64,000 nt of DNA. Source: Phytoamicus setariae (lineage in GTDB: Bacteria; Pseudomonadota; Alphaproteobacteria; Rhizobiales; Rhizobiaceae). Under the pieces are notes generated by a model. That model had not been told where the DNA came from and searched no databases. It was given only the letters and a program-made list of their open reading frames with translations. A program made the translations under genes and the position numbers. The stretch spans positions 186,001 through 250,000 of the forward strand of contig NZ_JAEQNC010000006.1 in NCBI RefSeq assembly GCF_016722925.1, read 5' to 3'. Every line of letters begins with the position of its first letter. Position 1 is the first letter of the stretch. This document shows positions 1 through 64,000 of this stretch, in pieces.

Positions 1-497
1 GATAGCTCCATCGCACGTTCGATTTCCTTGGGCTTTGCGGGCAGTGCCAGGCACTCGTCCAGCTGCATCTGGATATCCGAACCGAGCAGGCCCTGAATCT
101 CGATCGAGCGCTCGGGCGACATGTGATGCAAAGAGCCATCCACATGGCTCTTGAAGGTCACGCCCTTCTCATCCAGCTTGCGCAGCCCGGACAGGGACAT
201 GACCTGGAAGCCGCCGCTGTCGGTCAGGATCGGGTGCGGCCAGCGGATCAGTTCGTGCAGCCCGCCGAGACGTGCGACGCGTTCCGGACCCGGCCGCAGC
301 ATCAGATGGTAGGTATTGCCGAGAATAATGTCTGCGCCGGTCTCTCTGACCTGATCGAGATACATCGCCTTTACCGTGCCCACGGTGCCGACAGGCATGA
401 ATGCGGGCGTGCGGATGGTGCCGCGGGGCATGGAAATCTCGCCGCGCCGTGCCTTGCCATCGGTTTTCAGCAGCTGGAACTTGAAGTGTTCGGTCAT
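1..497 (-). CDS. tgt: Queuine/preQ1 tRNA-guanine transglycosylase, N-terminal part
   Basis: Exchanges guanine at the wobble position of GUN-anticodon tRNAs for the queuosine precursor preQ1, in the cytoplasm. The visible 165 residues begin [19 protein letters not shown] and include the family segments [11 protein letters not shown] and the substrate-binding [11 protein letters not shown], with the catalytic-site aspartate. The reading frame stays open to base 1, so roughly the C-terminal half, including the zinc site, lies outside the window. The ATG directly follows the queA stop codon with no gap, so the two are translationally coupled and act in consecutive steps of the same pathway. Identification is secure; only the truncation by the window edge limits it. 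Confidence 0.96.
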
Positions 498-1562
498 TCA
501 GATTTTCCGTTTGAGCAGGCTGGTGTCGCCGTAGGAGTAGAAGCGGTAGCCGGTCTTGATGGCGTGGTCGTAAGCGGCCCGCATCGTATCGAGGCCGCTG
601 AAGGCAGATACGAGCATGAACAGCGTCGAGCGCGGCAGGTGGAAGTTCGTCATCAGCATGTCGATGAACTTGAAGCGGTAGCCGGGGGTAATAAAGATGT
701 TCGTGTTGCCCGACCATTCGGCCATGTTGCCGTCTTCGCTGGCTGCACTTTCAAGCAGGCGGAGCGACGTGGTGCCAACGGCGACGATCCTGCCGTCCCT
801 CGCCTTGGCATCATTGAGCTTGTCGGCAGTCGCGGCATCGATATAGCCAGTCTCGTAGTGCATCAGATGATCGGCGGTGTCGTCAGCCTTGACCGGCAGG
901 AAGGTGCCGGCGCCGACATGGAGCGTCACGAAGGCGCGTTCGATTCCCTTTTTATCCAATAACTCAAATAGTTCCGGCGTGAAATGCAGGCCGGCTGTAG
1001 GTGCCGCTACCGCGCCTTTTTCACGGGCGTAGATGGTTTGGTAGTCGGTCCGGTCGCGGTCATCCTCACGGCGCTTGGAGGCGATATAGGGCGGCAACGG
1101 AATATGCCCGACAGTGGCAATTGCCGTATCGAGCGCCGGCCCGGAAACCCCGAAGCCAAGAGTCACCTCCCCGGCATCGCCCTTTTCCAGCACAGTCGCA
1201 TCCAGTGCGTCGTCTCCAGTTCCGAACCGGAGAATATCACCTTCCTTGATGCGTTTGCCGGGTTTGGCGAATGCCTTCCAGCGGTCCGCAGCAGTGCGCA
1301 TATGCAAAGTGGCGGAAACTGGCACTATGTTGTCGCCGCGTATGCGTGTCCCCTCAAGCTGCGCCGGGATGACCTTGGTGTCGTTGAAGACGAGAACGTC
1401 TCCAGGCAACAACAATGTCACTAGGTCGCGGACGTGGCCGTCAGTCAGTTCCGTGGTGCTGTTGGGGTCGACGACCAGCAGGCGTGCGGAATCGCGCGGT
1501 TCGGCTGGTCTCAGCGCAATCCGCTCATCGGGCAGGTCGAAATCGAAAAGGTCTACACGCAT
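498..1562 (-). CDS. queA: S-adenosylmethionine:tRNA ribosyltransferase-isomerase
   Basis: Transfers and rearranges the ribosyl group of SAM onto preQ1-tRNA to give epoxyqueuosine, the step after Tgt. The 354-residue length is normal. Family segments visible are the start [19 protein letters not shown], the [16 protein letters not shown] stretch near residue 55, [12 protein letters not shown] near 190, the [10 protein letters not shown] loop, and [10 protein letters not shown] near 305. It is the fourth gene of a probable coaD-ppiA-ppiB-queA-tgt transcription unit read leftwards, with a 99-base gap to ppiB and no gap to tgt. Confidence 0.97.
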
Positions 1563-1661
1563 ATTCTAGCTCGAAGGCGCTCCCCTGCTAAGGGAGTGTA
1601 CTCAAATGAAAAGCCGCCCCCGCGATTAAACGCGGAGGCGGCTGATGTCTACGAAAAACAA

Positions 1662-2174
1662 TCAGGCGACGTCAGCAGCGACCTTCAACGAGACGATTTC
1701 GTCCGGATCGACGACCGGTTCGCCCTTCTTGATCTTGTCGATGTTGTCCATGCCTTCAATGACCTGACCCCAGACGGAGTACTGCTTGTTGAGCCACGGT
1801 GCATCGGTGAAGCAGATGAAGAACTGCGAGTTGGCGGAGTTCGGGCTCTGCGAGCGTGCCATCGAGCAGGTGCCGCGGATGTGGCTGATTGCCGAAAATT
1901 CAGCTTTCAGGTCCGGCTTGTCGGAACCGCCCATGCCAGCGCGAGAAGGGTTGAAGGATGATCCGCCCTTTTTGCCGAACTTCACGTCGCCTGTCTGCGC
2001 CATGAAATCGTTGATGACGCGGTGGAACACGACGCCGTCATAGGCGCCTTCGCGCGCCAGTTCCTTGATGCGCGCCACATGCTCCGGAGCGACTTCCGGC
2101 AGCAGCTGGATGACAACCTTGCCCTTGGTGGTTTCCATGACCAGGGCGTTTTCTGGATCTTTAATTTCAGCCAT
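1662..2174 (-). CDS. ppiB: Cyclophilin-type peptidyl-prolyl isomerase, cytoplasmic
   Basis: Catalyses cis-trans isomerisation of X-Pro bonds. The 170-residue protein has no signal peptide and carries the cyclophilin core: YDGVVFHRVINDFMAQTGD near residue 45 (with the catalytic Arg of FHRV), CSMARSQSPNSANSQFFIC near 105, and WGQVIEGMDNIDKI near 135. It lies 26 bases downstream of a second cyclophilin that does have a signal peptide, so the pair probably serves cytoplasm and periplasm respectively. This twin arrangement is common in rhizobia. The symbol follows E. coli usage for the cytoplasmic form and rests on localisation only. Confidence 0.93.
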   Translation of the reverse strand: MAEIKDPENALVMETTKGKVVIQLLPEVAPEHVARIKELAREGAYDGVVFHRVINDFMAQTGDVKFGKKGGSSFNPSRAGMGGSDKPDLKAEFSAISHIRGTCSMARSQSPNSANSQFFICFTDAPWLNKQYSVWGQVIEGMDNIDKIKKGEPVVDPDEIVSLKVAADVA

Positions 2175-2200
2175 TTTACATATCTCCTTGAATTGAATTG

Positions 2201-2764
2201 TTATTTGCCGACCGTAACTTTGACCATGCGGTCCGGATCCGAGACGGACCCATTGTTGCCGTCGCCACGCTTGATCTTGTCGACATTTTCCATTCCCGAG
2301 GTAACCTTGCCCACGACCGTGTACTGGCCGTTGAGGAAGTCGCCGGGCGCGAACATGATGAAGAACTGGGAGTTGGCCGAATTCGGGTCCTGCGACCGCG
2401 CCATGCCGACTACCCCGCGTTCAAATGGAACGTTGGAAAATTCGGCGGGTAGATCGGGAAGGCTCGAGCCGCCCATCCCGGCTTGCGAAGGCTGGAAGTC
2501 CTTGTTCATGTTGCCATACTGGACATCGCCTGTCTGCGCCATGAAGCCTTCGATCACACGATGAAAAGCAACGTTGTCATACTCGCCCTTGGTCGCGAGT
2601 TCCTTGATGCGCTCGACATGCTTCGGCGCAATTTCCGGCATGAGCTGGACAACGACAGGACCATCCTTCAGTTGGATGGTGATCTCGTTTGGATTGGCGA
2701 ATGCCTGAGTCGAAACGCCGATCATCATCATGGCGCCTGCGGCGATGGATTTCAGGGAAAACAT
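2201..2764 (-). CDS. ppiA: Cyclophilin-type peptidyl-prolyl isomerase, exported
   Basis: Periplasmic prolyl isomerase assisting the folding of exported proteins. The first 23 residues form a signal peptide (MFSLKSIAAGAMMMIGVSTQAFA, cleavage after AFA). The cyclophilin core follows: YDNVAFHRVIEGFMAQTGD, then VGMARSQDPNSANSQFFIM, then YTVVGKVTSGMENVDKI. It is 187 residues long and about half identical by eye to its neighbour, suggesting an old tandem duplication followed by different targeting. It is the second gene of the coaD to tgt unit, 40 bases after coaD. Confidence 0.93.
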   Translation of the reverse strand: MFSLKSIAAGAMMMIGVSTQAFANPNEITIQLKDGPVVVQLMPEIAPKHVERIKELATKGEYDNVAFHRVIEGFMAQTGDVQYGNMNKDFQPSQAGMGGSSLPDLPAEFSNVPFERGVVGMARSQDPNSANSQFFIMFAPGDFLNGQYTVVGKVTSGMENVDKIKRGDGNNGSVSDPDRMVKVTVGK

Positions 2765-2804
2765 GAAAGCTCCGTTGGTTGGCGAGGGCGGCCGGGGTCA
2801 GACC

Positions 2805-3299
2805 CTAGCGTTTGCGTTTGGCGTCCAGCGCTTCAAGAACTGGCTTTGGCACGAACGCACTGACATCGCCGCCCATCGCTGCGATCTGACGCACCAATGT
2901 GGCGGTAATGGGCCGCGACGCGGTACCTGCAGGCAGGAACACGGTCTGTACGTCGGGTGCCATTTGCCGGTTCATGCCCGCCATCTGCATTTCGTAATCG
3001 AGATCCGTACCGTCACGCAACCCGCGGATCAGCACATTTGTTCCATTCGCCCTTGCGGCATCGACCACGAGATTGTCGAAGGCGATGACATCGATATCCC
3101 CTGCCCGATCCGGCAAGACATCATTGAGAGACTTGCGGATCAGCTCGCCGCGCTCTTCGAACGTAAACAGCGGAGCTTTGCCGGGATGAATGCCGATCGC
3201 CACAATCACCTTGGAAGAGATGTTCAGCGCCTGAATAAGCACGTCGAGATGCCCGTTTGTCATCGGATCGAAGGAACCGGGATAGAAGGCTTTTGTCAT
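2805..3299 (-). CDS. coaD: Phosphopantetheine adenylyltransferase
   Basis: Converts 4'-phosphopantetheine and ATP to dephospho-CoA, the penultimate step of coenzyme A synthesis. The nucleotidyltransferase signature [16 protein letters not shown] sits at residues 5-20, and the C-terminal [22 protein letters not shown] resembles the family's ISSTxVR motif. I chose the ATG at 3299 (protein [10 protein letters not shown], 164 residues), which matches the usual family length. An upstream in-frame ATG at 3335 would add 12 residues with no counterpart in the family. It heads the leftward unit ending in tgt. Confidence 0.95.
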
Positions 3300-3374
3300 T
3301 TCGCCGCCGTCAAAATTTGCACCGCCTTTTGTCATGGAAAGACTGCATGCGCAACTGCTTTAAATGTTGTTTAG

Positions 3375-3406
3375 GAAGCTGAACGCGAGATGAACGGAGC
3401 ATTCAG
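3375..3406 (+). promoter_or_regulatory. Repeated 32-base upstream element, copy A
   Basis: A 32-base motif containing CTGAACG, ATGAACGG and CATTCAG (the last being the reverse complement of CTGAATG). It recurs at 7274-7305 with 27 of 32 bases identical and without gaps. It lies 142 bases before the start of a small gene whose paralogue follows copy B at a similar distance (152 bases). About 20 bases downstream both copies also share a segment of the form GGTTAAwTGwCwyCAAGTT. The three related heptamers suggest a site for a dimeric or tandem-binding regulator, or a promoter with an operator. The regulator is not identified. Confidence 0.6.
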
Positions 3407-3548
3407 CACGGTTTAAGCTGCAAGGTGGTTAATTGTCTCCAAGTTCGAAGGAGCGGCGCAAGAACAACAACAAGCGCGCGCTTCCCCCGGAAGCAGAGGA
3501 CGGGCTGTTCCGAACACAGCCCTTGATGAAACGAGAAGGATGAGGACG

Positions 3549-3689
3549 ATGTTGTATTTGACGTTCACGCTGATGGCTGGTGTGATCTCCTTCATGTTCA
3601 TCGCGACCGCTGTTTCCTCGATCATCAACCTGGTGAGAGAGGGCGAGGCGACAAAAGAAGCTCGTGCTCGCACCGTCGTCTATCAGTGA
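3549..3689 (+). CDS. Small single-span membrane protein, paralogue A
   Basis: A 46-residue protein, MLYLTFTLMAGVISFMFIAT onward, with one hydrophobic segment at residues 2-27 and a short charged tail (LVREGEATKEARARTVVYQ). The start is preceded by GAAGGATGAGGACG. It is clearly related to the 45-residue protein at 7458-7595: both have Y-x-T, L-MAG-IS/IA-MF-ATAVSSI, then N and a charged tail. The gene sits between a conserved upstream element and a strong terminator, each also duplicated at the second locus. I do not recognise a named family. The paired conservation of coding sequence, leader and terminator argues that it is a real gene. Confidence 0.8.
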   Translation: MLYLTFTLMAGVISFMFIATAVSSIINLVREGEATKEARARTVVYQ

Positions 3690-3758
3690 AATCCCCACAG
3701 CGTGAGCACCCCACCCCCCTGAGAGTCCAATAGACTCTCGCTCATGCTGGCAGGAAAG

Positions 3759-3789
3759 CCGGACGGTCGCCCCAGACCGTCCGGTTTTT
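3759..3789 (+). terminator. Rho-independent terminator of small gene A
   Basis: A perfect 10-bp stem CCGGACGGTC / GACCGTCCGG with a 6-base loop, followed by TTTTT. The stem matches that of the terminator of the paralogous gene at 7648-7682. It abuts the 3' end of the leftward gene at 3788-4090 and may act weakly in that direction as well. Confidence 0.93.
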
Positions 3790-4090
3790 ACTTTTCGCGC
3801 AGCGACATGCAGCCGGACTGACGGTACGGCAGGACCATCAGCGCGCCGGCCTGGTAGAGCGCACGAGCCTGTCCGGCGTCTACGGATGCCAGCCGCGCGA
3901 CACGCCCGTCCCAATCGAGGATGGATACGCCGGGCGGCAAAGCACCGATGCTGATTGGGCGTGGGAACAATGCGAGCACAGGTTGGGCGGAAGCACCGGC
4001 GACCAGCATTATGGCTGGTAGGGCCATCGCCGCAGCCGCAATGGACGTTGCCGTGACCACAACCTGTAACGCATTACGCGCCGCTTTCAT
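3788..4090 (-). CDS. Small exported or membrane-anchored protein, function unknown
   Basis: A 100-residue protein with a hydrophobic N-terminus (residues 8-36, ending in VAGASAQPVLA, which could be a signal peptide cleaved after ASA). A roughly 60-residue soluble part follows, containing SILDWDGRVARLASV and a single cysteine near the C-terminus (RQSGCMSL). It starts 18 bases after the 357-residue gene and is likely the last gene of the four-gene leftward operon that begins with the FAD oxidoreductase. No family recognised. Its place in the operon and the bacterial start region support it being real. Confidence 0.7.
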   Translation of the reverse strand: MKAARNALQVVVTATSIAAAAMALPAIMLVAGASAQPVLALFPRPISIGALPPGVSILDWDGRVARLASVDAGQARALYQAGALMVLPYRQSGCMSLREK

Positions 4091-4108
4091 CGTGCTCCCG
4101 TCACACTG

Positions 4109-5182
4109 TCAGTAGTCGAAAACATGCTCTATTCCCGGATCCGCGACCTGCATCGCTTGAAATGCGGTTGCCAATTCGCTGACCGCAAGATTAACCAGCA
4201 ATCGTTCTGATGCAAATCCCTGCCGCTCCATTCTGGTCAACACCTCGCCAGGACCTTGATAGGTGGCGCCGCGTGGAATGGTCAACGACACCATGATTTC
4301 GTCGTTGCCCGCGACCTCACGCACAACCCCCTTCTGCTGGCTGATGGTGGCGAGAATGCGCGTGAACGCATCATATCGGGGCGTTTCGATCACGATGCCG
4401 CCTGCGCTTTCGCCAACGACCCGGACATTGGCAATGGCTGAGAGCTGCTCTGCTGTCAGCCCGGAAATGACGGAGCGGATTTCAAGTTTTGCCGGTCCGT
4501 TTGCCGCGGCGCCAGCGGCAATCGCCTTGGCATAGACCGCTTTCGATTCCCACTCGAGCCCAATGGCCAGGCGGCGTTCCCACCCGCGAAGCACATGCGT
4601 CACCGGAACGGCCCACAGCGCGCTGTTGGCCGCGCCGAAATCATACATGTACCAAGGGGTCTGCCGCAGGAACTGGGCGTAGTTGTTTGCCGTTTCGAGA
4701 ACCACCAGATCTTGCGGCGACTTGTTCGGGCCGCGCAAATAGGCAAACAGTCGGCCAATCGTCTCCTCGTATGCGGCTTTAAGGGCCATCTCCAGTGAGA
4801 AGCTGACGCCTATCGTGTGAATCATGACGCGTGTTTGCTGGTCAGCGCCGCCATGTTGATCCGCAACACGCATCATCGTGCATGTGGATTTCCAGAATTG
4901 GGAGATCGATTTCAGGTAGCCGAACTGGTGTTCGTCACCCGTCTTCAGGGTCTCCGCAAGACCGTCATAAGCGTAGACGATATGCCACTCCGGATAGGTC
5001 AGGTACGTATTTGCTTCGCGGCGCTGCCATTGTGCGTCGGCGATGAGCGGGTTGTAGTTGCCGGCATGAATGTCGCTCCGGCACATGGTCTCGATGTAGG
5101 CGACAGGTGCGGCGAGCGCCAACACCAGCAGCAGGAATGCCAACACCAACCACTTTGCAAGGCGGAGCATGTATCGGGTCAT
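4109..5182 (-). CDS. Membrane-anchored protein of unknown function in FAD operon
   Basis: A 357-residue protein with one N-terminal membrane span (residues 8-30, WLVLAFLLLVLALAAPVAYI) and a long soluble, probably periplasmic part. Noticeable segments are ANTYLTYPEWHIVYAYDGLAE near residues 57-77, aromatic-rich QFGYLKSISQFWKSTC near 86-101, TPWYMYDFGAANSALWAVPV near 175-195, and a C-terminal alpha/beta-like part. The ATG overlaps the stop of the upstream 135-residue gene by four bases (ATGA), showing translational coupling. I do not recognise the family. The context suggests a partner of the exported oxidoreductase, for example an anchor or electron acceptor, but that is inference. Confidence 0.8.
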   Translation of the reverse strand: MTRYMLRLAKWLVLAFLLLVLALAAPVAYIETMCRSDIHAGNYNPLIADAQWQRREANTYLTYPEWHIVYAYDGLAETLKTGDEHQFGYLKSISQFWKSTCTMMRVADQHGGADQQTRVMIHTIGVSFSLEMALKAAYEETIGRLFAYLRGPNKSPQDLVVLETANNYAQFLRQTPWYMYDFGAANSALWAVPVTHVLRGWERRLAIGLEWESKAVYAKAIAAGAAANGPAKLEIRSVISGLTAEQLSAIANVRVVGESAGGIVIETPRYDAFTRILATISQQKGVVREVAGNDEIMVSLTIPRGATYQGPGEVLTRMERQGFASERLLVNLAVSELATAFQAMQVADPGIEHVFDY

Positions 5183-5586
5183 TCGGCATCAGCCTTGAAG
5201 ACAACGCTGCTGAGGAACGCGATGCTGCCCAGTGCAAGATGTGGCAGATTGGCCATGACTTTGAAATCGAATGGCAATGTCTGGATGCCGTAGTTCAGGA
5301 TCCCCAGATCGAGGTAGCCCGAGCCGGTGATCAATCCGAGAAGGCCGTCGCCGAAATAGATCAGGCCGAAATAGAACAGGAAGAATCGCGCTGCCTTGGC
5401 TCCTGCCCAGGCGGCGATGCCCGCCCAAAGGGCAGAAACCAGATGAAGCCCATCGTCGTAGATGTCGAGCGCAAAGATGCCGAATGTCTTGCCATCCTGG
5501 ACAGGAATGCCGGGAAGGTAATTGAGTGCCGCAGCAAAAAGCAGGATAGCGAAATAGATGGCGGCGACCAGGCGTAGTCGGTTCAT
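5179..5586 (-). CDS. Four-span integral membrane protein
   Basis: A 135-residue hydrophobic protein with about four membrane spans: residues 5-25 (LVAAIYFAILLFAAALNYL), 45-65 (GLHLVSALWAGIAAWAGAK), 67-85 (RFFLFYFGLIYFGDGLLGL) and 108-130 (LPHLALGSIAFLSSVVF). The D-x-x-H near residue 46 and a second His in the last span could bind a cofactor, but this is speculative. The arrangement resembles DUF4383-type four-span proteins; I am not certain of the assignment. It lies nine bases downstream of the FAD oxidoreductase and overlaps the next gene by four bases. Confidence 0.8.
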   Translation of the reverse strand: MNRLRLVAAIYFAILLFAAALNYLPGIPVQDGKTFGIFALDIYDDGLHLVSALWAGIAAWAGAKAARFFLFYFGLIYFGDGLLGLITGSGYLDLGILNYGIQTLPFDFKVMANLPHLALGSIAFLSSVVFKADAE

Positions 5587-5595
5587 AGCCGTTCC

Positions 5596-7092
5596 TCAAA
5601 GCTTGGAGAAATACCTGTCCCACATGCGGTGGCGGAAAATCAGGTCCTTGTCGACCTGTCGTTTGAACTGGGCGAACTCGGCGGCGCGCGGATAGGCGCG
5701 GGTCAGTTGGTCCAGCGAGGCATGTGGCCGGTAGGGCAGATAATAGCTGCCGCCCAACGCAATCACCCGCTCGATCAGCGCGTGCGTCATCCGCCGCATG
5801 TCCGCCTCGCCGCGTGCCGACATTTCCTGAGAAAACAGCATGACGGAAGCAATGCGCGGCTCTGGCGCATAGGCCAATACGCTGTCCTTGTCTTCGGCGA
5901 CATAGCGGATGGTGACATTCAGCAACTGCTGATAGGACGCCGGTATAACCTCCCGGCATGCCTTGATGAAGTCTCCGAAACGCTGTGGCGCTACGAAGTA
6001 TTCGTGCAGAATGTCCGTCCGGGAGGGATCGGCATCGTCGAGCGCGATCACCGGTTCGTTGAGCAGGCTGTTGCGGGTCGCTTCTCCGACGAACATTGGG
6101 CTGAGTGCGGATTCCGTCCACCAGCGGAAATGCTTGGCGTCATCTGACCCGAGTTGAGCGCGAAATACATAGCGGGACAGTTGGGTCAGCAGCCCGGAAC
6201 CGCTGGCTGCCGGAATGTCCTGCTGGTCTTCGGTCGGCCTGTAGCTGATCAGCAATCCATCCTGGAAGAAGCGGTCGAGGGAAACGTCAAGACGGCCATA
6301 GGCCATCTCGATCTTGGGATCGGATTTCATTGCCTCGACAAAGTGGGTGCCTAGATCCTCGCCACGCACATGCTCGAACTTGGGTTCCAGCCGCGTATTG
6401 GGAACCATGTCGAGCTCAAGCTCTGTGATGATGCCGACAAGGCCATATCCACCCATGGCATGGCGGAATAGCTCCGGGTTTTCGGTTCGCGAACATTTCT
6501 GGATCGTGCCGTCACCGATCATCAACTTGATCGATCGGACCGTACTGCCGCAACCCGAGAATGGAACAGGCCAGCCATGGGCGTTGACGGAAAAGGTCGA
6601 CGCAACCCCAAAATCATTATTGGATTGCATCACAGCCGGCGAAAAACCAATCTTGTCCAACTCGGCAACGACGGTGCGCCAGCGCACACCTGCTGCGACC
6701 TTGTAGGTTTTCGTGGCCGGATCGGCTACCAGCTGGTCCTGCAGCAGAGTGAGTGCAATTCCATTTTCAGGAATGCTTTGCCCACCCATCGAGTGTCGGG
6801 TCGTGCCGGCGATAAGAGGTTTTCGGGTTTCGCGGGCTTCGATAACAAGCGCGCGCACGCGATGGATGAACGTGCTGTCGATGCCGCTGTTGATTGTCAC
6901 ATGCTTGTGGATCTGCGTTGGCTCAAGCAGGCTGGCGTCATTGAGAATATTGCCGTTGGCTGCCGAATAGCTGTCATATTCCGGATAGGCCGGGCCACTT
7001 GAGCTGGATGGCTGCAGAAGCCATCGCCCAGTTGCAGCACCAAACAGTGCCGACCCGCCGATAAGTAATGAACGGCGACGGAGCTTGCCCAT
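5596..7092 (-). CDS. Tat-exported FAD-dependent oxidoreductase (VAO/lactone-oxidase type)
   Basis: A 498-residue flavoprotein of the vanillyl-alcohol-oxidase superfamily. The N-terminus GKLRRRSLLIGGSALFGAATG is a twin-arginine-like signal, pointing to folding with FAD in the cytoplasm and export. The FAD_binding_4 fold is visible from about residue 70, with the PP-loop AGTTRHSMGGQSIPENGIAL near 95-115, SVNAHGWPVPFSGCGSTV near 170-187 and GYGLVGIITELELDM near 215-230. The C-terminal third resembles lactone or sterol oxidases. The substrate cannot be told from sequence. It heads a leftward operon with three membrane or exported proteins. Possible activities include aldonolactone, alcohol or sterol oxidation. 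Confidence 0.87.
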   Translation of the reverse strand: MGKLRRRSLLIGGSALFGAATGRWLLQPSSSSGPAYPEYDSYSAANGNILNDASLLEPTQIHKHVTINSGIDSTFIHRVRALVIEARETRKPLIAGTTRHSMGGQSIPENGIALTLLQDQLVADPATKTYKVAAGVRWRTVVAELDKIGFSPAVMQSNNDFGVASTFSVNAHGWPVPFSGCGSTVRSIKLMIGDGTIQKCSRTENPELFRHAMGGYGLVGIITELELDMVPNTRLEPKFEHVRGEDLGTHFVEAMKSDPKIEMAYGRLDVSLDRFFQDGLLISYRPTEDQQDIPAASGSGLLTQLSRYVFRAQLGSDDAKHFRWWTESALSPMFVGEATRNSLLNEPVIALDDADPSRTDILHEYFVAPQRFGDFIKACREVIPASYQQLLNVTIRYVAEDKDSVLAYAPEPRIASVMLFSQEMSARGEADMRRMTHALIERVIALGGSYYLPYRPHASLDQLTRAYPRAAEFAQFKRQVDKDLIFRHRMWDRYFSKL

Positions 7093-7273
7093 TTATCCCC
7101 CTTTGAAGGTATCTTTCATCATTGAATCAAATACGTATCGCGACGCGACTTTAATCGTAAATCGTTGAGAAAATCACAGCCGATCTACTGTTCCTGAAAC
7201 GGGAAAATTGCTGCTGTCCGCGCTGGTTAGCGTTTAAAAATCATTTTTGCAAAGATCATATGCAACTTTCCTC

Positions 7274-7305
7274 GAAGCTGAACGTTTTATGAACGGACCA
7301 TTCAG
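7274..7305 (+). promoter_or_regulatory. Repeated 32-base upstream element, copy B
   Basis: Second copy of the motif at 3375-3406 (27/32 identical, no gaps), again containing CTGAACG, ATGAACGG and CATTCAG. It lies in the 365-base gap 7093-7457 between the divergent FAD operon and small gene B. A related leader segment GGTTAAATGACATCAAGTT follows at about 7327. Nothing else in this gap looks like a gene. The pattern suggests co-regulation of the two small genes by one factor. Confidence 0.6.
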
Positions 7306-7457
7306 AGCCTCTTCAGTCGATGAATGGTTAAATGACATCAAGTTGAGCGGAACGACTTCCAAAAGGGTTGTTCCCACTGAAACAGCGGCCACGGAATTTT
7401 TGCGGGACTATGTTGTCCAACAGATGTTCATGGCAACATGCTGAAAGGGAAACGACA

Positions 7458-7595
7458 ATGATGTATGTGACGCTGACCTGCATGGCTGGATTGATCGCTG
7501 TGATGTTTGTTGCAACCGCAGTTTCATCAATTGTAAATTCCATCCGCGAAAACGAAACTGCACGCCATGCGGCCTTGCGCCGAGTTACTTTCTGA
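7458..7595 (+). CDS. Small single-span membrane protein, paralogue B
   Basis: A 45-residue protein (MMYVTLTCMAGLIAVMFVAT onward) with one membrane span at residues 2-27 and a charged tail SIRENETARHAALRRVTF. AAAGGGA lies nine bases before the start. It is a paralogue of the 46-residue protein at 3549-3689, sharing MAG, MF-ATAVSSI and the N-x-x-R/E tail. The first of two consecutive ATGs was used; the second is equally possible. It is followed by a terminator with the same stem as the other copy. No named family recognised. Confidence 0.8.
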   Translation: MMYVTLTCMAGLIAVMFVATAVSSIVNSIRENETARHAALRRVTF

Positions 7596-7647
7596 ACTCC
7601 CTCCCCGAAGCGCGGGGCCTCCCTCCCCCTTTTCCCGCGCTTATTGA

Positions 7648-7682
7648 AACCGGACGGTCTCCCCTGCCCGTCCGGTTTTTTT
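7648..7682 (+). terminator. Rho-independent terminator of small gene B
   Basis: Stem AACCGGACGG / CCGTCCGGTT with an 11-base loop and a seven-T tail. The core CCGGACGG/CCGTCCGG is identical to the terminator after small gene A, supporting duplication of the whole transcription unit. The following 180 bases up to the SMR gene show no further gene and no recognisable guanidine riboswitch. Confidence 0.93.
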
Positions 7683-7865
7683 GTATCCAGATGCAGCTTT
7701 CGCCGGCAAATGCTCTGCGGCATCCCAATCCCCTGCGAACGAAAACGCTACTTTTGGATGTGGCAGCCTGGATTAAGCCTGTTCAAGACCGATGAATCAC
7801 CCATAGATGGTGCCTGGCCTTATCAGGTTTTCATGCTGATGAATTTCCGATCAATGGAGGATTGA

Positions 7866-8183
7866 TTGAACTGGTTTCTATTGTTTATTGCCGGCCTCTT
7901 CGAAATCGGCTGGGTTTACGCCCTCAAGACGTCTGACAACTTCGCCAACCTCAAATATGGCATGCTCGCGGTGTTTCTGCTGGTGTTGAGTATGGCTTGC
8001 CTGTCGTTGTCGCTGCGCTCGATCCCGGTTGGCACAGCCTATGCGATCTGGACAGGTATCGGCGCTGTTGGCGCGGCCGTGCTCGGCATCATGCTGTTCA
8101 GCGAGCCCGCCACCGCCGTGCGGATGGCATGCATCTCGCTGATCGTTGCTGGTGTCGTGGGCTTGAAGTTGTCGGCCGCTTAA
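7866..8183 (+). CDS. sugE: Small multidrug resistance family exporter, guanidinium (SugE/Gdx) type
   Basis: A 105-residue four-span inner-membrane protein of the SMR family, working as an antiparallel dimer and exchanging protons for guanidinium-like cations. The essential glutamate is in span 1 (AGLFEIGWVYALK, E13). Span 3 has PVGTAYAIWTGIGAVGAAVLG, typical of the SugE/Gdx branch rather than EmrE. The start is TTG at 7866, preceded at good spacing by GGAGG (7856-7860); no nearer ATG fits the N-terminus. It is a single-gene unit ahead of the convergent gyrA. I looked for a guanidine riboswitch upstream and saw none, so the substrate assignment rests on subfamily motifs. Confidence 0.88.
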   Translation: MNWFLLFIAGLFEIGWVYALKTSDNFANLKYGMLAVFLLVLSMACLSLSLRSIPVGTAYAIWTGIGAVGAAVLGIMLFSEPATAVRMACISLIVAGVVGLKLSAA

Positions 8184-8232
8184 CTAAGCACAACTACAAG
8201 TCAGAGAAGCGCTCAAATTCTACGGCCTCTCG

Positions 8233-8263
8233 AAAAAAAAACGCCGGCCACGAGGGCCGGCGC
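8233..8263 (-). terminator. Rho-independent terminator of gyrA
   Basis: Read leftwards, a stem CGCCGGCC / GGCCGGCG with a 5-base loop is followed by a run of eight or nine T. It lies 38 bases after the gyrA stop codon and is placed for gyrA; a weaker effect on the rightward sugE transcript is possible. Confidence 0.95.
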
Positions 8264-8300
8264 ATCTTGAAACATCACCGGGCAGAAGCTCGCCAGCGAG

Positions 8301-11108
<2,808 letters not shown>

Positions 11109-11283
11109 AATCTTTCAATTAAGAATCGATGCCGTCTTTATAACGGAAAGGTGCGACTAAGGCCAATTTTACGGCAGCTTTATGAACAGGCTTTTGCCGG
11201 AAATGCAAGTATTTGAGCCCAATTTCAGCCCCTTGCGGGAAAGCGCCGGGACAAGTACGCTCGATGTCGTTGAGGGGACAAAC

Positions 11284-11925
11284 ATGGCCAGCCTAGAAGC
11301 AATGCTCAATGCGTTCACGACCCTGCTCGTGACGACCGACCCGCCCGGATTGGCGCCGATCTTCATCGGCTTGACCGTCGGCATGACAAGGGCGCAGCGG
11401 CGGCAGACAGCGATACGCGGCACGATCATCGCCTTTGGAATTCTCACTGTGTTTGCACTCACCGGCTCGAGTGTCTTGTCGCTGCTCGGCATTTCGATGC
11501 CCGCTTTCCGCATCGCCGGCGGCATGTTGCTATTCTTCATTGCCTTCGAGATGATTTTTGAGAAAAGGCAGGATCGGAAGGAAAAGACCACCGAGACGGC
11601 GATCACCAAGGATCACATACACAATCTCGCGGTGTTTCCACTGGCAATCCCGCTTATCTCGGGGCCTGGCGCGATCTCGGCTACGATCCTGCTTGCCGGC
11701 AACCACCCGTCGGCAATCGATCGTGTCCAGCTTATCGCTGTTATCGCAGTCGTGTCCTTCATATTGCTTGCAGCGCTGCTGGTCGCCGATCAGATCGACC
11801 GCATGCTGGGTCAAACTGGTCGGGCCATTCTCACGCGCTTGCTTGGCGTGTTGTTGTCCGCACTCGCGGTGCAATTCGTGATCGACGGTTTCCGTGCCAG
11901 CATGACGGCTTACATCGGCCCCTGA
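11284..11925 (+). CDS. MarC family integral membrane protein
   Basis: A 213-residue six-span protein of the MarC (PF01914) family. Characteristic segments are TTDPPGLAPIFIGLT at the end of span 1, RIAGGMLLFFIAFEMIF in span 3, and FPLAIPLISGPGAISATIL in span 4. The physiological substrate of the family is not settled. I chose the ATG at 11284 because GAGGGGACA lies just upstream and the protein then begins with the family N-terminus MASLEAMLNAFTTLLV; longer in-frame starts add an unconserved leader. It lies between gyrA (divergent) and tetR (convergent, three bases apart). A second MarC homologue is at 59894-60541. Confidence 0.9.
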   Translation: MASLEAMLNAFTTLLVTTDPPGLAPIFIGLTVGMTRAQRRQTAIRGTIIAFGILTVFALTGSSVLSLLGISMPAFRIAGGMLLFFIAFEMIFEKRQDRKEKTTETAITKDHIHNLAVFPLAIPLISGPGAISATILLAGNHPSAIDRVQLIAVIAVVSFILLAALLVADQIDRMLGQTGRAILTRLLGVLLSALAVQFVIDGFRASMTAYIGP

Positions 11926-11928
11926 CAT

Positions 11929-12603
11929 TCAGGAACGGGAAAACGCCAGCCTGACGAAGGACCTGTAGGCGAGAACCTGCCGTTCGAGTTCGCCCGGATC
12001 ATGCAGTGCCTTGGCCATGATGATGGCGCCATCCACGACGCAGGACAGCATTTTGGCAAGATCTGGCAGATTGATATTTTCCCGGACCGGATGGATGCGG
12101 GCAATCTCTTCGAGATAGCCGAGGAAGCGCGCATTCCAGCCCTTCATCGATTGCGCGCTCAGGTCCCGGACTTGTCTGTCAAAAAGCCGCTCCTGGTAAC
12201 AGATGGCGGAAATTAGGCAGCCAGGATGGCCCGAGGGCAAATCCCTCATCAACTCAGCCAGCAGTTTCAGCCCGACGAGAAACGCGTCGAGTGGATCATC
12301 GGTGAGGTCGCGTCCCCGACCGAAAATGTCGTCGAAAATCCTGTCGTTGGCGATGACGTAGCGGCGCAGCATTTCATGCGCGAGTTCGTTTTTATCCTTG
12401 AAATGGTAGAAGAAACCACCCTTGGTGATGCCAGCCTCGCATATTACCTCCTCGATCGAAGTGGCAGCAAACCCCTTGGCAAGCACCGACGCTTCGGCAA
12501 TCTCGAGAATGCGCTCCCGTGTGGCCGCGCCCTTCCTGCCATCGCGACGCGTTTCGAACTGTACCGTCGGTACAGTTTTGTACTCACCAACTTCAGAAGG
12601 CAT
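11929..12603 (-). CDS. TetR family transcriptional regulator
   Basis: A DNA-binding repressor of about 224 residues. The N-terminal helix-turn-helix runs from GAATRERILEIAEASVLAKG to SIEEVICEAGITKGGFFYHFKDKNELAHEM, the typical TetR_N signature; the remaining helical part would bind the effector. The start is taken as ATG at 12603 (MPSEVGEYKT); TTG at 12612 is an alternative. An almost perfect 21-base palindrome (12557-12577) lies inside codons 9-16, so the protein may repress its own gene from within the coding region. The gene is divergent from the homocysteine methyltransferase gene, a candidate target. Confidence 0.92.
   Translation of the reverse strand: MPSEVGEYKTVPTVQFETRRDGRKGAATRERILEIAEASVLAKGFAATSIEEVICEAGITKGGFFYHFKDKNELAHEMLRRYVIANDRIFDDIFGRGRDLTDDPLDAFLVGLKLLAELMRDLPSGHPGCLISAICYQERLFDRQVRDLSAQSMKGWNARFLGYLEEIARIHPVRENINLPDLAKMLSCVVDGAIIMAKALHDPGELERQVLAYRSFVRLAFSRS
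12557..12577. promoter_or_regulatory. 21-base palindrome, probable TetR operator
   Basis: AACTGTACCG-T-CGGTACAGTT: perfect 10-bp arms around a single central base. Palindromes built on GTACCG/CGGTAC are common TetR-family operators. This one lies inside the 5' coding region of the tetR gene, 205 bases from the divergent methyltransferase start. Assignment to this TetR is inference. Confidence 0.6.
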
Positions 12604-12730
12604 GACGGCCAATCACCTCTCTCGATAGCTAAGTAACTGTGTCCACGAGATTTTCTTAAAATCGAGGCTGCAGTACCACAAGCTCACTAGAACAAAATGT
12701 CTGGTTTCTGAGAGAATTGCGCTCTTGAAT

Positions 12731-12752
12731 GCGCTAGGTTCGCAACCTGCGC
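12731..12752. promoter_or_regulatory. Imperfect inverted repeat before homocysteine methyltransferase
   Basis: GCGCTAGGTT-CGC-AACCTGCGC: arms pair over nine bases with one extra T in the left arm. It ends 29 bases before the start codon at 12782, where an operator or a small RNA hairpin could act. Nothing identifies the binding protein. Confidence 0.35.
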
Positions 12753-12781
12753 CTACTGCAATTTAACATCGGAGACCCCAA

Positions 12782-13738
12782 ATGGCAAAGTATCGACACG
12801 ATCTGCCTCAGCTAAAAGGTGGTGATTTCCTGACCGATGGCGGAATGGAAACGACTTTCGTTTTTCATCGCGGCATGGAGCTTCCACACTTTGCATCGTT
12901 TCCGCTGCTGGATACGGACGAAGGCCGCGCCGAAATCGTCAGATACTTCGAACCCTATATCGAGATCGCCCGCACGCGAGGCGTTGGCTTTATATTGGAT
13001 AGCCCGACATGGCGTGCCAACCCGGACTGGGGACCCCGCCTTGGCTACGACGAGGACGGTCTCATTGCTCTCAATATTCGTTCCATCGAGTTCCTGGAGA
13101 GCTTGCGCAGGCGTTGGGAAACACCGGAAACGCCGATCGTGCTGGAAGGCGTGATCGGTCCCCGCGGTGACGGCTACAAGGCGGGCAACATGGATCCAGC
13201 AGATGCGGAGGATTACCATTCGCTGCAGATCGAAGCTTTCTCGAGATCATCTGCCGATGTGGTCGCCGCCTTCACCATGAACACCACAGGCGAAGCAATC
13301 GGTATTGCTCGCGCAGCCAAGGCAGCGGCCATGCCTTGCGTCATTTCGTTCACGGTGGAGACGGACGGCGGTCTGGTCAACGGCACGTCCCTGCGCGAGG
13401 CGATAGAATTGACAGAGGAAGCGACCGGCGGCTCTCCAATCTACTACATGGTGAACTGCGCTCATCCCACGCATTTCGACCAGGCACTGAAAAATGGCGA
13501 CAAATGGGTGAAACGGATCGTGGGGATTCGCGCGAATTCATCGACCAAGAGTCATCAGGAGCTCGACGAGTCCACGGAAATCGATATTGGCGATCCGGTC
13601 GATCTTGGACGCCGTTACCGGGCGCTCAGAAAAGACTACCCCGACATGCGCATCCTTGGCGGCTGCTGTGGTACCGACCACCGACATCTTTTCGCAATCT
13701 GCGAGGCATGCGCGCCGACACGCGGCATGGCCACGTGA
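12782..13738 (+). CDS. Homocysteine S-methyltransferase family protein
   Basis: A 318-residue TIM-barrel methyltransferase (PF02574) that would move a methyl group from a donor such as S-methylmethionine or betaine to homocysteine, giving methionine. Zinc-binding cysteines are visible in VNCAHPTHF near residue 226 and in the pair GGCCGTDHRH near residue 300. The N-terminus LTDGGMETTFVF matches the family's substrate-binding DGGxET. GGAGA lies upstream of the ATG. The natural methyl donor is unknown. It complements B12-dependent MetH at 55389-59171 and could supply methionine without cobalamin. Confidence 0.88.
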   Translation: MAKYRHDLPQLKGGDFLTDGGMETTFVFHRGMELPHFASFPLLDTDEGRAEIVRYFEPYIEIARTRGVGFILDSPTWRANPDWGPRLGYDEDGLIALNIRSIEFLESLRRRWETPETPIVLEGVIGPRGDGYKAGNMDPADAEDYHSLQIEAFSRSSADVVAAFTMNTTGEAIGIARAAKAAAMPCVISFTVETDGGLVNGTSLREAIELTEEATGGSPIYYMVNCAHPTHFDQALKNGDKWVKRIVGIRANSSTKSHQELDESTEIDIGDPVDLGRRYRALRKDYPDMRILGGCCGTDHRHLFAICEACAPTRGMAT

Positions 13739-13789
13739 ACAGAGCCGACATTGCTCGACAGGGTTTGGGAGCAGCAAAACTTCAACGAA

Positions 13790-13821
13790 AATGCCACGCA
13801 TCGAAATCGACGCGTGGCATT
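13790..13821. terminator. Bidirectional terminator-like hairpin
   Basis: A perfect 10-bp stem AATGCCACGC / GCGTGGCATT with a 12-base loop, between the convergent methyltransferase and ssb genes. Flanks are moderately T-rich in both directions, so it can serve either gene. Confidence 0.65.
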
Positions 13822-13897
13822 GTGAAATTCTTGTATCGCGCAAAATGCAGACAGCACACTCATTGCCATCTTTACGCTATGCATTGACCAACCGCGA

Positions 13898-14425
13898 TCA
13901 GAACGGAATGTCGTCGTCCATGTCGCGCGAAAACGACGGGGCATTCTGCTGCGGACGACCTGACGACTGTGTGCGAGCAGGCTGGCTGTTGCGGTTGTCG
14001 CCACCGCTGAAGCCTGAATCATAGTTGTTGTCTTCATAGCCGCCCTGGGCGCGACCGCCGCCGCCACCCTCGCCGCGGCCATCGAGCATGGTCAGCGTCG
14101 AATTGAAGCCCTGCAGCACGATTTCCGTCGAATAGCGGTCGTTGCCGGTCTGGTCCTGCCACTTGCGGGTCTGCAGCGCACCTTCGATATAGAGCTTGGC
14201 GCCCTTCTTGATGTACTGCTCGACAACCTTGCAGAGGCCTTCATTGAAGACCACCACGGTGTGCCATTCGGTCTTTTCCCGGCGTTCGCCGGAATTCTTG
14301 TCGCGCCATTGTTCGGACGTCGCGATGCGCAAGTTGGCGATCGGCCTGCCGTCCTGCGTACGCCTGATTTCCGGGTCGGCACCAACGTTGCCAACCAGAA
14401 TAACCTTGTTTACACTACCCGCCAT
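13898..14425 (-). CDS. ssb: Single-stranded DNA-binding protein
   Basis: Binds and protects single-stranded DNA in replication, repair and recombination. The 175 residues have the OB-fold N-terminus (MAGSVNKVILVGNVGADPEI, then RTQDGRPIANLRIATSEQW and EWHTVVVFNEGLCKVVEQYIKKG), a Gly/Asn/Ser-rich linker (GRGEGGGGGRAQGGYEDNN), and the conserved acidic tip DMDDDIPF that docks partner proteins. It is divergent from uvrA with a LexA-type SOS box between them, the standard alphaproteobacterial arrangement. Confidence 0.98.
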   Translation of the reverse strand: MAGSVNKVILVGNVGADPEIRRTQDGRPIANLRIATSEQWRDKNSGERREKTEWHTVVVFNEGLCKVVEQYIKKGAKLYIEGALQTRKWQDQTGNDRYSTEIVLQGFNSTLTMLDGRGEGGGGGRAQGGYEDNNYDSGFSGGDNRNSQPARTQSSGRPQQNAPSFSRDMDDDIPF

Positions 14426-14553
14426 ACCAATATCCTATTCGCGAAAAGGGACACCAAACGCCCCGGAGCCTTAGTCTCGCCGACTTTACCCGTTTGGTGA
14501 GGCCAAAGCGCCCCTGTGGCCACCTAAATCCACAGAAAATCCGGCTTCCATGC

Positions 14554-14568
14554 GTTCCTTATTTGTTC
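14554..14568. promoter_or_regulatory. LexA-binding SOS box (GTTC-N7-GTTC)
   Basis: GTTC CTTATTT GTTC matches the direct-repeat SOS box of alphaproteobacterial LexA exactly. It is about 130 bases from both ssb and uvrA start codons, consistent with DNA-damage control of the divergent pair. Confidence 0.88.
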
Positions 14569-14700
14569 TATGCAGTTTCATGAACGATGTCAATCGACTC
14601 GTGAGACTGTGGAAAATCGGAATTCCTGTGGGTCCTGGTGACAACCGATGTCAGTGGTGCGGCGTACAGGTGTTCGAACGAACGTCATGAAGCAGGCAAA

Positions 14701-17622
14701 ATGAGCGAACTTAAGACCATATCCATCCGCGGTGCACGTGAGCACAATCTCAAGGGCATTGATCTCGATCTGCCGCGCAATAGCCTGATCGTCATGACCG
14801 GGCTCTCGGGCTCGGGGAAATCCTCGCTGGCGTTCGATACGATCTATGCCGAAGGGCAGCGGCGCTATGTCGAGAGCCTGTCGGCTTATGCGCGCCAGTT
14901 CCTCGAGATGATGCAGAAGCCTGACGTCGATCAGATCGATGGCCTGTCGCCGGCTATCTCGATCGAGCAGAAGACGACGTCGCGCAATCCGAGATCCACC
15001 GTCGGCACGGTTACGGAAATCTACGACTACATGCGGCTGCTGTTTGCGCGTGTCGGCGTTCCCTATTCGCCGGCGACCGGTCTGCCGATCGAAAGCCAGA
15101 CCGTGAGCCAGATGGTGGATCGCATCCTCGCCTTTGAAGAAGGGACAAGGCTCTACATTCTGGCGCCTTTGGTGCGCGGAAGAAAGGGCGAGTACAAGAA
15201 GGAACTTGCCGATCTGATGAAGAAGGGCTTCCAGCGCGTCAAGATCGACGGCCAGTTCTACGAGATCCCCGACGCCCCTGCGCTGGACAAGAAGTACAAG
15301 CACGACATCGATGTCGTTGTTGACCGTGTCGTCGTGCGCTCTGACATGGCCACCCGCCTGGCCGACAGCGTCGAGACCTGCTTGCGGCTGGCCGATGGGT
15401 TGGCGATTGCGGAATTTGCCGACCGGCCTCTGCCGCCTGAAGAGACATCGGAAGGTGGCTCGGCCAACAAATCGGCCAATGAGACGCATGAACGGGTGAT
15501 GTTCTCGGAAAAGTTCGCCTGCCCGGTTTCCGGTTTTACCATTCCGGAGATCGAGCCACGGCTGTTCTCATTCAACAATCCGTTCGGCGCCTGCCCCTCC
15601 TGCGACGGCTTGGGCACCCAGCAGAAGATCGATGCCGATCTGATCGTGCCCGAGCAGCAGCGGACGCTGCGCGACGGCGCCATCGCGCCCTGGGCGAAGT
15701 CGGTGTCGCCCTACTACAACCAGACTCTTGAAGCGCTGGGCAAGGAGTTCGGCTTCAAGTTGTCTTCGCGCTGGAGTGACTTGTCCGCGGAGGCGCAGGG
15801 GGCGATCCTGCATGGTACAGGCAAGCGTGAGATCACCTTTCACTATGCCGATGGCGCCCGGTCCTACCAGACGACCAAGACTTTCGAGGGCATTATCCCC
15901 AATCTCGAGCGCCGCTGGAAAGAAACCGATTCCGCCTGGTCGCGCGAGGATATCGAACGGTTCATGAGCCAGGCGCCCTGCCCGGCCTGTAACGGCTATC
16001 GACTGAAGCCGGAATCGTTGGCGGTCAAACTTGACACCTTCCATATCGGTCAGGTCTCGGAAATGTCGATCCGCGACGCCGTTGGCTGGTTCAACGCTTT
16101 GCCGGCCAAGTTGAACGCAAAGCAGAACGAGATCGCGGTCCGCATTCTCAAGGAAATCCGCGACAGGCTGAAGTTCCTCAACGATGTTGGTCTCGAGTAT
16201 CTTGCGCTGTCGCGTAATTCCGGCACGTTGTCTGGCGGCGAGAGCCAGCGCATCCGGCTGGCGTCGCAGATCGGTTCCGGTCTCACAGGTGTGCTCTACG
16301 TTCTTGACGAACCATCCATCGGCCTTCACCAGCGGGACAATGCGCGGCTGCTTGAAACGCTCAAGCATCTGCGCGATATCGGCAACACGGTCATAGTCGT
16401 CGAGCATGACGAAGATGCGATCCTGACGGCCGACTACGTCGTGGACATCGGTCCGGCAGCCGGCATTCACGGCGGTGAAGTCGTGGCTGAAGGCTCGCCA
16501 TCCGACATCATGGCAAACCCGAACTCGCTGACCGGAAAGTACCTGTCCGGCGAAATGTCGGTGGCTGTCCCAGTGGATCGCAGAAAGCCTAAGAAAGGCA
16601 AGGAAATCAAGGTTGTCGGGGCAAAAGCCAACAATCTGAAGAATGTTACTGCCTCCATTCCGCTGGGCGTTTTTACCGCAGTCACCGGAGTGTCGGGCGG
16701 CGGCAAATCCACCTTTCTGATCGAGACGCTCTATAAGTCGGCGGCACGTCGCGTTATGGGCGCCCGCGAAAACCCGGCCGAGCACGAGCGCATCGAGGGT
16801 TTCGAGCACATCGACAAGGTCATCGATATTGACCAGTCGCCGATCGGTCGGACGCCGCGCTCCAACCCTGCGACCTATACCGGTGCATTCACTCCGATCC
16901 GCGATTGGTTTGCCGGCCTGCCCGAAGCCAAGACGCGGGGCTATGCGCCCGGAAGGTTCTCATTCAACGTCAAGGGCGGCCGCTGCGAAGCCTGCCAGGG
17001 CGATGGCGTCATCAAGATCGAGATGCACTTCCTGCCTGACGTTTACGTCACCTGCGACGTTTGTCACGGAAAGCGCTACAACCGGGAAACGCTCGACGTA
17101 CACTTCAAGGGCAAGTCGATTTCCGACGTGCTTGATATGACGGTCGAGGAAGGCTGCGATTTCTTTGCTGCGGTCCCGGCCGTGCGTGACAAGCTTACGT
17201 CGCTCAGGGATGTCGGTCTCGGCTATATCAAGGTGGGCCAGCAGGCGAACACGCTTTCCGGTGGCGAAGCGCAGCGGGTCAAGCTGGCCAAGGAACTGTC
17301 GAAGCGCTCGACCGGCCGCACGCTCTACATCCTCGACGAGCCGACAACGGGCCTGCATTTTCACGATGTGGTCAAGTTGCTGGAAATGCTGCACGAGCTG
17401 GTCAACCAGGGCAATTCCGTGGTGGTCATCGAACACAATCTTGAAGTCATCAAGACTGCGGATTGGATCATCGATTTCGGGCCGGAAGGCGGTGACGGCG
17501 GTGGTGAAGTGATTGCCGAAGGTACACCGGAACAGGTGGTCAAGGAAACGCGTTCCTACACCGGTCACTTCCTGAAGGAACTGCTGGCGCGCCATCCGGC
17601 CCGCCAGGCGGCTGCCGAATAG
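14701..17622 (+). CDS. uvrA: Excinuclease ABC subunit A
   Basis: Damage-sensing ATPase of nucleotide excision repair, acting with UvrB as a dimer. The 973 residues show two ABC modules: Walker [10 protein letters not shown] near residue 33 and GVSGGGKST near 660, with signatures LSGGESQRI and LSGGEAQRV. Zinc-finger cysteine pairs are visible (CPSC near 300; CPAC near 425; CEAC and CDVC near 765-795). The ATG at 14701 gives the family start [20 protein letters not shown]; an upstream in-frame start at 14638 adds 21 unconserved residues. Expression is probably LexA-controlled. Confidence 0.98.
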
Positions 17623-17650
17623 GTATCCACAACTCTTCACTGATAAATGA

Positions 17651-17678
17651 AAATGGCGGGACCGAAATCCCGCCATTT
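17651..17678. terminator. Bidirectional terminator between uvrA and glnA
   Basis: An 11-bp perfect stem AAATGGCGGGA / TCCCGCCATTT with a 6-base loop. T-rich sequence follows on both strands (CTTGTTT rightwards; TTCATTTATCA leftwards), fitting the convergent uvrA and glnA genes. Confidence 0.9.
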
Positions 17679-17719
17679 CTTGTTTCAAGACGATTGCCGG
17701 GCGCGAACCCGGCCATGCA

Positions 17720-19129
17720 TCAGCACGAATAGTACATGTCGAACTCGACCGGATGCGGGGTCATGTCGTAGCGCATGACTTCCTGCATCTTCAGTTCGAT
17801 ATAGCTGTCGATCTGGTCGTCGTCGAACACACCGCCAGCCGTCAGGTACTTGCGGTCCTTGTCGAGGCTTTCCAGCGCTTCGCGCAGCGAGCCGCACACG
17901 GTCGGGATCTTCTTGAGTTCCTTCGGCGGCAGGTCGTAGAGATCCTTGTCCATGGCCTTGCCCGGATGGATCTTGTTCTTGATGCCGTCGAGGCCGGCCA
18001 TCAGCATCGCCGCGAAACCGAGATAGGGGTTCTGGGCCGGATCAGGGAAGCGGACCTCGAGGCGCTTGGCCTTCGGATTGGTGCCGAACGGAATACGGCA
18101 GGAAGCAGATCGGTTGCGCGCCGAATAGGCCAGCAACACCGGTGCCTCATAACCCGGGACCAGTCGCTTATAGGAGTTCGTCGTCGGATTGGTGAAGGCA
18201 TTCAGCGACTTGGCATGCTTGATGATGCCGCCGATATAGTAGAGGCAGCTTTCCGACAGGCCGGCATACTCGTCACCAGCAAAGGTCGGTTTGCCGTCTT
18301 TCCAGATCGACTGGTGGACATGCATGCCCGAGCCATTATCGCCGAAGATCGGCTTCGGCATGAAGGTCGCGGTCTTGCCGTAAGCATTGGCAACCTGGTG
18401 GACGACATACTTGTAGATCTGCATCTTGTCGGCATTACGCACCAGCGTATCGAACTTGACGCCGAGTTCATGCTGGGCAGCGGCGACTTCATGGTGCTGC
18501 TTTTCGACGACCACGCCCATTTCCGCCATGACGGTCAGCATTTCGGAACGCATGTCCTGAAGGCTGTCGATCGGCGGAACCGGGAAATAGCCGCCCTTGA
18601 CGCGCGGACGGTGACCCAGATTACCGGACTCATAGTCGGTATCATCGTTGGACGGCAGCTCGGAGGAATCGAGTTTGAAGCCGGTGTTGTAAGGATCAGC
18701 CTTGTACTTGACGTCGTCGAATACGAAGAATTCCGGCTCCGGACCGACGAAGATGGTGTCGCCGATGCCGGACGCCTTCAGATAAGCTTCAGCCTTCTTG
18801 GCTGTGCCGCGCGGGTCGCGGTTGTAGGCTTCGCCAGAAACCGGATCGAGAATATCGCAGACGATCACCATGGTGGACTGGGCGAAGAACGGGTCCATGT
18901 GCACGGTTTCCGGATCCGGCATCAAAACCATGTCCGACTCGTTGATGGCCTTCCAGCCTGCAATCGAGGAGCCGTCGAACATCACGCCATCGGCGAACAT
19001 GTCTTCGTCTACGACGCCAACGTCCATGGTCAGATGCTGCAGCTTGCCCTTGGGGTCGGTGAAGCGCAGGTCCACGAACTTGACGTCATTGTCTTTGATC
19101 TGTTTCAAAATATCTTTTGCGGTCGTCAT
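17720..19129 (-). CDS. glnA: Glutamine synthetase, type I
   Basis: ATP-dependent synthesis of glutamine from glutamate and ammonia, the main ammonium-assimilation step; active as a dodecamer. The 469 residues carry [20 protein letters not shown] at the N-terminus, the [15 protein letters not shown] loop, the metal-binding [11 protein letters not shown] near 130, [10 protein letters not shown] near 265, and the adenylylation loop ending [12 protein letters not shown], whose Tyr is the GlnE target in GSI-beta enzymes. It lies 60 bases downstream of glnB and is probably co-transcribed from the glnB sigma-54 promoter. Confidence 0.98.
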
Positions 19130-19189
19130 TTAAGCATCCCTTTATGATGACGATAATCTCTTCCTGGCCTATCGTGGCTGGAAATAACT

Positions 19190-19738
<549 letters not shown>

Positions 19739-19860
19739 TCAGCTTTGCTGCTCCCCTAACGGGCAGTCAGGCTCAGGTGAATATTTTGGCAAACGCCTAA
19801 ATATTAATCGAAAATCGGCATCGCGGATCGGGCGCGCCTCGCCGACAGTGGGCCTTGTTT

Positions 19861-19878
19861 CGTGCGAGCGTTCGCACG
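19861..19878. promoter_or_regulatory. Palindrome upstream of nnr
   Basis: CGTGCGA-GCGT-TCGCACG: perfect 7-bp arms around 4 bases, ending 33 bases before the nnr start. It could be an operator or a short leader hairpin. The rest of the 383-base glnB-nnr gap (19529-19911) shows only the sigma-54 promoter. Confidence 0.4.
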
Positions 19879-19911
19879 TGCATCAATAATAGGCAAAGGG
19901 ATGAAAATCGG

Positions 19912-21360
19912 ATGCTGATTGAGCCCGAAGCCGTAGCCAAAATCGATGCCGATTGTATCCGTTCGGGTATTCCGGGCTATGCGTTGATGACTGCTGCCGG
20001 CCATGCGGTTGCGGCGGCGGCACTACGGCACTATCCCGAGGCCGAGCGTTTCGTGGTGCTTGCCGGGCCGGGAAACAATGGGGGCGACGGCTATGTTGCC
20101 GCGCGGCTGCTCGCAGAATCCGGTGCTGACATCCGCGTCTTCCGGCTGTCGATGAAACCACCCATGACTGAGGACGCGAGCCGCGCCCATGCTGAATGCC
20201 CGGTCGAGGGCCTGCCGTTGTCGATGTATTGCCCTCGCCTTGGCGACGTCGTCATCGACGCGCTGTTCGGTGCAGGGCTGGCACGCGACCTATCCCCTGA
20301 AGTCAGCGACCTGATCAGCGAGTTGGAGCGCAATCGGATACCGGTCCTTTCTGTCGATATTCCGAGCGGAATTTGCGGGCGTTCCGGCCATATACGAGGG
20401 GCGGCCTTTCGTGCCGAGCGTACAGTGACCTTCGTTGCGCTGAAGCCAGGACAAGTGCTGCTGCCCGGGCGCGAACATTGCGGCGAAGTGGAAATCGCAG
20501 AAATCGGCGTCCCTCGACGCCTCATTGAACAATACCGCAGCCCGACCCGCATCAATAGTCCAGACATTTGGTTGGACTATGCCAGTGCGAAAACGCCCTC
20601 CGGGCACAAGTATTCGCACGGTTCGCTGGGGGTCTTTTCGGGCGGGGCGACACAGACCGGGGCGTGCAGGCTTGCGGCCGAAGCCGGACTACGTGCCGGT
20701 GCGGGTCTGGTGACGATTGCAGGTCCATCAGAGGCCCTTGCCGCCAATGCGGCACATTTGACCGCGGTGATGTTACGCCAGGTCGATGGCAGGGCCGAAC
20801 TCGACGAATGGCTGCAGGACCGCCGACTGGGCGCTTTCGTTCTTGGGCCTGGTTTCGGAGTTGGCGAGAAGGCGCGGGATTTCGTACTGGCACTCCGCGA
20901 CCGCAACCTCGTCCTTGATGCAGACGGAATTACATCGTTCCGAGATGATCCCGAACGTCTCTTCGAAGCCTTTTCGACTGGAGCACCGCATCTGATACTC
21001 ACCCCCCATGATGGTGAGTTTGGCCGCTTGTTTCCGGACGTCGCTGCAAGCAAGGAAATTTCGAAAGTCGAGCGGGCGCAAGCCGCAGCACGACGGGCCA
21101 ATGCCATCATCATACTAAAGGGAGCCGATACCGTCATCGCGGGGCCGGACGGGCGCTGTGCAATCAATTCCAACGCCCCGCCGTGGCTCGCCACCGCCGG
21201 CTCAGGCGATGTACTGGCGGGAATCTGCGGCTCGCTGATGGCGCAGGGCTTTGCCGCCTTTGAGACTGCGTGCGCCGCCGTCTGGTATCATGGCGAGGCC
21301 GGTAATCGCGCCGGCAAGGGACTGACGGCGGAAAGCCTCGTCAGCCATATCGATATCTGA
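19912..21360 (+). CDS. nnr: Bifunctional NAD(P)H-hydrate epimerase / dehydratase
   Basis: Repairs damaged NAD(P)H: the N-terminal YjeF_N domain epimerises R- and S-NAD(P)HX and the C-terminal ribokinase-like domain dehydrates S-NAD(P)HX with ADP. Visible motifs are VLAGPGNNGGDGYVAARLL near residue 45, VDALFGAGL and SVDIPSGICG in the first domain, then GHKYSHGSLGVFSGG near 230, LTPHDGEFGRLFP near 365, and the catalytic AGSGDVLAGICGSLMA near 430. The start is ATG at 19912 (MLIEPEAVAKID, 482 residues). The gene is divergent from glnB, with which it is often linked in rhizobia. Confidence 0.95.
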   Translation: MLIEPEAVAKIDADCIRSGIPGYALMTAAGHAVAAAALRHYPEAERFVVLAGPGNNGGDGYVAARLLAESGADIRVFRLSMKPPMTEDASRAHAECPVEGLPLSMYCPRLGDVVIDALFGAGLARDLSPEVSDLISELERNRIPVLSVDIPSGICGRSGHIRGAAFRAERTVTFVALKPGQVLLPGREHCGEVEIAEIGVPRRLIEQYRSPTRINSPDIWLDYASAKTPSGHKYSHGSLGVFSGGATQTGACRLAAEAGLRAGAGLVTIAGPSEALAANAAHLTAVMLRQVDGRAELDEWLQDRRLGAFVLGPGFGVGEKARDFVLALRDRNLVLDADGITSFRDDPERLFEAFSTGAPHLILTPHDGEFGRLFPDVAASKEISKVERAQAAARRANAIIILKGADTVIAGPDGRCAINSNAPPWLATAGSGDVLAGICGSLMAQGFAAFETACAAVWYHGEAGNRAGKGLTAESLVSHIDI

Positions 21361-21390
21361 TCGGCTACCATCCCGGTATGGCCGTGCCAC

Positions 21391-23037
21391 CTAAAGCAGA
21401 CGGCTGGTCCTCAACTGACCGGCCTGCGAAAGAACCGGATAGGCGATTGAAACCAGCAGCGAGTTGATTTCCTTGAGGTCGCGCATCGTGTCGATATGGA
21501 TCGACGACGAGTCGATGCTGGCAACATTGCCGCCGCCGAGTCGTTTAAGGTGCTTGTCCTCGCTCTCGCGCACCATTTCTCGCACGACTTCCTTCTCGTG
21601 GACGAGTTGGCGGGCGTGCTCGAGATCGCGGTTGACGATCAGGTTGAAGGCAAGCCTTGCATTGCGAAGCACGCGTTGGTGCATCGCCGACAATTCTTTC
21701 CACCCTTCTTCGGAAAAAGTTGCGTTGCGGGCGAGCTTCTTCTTCGCCTTGGCAAGCATGTTCTGCGATATCACGTCGCCGACCTGCTCGAGATTGATCG
21801 TGGCGCCGAGCAGATCCTGCTGGCGGCGGGCCGTGTCTTCGTCGAGTTCGTTGCTGGAGACGCGCGCAAGATACATCTTGATCTGCCTGTTGTAGCGATC
21901 GACTTCGTCGTCGAGCTTTTCGATCAGTTCGAGATTTCGCGGGTCCGGGTTTTCGTAGGTGACGAAAATCCGGTTCAGCATCAATTCGATTTTGTCGCAC
22001 ATTGCCACGACTTCGCGTGTTGCATTGTCGAGTGCCCGCCACGGTTTGCTGATGTCGGCGGGATTGAGCGCGGTTAGCTGTTCGAGTGGCTTGTCATCAT
22101 CTTTTGGGGATTCCGGCAGCATCCGCACCAGAGCACGGGCAATGGCATTGACGAAAGGCAGGCCGATGATCACCACGGCCGCATTGACGATCACGTGGAC
22201 CCAGACAACGGCGTCACCGGAGTGTTCGAAGAACATCTCCGGCTTGATCTGCAGCGCAAACTGCAGGACCAGGCAGGCGATCATACCGAACCCGCGGATC
22301 ATGACGTTGCCGAGCGGCACGATCCGCGCGGCCTTTTCTTCGTTACGCGTAAGGGCAGCGCCAATTACGGCACCGCCGAAATTGATCCCGAGTACGAACG
22401 GAATGATCAGCACCGATGGAACCAGCCCCTGCTCGGTAAGCGAGGCAAACAGCAATATTGCGGCAACGCTTGAGTGGAACGCCCAGGCAAGAAGTGCTGC
22501 AAGCAAGAAGGCGGTAATCCAGTCCTGGCTGAGATAGCCGATGATCACTGGCAGGATATGGCTTTCCTTGAGCGGCGTGGATGCCTCGCCAATCAACCGC
22601 AGCGAAAGCAGCAGGAGGCCCAGGCCGAACAGGATTCGCCCCATTTCCCGCCAGCGTCTGGACGTCGTCCGAAAGCCGATGGTGCCCCCGATCAGCAGGA
22701 TCGGCACCAGCAGCGAAAGGTCGTGGCGCAGCAGTCGGGTCACAAAAGCAGATCCCAGATCTGCGCCAAGCAGAGTTGCTATCCCGAGTCCTGTCGTGAC
22801 ATAGCCACTGGCGACAAAACCGGAAATGATAAGCGCGACTGCGGTGGCGCTTTGCAGGGCGATCGCCAGGAAGAAGCCGGCGGTAGCGGCGCTGAATCGG
22901 TTGGAAAGGGCGTGTCTCAAGCGCTGCCGCATGAAGTCGCCATAGGCGCGCTCGATGCCGGTCCGCACCATCCGCGTTGCCCAGAGCAGCAGAGCGACAG
23001 CACCCGCCAGATTGATGAAGATCACCGAACCGCTCAA
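21391..23037 (-). CDS. Na+/phosphate symporter family protein with PhoU-like domain
   Basis: A 548-residue membrane protein of the NptA/YjbB type. Two Na_Pi_cotrans repeats occupy residues 1-290; each has the hallmark polar segment (ALQSATAVALIISGFVASG near 60; a second, AFHSSVAAILLFASLTEQG, near 185). The soluble C-terminus (about 330-548) has the alpha-helical PhoU-like pattern with heptads such as LEQVGDVISQNMLAKAKKKL. It would move phosphate across the inner membrane; direction and regulation are not clear. No Pho box was seen upstream. It is monocistronic and convergent with nnr. Confidence 0.88.
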   Translation of the reverse strand: MSGSVIFINLAGAVALLLWATRMVRTGIERAYGDFMRQRLRHALSNRFSAATAGFFLAIALQSATAVALIISGFVASGYVTTGLGIATLLGADLGSAFVTRLLRHDLSLLVPILLIGGTIGFRTTSRRWREMGRILFGLGLLLLSLRLIGEASTPLKESHILPVIIGYLSQDWITAFLLAALLAWAFHSSVAAILLFASLTEQGLVPSVLIIPFVLGINFGGAVIGAALTRNEEKAARIVPLGNVMIRGFGMIACLVLQFALQIKPEMFFEHSGDAVVWVHVIVNAAVVIIGLPFVNAIARALVRMLPESPKDDDKPLEQLTALNPADISKPWRALDNATREVVAMCDKIELMLNRIFVTYENPDPRNLELIEKLDDEVDRYNRQIKMYLARVSSNELDEDTARRQQDLLGATINLEQVGDVISQNMLAKAKKKLARNATFSEEGWKELSAMHQRVLRNARLAFNLIVNRDLEHARQLVHEKEVVREMVRESEDKHLKRLGGGNVASIDSSSIHIDTMRDLKEINSLLVSIAYPVLSQAGQLRTSRLL

Positions 23038-23166
23038 CTGCCGTTACCTCCGGGCGAAATGAATGCTACAAATTCCTAGGAAATCAGAATAAAAATGTAT
23101 CGTGTATTTCTATTGTCGTATCAAGTCCAATTGCGGCATCGACTTGACTCGGATGCATGCAAATCT

Positions 23167-23193
23167 CCCGTGCCGCAAATTTCGCGGCACGGG
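23167..23193 (-). terminator. Hairpin downstream of the TAXI receptor gene
   Basis: A 10-bp perfect stem CCCGTGCCGC / GCGGCACGGG with a 7-base loop, 39 bases after the TAXI stop codon. The T-rich tail is weak (GATTTGC), so termination efficiency is uncertain. Confidence 0.6.
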
Positions 23194-23231
23194 ACATCGC
23201 CTGTCCATGATCCGATGGCGGAAGGTCTCGT

Positions 23232-24269
23232 CTACTTCTTGAGGCGCTGCTTCAGAAGATTAAGGTATTCGTCATTTTCGCCGCTTTCGTCGCTCGCGGG
23301 GGTCGCTTTTGCGATGCACGCGGGCTTGTAGTCCATTGCCATGCCTTCCTTGACGCACACGCCCACCTTCCAGCCGGGTGGAAGCGCCGTGAGATCCACG
23401 TTCTTCCATTTCGGATGGCCGGTACGCTGTAGGGCCTCAAGGTTGTTGAGGATCAGGCTGGAAAAATCGGCGACGGCCTTGCAACTGTCACGATGATAGG
23501 CGTTGCGCTTCTTGTCGTAGTCGTAGGTCATCAGCACGGCCTTGACCGAAACAACGTCGACCGCACTCTTTTGGAAGTCATACGTGCCCGCATCGATCCG
23601 CGAGGGGATGTATGTGGCAAGCAGCGGTGCTTCGGTAATCGGCAGCAGATGGAATTTCGAGCCGTCTATGGCATCGCCTTGGAAAAGGGCAGCGGGAGCG
23701 CCCGCGACATAGAACAGCGCATCAATTTCGCCCGCTTGCAGTTTCGGCAGCGCCTCGTCGGGATTGATGGCGATTTTTTCGACACCCTTGATCTGCAGGA
23801 TATCCATGATCAGCGTCGCAGTCAGATAGGTACCGCTGTCCTTGACGCCGATCGCGACTTTTTTGCCGGCGAGTCCCTCAAGGCTGGGAACGTCGGACTT
23901 GGCCAGAATGTGAACCTCCTCGTTGTAGAGAGGGAACATGATCCGGACGCCCTTGACTGCCTTCTGGATTTCCGCATCGTTGGCTTCGAATGTCTTGAGA
24001 TACTCAAGGACGTCGTTCTGCACGATGCCAAATTGGGTGTTCTTGCGATTCCTTACGCCGATAAAATTCTCGAGCGAGCCGGCGCTTTCCACGACATTCA
24101 ATGTCTGGCCGCACTCCCTGCCCAGAGCGGCGATATCGCGACCGATTTTGATATAGGTGCCCTTGGCGCCGCCGGTCATGATGCTCTTTTCTATTTCCGC
24201 AGCATTTGCAGGCAGGCAAAACGCCAGGGCCAAAATCAGTGCAGGGGCAATCTTTTTCAGTATGCGCAT
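23232..24269 (-). CDS. TAXI-family TRAP transporter substrate-binding protein
   Basis: A 345-residue periplasmic protein with a signal peptide (MRILKKIAPALILALAFCLPANA, cleaved after ANA). The TAXI signature SIMTGGAKGTYIKIGRDIA follows immediately at about residues 29-47. Further family segments are NTQFGIVQNDVLEY near 95 and AGKKVAIGVKDSGTYLTATLI near 148. TAXI receptors normally deliver small organic acids to a fused DctQM permease, but no permease gene is present here. The upstream gene, 18 bases away, encodes a membrane-anchored coiled-coil protein, so this receptor may have a sensory rather than transport role (inference). Confidence 0.88.
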   Translation of the reverse strand: MRILKKIAPALILALAFCLPANAAEIEKSIMTGGAKGTYIKIGRDIAALGRECGQTLNVVESAGSLENFIGVRNRKNTQFGIVQNDVLEYLKTFEANDAEIQKAVKGVRIMFPLYNEEVHILAKSDVPSLEGLAGKKVAIGVKDSGTYLTATLIMDILQIKGVEKIAINPDEALPKLQAGEIDALFYVAGAPAALFQGDAIDGSKFHLLPITEAPLLATYIPSRIDAGTYDFQKSAVDVVSVKAVLMTYDYDKKRNAYHRDSCKAVADFSSLILNNLEALQRTGHPKWKNVDLTALPPGWKVGVCVKEGMAMDYKPACIAKATPASDESGENDEYLNLLKQRLKK

Positions 24270-24287
24270 TTTTATCCTCCAGATCGA

Positions 24288-25430
24288 TCAGCAGCTGCTG
24301 GCGAGATCGCGAATTAGATTCCTGAGCGGCACCCTCGGCACGTTACCATACGTTGCACGCAGGGAATCGGTGACGCATTCTCCCCTTTCGAGCATGTTGA
24401 CGAGGTTATCCTGCTTGTCAGCGGAAAGTTTCCCGAAACCTGGAAGATCCTGAACCGCCGCCCTCACCGCCTCCGGATCTCGCCGTCCACTACCGCTATC
24501 GACAGGCTCCTGCTCCGGCGGTTTGGTTGTATCTGGTGTAACAATCTTGGCTTTCAGGGTCTCGATTTCCGCAGCCAGCGACGCCCGCTCCTTTTCCAGC
24601 CTGACAATCCGTGCGTTCAGAGTATCCATCTGCTTCGCCTGGTCGCTCACCGTTGCGTTGGCGCGCTTGAGATCCTTGTTTGCGGAACGAGCGTCAGCCT
24701 CTTGCTTCGCAAGGTCGGCTGCCATCATCTTCATCTGCTGCTTGAGGCTGTCGGCCTCCTTCTGGAGTTGAACAATCCGGTTCCGCGCTGCGCCATCGGC
24801 ATCGGTCATTTTTTGCGATAACTGCTCCTTCAAGTCGGTAATCTCGTCCTGAAGCCCGGCGTTGGCCTTCTTCAACGCAAGCACCGCCTGGGCGGCGCTG
24901 CCAGCTTCCTTCTCCAGTCGCCGAACTTCCTTGGTTTGTCTGTCCACGGTATTCTCGAGCTCTATAATCTGAAGCTCGGCGACCTTGAGCGACTTGCGCG
25001 CCCGGCCCAGCTCACCGGAAAGATTGCCTGTTTCGTCGAGGGTTTTCTGCAGCGCCTCAATCTCGGCCTGGGCCTGATCCTTGGCCTTCTGAACCTGGTT
25101 TGCGATATCGGCACGCAACGCGTCTCTGGTGCGATTTGCAGATGCAAGCCTATCCTCCAGGTCTCCAATGCGTTGACGCAGAGCGACTTGCTCTGTCTCG
25201 GAGCCATTGGAGTCGAATTTCGTTTCGGATAGGGTTTGCTGGAGTTCTGCGATCATCTTGTCGCGCGATTGCAGATCGCCGGTTGAGACGCCGCTGAGAT
25301 AGCGCGCGCCGGCATAACCGCCTCCGACCCCGATCACTCCGGCGATCAGGGCCGCAATCAGGACGCCGCTGCTTCCGGAGCGGCCGCCCCCAGAAGAGAA
25401 TGTCCCGTCCCGCCCCCATTGATTGACCAC
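24288..25430 (-). CDS. Membrane-anchored coiled-coil protein
   Basis: A 380-residue protein with a Gly/Ser-rich cytoplasmic start, one membrane span at about residues 22-46 (VLIAALIAGVIGVGGGYAGARYL), a long heptad-rich coiled coil from about 50 to 300 (segments such as AELQQTLSETKFD and ARIVRLEKERASLAAEIETL), a Pro/Glu linker, and a compact C-terminal domain (VQDLPGFGKLSADKQDNLV, ending in DLASSC) with two cysteines. GTG start at 25430 preceded by AGGGG. It is the first gene of a pair with the TAXI receptor. I do not recognise a named family. Confidence 0.8.
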   Translation of the reverse strand: MVNQWGRDGTFSSGGGRSGSSGVLIAALIAGVIGVGGGYAGARYLSGVSTGDLQSRDKMIAELQQTLSETKFDSNGSETEQVALRQRIGDLEDRLASANRTRDALRADIANQVQKAKDQAQAEIEALQKTLDETGNLSGELGRARKSLKVAELQIIELENTVDRQTKEVRRLEKEAGSAAQAVLALKKANAGLQDEITDLKEQLSQKMTDADGAARNRIVQLQKEADSLKQQMKMMAADLAKQEADARSANKDLKRANATVSDQAKQMDTLNARIVRLEKERASLAAEIETLKAKIVTPDTTKPPEQEPVDSGSGRRDPEAVRAAVQDLPGFGKLSADKQDNLVNMLERGECVTDSLRATYGNVPRVPLRNLIRDLASSC

Positions 25431-25564
25431 GTCTGACCCCTGCGCTTGAATACCTGTGCTTCCTATTTAGAAACCACGGCGGAAAATGCACCATATTTCT
25501 AAAGCCGACAATAACACTGCCACAATTGCTATGTTATTATGTCGTGCTGTGGCACATCGACGTT

Positions 25565-25593
25565 CTTGAAATTTGGTGATTTCATACCATTTT
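25565..25593 (+). promoter_or_regulatory. Heat-shock (sigma-32) type promoter of hspQ
   Basis: CTTGAA followed after 16 bases by CCATTTT, close to the rhizobial RpoH consensus CTTGAA-N16/17-CCAnnT. It would start transcription about 20 bases before the hspQ start codon. Confidence 0.6.
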
Positions 25594-25620
25594 ACTCGAA
25601 AGTGTATTCGAGGTTCGCCC

Positions 25621-25950
25621 ATGCGTGAAAGAGTTGCAAAATATCAAATTGGTCAGGTTGTGAAGCACCGGGTGTTTCCATTTCGCGGCGTGATTTTCGA
25701 CGTCGATCCCGAGTTTGCCAATACAGAGGAATGGTGGAATTCGATTCCGGCGGAGGTACGGCCTTCGCGTGACCAGCCGTTCTATCATCTCTATGCCGAG
25801 AATGCCGAAACTGCCTATGTTGCCTATGTGTCGGAGCAGAACCTCGTCGTCGACGAAAGCGGCGATCCGTTTCGGCACCCGGCTGTCAGTGAGAATTTCA
25901 GTCCCGACAGCAAGGGCATGTACCGTCCCAAGACCCTCAACACCCATTGA
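25621..25950 (+). CDS. hspQ: Heat shock protein HspQ / YccV-like
   Basis: A 109-residue protein of the YccV/HspQ (hemimethylated-DNA-binding-like) family, known in enterobacteria as a heat-shock specificity factor for Lon. The family core is visible as YQIGQVVKHRVFPFRGVIFD at residues 7-26, then NTEEWWNSIPAEVRP, QPFYHLYAENAETAYVAYVSEQNL and the HP in FRHPAVSENF. The start was taken at ATG 25621, with GAGG eight bases upstream. The preceding RpoH-like promoter supports heat induction. Confidence 0.92.
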   Translation: MRERVAKYQIGQVVKHRVFPFRGVIFDVDPEFANTEEWWNSIPAEVRPSRDQPFYHLYAENAETAYVAYVSEQNLVVDESGDPFRHPAVSENFSPDSKGMYRPKTLNTH

Positions 25951-26049
25951 TGCCGGCGCAGAACTGTTCGCAACCGCGAATGTCGCTTGACCTTTCGGAA
26001 AGGCGCTGGTTTATCGCCCCCATCTGGAACTTCCGAGGTTGATAACCCG

Positions 26050-26997
26050 ATGGCCGCTCTCCCTGTGCTGGACGACGCATTCATTCCCGAATTGCCCAAT
26101 TACTACAAGGGAAAGGTGCGAGACAATTACGACCTGCCGGACGGCAAGCGCATCATCATCGCGACCGACCGGCTCAGCGCCTTCGACCGCATCCTGTCCT
26201 CGATCCCGCTCAAGGGCCAAGTACTGACGCAGACGGCGCGTTTCTGGTTCGAAAAGACCGCCGATATCTGCCCCAATCATGTCATCGCCTATCCGCATCC
26301 GAATGTGGTGATCGGCGAGCGTCTCGAGATCCTGCCGGTTGAGATCGTGGTTCGTGGCTATCTCGCCGGTACGACCAGCACATCGATCCTGACAAAGTAC
26401 AAGGCAGGCGAGCGTTCGATGTATGGCATCACGCTGCCCGATGGCATGCGCGATAACGAGCGGCTTCCGGAGCCGATCATCACACCGACCACGAAGGCTT
26501 TCGACGGCGGCCACGACGAACCGCTTTCCGGCGCCGAGATTCTTGAGCAAGGGCTCCTGAGCGAAGCGCAGTGGAACGTGGTTTCCCGATTTGCGCTGGC
26601 ACTTTTCAAGCGCGGGCAGGAAATGAGCGCCGAGCGTGGACTGATCCTGGCGGATACGAAGTATGAGTTCGGGATCAACAAGGCGGGAAATATCATTCTC
26701 GCCGACGAAATCCATACGCCTGATTCCAGCCGCTACTGGATCGCGGATTCTTATACGGAGGCGCTTGCCAACGGCACTCGACCGGCAAGCTTCGACAAGG
26801 ACTTCATCCGGGCATGGGTTGCCGAGCGTTGCGATCCCTACAAGGACGAAATTCCCGCGATTCCTGCAGAACTCGTGGCGCAGGCATCCAAGGTCTATCT
26901 TGATGCCTATGCGATGATTACCGGAAAAACGATCGATGCGCCGACGGCCGAGCCGCCGCTCGAAAGCATCCGCGCGGCGCTGAAGCCGTATTTCTGA
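26050..26997 (+). CDS. purC: SAICAR synthase (phosphoribosylaminoimidazole-succinocarboxamide synthase)
   Basis: Condenses CAIR with aspartate in purine synthesis. The 315 residues include [30 protein letters not shown] in the N-terminal lobe, the signature [19 protein letters not shown] near residue 98, [13 protein letters not shown] near 200 and [10 protein letters not shown] near 225. This is the longer class (about 300 residues), distinct from the 240-255 residue bacterial form found with purSQL, so a second purC may exist elsewhere. The start at ATG 26050 was preferred over an upstream extension. The gene ends three bases before the convergent MBL hydrolase. Confidence 0.96.
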
Positions 26998-27000
26998 TCG

Positions 27001-27810
27001 TCAGTATTCGATTTCGATCCGCATTCCGTCAAACGCCGGCTCAACGTGATCCGGCGTTTCTCGCATGACCATGTCGTAGTCCAGCGGGATATGCATGTGA
27101 GTCAGGACGGCGTGCTTCGGCTGAAGCCTGTCGATCCAGCCCATCGCCTGCTCAAGCGAAAGATGGCTGGGATGGCGCCTGTATTGCAGGCAGTCTATCA
27201 CCAGCGTATCCAGTCCCTTGAGCTTTTCCACCGATGCATCGGGAAAATCGCTCACGTCGGTGCAATAGGCGAAATCGCCGATGCGGAACCCGAGCGAATG
27301 GCTGTCGCCATGCTGCTGCCAGACAGGCAGGAATGGAATGGCGCCACCTGGCCCATCGACCTCGAATATCCCTTCGAGATCCGGGATAATCTTTGAACGG
27401 CAGATCGGGGGGTAGGAACTTCCTTCCGGCGTTTCGAAGCAGTAGCGGAAACCTTCGAGCACGCGTTCCATTGTCAGGGCGTCACCCCAAACCGGCATCC
27501 GGTGCTGGTTCTTGTAGACGAAGGAGCGGACATCATCGATGCCGTGCAGGTGATCGGCATGCGCATGTGTCAGCACCACGGCGTGAAGATCGGTCGCCGC
27601 GACAGCGATCATCTGGCTGCGGAAATCCGGCCCAGTATCGATCGCGACCGATGTGACGGAACCGTCCTCGGCAAACTGCTCCACCAGCAAGGCTGTACGG
27701 CTGCGCCGGTTTTTCGGATTGTTCGGGTCGCAAGCCCCCCAATCTCCGGTGATGCGTGGAACGCCCGGTGAGGACGCGCAGCCGAGGATGGTGAAGCGAC
27801 GACGTCCCAT
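27001..27810 (-). CDS. MBL-fold hydrolase, PhnP-like
   Basis: A 269-residue metallo-beta-lactamase-fold phosphodiesterase. Metal ligands are seen in LTHAHADHLHGIDD near residue 80 and in later His/Asp positions (CTDVSDF near 185; LTHMHIPLDYD near 235). The N-terminus TILGCASSPGVPRITGDWGACD, with the CDP-N-P-K-N-RRR run, is typical of the PhnP / lipoate-neighbour group. It overlaps tatD by one base and is translationally coupled with it downstream of metG, a housekeeping setting. Homology to PhnP makes it a possible supplier of cyclic ribose-phosphate hydrolysis for the C-P lyase pathway, which lacks a linked phnP. That link is speculative. Confidence 0.88.
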   Translation of the reverse strand: MGRRRFTILGCASSPGVPRITGDWGACDPNNPKNRRSRTALLVEQFAEDGSVTSVAIDTGPDFRSQMIAVAATDLHAVVLTHAHADHLHGIDDVRSFVYKNQHRMPVWGDALTMERVLEGFRYCFETPEGSSYPPICRSKIIPDLEGIFEVDGPGGAIPFLPVWQQHGDSHSLGFRIGDFAYCTDVSDFPDASVEKLKGLDTLVIDCLQYRRHPSHLSLEQAMGWIDRLQPKHAVLTHMHIPLDYDMVMRETPDHVEPAFDGMRIEIEY

Positions 27811-28595
27811 CAGGCGGCGACCCTAGTCATTTTGGCGAAGCACCGGAATGCGTTTTCGGTGGTGATCGCGGCAATCTCCTCCGCGCTGACGCCGATCGTT
27901 TCTGCCAGGATTTCAGCGGTATTGGTGACATAGGACGGTTCGTTGCGCTTGCCGCGCCATTTCTTGGGCGCGAGGTATGGCGCGTCCGTCTCGACGAGGA
28001 GCCGGTCGCGCGGAACGTCGCGGGCGATATCCCGGATGTCTGTCGATTTCGGAAAGGTCAATATACCGGAGAAGGAGACATAGCCGCCGAGTTCAACACC
28101 CGTGCGCGCAAGTTCGGCACCGGATGAAAAGCAGTGCAGCAGGAACGGGAAGGCCCCGTTGGCGTGCTCTTCGCGCAGGATGGTCGCCATGTCGTCATCG
28201 GCGGAACGGGCATGAATGACCAGCGGTAGTCCCGTGATGCGGGCAGCTGCGATGTGTCGCCGCAGTCCCCTCGCCTGCTGTTCGGGCGTCGCATAGTCAT
28301 AGAAGTAGTCGAGACCTGCTTCGCCGATCGCCACGCATTTCGGATGCTCGGACAGCCGGACGAGATCTTCGACTTGAATGTCCGGCTCCTCATGCGCGTG
28401 ATTGGGATGTGTTCCCACCGAGCAGAAGACTTGCGGATAGGCTTCCGCGATCGCCTTGATCCGGTCAAAACGATGCACCAGCGTCGAGATTGTAATCATC
28501 TGCTTGACGCCGGCATCAGAAGCGCGACCGACCAGGTCGTCGCGCTCCGCATCGAAGTCAGGAAAATCCAGATGGCAATGCGTGTCGATAAGCAT
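27810..28595 (-). CDS. tatD: TatD family metal-dependent deoxyribonuclease
   Basis: A 261-residue TIM-barrel hydrolase. Metal-binding motifs are visible in order: DTHCHLDFPDFD at residues 4-15, the glutamate of AIGEAGLDYFYD near 93, the histidine of PLVIHARSADDD near 128, FLLHCFSSG near 153, and LVETDAPYLAP near 202. TatD proteins act as 3'-5' DNA exonucleases in repair. It lies five bases after metG and overlaps the MBL hydrolase by one base, so the three are probably one transcript. Confidence 0.95.
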   Translation of the reverse strand: MLIDTHCHLDFPDFDAERDDLVGRASDAGVKQMITISTLVHRFDRIKAIAEAYPQVFCSVGTHPNHAHEEPDIQVEDLVRLSEHPKCVAIGEAGLDYFYDYATPEQQARGLRRHIAAARITGLPLVIHARSADDDMATILREEHANGAFPFLLHCFSSGAELARTGVELGGYVSFSGILTFPKSTDIRDIARDVPRDRLLVETDAPYLAPKKWRGKRNEPSYVTNTAEILAETIGVSAEEIAAITTENAFRCFAKMTRVAA

Positions 28596-28600
28596 CCCGA

Positions 28601-30145
28601 CTACTGCTCCTTCGGCGGGAAATATTTCGGGAAGACGGGTTCCGGCTTGTCGAGTGGAACGCCGCTTTTCAGCCTGCCGGTTTCACCGAGGTAGGAAAAA
28701 TGCCGCTCGCCGGCCGGAATGGCCAGCAGGTCGAGAAGCTTCGACGCCGAGCCGGGAACGAACGGCTGCAGCATGATACCGATCTGGCGGACGATCTCGG
28801 CCGTGACATAAAGCACTGTCGCCATCCGCGCCACATCGGTCTTGGCAAGAGCCCAGGGCGCCTGGGCGGCGAAATAGCCGTTGGTCTCCGAGCTCAGCGC
28901 GAAGACGGCGGCAAGCGCCTTGTGGATCTGCTGGGTCGCCATTTCCTCGCGTACGGTGGCTATGGTCCGGTCCGCAAGTTCTATGATGGCATCGTCATCC
29001 GAGGTGAAGGCACCGGGCGATGGAATCTGACCGTCGCAGTTCTTGACAATCATCGACAGCGAGCGCTGAGCGAGATTGCCGATATTGTCGGAAAGATCGG
29101 CGTTGATGCGATTGGCGATCGCCTCTTCACTGTAGGAACCGTCCTGGCCGAACGACACTTCCCGCAAGAAGAAATGCCGGACCTGGTCGCAGCCGAAATG
29201 TTCCACAAGTGCGAACGGATCGACGACATTGCCAACCGACTTCGACATTTTCTCGCCCTTGTTGAGCAAGAAACCATGCGCATAGACGCGATGTGGCAAG
29301 GCGATCCCTGCCGACATCAGGAATGCCGGCCAGTATACGGCATGGAAGCGAATGATGTCCTTGCCGATGATATGCGTCGCCGGCCAGAACTTCCAGTGCG
29401 GGCTGTCCGTGTCGGGGTAGCCGGCGGCAGTGATGTAGTTGGTCAGCGCATCGACCCAGACATACATCACGTGCTTGGGATCGCCCGGAACAGGGATACC
29501 CCAATCGAATGTCGTGCGGGAAACGGAAAGATCCTTCAGACCGGATTTGACGAACGAGACGACCTCGTTGCGGCGCTCATCCGGACCGATGAAGTCGGGC
29601 TGGTCGACATAGAGTTTCAGCAGCCGGTCTTCATAGGCAGACAGCCTGAAGAAATAGCTTTCCTCCTCGACCCATTCGACGGGGCTTCCCTGCGGCCCAA
29701 AGCGAACGCCGTCGCGGACTTCTGTTTCGCCTTCCTGATAGTAGGCTTCGTCGCGTACCGAGTACCAACCGGAATAGCTGTCCTTGTAGATATCGCCGTT
29801 CTCGACCATCTTCGTCCATATGTGCTGGACGGCCGCGTAGTGGCGTGGCTCGGTCGTGCGGATGAAATCATCGTTGGATGCATTGAGCAAAGCACCCATG
29901 CGGTGAAACTCCGCAGAGTTCCTGTCAGCAAGTTCCTTGGGTGTGATGCCTTCGTTGCGCGCGGTCTGCTGCATCTTCTGGCCGTGTTCGTCGGTGCCGG
30001 TCAGGAAGAGGACCGGGCGGCCATCCAGTCGCTGGAAGCGAGCAAGTGCGTCAGTTGCAATCAATTCGTAGGCATGGCCGATGTGCGGCTTGCCGTTCGG
30101 ATAGGAGATTGCGGTGGTGATATAGAAGGGCGAATTGTTGCGCAT
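28601..30145 (-). CDS. metG: Methionyl-tRNA synthetase
   Basis: Charges tRNA-Met. The 514-residue protein has the class I signatures [13 protein letters not shown] (HIGH) near residue 15 and [10 protein letters not shown] (KMSKS) near 300, and [12 protein letters not shown] near 50. It lacks a zinc-knuckle insert and the C-terminal tRNA-binding extension, i.e. the shorter type common in alphaproteobacteria. I prefer ATG at 30145 ([18 protein letters not shown]) over a TTG two codons upstream. It begins the metG-tatD-MBL unit; the related holB-tmk unit is separated from it by an oppositely oriented TauE gene. Confidence 0.96.
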
Positions 30146-30428
30146 TCGCAAAGGCCTTTTGGAACTATCTCTGGTACTTCAGGCGCTTCTAGAACAAATG
30201 CCGAGGAAGGGAAACAGCTTCGGTGGAAATTTTGGCCAAAGACCTGAATATGGGCGGCGGCCGGTCACAACGCTCTGGCTTTCCCTTTGAGATCGGTGCG
30301 CTGACTTGACTTGAAGGCATCGCAAATATATCCGGAAACTGTGTGGGTAGCCGGTGGTTGCCGTAGACGAGGCAATCTGAAGCCGAACATGACCGGGGGC
30401 ATCTTGTCATGTTTGAAGGGGATTACAT

Positions 30429-31229
30429 TTGGCATTTCTAAGTCTGCTTGAACCGCTCTACTCGGTTTCGGGACTGCTTGTCGGAATTCTTGTCGGTATT
30501 ACGGGAGTGGGCGGTGGCTCGCTGATGACACCGTTGCTGGTTGTCATGTTTGGCGTTCATCCCGCGACCGCAGTCGGGACCGATCTGCTTTATGCCGCGA
30601 TCACCAAGTCGGCTGGAACCGTCGTGCACGGGGCCAACAAGACGATCAACTGGCGCATCGTAAAGTTGCTGGCGATGGGCAGTGTGCCGGCAGCGCTCAT
30701 CACACTGTTCCTGATGTCTGGCGTCGATCGCAAGAGCATCGCGGCCGTGTCGCTCATTACGTATGCTTTGGGCTGGATGCTGTTCCTGACCGCCTTTCTG
30801 CTGGTTTTCCGATCGCAGATCGTGGCTCGGGTCGCGGAATGGCGAAAACACCATAAGCCGATCAGCGAAAGGACGGTCAGCACTGCGACCGTGGTTCTTG
30901 GCCTGGTGCTCGGCACGCTCGTCACGCTCACTTCGGTCGGTGCAGGCGCGCTCGGCGTTACAATTCTTCTGATCCTCTATCCCCGACTGCAGATCCGTGA
31001 CGTCGTGGGCTCCGATATCGTGCACGCAGTGCCGCTGACCCTTGTCGGCGGCATTGGCTACTGGATGATCGGCGAGATCGATTGGGCATTGCTGGTCTCG
31101 CTGTTGATCGGCTCGATACCTGGAATCATCATCGGCAGCCACCTCGCGCCCAGGATGCCCGACAAGATCATTCGCCCGATTCTCGCCATCACCCTTGCGC
31201 TGGTCGCGTTGAAGTTGGTCCTGAGTTGA
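30429..31229 (+). CDS. TauE/SafE family sulfite or sulfonate exporter
   Basis: A 266-residue protein with seven or eight membrane spans of PF01925. Family features are the GILVGITGVGGGSLMTPLLV repeat near residue 20 and the second half-repeat LGTLVTLTSVGAGALGVTIL near 165. Members export sulfite, sulfoacetate or related anions; the substrate here is unknown. Start is TTG at 30429, preceded by GAAGGGG with good spacing. It lies on the opposite strand between holB and metG. The 277-base gap before it holds no other gene. Confidence 0.88.
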   Translation: MAFLSLLEPLYSVSGLLVGILVGITGVGGGSLMTPLLVVMFGVHPATAVGTDLLYAAITKSAGTVVHGANKTINWRIVKLLAMGSVPAALITLFLMSGVDRKSIAAVSLITYALGWMLFLTAFLLVFRSQIVARVAEWRKHHKPISERTVSTATVVLGLVLGTLVTLTSVGAGALGVTILLILYPRLQIRDVVGSDIVHAVPLTLVGGIGYWMIGEIDWALLVSLLIGSIPGIIIGSHLAPRMPDKIIRPILAITLALVALKLVLS

Positions 31230-31238
31230 GGTCGCTTT

Positions 31239-31263
31239 GACTTCCCTGAGCGTATGGGAAGTC
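31239..31263. terminator. Bidirectional terminator-like hairpin, TauE/holB
   Basis: A perfect 8-bp stem GACTTCCC / GGGAAGTC with a 9-base loop, in the 44-base gap between two convergent genes. It lacks a long T run. Confidence 0.6.
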
Positions 31264-31273
31264 AGCCGCAGGA

Positions 31274-32308
31274 TCAAATGGCGGCAGCCAACTCGCCGAG
31301 AGTGGTCAGCACTGTCTGCTTTCGGTCGAGATTGTAGGCGTCCGAAATGTTGAACCGGTCTGTAATCGTCCGCTGCAGCATCGACAGCGCGTAAGCCGCG
31401 TTTATGTCGTTGGCAAGTGCAGCCTCGCGCGCCCGCTCGGTGACGAATTGACCGAGATGGTCGAGGAAGAACTGGTAGAGCGTATCGTGGTCTTTTTGCG
31501 TTACCGCGTCGGCGAGTTTGTGCATTGCCTTGCGTTGCGCCGGTCCTTGCTGTTTGAGGATCGCATCGAATACATCGAGAATTTCAAGCCCACCATAATT
31601 CACCAGTTTGATCGCCTGAGAGGCGCTTCCGCCAGCAAGCGCCAGAACCCTGTCGCGTTGTCCGGGGGGGACGTTGATGTTGAGATGGCCGAGCGCGGCG
31701 ATCAGATCGGGTTCGTCCAGCGGCCGCAACATCAATGGCAGGCAACGGGAGCGGATGGTCGGCAAAAGCTTGCCCGGCGCGTGCGACAAGACAAGAAACA
31801 GCGAGCGACGCGGCGGTTCTTCCAGGATTTTGAGGATGGCGTTGGCGGCACTGCGGTTCATATCATCAGCGGTGTCGAGAATGACGATGCGCCAATTGCC
31901 GGTGCCGGATGTCTGCGAAAAGAACTTTCCAGCCCTGCGGATCTCGTCGACCGTGATGATGGACTTGAGTTTGCCCGTCTTGGGATCGGTTGGCCTGCTG
32001 ATATGCAGCACATTGTGAGATGCACCGGCAGCGATCTGGCGGAATATCGGTGAATCCCGGTCCGGCATTTCCATCTGCGTCGGTGCTTCCGTCGGCTCGG
32101 GGTGTTTCAATACATGATTGGCGAAACGAAACGCCAGCGTCGCCTTCCCGATACCCTCGGGGCCCTCGATCAGGATGGCGTGATGGCCTTTGCCCGAACC
32201 GTATGCTTGCGCAAGAAAGCTCTGGGCCGCGTCGTGGCCGAAAAGGTTGGTGTTTTCCGCCGGTGCAATCGCCCCGTCGAGCACCTGGCTCTGAACTTCA
32301 TTGCTCAC
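31274..32308 (-). CDS. holB: DNA polymerase III subunit delta'
   Basis: Clamp-loader subunit. The 344-residue AAA+ protein has [21 protein letters not shown] near residue 40 (Walker A) and the sensor region [26 protein letters not shown] near 145, followed by [15 protein letters not shown]. Its start overlaps the tmk stop by four bases, so the two are translationally coupled (tmk-holB). The order rlpA-dac-tmk-holB is usual in rhizobia. Confidence 0.94.
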
Positions 32309-32991
32309 GCGCTGCCGGTCTCCTTGACCCTGGAAGAATGGATGGGCAGCAGCGGTTCGATGATGGACAACACTCTGTCGGCGATATGCTCCGCCAGCCC
32401 GGATGCATCGACGACCCGGCAGCGCAAAGGCTCTCGGTCCGCGATGTCGAGAAAGGCCTCGCGGCGCTTCTCGTGAGTGTCGAGTTCTTCCTTTTCGAAG
32501 CGGTCAGGCGTTTGCGGCCCATTTCCCATCTCCGCCCTCGCCTTGGCGCGCCGGAGCCCTTCAACGGCAGGCAGATCCAGAATGATGGTGCAATCCGGCA
32601 TGACGCCATTGACTGCAATGCGCTCCAGATTCTTGATGAAGTCAGGCTCGAGGTTGCCCGTAATACCCTGATAGACCCGGGACGAATCGATGAACCGGTC
32701 GCAAAGTACGACTGCGCCGCTTTGCAGGGCCGGACGGATGACCTCTTCCACATGGTCGTTTCGCGCGGCCGCAAAGAGCATAGCCTCCATGCGGGTTCCA
32801 TATTCCTCGGCAGCACCCGACAGCAGCACGTGGCGCACGGCTTCGGCGCCTGGAGAGCCGCCCGGTTCGCGGGTCACCAGCACATCTATGCCTTGGCGGC
32901 GGAGACGATCGGCGAGCAGTCGGATCTGGGTACTCTTGCCAGTCCCCTCGCCGCCTTCGAATGTCACAAAGAGACCCTGTTTAGATCGCAC
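32305..32991 (-). CDS. tmk: Thymidylate kinase
   Basis: Phosphorylates dTMP to dTDP. The 228 residues show the P-loop [19 protein letters not shown] near residue 8, the DR(E/Y)-type motif [15 protein letters not shown] near 38, the [13 protein letters not shown] segment near 95, and the lid region near 145. It follows the carboxypeptidase gene by 62 bases and overlaps holB. Identification is secure. Confidence 0.96.
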
Positions 32992-33053
32992 CAGCCTGTC
33001 CGTTCAAAATCCGGGCGTCATCAAATGTCTGACGCTATCTCGCGGCTACACTG

Positions 33054-34220
33054 TCACAGCCAGAAAAACAACAATTCCTTCAAGCCGTCAAAGGCTTTGG
33101 AGGTTAGCGTGCCAGTCCCTACCGCCCGCACCGCGTGTACGGCGACATCACTGACAGGGCGTTCACCCACGCTAATGGTCATCGTGCCTATGCGCTGGCC
33201 GGGCGCAATTGGCGCCTTCAAGGGCCACGTATACGTTATCCTTGCGCGAATTCTGTCGGGATTGTCCACCGGGACATAGATATCGACATTCGCATCTGCC
33301 TGCAGCGGCACGTGGCTTGAATCGCCGCCGAAAACCGGAGCTTCCGCGACAACCTCACCCTTGCTGAAAACGGTGTGCCGTACGAAGCTCGTCAAGCCCC
33401 AATTGAGTACCCTTCGCGTTTCCTCGCTACGCTCCTTGTCGCTGCTCAGCCCGCTCATGGCAAGGAACAGGCGCGTTCCGTCGCGCTGGACCGTTGCGAC
33501 GACGGCATAACCGGATCCCTCGGCAAAACCCACAGCCATGCCATCGACCCCGATATTCATGGCTACGAAAGGATTCTTGTTGCGCTGCCTGATCTTGTTC
33601 CATTCGAAGTCGGCTTGCGAGTAAAGCTTGAAATAGTCTGGATACTGCGTGTGAATATGCCGGGCAATCGTAACGAGATCGCGCATCGATGTCTTATTCG
33701 CCGGATTAGGCAGCCCATTGGAGTTGCCAAGTACCGATTTTTGCAGGTCAAGTTCTGCGATACGCTTGTTCAGCAGTTCGGTGAATGCCGCTTCCGTGCC
33801 GGCGAGCCCCTCACCGAGGATGATACAAGCATCGTTGGCAGAATGGACGATGACGCCCTGTAGCAGATCGCTGACCATGATACTGGAATTGAGCGCCGCA
33901 AACATCGTCGAGGTGCGCGACAATGCGCCTCCCGTGCGCCAGGCATACTCGGAAACCTTGAACTGGGCATCCGGACGCAGTCGACCCTGCTGAAGTTCAT
34001 TGAAGACATATTCGGCGGTGAAAAGCTTGGCCAGCGAAGCTGGTGGGATGAGCGCATCCTCGTCCTTGGCTAGCAGGACAGTGCCCGTACTGTCCTCGAT
34101 AAGGAAGAGTTGCTTTGCCTTCGTTTCAAACAGCGCCGTTTGTGCCAAGGCGCCCGACGCCGGGGCAAACCCTGCAAGCAGCCAGAAAACGACGACAAAA
34201 TGTCTTACGAAGGTCGGCAA
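33054..34220 (-). CDS. D-alanyl-D-alanine carboxypeptidase-like protein (PBP5 family) without KTG
   Basis: An exported peptidase S11 family protein of 388 residues with an N-terminal signal peptide (FVVVFWLLAGFAPASGALA). The acylation motif PPASLAKLFTAEY (S-x-x-K) and the second motif VHSANDACI (S-x-N) are present. At the third motif, normally K-T/S-G, the sequence is DGMAVGFAEGSGY, i.e. Ala229-Val230-Gly231. The replaced lysine is usually required for carboxypeptidase activity, so this protein may have altered or no hydrolytic activity, or act as a binding protein. A C-terminal beta-rich domain (PBP5_C type) follows. The gene lies between rlpA and tmk. Confidence 0.87.
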   Translation of the reverse strand: MPTFVRHFVVVFWLLAGFAPASGALAQTALFETKAKQLFLIEDSTGTVLLAKDEDALIPPASLAKLFTAEYVFNELQQGRLRPDAQFKVSEYAWRTGGALSRTSTMFAALNSSIMVSDLLQGVIVHSANDACIILGEGLAGTEAAFTELLNKRIAELDLQKSVLGNSNGLPNPANKTSMRDLVTIARHIHTQYPDYFKLYSQADFEWNKIRQRNKNPFVAMNIGVDGMAVGFAEGSGYAVVATVQRDGTRLFLAMSGLSSDKERSEETRRVLNWGLTSFVRHTVFSKGEVVAEAPVFGGDSSHVPLQADANVDIYVPVDNPDRIRARITYTWPLKAPIAPGQRIGTMTISVGERPVSDVAVHAVRAVGTGTLTSKAFDGLKELLFFWL

Positions 34221-34299
34221 ATTCTCTCCCTGGGAAATGTTTGCATGGCAATAATGAACTGAAATTGCTGCTGCAACAAGTCCGGAGTGAATTCGTCGC

Positions 34300-35310
34300 C
34301 TACTGGCTTGCGATGTTCCTACGCAACTCCGACTGGCGAATGCTCTCCGGTGTCAACTGTTCATTGGACGCGAGAATGACTTCAAAAGGGCTGCTGGCTT
34401 CGTTGATTCGAGCTTCGACATATGCCGACAGAGCACCGTTGTTGCTCTCGTAGACAACCGGGCGGTCCGCGGGATACGGGCCGAACTCAGGCAACATGAC
34501 GAACTGCTCGAACTCGGCCAGGGCCTGCAAAGCAGCAGGATCGGCGGTCGATTGTAGCGCTGTTGCAGCGGAATGATATTCGACCTGTGCCTGCAGCGTG
34601 TTGTCCGGAACTTTCAAGCGCTTCTCGTTTGATGCGACCATGACGCCGGTGGCAATTTCGCCCTGTGGGTTGAAGCGCTTGATGCGATCGCCCTTGCGCG
34701 AGAATGAAGCCATCAGGAACGGCATGTCGCGCCCGTCCATGCGCGCCCTGCCAACATATTGCACCCGCACCACGCCGGTGCCGTGATGCTGCAGGTCCAG
34801 CATGTCGGCGGCTTTGTTGGAAAGGTCGATGATACGCCCAGGATGATAAGGACCGCGATCATTGACGCGTACGATGACAGAGTCGCCGCTCGCCACGTTG
34901 GTCACGCGCGCATAGCTCGGCAGCGGAAACGTCGGATGGGCGGCAGAGAGATGGTATTGGTCGTAGACCTCGCCGTTGGCGGTCAACCGGCCGTGAAAGG
35001 CGGAGCCGTACCAGGAGGCAGTGCCGACTTTGTCGTACTTCTTGTCTTCCTTCGGCGCGTACCACTTGCCCTTGACTTGATAAGGCTTGCCGACGATGTC
35101 GCGGCCGCCACCCTTGGGTACGTTGCGCCCGGTATACACGCGCGGGCTGGCCTTGACACCATATTCCTTCTCGGAAAAGTATTCCTTGCTGCGCTTGGTC
35201 GTCTGGCGTTTCGTCGACGTGCCGCAGGATGCGACTGTCGCGCACATGAGCCCGAGAAGAAGCCACTTTGCCCCTCGCCCCCAGAGTGCTGCATTGTTGT
35301 TTTTTTTCAT
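34300..35310 (-). CDS. rlpA: RlpA-like septal lipoprotein
   Basis: A 336-residue lipoprotein: signal peptide with lipobox VASC near residue 29, then a double-psi beta-barrel domain at about 95-185 (GTASWYGSAFHGRLTANGEVYDQ, then LPSYARVTNVASGDSVIVRVNDRGPYHPGRIIDLSNKAA). In Pseudomonas RlpA is a lytic transglycosylase for denuded glycan strands at the septum. No SPOR domain is obvious at the C-terminus, which is an alpha-helical and low-complexity stretch. It heads the leftward rlpA-dac-tmk-holB group. Confidence 0.92.
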   Translation of the reverse strand: MKKNNNAALWGRGAKWLLLGLMCATVASCGTSTKRQTTKRSKEYFSEKEYGVKASPRVYTGRNVPKGGGRDIVGKPYQVKGKWYAPKEDKKYDKVGTASWYGSAFHGRLTANGEVYDQYHLSAAHPTFPLPSYARVTNVASGDSVIVRVNDRGPYHPGRIIDLSNKAADMLDLQHHGTGVVRVQYVGRARMDGRDMPFLMASFSRKGDRIKRFNPQGEIATGVMVASNEKRLKVPDNTLQAQVEYHSAATALQSTADPAALQALAEFEQFVMLPEFGPYPADRPVVYESNNGALSAYVEARINEASSPFEVILASNEQLTPESIRQSELRRNIASQ

Positions 35311-35554
35311 GCGTCCCGCGCCGCTGTTTCTTTCATTCCGTCATGAGGGCGTCCACGCCGCCCGGCGAACGCACCCTCATTAACCACACTTGGTGAAAAT
35401 GATGCCAACAACTAGGCGGAATTGCGAACGGTTTCCGCAAATGGGACGGAATTTCGAATGTTATGGTTTTCAAAGGGTTAACCGGCGGGGGAATTGGCAC
35501 CCTTCAGCGCTCCAACATTAACGCTGCTACTGGCACCATCTCAGGGTTGTGTTA

Positions 35555-35583
35555 TTGACAGCCAAAGGGCAATGGCTAATATC
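35555..35583 (+). promoter_or_regulatory. Possible sigma-70 promoter in the rlpA-DUF937 gap
   Basis: TTGACA, 17 bases, then AATATC, 40 bases before the DUF937 start codon. The -35 is perfect; the -10 is poor. The rest of the 312-base gap (35311-35622) between the divergent rlpA and DUF937 genes shows no gene or clear repeat. Confidence 0.4.
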
Positions 35584-35622
35584 CGAGATCGGGGTGTGAA
35601 CCACGTAGACGGAGGATTGAAC

Positions 35623-35970
35623 ATGAGTCTGCTGGACAACATCGGCAACCTAATTAGCGATGCAATGGCTGGAAAACAGATCGACCTGATGTCTCTCGCG
35701 CAACAAGCCTTGGGCAACTCTGGCGGCATGGCACAGATACTCAATCAGTTGCAACAGGCTGGCCTGGGTGAGCAGGTCTCGTCATGGCTTGGCAATAGCG
35801 GCAATCTCCCGATCTCGGCGGAGCAGATAAAGGCCGCTTTGGGAAATGAGCAACTGGCGAATCTGGCTGCTTCGCTCGGGATCGATATCAATCAGGTGGC
35901 AAGCGTGCTTTCGCAGCAGCTGCCTGATGCGGTCGACAAGGCAAGTCCGAACGGGCAGCTCGATTCCTGA
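35623..35970 (+). CDS. DUF937 (YidB family) protein
   Basis: A 115-residue cytoplasmic protein rich in Gln, Leu and Gly. The segments MSLLDNIGNLISDAMAGKQ and LGEQVSSWLGNSGNLPISAEQIKAALGNEQLANLAASLGID, then VLSQQLPDAVDKASPNG, are diagnostic of the YidB/DUF937 family, whose function is not established. Start ATG at 35623 with GGAGG eight bases upstream. A small secreted-protein gene follows 57 bases downstream and may be co-transcribed. Confidence 0.85.
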   Translation: MSLLDNIGNLISDAMAGKQIDLMSLAQQALGNSGGMAQILNQLQQAGLGEQVSSWLGNSGNLPISAEQIKAALGNEQLANLAASLGIDINQVASVLSQQLPDAVDKASPNGQLDS

Positions 35971-36027
35971 CAGCCCACCACTCAACAGGCCGGAATATCC
36001 CGGTCCAATCTGACAAGAGGTAAGAGA

Positions 36028-36462
36028 ATGTCGACGAAACTCCTTCTCTCTGCATGCGGTGTGGTGCTCGCGGCCTTGGCTTTCAGCCAGCCTGCCAACG
36101 CGCTGACCATGAAAGAGTGCAGCGCCAAGTACAAGACCGCGAAAGCTGATGGTTCCGACCAGGGTCTGAAGTGGAATGATTTCCGAACCAAATTCTGCGG
36201 CGATGATGCAACGGCCGAACCGGAGGTCTCGCTTGACAGCAACGAGGAGCCCGCCAAGCCGACAGCCAAGGCACCGAGGGGCGTAATGTTCCCCTCGAAG
36301 GTCTCTGCCAAGTATTCGTCTGAAACGGCCGGCAAGGCACGCCTGCACACCTGCGTGGATGCCTATCACGAAAACAAGAAGAACAACACGCTCAACGGCC
36401 TGAAGTGGATTCAGAAGGGCGGCGGCTATTACAGCCTCTGCAATGCCAAGCTCAAGAGCTGA
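36028..36462 (+). CDS. Small exported protein with two Cys-Lys-rich repeats
   Basis: A 144-residue protein with a signal peptide (MSTKLLLSACGVVLAALAFSQPANA). Two similar units follow: MKECSAKYKTAK, then GLKWNDFRTKFCG at residues 28-60, and LHTCVDAYHENKKNNTLNGLKWIQKGGGYYSLC at about 108-140, each with two cysteines and a GLKW motif. The repeats resemble PsiF-like segments; the linker is rich in Glu, Pro and Lys. Probably a periplasmic protein typical of rhizobia. No function can be given. GAGGTAAGAG precedes the start. Confidence 0.78.
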   Translation: MSTKLLLSACGVVLAALAFSQPANALTMKECSAKYKTAKADGSDQGLKWNDFRTKFCGDDATAEPEVSLDSNEEPAKPTAKAPRGVMFPSKVSAKYSSETAGKARLHTCVDAYHENKKNNTLNGLKWIQKGGGYYSLCNAKLKS

Positions 36463-36673
36463 TAAGGCATGTTTTTGGATTAAATGCGCCCCGGATTTCG
36501 AGCGATCGGTCGGAGCGCAGTTGTTTTGATGGCCTCAACGAAGTCTGCTGGCCCGGTTGACGTGATCATCAAAGCTGGTAAAAGGCGTTCGCGCTCGAAT
36601 GTTGCTTGCTTGGGGGCTCCGATTTCCGATTAGGGTTTCGCGCCAGTGTAATGGCAAGCAAATACCATGTGCT

Positions 36674-36763
36674 GGATGGGTGTCCGAGTGGTTTAAGGAA
36701 CCGGTCTTGAAAACCGGCGTGCGGGAAACCGTACCGTGGGTTCGAATCCCACCCCATCCGCCA
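36674..36763 (+). tRNA. tRNA-Ser (anticodon UGA)
   Basis: A 90-base cloverleaf with a long class II variable arm. The acceptor stem GGATGGG pairs with CCCATCC, followed by G and an encoded CCA. The anticodon stem CCGGT/ACCGG holds loop CTTGAAA with anticodon TGA at 36708-36710. The T arm contains GTGGGTTCGAATCCCAC. The 210 bases upstream hold no gene. Confidence 0.97.
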
Positions 36764-36950
36764 GAAGAAGTCAGGTACCGGCAAGTCTGTTTCGCTATAG
36801 AACGATGGCTCCGGGCGTTAATTTTTCGGTAACCGTTCAGGCTGATGATGCAGGACGGTCATGTGCAGATAGACTGAACTGTTCGGCACCGAGTGGAAAA
36901 GCCAAACGCAACCGATCAGATCTGTGACGGAAATTTCGAAAGCCATAGCG

Positions 36951-37973
36951 ATGCCCTATTCCAACAGTTCATCCCTGCCGCGCGCCAAAAAGTCGGCGCT
37001 GAGTGTACTGGCTCTTTTGGGATTGGTGGTCGGATCAGGCTGCACGACTGCTAGCCTCGATGACCTCGCTCCGTCCACCGCAATTTCCCCCAAACTCGCC
37101 CGGGAGGTGAAGGCCAAGGGCTTTCGCGAGCAGGACGCAGTACTCGTGCGTATTTTCAAGGAAGAAAGCGAACTCGAGGTCTGGAAGAAAAAAGCGTCTG
37201 GCCAGTATGCGCTTTTCAAGACGTACCCGATTTGCCGTTGGTCCGGCAAGCTTGGGCCGAAAAAGAAAAACGGCGACCGGCAGGCTCCGGAAGGGTTCTA
37301 TCAGGTGTCGACAGGCATGCTGAACCCGAAATCGCAGTATTATCTCTCGTTCAATCTGGGATATCCAAATCGTCTCGAAGATGCACTGGGGTATTCAGGC
37401 GAAGCGTTGATGGTGCATGGCGCTTGCTCGTCCTCGGGCTGCTATGCGATGTCCGATCAGGGCGTGTCCGAAATCTATGCTCTTGCCAACAAGGCATTGC
37501 GGAGCGGTCAGCAGCAGTTTCAGGTACAGGCCTATCCCTTCCGCATGAGCACAGCCAACATGAGCCGCCACACCGGCGACCCGAACATGGCGTTCTGGCG
37601 CGACCTCAAGGTGGGCTACGACAGCTTTGGTCGCACAAAGCAGGAACTCAAGATTTCAACCTGCGGCGGTCGCTATGTCGTGAACAAGAATTTTCCAAGC
37701 GGCGAGCCGACCGATCCACTCGCCGCTTGTCCGGCCGACATCAACCAGACCGATTCCAGCTTGCTGACGGCGTCGACCACACAGGAACACAAGACGCCTG
37801 AAGTCGTGACCTCCTATGCCAGTGCGTATGCCGATGGCGGCATGCACAGCAGTTTTCGCCAGCAATTGAAGGATCTCGGCGCCAAGCGCATGGCGGCTCG
37901 CGTCTCTACGATCAAATATCCCATCAGCCGGCCGGAGGCCGCATTGTCGGATCCGTTCGAACGTCACGACTAA
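36951..37973 (+). CDS. L,D-transpeptidase (YkuD domain) family protein
   Basis: An exported peptidoglycan cross-linking or remodelling enzyme candidate of about 340 residues. The N-terminus has a hydrophobic signal (SALSVLALLGLVVGSGC) with a lipobox-like end. The YkuD catalytic motif is HGACSSSGCYAMSD at about residues 155-168, with catalytic His and Cys in the usual H-x-n-S-x-G-C order; DRQAPEGFYQVSTGML lies before it. The C-terminal third is not recognisable. The start may be ATG 36951 or GTG 36924; neither has a strong ribosome-binding site. Confidence 0.88.
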   Translation: MPYSNSSSLPRAKKSALSVLALLGLVVGSGCTTASLDDLAPSTAISPKLAREVKAKGFREQDAVLVRIFKEESELEVWKKKASGQYALFKTYPICRWSGKLGPKKKNGDRQAPEGFYQVSTGMLNPKSQYYLSFNLGYPNRLEDALGYSGEALMVHGACSSSGCYAMSDQGVSEIYALANKALRSGQQQFQVQAYPFRMSTANMSRHTGDPNMAFWRDLKVGYDSFGRTKQELKISTCGGRYVVNKNFPSGEPTDPLAACPADINQTDSSLLTASTTQEHKTPEVVTSYASAYADGGMHSSFRQQLKDLGAKRMAARVSTIKYPISRPEAALSDPFERHD

Positions 37974-38015
37974 GGCTGCAGCGTTCGCATAGCATCGGCA
38001 TGTTTGTTGGCAAGA

Positions 38016-38756
38016 CTACTGCGTATCGAACCGTAGTGCGATCCGATCGGCCGCAAAGATCGTCCGGGAGTACTGGATCGGCATCTGTACGAGATCCGTA
38101 TTGACCGACGTGGCTTCTAGCACGACCGAACCTGCGCCGATTCTCAGATGGGACGCTTCCTCTGCCGTAGCCAGGCGCCCTGCGACTTCGGTCGAAAGCC
38201 GGATATAGTCGGCAACACCTTGTTCCGCAAATGCGCGTGTCACCGAGCGGTGATGCGCGATAAGTGTAGCCATATCCGGGAACCGCGTGGCGGAAAACCA
38301 GGCTGTTGCATAGGATACTGCTTGCTGATCGGCAAAACTGACGATCTGAACACGCAAGCCCAGTTCCTCATCCGATAATCGCAATGCATGTGCCACATCC
38401 TTTGGCGCGACGGACTGTTCCGAGCCGATGACGGTCATCGCGATCTCGTTTGCCTGTTTTGCCAATCCCTCCGAAAATCGGGCGCGCCGCGCAATCGGGA
38501 ACACCAGCTTTTCACGCCGCTTTATCATTGTGCCGCGTCCCTGCACCCGGCTCAGCATCCCCTCTTCGACAAGCGCTGCGATGGCGCTACGGACGGTATG
38601 GCGATTGACGCCGAAGCGTTGCGCCAGAACGGTTTCCGGCGGCACCATGCCGGTTTCGTCAAAATCTCCGGCAAGCACCGACCTGCTGATTGCATCGGCA
38701 ATCTGTTTCCAGGCTGAGATGCCGCTATGGCGGTCGATCACGTAATTTTCGTTCAT
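38016..38756 (-). CDS. phnF: GntR/HutC family regulator of phosphonate utilisation
   Basis: A 246-residue repressor: N-terminal winged helix (SAWKQIADAISRSVLAGDF, LAQRFGVNRHTVRSAIAALVEEGMLSRVQGRGTMI at residues 12-75) and C-terminal UTRA ligand-binding domain. It is divergent from phnG with an 81-base gap holding a Pho box and a palindromic operator, the usual PhnF arrangement. It probably represses the phn genes until a phosphonate-related or phosphate signal appears. The first base pairs of the Pho box overlap its own start codon. Confidence 0.92.
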   Translation of the reverse strand: MNENYVIDRHSGISAWKQIADAISRSVLAGDFDETGMVPPETVLAQRFGVNRHTVRSAIAALVEEGMLSRVQGRGTMIKRREKLVFPIARRARFSEGLAKQANEIAMTVIGSEQSVAPKDVAHALRLSDEELGLRVQIVSFADQQAVSYATAWFSATRFPDMATLIAHHRSVTRAFAEQGVADYIRLSTEVAGRLATAEEASHLRIGAGSVVLEATSVNTDLVQMPIQYSRTIFAADRIALRFDTQ

Positions 38757-38783
38757 GTCACATGCCTGTCACGTGGCTGATCT
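38755..38783 (+). promoter_or_regulatory. Pho box upstream of phnG
   Basis: Three 7-base repeats with an 11-base period: ATGTCAC-atgc-CTGTCAC-gtgg-CTGATCT, matching the PhoB consensus CTGTCAT with 4-base spacers. It ends 54 bases before the phnG start. It predicts induction of phnGHIJKL at low phosphate. Confidence 0.8.
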
Positions 38784-38795
38784 AACAGATGCAAT

Positions 38796-38823
38796 ATGTC
38801 TAGTTATCTAGACCAATAGACAT
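38796..38823. promoter_or_regulatory. PhnF-type operator, nested palindromes
   Basis: GTCTAG-TTAT-CTAGAC (38798-38813) is a perfect palindrome. ATGTCTA (38796-38802) also pairs perfectly with TAGACAT (38817-38823). This makes three TAGAC units, two direct and one inverted, between the Pho box and phnG. The TAGACCA part resembles the mycobacterial PhnF site TGGTATAGACCA. Binding by PhnF is inferred from position and similarity. Confidence 0.65.
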
Positions 38824-38837
38824 CTGGAGTAAAGATA

Positions 38838-39302
38838 ATGTCAACGGAAAGACGCCTGGACGAAGGCCTGGAGAGGCGACGCCGGACCATGGAAGTCCTG
38901 GCGCGAGCCGATGAGAAAGAGCTCGCTGCGGCGTGGTCTGCACTGGGTAATCCTCCCGATTTTACTGCGGTGCGCGGCCCCGAAACCGGCCTGGTGATGG
39001 TGCGCGGCCGCATCGGTGGCGGCGGTTCCCCATTCAATCTCGGCGAGACGTCGGTCAGCCGTGCCACGATCCGTCTTGAAACCGGCGAGATCGGCCATGG
39101 CCACGTCCTGGGTCTCTCCCGGAAAAGCGCTGAGCTAATCGCATTGTTCGATGCCCTTGCGCAACGCCCGGAACTGGCCGGCGCGGTCGATGACCTGGTG
39201 CTGCGTGTGTCGGATCGCCTTGCTGACGAGGATGCGCGCGAAAAACGGCGCACGGCGGCGACCAAGGTTGAATTCTTTACTATGGTTCGGGGAGACGATT
39301 GA
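38838..39302 (+). CDS. phnG: C-P lyase core complex subunit PhnG
   Basis: A 154-residue subunit of the PhnGHIJ complex which, with PhnI, exchanges adenine of ATP for methylphosphonate. Family features are RRRTMEVLARADEKELAAAW near residue 11, VRGPETGLVMVRGRIGGGGSPFNLGE near 46, and LETGEIGHGHVLGLSRKSAEL near 80. The TGATG junction with phnH (one base overlap) indicates coupling. Confidence 0.95.
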   Translation: MSTERRLDEGLERRRRTMEVLARADEKELAAAWSALGNPPDFTAVRGPETGLVMVRGRIGGGGSPFNLGETSVSRATIRLETGEIGHGHVLGLSRKSAELIALFDALAQRPELAGAVDDLVLRVSDRLADEDAREKRRTAATKVEFFTMVRGDD

Positions 39303-39913
39303 TGGCTTACCAGAACACAGCCTATGTCGGCGGGTTCGACAGTCCCGTATTTCAGTCGCAGGCGGTCTTCAAGGCGCTGATGGACGGCATGGCCCAGCCG
39401 GGCAGCCTGCAGGTGCTCGACGTGAATGTTGCGCCCCCGGCCGCCATGGGTGTTGCGGCTGGCGCAATCGCCCTTGCTCTTTGCGACCACGACACACCAG
39501 TCTACCTGTCGATGCCGCTGGTTGAAGCGGCATTGCCGGCATGGTTGGCTTTCCAGACGGGTGCTTTGGTCACAGACGATCGCACGGAAGCCCATCTTGC
39601 CTTTCTAGATGTCACGAGCTGCCTTCCGCCGCTTTCCACCTTCTCGGCGGGCACGCAGGAATACCCCGATCGCTCCGCAACCATCGTGCTTGAACTACCG
39701 GCACTCTCCGGTGGCGAGCATGGTTATGTGCTCGAGGGACCGGGAATCGAGACCGAGGCGACCATCGCGCCGGTCGGCCTGCCCGACAGTTTTGAGGATC
39801 TCTGGCGCGCGAATGGCGCACTTTATCCGCGCGGCGTCGATCTCATCCTGAGCGCCGGAAAGAACATGCTGTGCCTGCCGCGAACGACCCGCATCCGCAG
39901 AGGGAGAAACTGA
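39302..39913 (+). CDS. phnH: C-P lyase core complex subunit PhnH
   Basis: A 203-residue subunit of the PhnGHIJ core. It begins MAYQNTAYVGGFDSPVFQSQ, with FKALMDGMAQPGSLQVLD next and GPGIETEATIAPVGLPDSF, then ALYPRGVDLILSAG near the C-terminus, all typical of PhnH. The ATG at 39302 overlaps the phnG stop; a TTG one codon upstream is less likely. Confidence 0.95.
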   Translation: MAYQNTAYVGGFDSPVFQSQAVFKALMDGMAQPGSLQVLDVNVAPPAAMGVAAGAIALALCDHDTPVYLSMPLVEAALPAWLAFQTGALVTDDRTEAHLAFLDVTSCLPPLSTFSAGTQEYPDRSATIVLELPALSGGEHGYVLEGPGIETEATIAPVGLPDSFEDLWRANGALYPRGVDLILSAGKNMLCLPRTTRIRRGRN

Positions 39914-39915
39914 TC

Positions 39916-41031
39916 ATGTATGTTGCCGTAAAGGGCGGTGAAACCGCCATTGCCAACGCACACACGCTTCTCGCCGACAAACGGCGCGGCGATCGCAACC
40001 TGCCCACCATCGCCATCGAGCAGATCATGGAGCAGCTGACGCTCGCCGTCGACCGAGTGATGGCGGAAGGCTCCCTCTATGATCGCGAGCTTGCCGCGAT
40101 TGCCCTCAAGCAAACGCGCGGAGATATGATCGAGGCGATCTTCATCGTTCGCGCGCACCGCACGACATTGCCACGCTTCGGCTATTCCAAGCCGATCGAC
40201 ACCGGCAAGATGCTGGTCACGCGCCGGATTTCTGCGACGTACAAGGATCTGCCTGGTGGCCAGTTGCTCGGCCCCACCTTCGACTATACCCACCGCCTGA
40301 TCGATCCGTCACTGGCTGGAGACAGCGAGCCGGGCCAGCCGGTGGAGAAGGAATCCGACGATGCGGCGGTCCTCCGGGTTTCGGAAATCCTGGCCCATGA
40401 AAACCTGATCGAGGCTGATGGCCAGATGCCGGCTGGTCACCTGACCGGCGACATCACCCGCACGCCGCTGGAATTCCCCATGGAACGCGATTCCCGCCTT
40501 CAGGCGCTTGCCCGCGGTGATGAAGGCTTCCTGCTGGCGCTCGGCTATTCCACCCAGCGCGGTTACGCCCGCACCCATCCGTTTGCCGGGGAGATTCGCA
40601 TCGGCGAGGTCGACATCGAGATCGACGTGCCGGAACTCGGCATTTCCCTGTCCATCGGCCGCATTCAGGTGACGGAATGCCAGATGGTCAACCAGTTCAA
40701 GGGTTCGGCCAAGCAGCCACCGCAATTCACCCGCGGCTACGGTCTGGTATTCGGCCAGAGCGAACGCAAGTCGATGGCCATGGCGCTCGTCGATCGGGCC
40801 CTGCGTGCGCGTGAATTCGAAGAGGATGTCGTGGCCCCGTCGCAGGACGAGGAGTTCGTCATCTCGCACTCCGACAACGTCCAGTCGACCGGCTTCGTCG
40901 AGCATCTGAAACTGCCCCACTATGTCGACTTCCAGGCGGAACTGGATCTCGTACGCCGCATGCGCGTCGAATACGAGGCCATGAAAGCCGGCGCGGTCGA
41001 TGACATCGTACGGAAGGAAGCCGCAGAATGA
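39916..41031 (+). CDS. phnI: C-P lyase core complex subunit PhnI
   Basis: The nucleosidase-like subunit that forms the ribose-triphosphate-phosphonate intermediate. 371 residues from ATG 39916 (MYVAVKGGETAIANAHTLLA), preceded by GGGAGAAAC; the family normally starts with this segment, and an upstream extension into phnH is not conserved. Further signature stretches are ALKQTRGDMIEAIFIVRAHRTT near 85 and YGLVFGQSERKSMAMALVDRAL near 275. It overlaps phnJ by four bases. Confidence 0.96.
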   Translation: MYVAVKGGETAIANAHTLLADKRRGDRNLPTIAIEQIMEQLTLAVDRVMAEGSLYDRELAAIALKQTRGDMIEAIFIVRAHRTTLPRFGYSKPIDTGKMLVTRRISATYKDLPGGQLLGPTFDYTHRLIDPSLAGDSEPGQPVEKESDDAAVLRVSEILAHENLIEADGQMPAGHLTGDITRTPLEFPMERDSRLQALARGDEGFLLALGYSTQRGYARTHPFAGEIRIGEVDIEIDVPELGISLSIGRIQVTECQMVNQFKGSAKQPPQFTRGYGLVFGQSERKSMAMALVDRALRAREFEEDVVAPSQDEEFVISHSDNVQSTGFVEHLKLPHYVDFQAELDLVRRMRVEYEAMKAGAVDDIVRKEAAE

Positions 41032-41900
41032 CCGGCCTCGAAACCACTACTGCCTACAACTTCGCCTATCTCGACGAGCAGACCAAGCGGATGATCCGCC
41101 GCGCGATCCTCAAGGCAATTGCCATTCCCGGTTACCAGGTCCCGTTCGCTAGCCGCGAAATGCCGATGCCCTATGGCTGGGGCACCGGCGGCGTGCAGGT
41201 CACAGCGGCCATCATCGGGCCTGACGATGTGCTCAAGGTGATTGACCAGGGTGCCGACGACACGACCAATGCAGTCTCGATCCGGGCCTTCTTCCAGAAG
41301 GTCGCAAATGTCGCCGTCACGACCAAGACCACCGATGCGACGATTATCCAGACGCGCCACCGCATACCGGAGGAAGCGCTGAAGGCTGGCCAGACGCTGG
41401 TCTACCAGGTGCCGATTCCGGAACCTTTGCGCTTTCTCGAGCCGCGCGAGACCGAAACCCGCAAGATGCATGCGCTGGAGGAATACGGCCTCATGCATGT
41501 AAAACTCTACGAGGATATCGCCAAGAACGGCGAGATCGCCACGACCTACGCCTACCCGGTGAAGATCGAGGGCCGCTATGTCATGGACCCCTCGCCCATC
41601 CCGAAATTCGACAATCCGAAGATGCACCGTTCCTCGGCCCTGCAGCTCTTCGGCGCCGGCCGCGAAAAACGCATCTACGCCGTACCGCCCTACACGGATG
41701 TTGTCAGCCTCGATTTCGACGACCATCCCTTCACCATCCAGTCGTTCGAGAAGCCGTGCACGCTCTGCGGCGCGCGCAATGTCTATCTCGATGAAGTGAT
41801 CCTCGACGACCGGGGCAACCGCATGTTCGTGTGTTCAGACACCGATCACTGTGAGACCCGACGCGAGCAAGGCTACACCTGCACCGAGGAGGCTGCATGA
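41028..41900 (+). CDS. phnJ: Radical SAM C-P lyase PhnJ
   Basis: The radical-SAM subunit that breaks the carbon-phosphorus bond. The 290 residues include YNFAYLDEQTKRMIRRAILKA near the start and the unusual cluster motif: Cys244, Cys247 and Cys269 would hold the [4Fe-4S] cluster and Cys275 the thiyl radical, in spacing 3-22-6 as in E. coli PhnJ. GGVQVTAAIIGPDDVLKVIDQG near residue 60 is also conserved. It overlaps phnI and phnK by four bases each. Confidence 0.97.
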   Translation: MTGLETTTAYNFAYLDEQTKRMIRRAILKAIAIPGYQVPFASREMPMPYGWGTGGVQVTAAIIGPDDVLKVIDQGADDTTNAVSIRAFFQKVANVAVTTKTTDATIIQTRHRIPEEALKAGQTLVYQVPIPEPLRFLEPRETETRKMHALEEYGLMHVKLYEDIAKNGEIATTYAYPVKIEGRYVMDPSPIPKFDNPKMHRSSALQLFGAGREKRIYAVPPYTDVVSLDFDDHPFTIQSFEKPCTLCGARNVYLDEVILDDRGNRMFVCSDTDHCETRREQGYTCTEEAA

Positions 41901-42676
41901 TGGAAAACCTACCCCTTCTGAAGGTTCAGGGTCTGTCGAAATTCTACGGTGGCCGCATCGGCTGCACAAACGTCTCGTTCGACCTCTGGCCCGGTGAAGT
42001 GCTGGCCATCGTCGGCGAATCCGGTTCGGGCAAGACGACCTTGCTCAACAGCCTGTCGACGCGCCTGACGGCGGATGCCGGCATGATCCAGTACCGGATG
42101 CGCGATGGCGCAATGCGTGACATTGCCCGCATGAGCGAGGCTGAACGACGCCTGCTGATGCGTACGGACTGGGGCTTCGTGCACCAGAACCCGGCTGACG
42201 GGTTGAGAATGTCGGTGTCAGCCGGCGCCAATGTCGGCGAGCGCCTGATGGCGGTCGGTGATCGTCACTACGGTTCGATCCGCGCAGCGGCCACAGACTG
42301 GCTGAGCCGGGTCGAAATAGCCCAAGACCGTATCGACGACCAGCCGCGCGCCTTTTCCGGCGGCATGCGCCAGCGACTGCAGATTGCCCGCAATCTGGTG
42401 ACCTCTCCCCGCCTCGTCTTCATGGACGAGCCGACGGGTGGCCTCGACGTTTCGGTCCAGGCGCGTCTGCTCGACCTGTTGCGCGGCCTGGTTCAGGATC
42501 TCGGGTTGTCAGTCATCATCGTGACCCATGACCTCGCCGTAGCCCGCCTGATCTCGCATCGGATGATGGTGATGAAGGACGGCCATGTCATCGAGCAGGG
42601 ACTTACCGACCGCGTCCTCGACGACCCGCGCGAACCCTACACACAGTTGCTCGTTTCATCGATCCTGCAGGCGTGA
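41897..42676 (+). CDS. phnK: C-P lyase ABC-type subunit PhnK
   Basis: An ABC ATPase of 259 residues that binds the PhnGHIJ core rather than a permease. Walker A is GESGSGKTTL near residue 39, signature FSGGMRQRLQIARNL near 153, Walker B LVFMDEPTGGLDVS near 173. It overlaps phnJ (ATGA) and is followed by phnL after 35 bases. Confidence 0.95.
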   Translation: MMENLPLLKVQGLSKFYGGRIGCTNVSFDLWPGEVLAIVGESGSGKTTLLNSLSTRLTADAGMIQYRMRDGAMRDIARMSEAERRLLMRTDWGFVHQNPADGLRMSVSAGANVGERLMAVGDRHYGSIRAAATDWLSRVEIAQDRIDDQPRAFSGGMRQRLQIARNLVTSPRLVFMDEPTGGLDVSVQARLLDLLRGLVQDLGLSVIIVTHDLAVARLISHRMMVMKDGHVIEQGLTDRVLDDPREPYTQLLVSSILQA

Positions 42677-42711
42677 GCAGGCTCCGCCTCAGTTAAACAG
42701 GAAAGCACATC

Positions 42712-43419
42712 ATGCTCCCTCCCCTTATGGTCACCAACGTGGCCAAGACATTCACCATGCACCTGCGCGGCGGCCTGAAGCTCCCCGTGGTGGAGAATGC
42801 GGCGCTCACGGTCAATGCCGGTGAGTGCGTCGTGCTCGGCGGCCCGTCCGGCGTCGGCAAAAGCTCGATCCTCAAGATGATTTACGGCAACTATGGCGTG
42901 GATCAGGGCGAAATCCTTTTCATTCACCGCGGTGAGCCGGTCAATCTTGCCAAGGCCGACCCGCGGCTGGTGCTGGAGATCCGCCGGGAAACGCTCGGCT
43001 ATGTTAGCCAGTTCCTGCGCACAGTGCCACGTGTGGCGGCTCTCGACATCGTCGCCGAACCGCTGACCGCGCGCGGCCAGTCCATTGAGGAGGCTCGAGC
43101 AATCGCTGCGGCCATGCTGGCGCGGCTCAACCTGCCGGAAGCCCTCTGGCAACTGCCGCCCGCCACCTTCTCCGGCGGCGAGCAGCAGCGCGTCAACATT
43201 GCGCGCGGCTTCATCACCGACCATCCAGTGCTGCTGCTGGACGAACCAACCGCATCGCTGGATGCCCACAACCGGTCTGTCGTCGTCGACATGATCAACG
43301 AGAAGAAAGCCAAGGGCGTCGCTCTGCTCGGCATCTTCCACGACGAAGATGTGCGCAACCGGATCGCCGACAGGATTGTCGACGTATCGACGTTCTCCTC
43401 GCGAAAGGCCGCGGCATGA
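42712..43419 (+). CDS. phnL: C-P lyase ABC-type subunit PhnL
   Basis: Second ABC ATPase of the lyase set, 235 residues: Walker [15 protein letters not shown] near residue 43, signature [15 protein letters not shown] near 157, Walker [14 protein letters not shown] near 174. The stop overlaps the start of the hexapeptide transferase by four bases, coupling the two. Confidence 0.95.
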
Positions 43420-44030
43420 CCAGGTTGAGCCGAGAGCCCTTCATCCACTCGACCGCGACCGTCACCGAAAGCCGGCTGGGTATCTACACCGAAATCACCG
43501 AACATTGCCGGATCGCCGAGTCCACCCTGGACGATTATTCCTATGTGATGGAATACGGCATGATCTGGTGCGCCCGGATCGGCAAGTTCGCCAACATTGC
43601 TGCCAATGTCCGCATCAACGCGACCAATCATCCGATCACCCGTCCCACCCTGCATCACTTCACTTACCGTTCCGGCGACTATTGGCCGGATGCCGGCACA
43701 GACACGGAGTTCTTTGCGCGCCGACGGGAGAATTTCGTCTCGATAGGCCACGATGTCTGGATCGGTCATGGTGCGACCGTTCTTCCCGGCGTCCGCATCG
43801 GCAATGGGGCAATCATCGGCGCCGGTGCCGTCGTCAACAGGGATGTCGAGCCCTACACGATCGTGGGCGGCGTGCCGGCGCGAAAGATCCGAGAACGCTT
43901 TTCCCGTGAGATCGCTGAACGTTTCGAAGCGCTCGCCTGGTGGGACTGGGACCATGCGAAAATCCGTGCAAACCTCGATGCCTTCAGGGCGTTGAGCGCG
44001 GAAGAGTTTCTCGAGCGCCACGGCGCCTGA
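43416..44030 (+). CDS. Phosphonate-operon hexapeptide-repeat acyltransferase
   Basis: A 204-residue left-handed beta-helix transferase of the chloramphenicol/serine acetyltransferase type that occurs in many alphaproteobacterial phn operons (TIGR03308-like). Hexapeptide repeats run through most of the protein, for example [40 protein letters not shown] (read in two adjacent parts). [19 protein letters not shown] near residue 68 holds the likely catalytic His. It may N-acetylate aminoalkylphosphonates, as PhnO does in E. coli, but the substrate is inferred. Confidence 0.88.
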
Positions 44031-44063
44031 GGTTTTATCTGATGCGCTGTCGGGCGCTGTGGA

Positions 44064-44092
44064 TTGTCATTCAACTGTCATCGAACTGACAC
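44064..44092 (+). promoter_or_regulatory. Pho box upstream of phnC
   Basis: TTGTCAT-tcaa-CTGTCAT-cgaa-CTGACAC: three 7-base repeats at 11-base period, the middle one a perfect PhoB half-site. It ends 65 bases before phnC and implies an independent phosphate-starvation promoter for phnCDE1E2-DUF1045-phnM-phnN. Confidence 0.88.
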
Positions 44093-44157
44093 CGCAGCGT
44101 CAAGCAGCACGACTAAACCCCTCGCCAAAGCAACAAGTATAATCAGGGATTGGCAGA

Positions 44158-45003
44158 ATGTTCGAATTCAGAAATGTCACGCGGCAGTTCGGCTCCAAGA
44201 CAGCAGTCGATAGCGTCACGCTCGACATTCCGGCAGGCCAGATGGTCGGCATCATCGGACGTTCCGGTGCAGGCAAGTCGACGCTCTTGCGGATGATCAA
44301 CCGGCTGGCCGACCCTACATCCGGGTCTATCCGTTTCGGCGATCGCAACGTGTCGCAACTGAAGGGCGCCGATCTGCGCCGCTGGCATCGGGATTGCGCG
44401 ATGATCTTCCAGCAGTTCAACCTGGTGCCGCGCCTCGACGTTCTGACCAACGTCCTGCTCGGCCGCCTCAATCACCGCTCGACGGTGTCCAGCATCCTCA
44501 GCATGTTCACGAGGGAAGAGCGCATCATGGCGATTGCCGCGCTGGAGCGACTGGGCATCGAGCAGACGGCGCTGCAGCCGGCCGGCACGCTTTCGGGCGG
44601 TCAGCAACAGCGTGTCGCGATAGCCCGCGCCCTGATGCAGGAGCCAAAGGTTGTGCTCGCCGACGAGCCCATCGCTTCGCTCGATCCCCTGAACGCCAAG
44701 ATCGTCATGGATGCACTCAAGAGCATCAATGAACGCGATGGCATCACCGTCATCACCAACCTTCACACGCTCGACACTGCGCGTGCCTATTGCCAGCGCA
44801 TCATCGGCATGGCCGCCGGCCGGGTCGTGTTCGACGGATCCGCCGACGAACTGACTTCCGAGGCCGTGCACAGGATCTACGGCGCCGCCGGCGGCGCCGA
44901 ACTCGATGAAACGATCACGTCGACCAGCATCAACGTTCCGGTCGCCGCGATGAAAATGCAGCCTGCAGGTTCCATAAGCCCGCTGGCCTTGCACGGCGCC
45001 TGA
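44158..45003 (+). CDS. phnC: Phosphonate ABC transporter ATP-binding protein
   Basis: Powers phosphonate uptake with PhnD and PhnE. The 281 residues include Walker [14 protein letters not shown] near residue 36, the Q-loop [23 protein letters not shown] (in two parts) near 82, signature [15 protein letters not shown] near 145 and Walker [18 protein letters not shown] near 165, all typical of PhnC. The short C-terminal tail is variable. Confidence 0.95.
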
Positions 45004-45095
45004 GCGCCCCGGAGATCGCCCGCCCGCGTCAAAGGCATCTAGTATCCGCATTGACCCCAAGTTCCGGCCTGGCCGGACTGACTGGAGATAGACCT

Positions 45096-46001
45096 ATGCT
45101 TAAGAAAACCCTTCTTGCAGCCACCGCGCTCATGGCACTGGCGGGCGCGGCACATGCCGAGAACCTCAAGGAATTCCGTATCGGCATCATCGGCGGCGAA
45201 AACGAGGCCGATCGCCTGAAGTCCTTCCAGTGCATGGTCGAAAAGCTGCCGTCCGTGCTCGGCGTTGAAAAGGTATCGCTGTTTCCGGCCGCCGACTATG
45301 ACGGCGTTGTCCAGGGCCTGCTGGGCGGCACCCTCGACTATGCCGAGCTTGGTGCTTCGGGCTATGCCAAGATCTACCTCGCAAACGCCAATGCCGTCGA
45401 ACCGATCCTGACCACGGTCCAGACCGATGGCTCGCACGGCTACTACTCGATCATGGTTGCGCGCAAGGACAAGGGCTACAAGTCGCTCGCCGACCTGAAG
45501 GGCAAGAAGCTCGGCTTCGCCGATCCGGACTCTACCTCGGGCTACCTCGTTCCGCTCGTCACGCTGCCTGAGAAAATCGGCGCGCCGGTTAAGGAATATT
45601 TTGCAGAAACCGGTTTCGGCGGCGGCCATGAGAACCTCGTCCTCGAAGTCGTCAAGGGCACGTTCGATGCCGGCACGACATGGGGTTCGGGTGTCGGTGA
45701 ATTCAAGGACGGCTACACCTCCGGCAATCTCCGCAAGATGGTCGAAAAGGGCATCCTCAATATGGACGATCTGGTTGAACTGTGGCGCTCTCCGCTGATC
45801 CCGAACGGCCCGATCGTCGTTCGTACCTCGCTCGACGCCGACATGAAGACGAAGTTCAAGGACTTCATGGTCAAGCTTCCGGAAACGGACCCGGCCTGCT
45901 TCTCCGCCATCCAGGGCGGCGACTTCAAGAGCTATACCGAAGTCGGTGTCGATTTCTACAAGCCGATCATCGATGCCCGCAAGGCGACCATCGGCGGCTG
46001 A
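45096..46001 (+). CDS. phnD: Phosphonate ABC transporter substrate-binding protein
   Basis: A periplasmic receptor of 301 residues. Signal peptide MLKKTLLAATALMALAGAAHA; then FRIGIIGGENEADRLKSFQCMVE, AELGASGYAKIY near 85 and DPDSTSGYLVPLV near 145 (the anion-binding loop), as in PhnD. Start ATG at 45096 with GGAGA upstream. A strong hairpin follows, which may raise the level of this gene product above that of the permeases. Confidence 0.95.
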   Translation: MLKKTLLAATALMALAGAAHAENLKEFRIGIIGGENEADRLKSFQCMVEKLPSVLGVEKVSLFPAADYDGVVQGLLGGTLDYAELGASGYAKIYLANANAVEPILTTVQTDGSHGYYSIMVARKDKGYKSLADLKGKKLGFADPDSTSGYLVPLVTLPEKIGAPVKEYFAETGFGGGHENLVLEVVKGTFDAGTTWGSGVGEFKDGYTSGNLRKMVEKGILNMDDLVELWRSPLIPNGPIVVRTSLDADMKTKFKDFMVKLPETDPACFSAIQGGDFKSYTEVGVDFYKPIIDARKATIGG

Positions 46002-46017
46002 TAGCTGAACGGAACAT

Positions 46018-46049
46018 CGCCGCCGGAAGCCCTCTTCCGGCGGCGTTTT
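46018..46049 (+). terminator. Strong intercistronic hairpin between phnD and phnE
   Basis: A 12-bp perfect stem CGCCGCCGGAAG / CTTCCGGCGGCG with a CCCT loop, followed by TTTT. It is an intrinsic-terminator-like attenuator or mRNA stabiliser, 16 bases after the phnD stop and before the phnE start. It would favour binding-protein over permease synthesis. Confidence 0.85.
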
Positions 46050-46071
46050 CCTGCGGCAAAGAAAGAACAAG

Positions 46072-47034
46072 ATGCACAGCACAACGGCCACTCCCACACT
46101 TGGCGAAAACGGAAAGTTGATTGAGCGCCATTGGCGCGAAATGTCAGCCCGGCGCCGGACCTACTCTGCGATCGGATTGCTGTTGCTGGCGCTGGCGCTC
46201 GGCGCTTCGCTCTGGTTTGCCAATGACAGCAATTCCGGCAAGTTCTTCGACCGGCTGCCGCATCTTTTCGATTTTGTCGAAGAGTTGATACCCCGCGATC
46301 CCTGGGAGGTCTTCAGGGCGCTGCTGGACCTGCGATCCCCCTATGACGACGGCAGTTTCAAATACAACTACGTGGAGGGCCGCTACTACGTCACCAGTAG
46401 CCTCTACATCCCCGAATATGTCTACAAGATGCTCGAGACGGTCAATATCGCGATATTCTCGACGCTGATCGGCATGACGTTCGGCTTCATCCTCAGCTTT
46501 CTCGCCGCGAAAAACATGATGCCAAGCCGCTGGGTCCGCGCACCGGTACGACGGATCATGGAAATTCTGCGGGCATTTCCCGAAGTCGTCATCGCAGGAT
46601 TTTTCCTGGCGATCCTGTCGCTCGGACCTGTGCCGGCCATTATCGCGGTGACGATCCATACGATCGGCGCGCTGGGCAAGATGTTCTACGAGGTGGTCGA
46701 AAATGCCGACATGAAACCCGATGAAGGGCTCCGCGCGGCCGGTGGAAACTGGTTTGAGCGCGTCTGGTTCGGCATGGTGCCGCAGGTGATGCCCAACTTC
46801 GTCTCCTATGCGCTGCTGCGCCTGGAGATCAACGTCCGCGCCTCCACCATCATCGGTGCGGTGGGCGGCGGCGGCATCGGCGAGTTGCTCAGGCTCTCGA
46901 TCAGCCAGGGCCATGAGGCAAAGACGCTGGCGATCATCATGCTGCTGCTCGCCACAATCATTGCCGTCGATCAATTCTCGGCCTGGCTGCGGCGCAAACT
47001 TGCCGGCGACCACGCTTTTCAAACCCTACATTGA
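46072..47034 (+). CDS. phnE: Phosphonate ABC transporter permease PhnE (first)
   Basis: A 320-residue inner-membrane permease. After a first span (SAIGLLLLALALGASLWF) and a roughly 70-residue periplasmic part, the BPD_transp core has about five spans; the EAA-like motif is AGGNWFERVWFGMVPQVMPNF near residue 222, followed by RASTIIGAVGGGGIGELL. A second permease gene overlaps or follows within 15 bases; the two likely form a heterodimer. GGCAAAGAAAGAAC is a weak ribosome-binding site. Confidence 0.93.
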   Translation: MHSTTATPTLGENGKLIERHWREMSARRRTYSAIGLLLLALALGASLWFANDSNSGKFFDRLPHLFDFVEELIPRDPWEVFRALLDLRSPYDDGSFKYNYVEGRYYVTSSLYIPEYVYKMLETVNIAIFSTLIGMTFGFILSFLAAKNMMPSRWVRAPVRRIMEILRAFPEVVIAGFFLAILSLGPVPAIIAVTIHTIGALGKMFYEVVENADMKPDEGLRAAGGNWFERVWFGMVPQVMPNFVSYALLRLEINVRASTIIGAVGGGGIGELLRLSISQGHEAKTLAIIMLLLATIIAVDQFSAWLRRKLAGDHAFQTLH

Positions 47035-47048
47035 GCCGGAGTCTGGCA

Positions 47049-48542
47049 ATGAATGCAATCGACATGGAAATGGTCGCCGCCAGGTATCCGGCGCTTGTCA
47101 CACGACCAGGATGGCAGCGGCTGAGGATACCGGTAGTCCTCACCGTCACCACCCTCTATCTTCTCTTCAGCTTCTGGTTCTTCTCGTTCGCCCAAGTCTT
47201 CTCGACAGCCAATTGGGGCATCGCCGGCGCATATCTGGCGGATTGGGTCAGCTATGAAGAGCGACCCGACATCCGCATCGAAGCCGACGGCGCAATGCGC
47301 GTGGTCTTTCCGAACAATTCCTCGCTTGGTGCCGATCCCCACCCGGACTGGCTGACGAAGGACACGGCAACGATTACCCGCGCAGTTGAGGTGCAAGCTG
47401 CAGCCAAAGCGGCGCCGGCTGAAAAATCGTCGACTTTCAACTTCATGGCCCCGGATCCTGCAGCGGTGGCGACGCCGGATCAACCGGTCAACAAGATGGT
47501 CAAAACAATCGATGAGACCGTCGTTACCCGCGCTAGCGTGCGATTCAGCGGTTCGATTTCTGCCGACATAACAGCAACGCGCGTTGAAATTCGCAATGGT
47601 GGCGACACCCTCACGCTGCCGCTTGGCGGAGCGGACATCCAACCGGTCGCCCCTCTGCCCGACTGGGCGTCACAGCCCTATGCCGGCGGTAAAGTTATCG
47701 TCAGCCTGGGCTTGCCGGGCTGGATGGAAGTCGAGCCGGATCGCGTCAAGATCCGCAAGCGCTTTCTCGGTTGGGCGAATTTCATCTTCGACACAAATTC
47801 GCGCTTCTTTGGCCGCACCACTGGCGAGGTAGTTTCGCTGATCGCGTCCGGTCCGAGGCTGGATCCGGGCCAGAGCAATGCATCGCTGGCGCTCAACGAC
47901 GTCCTTTACAATCCATCGTGGCAGCATCTGGATGTCTGGACCAAGCTGTTGCAGACGATTGTCATGGCCTTTGTCGGCACGCTGTTTGCAGCCGCCCTTT
48001 CCTTCCCGCTGGCATTCGTCGCTGCCCGCAACATCACCCGCAGCAGGATTGCCAATCAGGTGGCGAAGCGGTGCTTCGATTTCCTTCGATCAGTCGACAT
48101 GCTGATCTGGGCGCTGTTCTTCACTCGCGCGTTCGGTCCGGGACCGCTCGCCGGCATGTCGGCGATTTTCTTCACCGATACCGGCACGCTCGGCAAGCTT
48201 TACAGTGAAGCGCTGGAGAACATCGACAACAAGCCGCGCGAGGGTATTCGCTCGGTGGGGGCCGCGGCGCCCGCCGTCCATCGGTTCGCCATCATCCCTC
48301 AGGTTCTGCCGGTTTTCGTCAGCCAGGCCCTCTATTTCTGGGAATCCAACACCCGTTCGGCCACGATCATCGGCGCGGTTGGCGCGGGGGGCATCGGCCT
48401 CAAGCTCTGGGAAGCGATGCGCACCAATTCGGACTGGGAGAATGTGGCCTATATGGTGATCCTGATCCTTATCGTGGTCTACATCTTCGACACGTTGTCG
48501 AATGTCCTGCGTTCAAAACTGATCGGACCGGTTTCACGCTAG
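47049..48542 (+). CDS. phnE: Phosphonate ABC transporter permease PhnE (second, with large periplasmic insert)
   Basis: A 497-residue second permease, nearly twice the usual PhnE length. After span 1 (near residues 30-50, TLYLLFSFWFFSFAQVF) comes an insert of about 240 residues, mostly beta-like and hydrophilic (for example PDIRIEADGAMRVVFPN and VEPDRVKIRKRFLGWANF), before the normal permease core with VGAAAPAVHRFAIIPQVLPVF and RSATIIGAVGAGGIGLKL. Start ATG 47049 has GGAG seven bases upstream; a TTG start at 47031 overlaps phnE. The insert could contact PhnD; similar long forms are known in rhizobial phn clusters. Confidence 0.92.
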   Translation: MNAIDMEMVAARYPALVTRPGWQRLRIPVVLTVTTLYLLFSFWFFSFAQVFSTANWGIAGAYLADWVSYEERPDIRIEADGAMRVVFPNNSSLGADPHPDWLTKDTATITRAVEVQAAAKAAPAEKSSTFNFMAPDPAAVATPDQPVNKMVKTIDETVVTRASVRFSGSISADITATRVEIRNGGDTLTLPLGGADIQPVAPLPDWASQPYAGGKVIVSLGLPGWMEVEPDRVKIRKRFLGWANFIFDTNSRFFGRTTGEVVSLIASGPRLDPGQSNASLALNDVLYNPSWQHLDVWTKLLQTIVMAFVGTLFAAALSFPLAFVAARNITRSRIANQVAKRCFDFLRSVDMLIWALFFTRAFGPGPLAGMSAIFFTDTGTLGKLYSEALENIDNKPREGIRSVGAAAPAVHRFAIIPQVLPVFVSQALYFWESNTRSATIIGAVGAGGIGLKLWEAMRTNSDWENVAYMVILILIVVYIFDTLSNVLRSKLIGPVSR

Positions 48543-48612
48543 TGTCACATAAACTCGCTAAGGCACCAACTCGGCTGCGGCGATGACCGCTCCGAGTCTC
48601 ACAGGAAACACC

Positions 48613-49320
48613 ATGCGCTACGCAATCTATTTCACGCCCCCGGAAGGCGATCGGCTCGCCGTTGCCGCCTCCGCCTGGCTAGGCCGTGATCCCGGCAGCA
48701 TTTTCCCGGTCGGCGAAACAGAAGCGGACGGATTCTCCGCAGCCGAGATATCGGCCCTGACGGCAGAGCCGCGGCGTTATGGCTTTCACGCCACGCTCAA
48801 GGCGCCGTTCGAACTGGCTGATAATGCTGACGAAGACGCGTTGCTTTCCGCTTTCGACGCGTTCGCCGAGGCAATGTCGGCGATCGAAATCAACTCCTTG
48901 TCACTTGGGCAACTGGGCTCGTTCTTTGCGCTCGTTCCCGGTCAATGGAGCAACGAGCTCGAAGCCTTTGCCGCAGAATGCGTGCGCCATTTCGAACCGT
49001 TCCGGGCGCCGATATCGGCGGCGGATATCCAGCGCAGGAAGCCCGACACGTTGAGCGCGAGCCAGTTGCACAATCTCGAAACCTGGGGCTACCCCTACGT
49101 GTTCGAGGATTTCCGTTTCCACATGACGTTGACGGGGCAGGTTCCCGCCGAGGCACAGGATGCCGTTCGTTCTGCGCTGGAAGCCCGCTTTGCCTCCTTC
49201 ATCGGCAAGCCTCTCGATATCTCCCATCTCGCACTATTCGCCGAACCCGAACGGGGAGCGCCCTTCTATCTCAAGAGGATCAAGCCTCTCAGGGCCGCCC
49301 GTGAAAAAAGGACTGCATGA
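48613..49320 (+). CDS. DUF1045 phosphonate-operon protein, likely 2H phosphoesterase
   Basis: A 235-residue cytoplasmic protein of the DUF1045 family that accompanies phn operons. It has the two hallmark motifs of 2H phosphoesterases: His59-Ala-Thr61 in YGFHATLKAPF and His170-Met-Thr172 in FRFHMTLTG, about 110 residues apart. 2H enzymes open 2',3'- or related cyclic phosphates. C-P lyase yields phosphoribosyl 1,2-cyclic phosphate, normally opened by PhnP, which is absent from this cluster, so this protein is a good candidate for that step (inference). Start ATG 48613 after ACAGGAAACACC. Confidence 0.85.
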   Translation: MRYAIYFTPPEGDRLAVAASAWLGRDPGSIFPVGETEADGFSAAEISALTAEPRRYGFHATLKAPFELADNADEDALLSAFDAFAEAMSAIEINSLSLGQLGSFFALVPGQWSNELEAFAAECVRHFEPFRAPISAADIQRRKPDTLSASQLHNLETWGYPYVFEDFRFHMTLTGQVPAEAQDAVRSALEARFASFIGKPLDISHLALFAEPERGAPFYLKRIKPLRAAREKRTA

Positions 49321-49321
49321 C

Positions 49322-50461
49322 ATGACCAAGCAAACAGTATTCAGGAATGCCCGGATCGTTCTCGAAGATGAAATGGTGACCGGGTCCATCGTCATCGAGG
49401 ATGGACGGATCGCCGACATCGATACCGGCCCGAACACGGTCGGCGAAGATTTCGAAGGCGACTACCTGATCCCGGGCCTGATCGAGTTGCACACCGATCA
49501 TCTGGAGTCGCACTATTCGCCCCGCCCTGGCGTCCGCTGGATGAAAACGGCAGCTATTCAGGCCCATGACGCCCAGGTCGCGGCGTCAGGCATTACAACG
49601 GTGTTCGACTGCCTCAGAATGGGCTCAGACGAGGATGGCGGGTTCGAAAAGGGTGAGATGCGTGACATGGCCGATGCGCTTGCCGCTGCGGCTCGCGACA
49701 ATCGGCTGAAGGCCGAGCATCTGATCCATTTGCGCTGCGAGGTCTCGTCCGCCGACGTGATGGACCACTTCGAATGCTTCGAAGACGATGCTCAGGTCCG
49801 GCTGGTCTCGCTGATGGACCATGCGCCCGGCCAGCGGCAGTTCCAGACCATGGAGCAGTACACGCTCTACTACCAGACCAAGCGCGGCATGTCGGACGAA
49901 GCCTTCGCCACGTTTGTCGCCCGCCGACAGGAAGCATCCGCCCTCTATGCCAAGAAGCACCGCGATGCGATCGTCGATGCATGCGCAGGTCGCGGCATCA
50001 CGGTGGCTTCGCACGATGATGCAACAATCGAGCATGTCAACGAATCCATCGGCTACGGCGTGCGGCTTGCGGAATTCCCGACCAGCCTGGAAGCTGCGCG
50101 CGCATCCCACGAAGCGGGTCTCAGCGTGTTGATGGGCGCTCCAAACATCGTTCGCGGCAAGTCGCATTCGGGCAACATTTCCGCCCGTGACCTGTCAGAT
50201 GCCGGCATCCTAGATGTGTTGTCGTCGGACTATGTGCCGCTCAGCCTCGTGCATGCGCCGTTCGTTCTGAGCGACGGAGATGACGGCATGGCGTTGCCGA
50301 AAGCCATCGCCATGGTCACGGCGACCCCTGCCCGCACAGTGGGCCTTGACGATCGCGGCCGGATTGCCGATGGCCTTCGCGCCGACCTCGTCCGCATCCA
50401 TCGCAAGGATGGCGTGCCGGTGGTGCGTTCGGTCTGGCGTGAAGGGCACCGGGTGATATGA
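49322..50461 (+). CDS. phnM: Alpha-D-ribose 1-methylphosphonate 5-triphosphate diphosphatase
   Basis: An amidohydrolase-family enzyme that removes pyrophosphate from the nucleosidase product to give the 5-phosphate substrate of PhnJ. The 379 residues have the metal-binding IELHTDHLESHYSPRPGVRW near residue 54, FDCLRMGSDEDGG near 97 and VASHDDATIEHV near 225; SGNISARDLSDAGILDVLSSDY near 285 gives the final Asp. Start ATG 49322 follows the DUF1045 stop by one base; it overlaps phnN by four bases. Confidence 0.95.
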   Translation: MTKQTVFRNARIVLEDEMVTGSIVIEDGRIADIDTGPNTVGEDFEGDYLIPGLIELHTDHLESHYSPRPGVRWMKTAAIQAHDAQVAASGITTVFDCLRMGSDEDGGFEKGEMRDMADALAAAARDNRLKAEHLIHLRCEVSSADVMDHFECFEDDAQVRLVSLMDHAPGQRQFQTMEQYTLYYQTKRGMSDEAFATFVARRQEASALYAKKHRDAIVDACAGRGITVASHDDATIEHVNESIGYGVRLAEFPTSLEAARASHEAGLSVLMGAPNIVRGKSHSGNISARDLSDAGILDVLSSDYVPLSLVHAPFVLSDGDDGMALPKAIAMVTATPARTVGLDDRGRIADGLRADLVRIHRKDGVPVVRSVWREGHRVI

Positions 50462-51057
50462 ACAGCGATGATACAAGCGCCGCCGGTACGATGGTCGTCG
50501 TCGTCGGGCCGAGTGGCGCCGGCAAGGACAGTCTGATGGACTATGCCCGGCAGCGGCTGCGGGACAACGACGCATACCAATTCGTGCAGCGTTGCATCAC
50601 CCGTGACAGCGCTGCGGGCGGCGAGGATCACCAGCCGGTGACCATCGATGAATTCGAGGACATGCGCCGGCAAGGTAGGTTCGCGGTGTCCTGGGGCGCG
50701 CACGAACTGTTTTATGGTATCCCCGCGCAATCGCTGGAAGAGGTTCAGCGTGGCCGGACGCTCATCGCCAACGGTTCGCGCATTGCGATACCGGAATTCA
50801 GGAAGGTCTATCCAAACCTAGTCGTCGTCTCGATAACCGCCGATCGCGCGGTCATCGCCAAGCGATTGATGGCGAGAGGCCGCGAAACCGCCGAGGAAAT
50901 CGAGCGGCGCCTCAATCGCGCCGCCGACGCCTGGGAAACCGATTGCGAGATCGTCGCAATCGACAACAGCACGTCGCTTGAGAGCGCCGGCGAACGGTTC
51001 GTGTCGGCGTTGCTGGCCATTGCCGGCGTCAGGGTCCCCGAAACGGTGGCAGAATAG
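50458..51057 (+). CDS. phnN: Ribose 1,5-bisphosphate phosphokinase
   Basis: Converts ribose 1,5-bisphosphate, the end product of the C-P lyase route, into PRPP. The 199 residues begin with a P-loop (VVVVGPSGAGKDSLMDYARQ, residues 12-31), then RCITRDSAAGGEDHQPVT near 42 and SWGAHELFYGIP near 78 (guanylate-kinase-like fold). It is the last gene of the phnC-led unit; the 214 bases after it contain repeats but no terminator I could identify. Confidence 0.94.
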   Translation: MNSDDTSAAGTMVVVVGPSGAGKDSLMDYARQRLRDNDAYQFVQRCITRDSAAGGEDHQPVTIDEFEDMRRQGRFAVSWGAHELFYGIPAQSLEEVQRGRTLIANGSRIAIPEFRKVYPNLVVVSITADRAVIAKRLMARGRETAEEIERRLNRAADAWETDCEIVAIDNSTSLESAGERFVSALLAIAGVRVPETVAE

Positions 51058-51104
51058 AAGAAGGCCGGCGCTTGCCCCAGCCACTAACGTAAATGTGGAA
51101 TGCT

Positions 51105-51174
51105 CTCTGTCGCAAACATCCGTCGCAAAAACCACTCGCAAAAGTCGGAGTTTCGGCGGATACTTGCGACAGAG
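51105..51174. repeat. TCGCAAA tandem repeats within an 18-bp inverted repeat
   Basis: TCGCAAA occurs at 51110, 51123 and 51136, exactly 13 bases apart. In addition CTCTGTCGCAAACATCCG (51105-51122) pairs with CGGATACTTGCGACAGAG (51157-51174) at 16 of 18 positions. It lies in the gap between phnN and the lipocalin-like gene. It could be an operator array or an end of a degraded mobile element; no transposase is present. Confidence 0.5.
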
Positions 51175-51271
51175 TTCACTGCAGGCATTTTAGCTCCGAC
51201 AGTTAGGATTTTCACAAGGAATGCCCTTGTTCGAGATTTCGCATTGCAACGGTGAACTAAAGGACTACCCG

Positions 51272-51706
51272 ATGCACGCTGAAGATTTGGTCGGTATCTG
51301 GATCATCGATTCCTTTCAAATTGAGGACCGCGCAACAGGAAAGCGGACGCAGCCTTGGGGCGAGCGCCTGTCTGGAATGGTGATATTTAATCCCGAGGGC
51401 CGCATGTCTGCCCTAATCACACCTGGTGGTCGATCACACCCAAAGACCGAAGCCGATGAGGCAGCAGCTTTCCGTTCGATGCTGGCTTACTCGGGTCGAT
51501 ACAGGGTCGAGCCGCCTAACCGACTCGTTACCACCGTCGACATCGCGTGGTTTGAGCCCTGGGTCGGGGGCGAGCAAGTCAGATACTTCGACTTATCTGG
51601 CGACAGCCTGACGCTTACAAGTGCACCTCTGAATATGCCCCAACAGAATGCGCCGATGTTCGCTGTTGTAACTTGGAGGCGAGAACTGGCTCCGCAATGC
51701 GACTGA
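51272..51706 (+). CDS. Lipocalin-like domain protein
   Basis: A 144-residue protein of the Lipocalin_5 type: LVGIWIIDSFQIEDRATGKR near residue 5, LSGMVIFNPEGRMSALITP near 33, FRSMLAYSGRYRVEPPNRLVTTVDIAW near 67 and QVRYFDLSGDSLTLTSAP near 105, the short beta strands of the family. Typically single-domain proteins of unknown ligand. Start ATG 51272 (AAGGACTACCCG upstream); a longer in-frame start at 51221 is unlikely. It stands alone between phnN and the convergent gbcB, with repeats on both sides, suggesting later insertion. Confidence 0.82.
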   Translation: MHAEDLVGIWIIDSFQIEDRATGKRTQPWGERLSGMVIFNPEGRMSALITPGGRSHPKTEADEAAAFRSMLAYSGRYRVEPPNRLVTTVDIAWFEPWVGGEQVRYFDLSGDSLTLTSAPLNMPQQNAPMFAVVTWRRELAPQCD

Positions 51707-51768
51707 CCTAACGACTCCGAAAGAAGGACATTCTGCGACAGTTCAATGCGAAGAATGCTTCACGGAGA

Positions 51769-51826
51769 TATTTGCGGCAAGATAACTGTCCTCGACTTTG
51801 ATGCCGCAAATAGATTCGGCATCAAA
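51769..51826. repeat. Two overlapping inverted repeats downstream of the lipocalin gene
   Basis: TATTTGCGGCA (51769-51779) pairs perfectly with TGCCGCAAATA (51802-51812). TTTGATGCCG (51797-51806) pairs perfectly with CGGCATCAAA (51817-51826). The two hairpins cannot form together. Neither has a clear T tail; they may terminate transcripts weakly, or be element remnants. Rest of the 174-base gap: nothing else. Confidence 0.5.
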
Positions 51827-51880
51827 AACTCCTTAGATTCCACATATCAGTTAGGGGCTGGGGCGCTTGCCGGCCTTTGC

Positions 51881-52996
51881 TCAGGCCTCGATTTCGACTG
51901 CGGTCAAAGGCCGCGAACAGCAGGCGAGAATATAGCCTTCTTCGATCTCATGACCGGCGATACCGCCATTGTGCTTCATCTCCACCTCGCCCGAGCGTTT
52001 CTTGACCTTGCAGGTGCCGCAGAGGCCGGATTCGCAAGCCGCCGGGATGCGTACACCCACGGTCCGGGCGGTCTGCAGCACCGTCTGCCCCTCGATGCAA
52101 AGGGCTTCCTCGCCCGACCCCAGGAAACTGACGGCATGCTTTACGCCATCGGCCCTGCCGGCAACGGCGTCGTCATTTGCAGGTGTCTGCGCGATTTCGG
52201 TCAGTGCTGTCGCACCGAAGCTTTCCTGATGGTAGCGGCCCATGTCGAAGCCTTCGGCGCGAACGATGTTGCTCACCGCTTTCATGAACGGGTCAGGGCC
52301 GCAACAGAAAATCTCCCGGCTGATGAAATCCGGCGCGAGCATGGACAGCTTCTGGATATCGATACGCCCCATCAGCCCAGCCCATGGTGAACTGCCTGAA
52401 CGCGATTCCGGGATAAAGCCGAGCTTCAGGTTCGGCATTCGAGTGCCCAAAAGTTCCAGTTCCTCGCGGAAGACGATCTCTTCCGGCCGGCGCGAAGAAT
52501 TGATGAAGGTGACATCGGTCCCCGGCGCGCAATCGGCCAGCCAGCGCAGCATCGACATGCCGGGCGTGATGCCAGAACCCGCGGAGATGAAGAGATACTT
52601 CTTTGCAAGATTGCGGCCGAGCGTGAAATGCCCCGAAGGGCCGTAGGCACGGATGCGGCTGCCTGGCTTTACATTGTCGAACATCCATCGCGTGCCGACG
52701 CTGTTTGGCTGCGCCTTGATGGTGATGGCGATGGCATAGGGCCGCGAAGGCGAGGACGAGATCGTGTAGGTACGATGCAGGTCGCCGCCCTTGGCCCTGA
52801 GTTCGACCGTGATGAACTGGCCGGGAACATAGCGGAACCAGCCGCCCCCCTCCACCGCGAAAGTGAAGGTCTTGACGTCTGGCGCCTCGTCAATGACTGC
52901 CGTGCAGACCAGCATCTGGCGCGCCGAATTCCAGGGCCTCAGTTCATCGAGGTGAAGCGCTGCCGGCACCATACCCATAACGTTCATCATGCTCAT
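51881..52996 (-). CDS. gbcB: Ferredoxin reductase component of a Rieske demethylase (GbcB-like)
   Basis: Electron-transfer partner of the adjacent Rieske oxygenase. The 371 residues have an FAD/FMN-binding barrel (FRYVPGQFITVELRAKGG, then LHRTYTISSSPSRPYAI), an NAD-binding domain (KKYLFISAGSGITPGMSML; EIFCCGPDPFM) and a C-terminal plant-type [2Fe-2S] domain with CESGLCGTCKVKKRSGEVEM and a fourth Cys in ILACCSRP. Start ATG 52996 follows GGGAGAGGTCGCG; a longer reading upstream runs into gbcA and is unlikely. It lies 13 bases after gbcA. Substrate follows the oxygenase assignment. Confidence 0.9.
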   Translation of the reverse strand: MSMMNVMGMVPAALHLDELRPWNSARQMLVCTAVIDEAPDVKTFTFAVEGGGWFRYVPGQFITVELRAKGGDLHRTYTISSSPSRPYAIAITIKAQPNSVGTRWMFDNVKPGSRIRAYGPSGHFTLGRNLAKKYLFISAGSGITPGMSMLRWLADCAPGTDVTFINSSRRPEEIVFREELELLGTRMPNLKLGFIPESRSGSSPWAGLMGRIDIQKLSMLAPDFISREIFCCGPDPFMKAVSNIVRAEGFDMGRYHQESFGATALTEIAQTPANDDAVAGRADGVKHAVSFLGSGEEALCIEGQTVLQTARTVGVRIPAACESGLCGTCKVKKRSGEVEMKHNGGIAGHEIEEGYILACCSRPLTAVEIEA

Positions 52997-53009
52997 CGCG
53001 ACCTCTCCC

Positions 53010-54257
53010 TCAGGCGACGGAACGTAGGGCGGGTTTGCCGAGGCCGGAAAGACGCTCTTCCATGAAGCCGGCATACCACTCGACAAATTGAGCGACGCCA
53101 CCTTCATGCACCTCGGAATATGGACCGGGTTCGTAAGCCGGCGAATGAATGCCGAAGGCGTTTTCCTCGACGATCTGGCGATCCTGATCGTTGGTCTCCG
53201 TCCAGACATGAGTTAGTTCGTCGAGACGGTAATCGATCCCTTCTACCGCATCCTTGTGAACGAGCCACTTGGTGGTGACAGCCGTTTCGGTCGGACTGAT
53301 AGGCAGGACGCGGAAGGTAACCGCATGGTCGCTCAGCACGTGGTTCCATGTCGTGGGATAGTGATAAAGCAACAGCGAGCCGATGCGGTCCATGTTGACC
53401 TGGTCGGAGAGGCGCATCTGCACGGCCTTGCGGCCCGAGATCGTATAGCTGATTGCATCGCGCAGCAGCGGGACGCGCGTCGTGCGGTACTGGCCACGAT
53501 CATCGATCACGAAAGCGCTCGGAAGGCCGGCGGCCTCGCACTTTTCCCAGTGCGCCGCGATTTCTGGATCCTCAGCGGCGCCATTGACGCCGGTGACGCT
53601 CGGCGCCTCCGGAAAGGTTTTGCAGAGTTCGGGATGGTTGCCCGCGCAATGGTAGCATTCGCGGTTGTTTTCCCAGACGAGCTTCCAGTTGCCCTTCTCG
53701 ATGATCGTGCTCTCGAAGGCGATCTTGGCGTCGCGCAGCCGGTGCGGCAGAAAATAGGGCTCCATCATGGCCCGGAACGGCGCAAAATCCATCGGCTCGT
53801 CGGCTAGGCAGATGAAAATGTAGCCACCGGCGATCTCGCAGGCGACGGGCTTCAGGCTGAAATTCGCAGTGTCGAAGGTGTCGCCCATCTGGCGGGCATA
53901 GAGCAGCGTGCCGTCGAGTTCATATGTCCACTGGTGGTAAGGGCAGACGAGCTTGGCCGATGTGCCCTTGTGCTGGTTGCAGACACGCGAGCCACGGTGG
54001 CGACAGGAATTGTGAAGTGCGTTGATTTTTCCATCGTTGTCGCGAACGATGACGACAGGATAGGCGCCGACCTGGACGGTCATGTAGTTGCCGGGATTGG
54101 GCAATTCGCAGTCGTGGCCGACAAACAGCCAGTCCTTGTACCAGATGTGCTCGAGATCGAGCTGGTGAAACGCCGGATCGATGTAGAAGGGTTGGTCAAG
54201 GCTGTAGCCCGGTTTGCGGCTTCTGAGCCGCGAAAGCATATCGTGTCCGACGTCCAT
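53010..54257 (-). CDS. gbcA: Rieske oxygenase, glycine betaine (or stachydrine) demethylase GbcA-like
   Basis: A 415-residue oxygenase alpha subunit. The Rieske motif is CRHRGSRVC, then LVCPYHQWTYEL (near residues 85-120); the mononuclear iron site is NRECYHCAGNHPEL near 200 with a downstream Asp. The first 30 residues and the GLKPVACE-type segment match the betaine demethylase branch. In that branch it oxidises an N-methyl group of glycine betaine to give dimethylglycine and formaldehyde; stachydrine demethylase (Stc2) is a close relative and cannot be excluded. AGGACAGGAC precedes the ATG. An intact cobalamin riboswitch lies 140 bases upstream and reads into it. Confidence 0.88.
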   Translation of the reverse strand: MDVGHDMLSRLRSRKPGYSLDQPFYIDPAFHQLDLEHIWYKDWLFVGHDCELPNPGNYMTVQVGAYPVVIVRDNDGKINALHNSCRHRGSRVCNQHKGTSAKLVCPYHQWTYELDGTLLYARQMGDTFDTANFSLKPVACEIAGGYIFICLADEPMDFAPFRAMMEPYFLPHRLRDAKIAFESTIIEKGNWKLVWENNRECYHCAGNHPELCKTFPEAPSVTGVNGAAEDPEIAAHWEKCEAAGLPSAFVIDDRGQYRTTRVPLLRDAISYTISGRKAVQMRLSDQVNMDRIGSLLLYHYPTTWNHVLSDHAVTFRVLPISPTETAVTTKWLVHKDAVEGIDYRLDELTHVWTETNDQDRQIVEENAFGIHSPAYEPGPYSEVHEGGVAQFVEWYAGFMEERLSGLGKPALRSVA

Positions 54258-54397
54258 GTCCTGTCCTCGTCATATCAGGAACTGAGCGTAGATGGACAGG
54301 GAGGGAATAGTCATCGCAACGGCCGGATTGGTAGCCCGGAAGCCGCAAGTATCCACCTCCTGAGCGCCCACCGCGATCAGTCGAATAATAGTTCCCG

Positions 54398-54573
54398 AGG
54401 CTGGTTTCCGGGCTCCGAAGTGGTCCGGCCGGACCATTGCGACTCCTTCCCGGGTAAAAACCCAGTGGACTCCCATCGCAATCACACTTCACCACCGTTG
54501 CGGGGGCAGCGCCGGATTTGTCACCGGCTTCCCAATTCTCCGATCGGATCCAACCCGACCGGCACCTCGATGA
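54398..54573 (-). ncRNA. Cobalamin riboswitch
   Basis: Read leftwards the RNA has all core elements in order: GAGGTGCC at the 5' end, GGGAAGCCGGTG (54533-54522), the invariant B12 box GCCCCCGCAAC (54507-54497), GTCCACTGGG (54470-54461), GGGAAGG, and the 3' strand AGCCCGGAAACCAGCC (54414-54399). The 12-base AGCCCGGAAACC can pair at 11 positions with GGCTTCCGGGCT (54344-54333), an expected expression-platform switch. No typical B12-pathway gene follows; the next gene in this direction is gbcA, 140 bases away. The rest of the 54258-54746 gap holds the expression platform and, upstream, direct repeats. Confidence 0.93.
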
Positions 54574-54593
54574 CGCTAATATGCCCATAGACA

Positions 54594-54623
54594 TTGCGAC
54601 ATCGAGGTGCGTTTGCGACATCG
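54594..54623. promoter_or_regulatory. Tandem TTGCGACATCG repeats upstream of the riboswitch
   Basis: Two exact 11-base copies at 54594-54604 and 54613-54623, start to start 19 bases. They flank the likely promoter of the riboswitch transcript and are 124 bases before osmC. CATCGAGGTGC (54600-54610) also pairs perfectly with GCACCTCGATG (54562-54572). Two direct repeats about two helical turns apart suit an AraC-type activator such as GbdR, but the identity is not shown. Confidence 0.5.
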
Positions 54624-54746
54624 TCATGGCGTCGTGAAAACAAAATACTGAAATGCAAAAATTGCGGTGCAAGCACCTAACCAAAATAACGGCTTATGCG
54701 TTATGTTCGCATTGGCGCTAGCCAAATACAATCGAAGGAGGACGTC

Positions 54747-55184
54747 ATGAAAAGAACCGCTCAGGCCATCTGGCAGGGAACACTCACGGAAGGTTCTGGC
54801 AATCTCAGCTCGCAGAGCGGGGCACTTGCCGGTCTGCCCTATTCGTTCAAAGGACGCTTTGTCGATGAGTCCGGCAAGTCGGGCACCAACCCGGAAGAAT
54901 TGATTGCAGCGGCGCATGCTGGCTGCTTTGCCATGCAGCTTTCGCACTTTCTTGCCGAAAACGGAACGCCCGCGACCAAGCTCGATGCGACAGCGACTGT
55001 CAGCTTGGAACCCGATGCAGATGGCGGCATGTCCATCAGCTCGAGCAACATCACGCTGGTCGGCACCGTGCCGGGCATCGACGAGGCAAAGTTCAAGGAA
55101 CTTGCCGACAAGGCCAAGGCCGGTTGCCCGGTATCGCGCGCGCTCGGCGCCATCCAGGTGAACCTCGACGCAAAACTCGGCTGA
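54747..55184 (+). CDS. osmC: OsmC/Ohr family peroxiredoxin
   Basis: A 145-residue thiol peroxidase that reduces organic hydroperoxides. The two catalytic cysteines are in AAHAGCFAMQLSHFL (near residue 56) and KAKAGCPVSRALGAI (near 126). The N-terminus MKRTAQAIWQGTLTEGSGNL and the SYKGRFVDESGKSGTNPEELIAA-type segment place it in the OsmC rather than Ohr branch. AAGGAGGACGTC precedes the ATG at 54747. It is divergent from gbcA and convergent with metH. GbcA chemistry and OsmC share oxidative context only loosely. Confidence 0.94.
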   Translation: MKRTAQAIWQGTLTEGSGNLSSQSGALAGLPYSFKGRFVDESGKSGTNPEELIAAAHAGCFAMQLSHFLAENGTPATKLDATATVSLEPDADGGMSISSSNITLVGTVPGIDEAKFKELADKAKAGCPVSRALGAIQVNLDAKLG

Positions 55185-55240
55185 GAATGTTCGCAAACAG
55201 GCGCTTAGTGGTGCTGTAGCCCTCATCCGGCTGCCGCCGC

Positions 55241-55327
55241 CTTCTTCCCCGATAAACCGGGGAGAAGGGACTTGTGGCACCGACTTCGCCCATATCGTCC
55301 CCTCTCCCCGTTCTTACGGGGAGAGGG
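55241..55327. repeat. Rhizobial palindromic intergenic repeat, paired hairpins
   Basis: Two hairpins sit between convergent osmC and metH: CTTCTTCCCCG / CGGGGAGAAG (55241-55267) and CCTCTCCCCG-TTCTTA-CGGGGAGAGG (55301-55326), followed by the phrase GGTTAGGGTGAGAGGC. This CTCCCCG/CGGGGAG arrangement with flanking CCTCATCCGG is a common dispersed element of rhizobial intergenic regions. It may also end transcription from both sides. Confidence 0.75.
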
Positions 55328-55388
55328 TTAGGGTGAGAGGCAAAACTGAAACCAGCCGGCAAACATGGGTATACCTGCCAAACCTACA

Positions 55389-59171
<3,783 letters not shown>

Positions 59172-59179
59172 CGCGCACT

Positions 59180-59209
59180 CCATATACACATAAAGATATT
59201 GTTATATGG
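59180..59209. promoter_or_regulatory. AT-rich palindrome at the metH promoter
   Basis: CCATATA-N16-TATATGG: perfect 7-bp arms (59180-59186, 59203-59209) nine bases before the metH start, overlapping the ribosome-binding region. An operator for a methionine or SAH-responsive regulator is plausible. No regulator gene lies nearby. Confidence 0.5.
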
Positions 59210-59893
59210 TTATATATTCAGGATGTCGGAAAGACAAGCGCTGAAGGTCGCAATTTGCACATTCGCCTACACGCGGCATCGATTTCGTCGGGCTGTTCAC
59301 TGGATTTTTAGGCTACGCCATGGCGCGAGGCTGCGCGCCAATCCGGAAATGCCTGACCGCACGTCGCAGATCGCCACGACCCAAGCCGAGGAGCGCGTCG
59401 TGGAGTTGATTGAAAAGGAGAAGGATGACTTCAGTTGGGGCTTCTATATCGGATCGTTTTCACGATCTCGGGACAATTTGGCAGCGAAATCACGCCGCCG
59501 TCCCAGGTCGCCTTGATAAGCGGGCAACCTTTGTTGCCCCGGAATCCTTCGAGGACACAATTATCACCTCAACATTCGAGCATCCAATTTGCAGCGGAAG
59601 TGCTAATGTAACCAAAGGCAGATGTCCTGCCTCTGGTTTTCCCACCAAATGTGACAGGATATTATGCTCTGTTCGAGTTGGGATTGCATTCCTTCCAATC
59701 TCATTACATACGGACGCCCTAATGTTCTGATGGCGCGCGCGGCCGCAATGATTCAAGCCGCGAATGTTTCACGGCACATCAACAATCGGCGTCAGTAAGC
59801 ATTTCTCTGCCGAGCTCCAGCCAATTGGTAGACAATCCCTCGGAAGTGTTCGATAGTTCCTTGCAGGGCAAAGTTCTTTGAGGGGATTGTCTA
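59210..59893. other. Gap without a convincing gene
   Basis: Between metH and the MarC gene. An open frame from ATG 59223 to 59516 on the plus strand would encode about 97 residues (MSERQALKVAICTFAYTRHR onward), with a Glu/Lys-rich stretch EERVVELIEKEKDDFSWGFY, but I see no family, signal or good ribosome-binding site. The same bases in another frame give a hydrophobic run (GIDFVGLFTGFLGYAMARG), suggesting a decayed or frameshifted gene rather than an intact one. The remaining 380 bases show no repeat, RNA or ORF I can support. Confidence 0.5.
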
Positions 59894-60541
59894 GTGGATT
59901 TCACAGTTATCGACGTTGGCCTTGTGGCCAAGCTTCTGCTGTTGCTGTTGATAGGAATGGGACCAAAGATCGCCTTGGTGCCATTCCTGGAAATGACCCA
60001 GAAATTCGATGCCGAGACGAAAGCGAAGATAGGCCGCCAGATGGTCCTGACGGGTGTCGTGACGGCGCTGATCCTGTTTGCGAGCGGTGCAATTCTAATG
60101 CGACTTCTGCATATCACCGGCGGAGCGGTTGCAGTCGCAGGTGGCATTGTTCTCGCACTCCTCGCACTCAAGATGGCAGCAGGGCCGATCGAAAAGCATG
60201 ATGAGGATTTGGGAGCCCTTGTAGATCCCGCGAAAATCGCGGTCTTTCCACTGGCCGTACCCTATATGCTCAATCCCGTTGGCATCACGATACTGATAAT
60301 CGCGTCTGGCGAAGTCGTATCGATTGCAAGTGCGGCGCTCGTTGTAGCGCTGGTCTTGCTGGTTGCGGCCTTTGATTATGTTGTGTTTACCAATATCGAC
60401 GCGTTGGCGAAACACATGAAGCCGGCAAGTCTTGTCATATCTGAAGTCGTCTTTGGAATTCTCCTGACCGCCGTTGCTGTCCAGCTTTTCGTGAGCGGAC
60501 TTGGCGGCCTGGGTATAATCGCTAAAAGCACAGCGCATTGA
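59894..60541 (+). CDS. MarC family integral membrane protein (second)
   Basis: A 215-residue six-span protein with MarC features: LLLLLLIGMGPKIALVPFLEMTQKF at the N-terminus, GGAVAVAGGIVLALLALKMAAG in the middle, and FPLAVPYMLNPVGITILII in span 4. The start is GTG at 59894 with GAGGGG upstream. Less similar to the family than the copy at 11284, with IGMGPKIALV where the typical motif is DPPG or NPIG, so it may have a different substrate. It precedes an AI-2E permease gene by 190 bases. Confidence 0.85.
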   Translation: MDFTVIDVGLVAKLLLLLLIGMGPKIALVPFLEMTQKFDAETKAKIGRQMVLTGVVTALILFASGAILMRLLHITGGAVAVAGGIVLALLALKMAAGPIEKHDEDLGALVDPAKIAVFPLAVPYMLNPVGITILIIASGEVVSIASAALVVALVLLVAAFDYVVFTNIDALAKHMKPASLVISEVVFGILLTAVAVQLFVSGLGGLGIIAKSTAH

Positions 60542-60731
60542 ACGCGCGCAGTGCGTTTGACGATCAGCCTTGGCGCATCATGAAATTGATCGCTGAAACA
60601 GAACACCTCGGGCATTCCAATTTCGGCTGAGATGGCTGAGCCGAGAGGCGCTGACCAGAAGGCAGCCTCGCTCGAATGACAGGACATCCAGTTTAGCAAA
60701 TATTTTGGTGGCCGTAGCCCAGGAGGCGACA

Positions 60732-61838
60732 ATGGATCCCAAAGTGTCTGACCCTGTCTTTGCTCCATCGAGGCCGCCTGTCCTTCACGCGGCGCTGCAA
60801 ATTGCGTTGGTCGCCCTCCTCGTCTACGCTTGCAGTCGGATTGCATTGCCATTTATCGGCATTCTGCTTTGGTCGGTCATACTGGCCGCGATGCTTTATC
60901 CCCTGCATTTGCATTTAAGGGCACGTGTGGGAAATCGTTGGTCTGCAACGATCATCGGACTGGTTGGCGTCGCGGTCATGCTGGTTCCGATGCTCATGGT
61001 GGTCACATCGCTTGGATCCTCGATATACGCGCTGGTGTCGGGTCTTCAGAACCACAGCCTGACGATTCCGGCCCCGCCCCCACGGCTCGCCGACTTGCCG
61101 GTGATTGGCAAGAAATTGGCAGACGGTTGGTCTCTCGTCGCGACCAACATGCCGATGGCTCTCGCCAAATATGGTCCAATGCTCAGTAAGTCGGCCGCCT
61201 GGTTGGCATCGTTCGCCGGTGGACTCGCTACCGGCGGATTATCCTTCGTTCTTTCGATAGGTATTGCCGCGTTGATTGTTGCCTATGCCGAAGGTGCGAC
61301 TGGATTTGTCCGGCGACTGATGAGTACTATAACCAACGACGAGGCTCGGGGGGCTCGACTTGTCAAGCTGACGGCCGCTACGATCCGCGGCGTCGCGCTG
61401 GGCGTCGTCGGTGTTGCGTTAATCCAGACACTGCTCATCGGAATCGGTTTCTTTGCCATCGGCATCCCTGCGGCCGGTGCTTTGACGCTCATCACTTTTC
61501 TGGTAGCCGTCGTGCAGATACCCGCGCTTCTGGTCACCATACCGATCATTGGCTATGTTCTTGCGACTGAAGCAACAACGCCGGCCATGGTCTTCACGGT
61601 CTGGACTGTTGTTGCCGGTCTTAGCGACAATGTCCTCAAGCCGATCATGCTCGGCCGCGGGTTGGATGTGCCGATGCCGGTGATCCTGATCGGCGTTATC
61701 GGCGGCATGATAGCTGACGGACTGCTTGGCCTGTTCATCGGCCCCGTGCTGCTGGCAGTCGGTTATGTGTTGCTGATAGAGTGGCTTTATCCGTCAACTG
61801 ACGATACGCACCTCCATATTGGAGAACCTGCGCCATGA
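60732..61838 (+). CDS. AI-2E family transporter (PF01594)
   Basis: A 368-residue membrane protein with about seven or eight spans. The family pattern is an N-terminal pair of spans (ALQIALVALLVYACSRIAL; IGILLWSVILAAMLYPL), a periplasmic stretch (SLTIPAPPPRLADLPVIGKKL), then C-terminal spans including TLITFLVAVVQIPALLVTIP and LSDNVLKPIMLGRGLDVPMPVILIG (in two parts), the typical N-x-x-K-P-x-x-x-G motif. Substrates of this family are diverse and mostly unknown, despite the name. AGGAGG lies nine bases before the ATG at 60732. The stop overlaps the K+ channel gene by four bases. Confidence 0.9.
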   Translation: MDPKVSDPVFAPSRPPVLHAALQIALVALLVYACSRIALPFIGILLWSVILAAMLYPLHLHLRARVGNRWSATIIGLVGVAVMLVPMLMVVTSLGSSIYALVSGLQNHSLTIPAPPPRLADLPVIGKKLADGWSLVATNMPMALAKYGPMLSKSAAWLASFAGGLATGGLSFVLSIGIAALIVAYAEGATGFVRRLMSTITNDEARGARLVKLTAATIRGVALGVVGVALIQTLLIGIGFFAIGIPAAGALTLITFLVAVVQIPALLVTIPIIGYVLATEATTPAMVFTVWTVVAGLSDNVLKPIMLGRGLDVPMPVILIGVIGGMIADGLLGLFIGPVLLAVGYVLLIEWLYPSTDDTHLHIGEPAP

Positions 61839-62278
61839 TTGTCGTTATCGGTGTGGGCCTGCTTGCAATGGCAGCTTGCTTGGCATTTCAAGCACTGGCC
61901 TCGGTGCTGGCCGTCCGCTATTTCGTCCGCGCCATGAAGCAGTCGACGGGACGGAGACGTTGGCTGTCCGTGTTTTTACAATTTTCGACGATGATGTCCC
62001 TGCTCATGTTGGGCAACATTGTGCAGGTTGCATTCTGGGCATGGCTCTATGGAGCACTCGGCGCCTTCGACGACTTCCAGACTGCCATGTATTTTTCAGG
62101 CGTAACCTTCACGTCACTCGGCTATGGGGATGTGGTCCTGGATGGCCGCGTCCGCATGCTTGCGCCGCTGCAAGCTGCCAATGGGCTGATGATGTTCGGG
62201 ATAACCACTGCCCTCTTCGTTGCCTTCGTTCAGCTGGCAATCGGGAGATGGACCGCGGCACATCCAAAGTCGAAGTAA
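61835..62278 (+). CDS. Small two-span potassium channel family protein
   Basis: A 147-residue Ion_trans_2 type protein. After an N-terminal span (IGVGLLAMAACLAFQALASVLAV) the pore unit has an outer span (FSTMMSLLMLGNIVQVAFWAWLY), the selectivity-filter loop FSGVTFTSLGYGDVVL with T-S-L-G-Y-G-D, and an inner span (LQAANGLMMFGITTALFVAFVQL). No RCK or cyclic-nucleotide domain is present. It overlaps the AI-2E permease by four bases and is translated with it, which suggests joint roles in ion or osmotic homeostasis. Confidence 0.88.
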   Translation: MIVVIGVGLLAMAACLAFQALASVLAVRYFVRAMKQSTGRRRWLSVFLQFSTMMSLLMLGNIVQVAFWAWLYGALGAFDDFQTAMYFSGVTFTSLGYGDVVLDGRVRMLAPLQAANGLMMFGITTALFVAFVQLAIGRWTAAHPKSK

Positions 62279-62295
62279 TTCGACCTGGCTGGAAT

Positions 62296-62316
62296 TTGGC
62301 AAAACCAGTTTGCCAA
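62296..62316 (+). terminator. Hairpin after the potassium channel gene
   Basis: A perfect 8-bp stem TTGGCAAA / TTTGCCAA with a 5-base loop, 18 bases after the stop and followed by CTTGTTT. A weak intrinsic terminator is likely. Confidence 0.55.
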
Positions 62317-62523
62317 CTTGTTTAGACCTCGCTAATGTGCATCCCACGGTGAGGTGAGGCCTTTGCTCAGGCAGGTGTGTCTTGGTGGCCGCCGGGAGCC
62401 GGTATGACGGCGACAATGCGATAGAATTCTCCGTCTGCCGCGATTGTTCAATGATCGTGATGGCATGCGAGCAAATGCTGACCGCACATTTGATTTTTGC
62501 TTGAAACTGTAGGGAGTCACGGA

Positions 62524-63045
62524 ATGGCTGCGGAGATCGAGCGAAAATATCTGGTATTGGACGATAGTTGGCGGAAGAACGCTTCCATCGGATCCGTCTT
62601 CTGCCAAACTTACCTCATGGCAAGGAAGAGCCGTTTTGTCCGTATCCGGATCATCGACAACGCGCGAGCATTTCTGGCTATCAAGTTCCGGACAAGCGCT
62701 TTGAGGCGAGAAGAGTTCGAATACGAGATTCCGTATCTCGATGCGCTGGAGATGGCTTCGCATTCTACAGCTTTGGTGGAGAAGACCCGTTACGAGGTCG
62801 ATTGTTGCGGCTATTGCTGGCAAATCGATGTCTACAATGGTCCCTATGAGGGGCTCGTTATTGCTGAGATCGAACTTGAAAACGAGAGTGTGAGGAACCC
62901 ACATCCCCCCTGGCTCGGCAAGGAGATAACGGGCGACCCAAATTACTCCAATCGGGCGATGGCGGCGGCCACTTCAATGAGCCGAAGTGCAAATGCTCGG
63001 GTAACTCCAGACGCACAGATCTTCGGTGTAAACGAGCTAGTCTAG
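62524..63045 (+). CDS. CYTH domain protein
   Basis: A 173-residue triphosphate-tunnel-metalloenzyme protein. The hallmark E-x-E-x-K is at residues 4-8 (AAEIERKYLV), followed by alternating charged strands lining the tunnel: RFVRIRIIDN, LAIKFRTS, EFEYEIPYLDALEM and GLVIAEIELENE. Short CYTH proteins act on inorganic triphosphate or polyphosphate-like substrates. AGGGAG precedes the ATG at 62524; a start at 62497 lacks support. It is convergent with the PPK2 gene, so a role in polyphosphate metabolism is plausible. Confidence 0.9.
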   Translation: MAAEIERKYLVLDDSWRKNASIGSVFCQTYLMARKSRFVRIRIIDNARAFLAIKFRTSALRREEFEYEIPYLDALEMASHSTALVEKTRYEVDCCGYCWQIDVYNGPYEGLVIAEIELENESVRNPHPPWLGKEITGDPNYSNRAMAAATSMSRSANARVTPDAQIFGVNELV

Positions 63046-63198
63046 CTACAATCCCCTTACTCGCCGATATTTGACGTCTTGAGATCATATCCCAACGATC
63101 CACGGTCGAAGTCCTGGGGCGGTGTCATTTGCAGACGCCAGAATCCAAGAAGCGACAATCGGGCTTCGTTCAGAGTAGAATTTGCAAACTGGAAGCCG

Positions 63199-64000
63199 TC
63201 AATCTTCCGCCATCAGTTGCTTGCGGATTTCCATCAATTCCGCTTTTTTCTTGTCATCGACGACCGGCATGCTCAGATCTAGCCGCTCAAGGGCAGAAGA
63301 CACCACTTGCGATACGGCAAGACGGGCAAACCACTTGTTGTCTGCAGGAATGACAAACCAAGGTGCCCACTCCGTGCTTGTATTTTCCAGCATGTCCTCA
63401 AAAGCACTTTGATAGTCGTCCCAATATTTCCGCTCCTCGTAGTCCGCCGTCGAAAATTTCCAGTTCTTCTCGGGTTCATCGATCCGCGCGATGAACCGGC
63501 GCTTCTGCTCCTCCTTGGAAATATTGAGAAAGAATTTCAATATGATCGTGCCGTTGTGGCGAAGATACTTTTCGAAATTATTTATTTCCTTGAAGCGGCC
63601 TTTCCAGATATCGCCTTGTCTGGTTGCCGGAGGTATTCTTTGCTTTGCGAGAAACTCGGGATGCACCCTCACCACCAGGACTTCTTCATAATAGGAGCGG
63701 TTGAAAATCCCGATCATGCCGCGTCCCGGCAGCGCCTTGGAAGTCCGCCAGAGGTAGTCGTGATCCAGATCCTCGGCCGAAGGCGACTTGAAGCTTGTCA
63801 CGTGGCAGCCCTGTGGATTTATCCCTGACATGACGTGACGTATCGCCCCGTCCTTGCCTGCGGCATCCATGGCTTGAAAGATGATGAGCAGGGAATAGGT
63901 ATCCTGCGCATAGAGCATTTCCTGCATGTCCGACAGGTTCTCCACATTCGCAGCCACCTGCTCCAGCGCGCCTTCCTTGTCATCAAATCCGCCGGTAAAA
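63199..64000 (-). CDS. ppk2: PPK2 family polyphosphate kinase, N-terminus outside window
   Basis: Transfers phosphate between polyphosphate and nucleotides. The frame continues to base 64000 without a start, so the first part is missing; 267 residues are visible. P-loop FQAMDAAGKDGAIRHVMSGI (near 50 in the visible part), then VTSFKSPSAEDLDHDYLWR, and the lid and second Walker region IGIFNRSYYEEVLVVRVHPE are family hallmarks; EKYLRHNGTIILKFFLNISKEEQKRRF follows. This matches the TIGR03709-type single-domain PPK2. Which nucleotide is used cannot be told. It is convergent with the CYTH gene. Confidence 0.94.
   Translation of the reverse strand, partial: FTGGFDDKEGALEQVAANVENLSDMQEMLYAQDTYSLLIIFQAMDAAGKDGAIRHVMSGINPQGCHVTSFKSPSAEDLDHDYLWRTSKALPGRGMIGIFNRSYYEEVLVVRVHPEFLAKQRIPPATRQGDIWKGRFKEINNFEKYLRHNGTIILKFFLNISKEEQKRRFIARIDEPEKNWKFSTADYEERKYWDDYQSAFEDMLENTSTEWAPWFVIPADNKWFARLAVSQVVSSALERLDLSMPVVDDKKKAELMEIRKQLMAED

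Follow-up and report, generated by a model that had tools for sequence, protein, structure and literature searches.

Among the genes controlled by cobalamin riboswitches, metE and nrdA are standard members of the B12-independent isozyme targets: riboswitch-controlled metE stands in for metH and nrdAB for nrdJ. For the demethylation of glycine betaine, a B12-dependent enzyme system, MtgBCD, has been described in marine bacteria; in the main text of that report the word "riboswitch" occurs solely within a reference title (PMC12478193). A survey published in 2013 named "isozymes of B12-dependent enzymes" as a cobalamin riboswitch target class; its main text contains none of the terms "betaine", "gbc", "Rieske" and "demethylase", and its supplementary tables may list such a target (PMC3766115). 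In S. meliloti a cobalamin riboswitch upstream of SMc00982 was listed from Rfam (PMC2245857) and also in a Table 3 (PMC2573895), and in passages on these genes SMc00982 is described as "likely encoding a dioxygenase" (PMC2848018) and SMc00981 as a "putative ferredoxin protein" (PMC12542648).

The riboswitch, the gbcAB-like pair and an MtgB/C/D-like system

In the 64-kb stretch of DNA that was analysed (the window), a cobalamin riboswitch aptamer (RF00174) occupies positions 54382-54584 of the minus strand. An intact element on this strand had been proposed in a sequence-only reading and the covariance search bears this out, with a full-length match (model positions 1-189 of 189, cmscan 106.7 bits vs a gathering score of 31.5, E 1e-25); one tRNA was the sole other family above threshold in the window. 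The start codon of a gbcA-like gene (ATG at 54257) lies 124 bases downstream of the aptamer on the same strand, and the next minus-strand gene is thus, as had also been read, that of a gbcAB-like pair. Four RF00174 matches are present in the whole genome, one of them being the gbcA leader; of the others, two precede bluB and cbtBA and the third is followed, after about 470 bases, by an ABC transporter ATPase gene, so that these other cobalamin riboswitches are ordinary in target.

The first gene of the pair (53010-54257, minus strand) encodes a Rieske oxygenase subunit of 415 aa whose best NCBIfam model is NF058607 (GbcA) and which is named GbcA-like since its score is below the cut-off (516 vs 670 bits); the second (51881-52999, minus strand) encodes a reductase subunit, GbcB-like for the same reason (best model NF058606, GbcB, 369.7 vs 500 bits). 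The recognised genes past gbcB are phn genes on the opposite strand, hence the leader seems to serve gbcAB alone; these phosphonate genes (47031-51054, plus strand) are convergent to gbcB. On the upstream side osmC is divergent, and beyond it stands metH, whose proximity had been pointed out in the initial reading. Five of 10 neighbouring ORFs scanned had a Pfam match (threonylcarbamoyl synthase, CorA, amylase, FAD oxidase and DUF6656), in addition to one BA14K protein, and were of no help as a clue to the substrate.

Five MttB-family matches were detected in the genome. One of these genes, on contig C35, clusters within 11 kb with genes for an MtgC-like corrinoid protein, a methyltetrahydrofolate:corrinoid methyltransferase and a corrinoid-reactivation protein, a gene set like that of MtgBCD (PMC12478193), and the cluster also encodes a partly MetF-like protein. 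The MttB-family protein exceeds the cut-off of Pfam PF06253 (776.1 vs 25 bits), falls short of that of TIGR02369, a narrower model for trimethylamine (280 vs 525), and reaches 1046 bits with 4yyc ("putative trimethylamine methyltransferase") and 413 bits with 9yce ("glycine betaine methyltransferase"). The corrinoid protein fits NF047996 (MtgC) better than any other model, yet at 212.2 bits vs a cut-off of 370 it can only be called MtgC-like. Elsewhere in the genome, a second GbcA homologue (31%; L151, G000:C23:235035-237823) adjoins a divergent MttB-family match (361 bits), and long FAD-type ORFs near it resemble, as judged by eye, dimethylglycine/sarcosine dehydrogenases. The initial reading had held that gbcAB is no B12-independent isoenzyme gene; this view is not supported, since the genome holds an MtgB/C/D-like system and the riboswitch goes with MtgC (see below), and the gbcAB-like pair is probably the B12-independent isozyme.

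These observations, together with the distribution and the leader predictions described below, make it quite likely that the riboswitch mediates B12-repressed translation of a B12-independent quaternary-amine demethylase, the MtgB/C/D-like route being used when B12 is plentiful. With ample B12, the riboswitch in the gbcAB mRNA leader would block translation of GbcAB and the MtgB/C/D-like methyltransferase would carry out the demethylation, the methyl group being kept on tetrahydrofolate; when B12 is short, GbcAB, a Rieske enzyme that uses O2 and is independent of B12, would be made and take over. We infer B12 as the ligand, repression as the direction of control and (glycine) betaine as the shared substrate; that GbcAB and the MtgB-like enzyme act on one substrate is suggested by family resemblance. 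The identity of this substrate is unsure because the GbcA, GbcB and MtgC homologues all score under their NCBIfam cut-offs.

A less probable version of the same switch would act on another substrate, proline betaine or a further quaternary amine, with an MttB-family partner for that compound. Against PDB entries 3vca ("ring-hydroxylating dioxygenase") and 4qup ("monoxygenase; demethylase"), which we take to be the proline-betaine demethylase Stc2, the GbcA-like protein reaches about 538 bits, vs 516 with the GbcA model, and the five MttB-family matches of the genome would leave room for such a partner. Conversely, riboswitch-linked relatives (L173 and L176) approach the GbcA cut-off of 670 with scores of 632 and 653, and the MtgB-like protein matches the structure named glycine betaine methyltransferase.

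Distribution of the riboswitch and its association with MtgC

In a genus sample that includes the genome under study, the riboswitch stands beside a complete gbcA in 7/9 genomes. In G007 the riboswitch precedes a remnant in which the first 41 gbcA codons are joined to the final 44 of gbcB (L018 1833-2089; L196 3894-4150), due either to an internal deletion or to an assembly fault, and MtgC is still present in this genome; G005 has no gbcA orthologue, no riboswitch beside one and no MtgC. Among the best 80 GbcA loci of the named-record matches listed, nhmmer detected the riboswitch upstream of gbcA in 60, including loci of Sinorhizobium, Mesorhizobium, Aminobacter, Shinella, Rhizobium, Labrys and Inquilinus. 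All 48 of these positive loci that were submitted to cmscan were confirmed, and the 20 negative loci had no riboswitch by cmscan either. A class-wide sample of 387 genomes contained a GbcA homologue (E 1e-90) in 32, that of the window included; of the remaining 31, all but G236 and G363 had their loci retrieved, and 11 of these 29 loci carry the riboswitch.

With the MtgC-like protein of the genome as query (E 1e-30), MtgC was found in 58/59 genomes with the riboswitch and 0/20 without it among 79 of the genomes of the best 80 GbcA loci listed (all except that of L101), the positives including fragments (L066, L083, L087 and L108) and one copy with an internal stop (L076). Among relatives, MtgC was present in 11/11 genomes with the riboswitch and a complete gbcA and in 0/5 without. 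A prediction had been set before the relatives were searched: MtgC was found in all four genomes where it was expected, counting a G011 copy with one internal stop, and in none of the five where its absence was expected. The figures for the 29 loci of the class sample were 11/11 with the riboswitch and 5/18 without.

Pooling gave 122 genomes with a GbcA homologue, of which 79 have both riboswitch and MtgC, 37 neither, five MtgC alone and one the riboswitch alone; that is, with duplicates removed, MtgC occurs in 79/80 riboswitch genomes vs 5/42 without (Fisher p 1e-24, a value that ignores kinship). When phylogenetically independent pairs were drawn on a GbcA tree (G003 and G017, duplicates of L063 and L110, were dropped from the trees), 6.1 pairs pointed the same way, 0 the opposite way and 0.9 were undecided (median p 0.03), and with MtgC taken first the figures were 5.9, 0 and 3.1 of 9, on a wide tree made by a quick method and accompanied by treekit warnings of long branches. 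On a narrower tree, in which L116 was counted as a locus without the riboswitch, 4 of 4 pairs agreed (p 0.125). Seven loci of relatives (L048-L054), whose homologues are 37-49% identical, do not enter the pooled table; nhmmer detected no riboswitch in any of them and MtgC is present in 2/7 of the genomes (G040 and G054), so that with them the table reads 79 both, 1 riboswitch alone, 7 MtgC alone and 42 neither.

The link is not obligatory, given that in five of the 122 genomes MtgC and a GbcA homologue occur together and no riboswitch was found near the latter; in these five the GbcA homologues are 44-58% identical and nhmmer found no riboswitch in the 9-17 kb around them. The sole riboswitch without MtgC, that of Rhizobium sp. 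Leaf371 (L116, 3642-3833), scores 57.9 bits and has changed CCACUG and CCCCCGC boxes. Its genome has neither MtgC nor a close MttB-family match, and L110, its neighbour in the narrower tree, has no riboswitch; from its sequence, this riboswitch may be read as decaying after loss of the B12-dependent partner. An MttB-family protein close to MtgB (E <= 1e-60) was found in 15/15 riboswitch genomes and 0/30 MtgC-less genomes examined.

In the genomes examined the riboswitch is thus kept almost only where the B12-dependent counterpart is present, and therefore it probably turns the B12-free enzyme on at low B12. By extension, we regard as likely, with somewhat more reserve, an Alphaproteobacteria-wide B12-sparing switch in betaine demethylation between the Rieske enzyme and the methyltransferase, in which the riboswitch would decay once the B12-dependent enzyme is lost.

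MetH and other B12 regulation served as controls. A MetH match (E 1e-150) was obtained in 29/29 MtgC-less genomes examined, in some via a distant homologue of 33-34%, and in 8/10 riboswitch genomes examined, with none in G459 and G353; cobalamin riboswitches elsewhere in the genome are present in 28/29 of the MtgC-less genomes. Consequently, the pattern is not accounted for by MetH or by B12 regulation in general. This bears on the suggestion, made in the initial reading, that the riboswitch balances the use of methyl groups between betaine demethylation and methionine synthesis by MetH. In its favor, metH is near in the window and lies just upstream in two of the best 80 GbcA loci listed (L075 and L091, with flanks of up to 4 kb a side), a homocysteine-methyltransferase-like gene directly follows gbcAB in another two of these 80 (L097, 6643-7701, and L099, 6492-7691), and in S. 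meliloti the metabolism of betaine is connected with that of methionine (Barra 2006, as described in passages of PMC12478193). The neighboring genes, at 2/80 each, hint weakly at a tie to methionine; in L099 the homocysteine-methyltransferase-like gene is itself followed by a second GbcA-like one. However, it is MtgC that tracks the riboswitch, while a MetH match occurs in every MtgC-less genome examined and none at E 1e-150 was obtained in two of ten riboswitch genomes examined. B12 control of demethylation, as conceived in that reading, is likely, whereas its balance with MetH appears very improbable.

Very improbable as well is that low B12 turns on betaine demethylation to provide glycine for ALA and thence corrin synthesis. 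Betaine feeding raises the industrial yield of B12 and is said to act via ALA precursors in the portion of PMC8123684 that treats it, but this idea does not predict absence of the riboswitch where MtgC is absent, and 28/29 MtgC-less genomes examined do keep other cobalamin riboswitches. Finally, an orphan riboswitch left behind by gene loss, which the initial reading offered as the alternative and which a target outside the usual list might evoke, is scarcely credible and was rejected in view of its retention upstream of gbcA at 60/80 best listed and 11/29 class loci.

The leader between the aptamer and gbcA

Just 3' of the aptamer a P13-like hairpin with a GGUGG loop can be drawn at 54361-54379 (minus strand); in the window its stem has 3 pairs followed by a mismatch. 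In 64/70 riboswitch leaders a GGNGG loop is closed by 6 or more pairs, and the stem shows compensatory exchanges (C-G/U-A/U-G and A-U/G-C); the count leans towards this hairpin because the script sought it. Further downstream, the segment 54333-54341 (minus strand) is complementary to 54414-54406 of the aptamer. The pairing with the aptamer 3' strand noticed in the initial reading is real in this leader, with 9 contiguous Watson-Crick pairs reached by 0/30 shuffles, but it is not conserved: across 67 leaders the best helix averaged 5.49 vs 5.46 in shuffled sequences and 3/67 reached p 0.05, and this segment was discarded as a conserved switch.

An anti-Shine-Dalgarno strand, CUGUCC (54294-54299, minus strand), is predicted to form a 6-bp helix with 54266-54261, which is part of the minimum free energy fold of the leader, and 26% of shuffles also reach 6 bp. 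An anti-SD helix score of at least 6 was found in 38/71 riboswitch leaders and 0/25 leaders without the riboswitch. The longest contiguous anti-SD helix averaged 5.65 vs 4.93 after shuffling in the riboswitch leaders, an effect that is modest leader by leader (median p 0.28), and 4.14 vs 4.46 in those without. The ribosome-binding site region of gbcA, GAGGACAG (54261-54268, minus strand), has a predicted unpaired probability of 0.09 (0.27 in shuffles), and the median of this value was 0.04 in leaders with the riboswitch (n=68) vs 0.46 in those without (n=22), in related sequences uncorrected for kinship; it rose to 0.36 when the upstream part of the riboswitch leaders was shuffled. No intrinsic terminator was found (0 vs 0.8 in shuffles), and a scan for sigma-70 promoters, uninformative in itself, gave 0 matches. 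That the ribosome-binding site is predicted to be buried agrees with repression by B12 and, with the lack of a terminator, fits translational OFF control. A possible leader ORF of 14 codons (54314-54270, minus strand) spans the anti-SD strand and ends just before the ribosome-binding site of gbcA.

Comparison with known systems

The S. meliloti riboswitch upstream of SMc00982 is probably the same element as that of the window, and SMc00982/81 are presumably gbcAB orthologues. The listings of that riboswitch, in the parts that report it, give no function or B12 logic (PMC2245857; PMC2573895), in contrast with the control proposed here, and no paper linking it to betaine or MtgBCD was found in open-licence main texts. 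If correct, the proposed switch would assign a role to an S. meliloti riboswitch on record since 2007, would bring the breakdown of an osmolyte of major importance in plants and the sea under the control of B12 status and would suggest that rhizobia choose between two routes of betaine demethylation according to B12. Retention of a riboswitch only while a B12-dependent partner is present may also be a way to infer isozyme pairs. As regards MtgBCD, the gene set of the genome is similar, but the main text on the marine bacteria does not link gbcAB to a riboswitch (PMC12478193).

Cobalamin riboswitches of other genes were detected around some of the gbcA loci. In G522 two riboswitches lie back to back (L195, 5109-5614), that of gbcA and a second one (123.1 bits) that precedes the gene of a class I ribonucleotide reductase alpha subunit (nrdA); in L079 a riboswitch of 134.7 bits (8909-9124) precedes metE about 5 kb from the gbcA riboswitch. 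In L091 one of 120.6 bits precedes a TonB receptor gene whose product has a B12 receptor as best model, under its cut-off; G460 (L164) has two cobalamin riboswitches as well. The proposed gbcAB switch would work like those of metE (for metH) and nrdAB (for nrdJ), with which it shares the aptamer family, a target enzyme that needs no B12 and has a counterpart in the genome that does and, in L195 and L079, proximity of an nrdA or metE element to that of gbcA. It differs from them in its target, which is here a catabolic Rieske demethylase, whereas theirs are biosynthetic enzymes.
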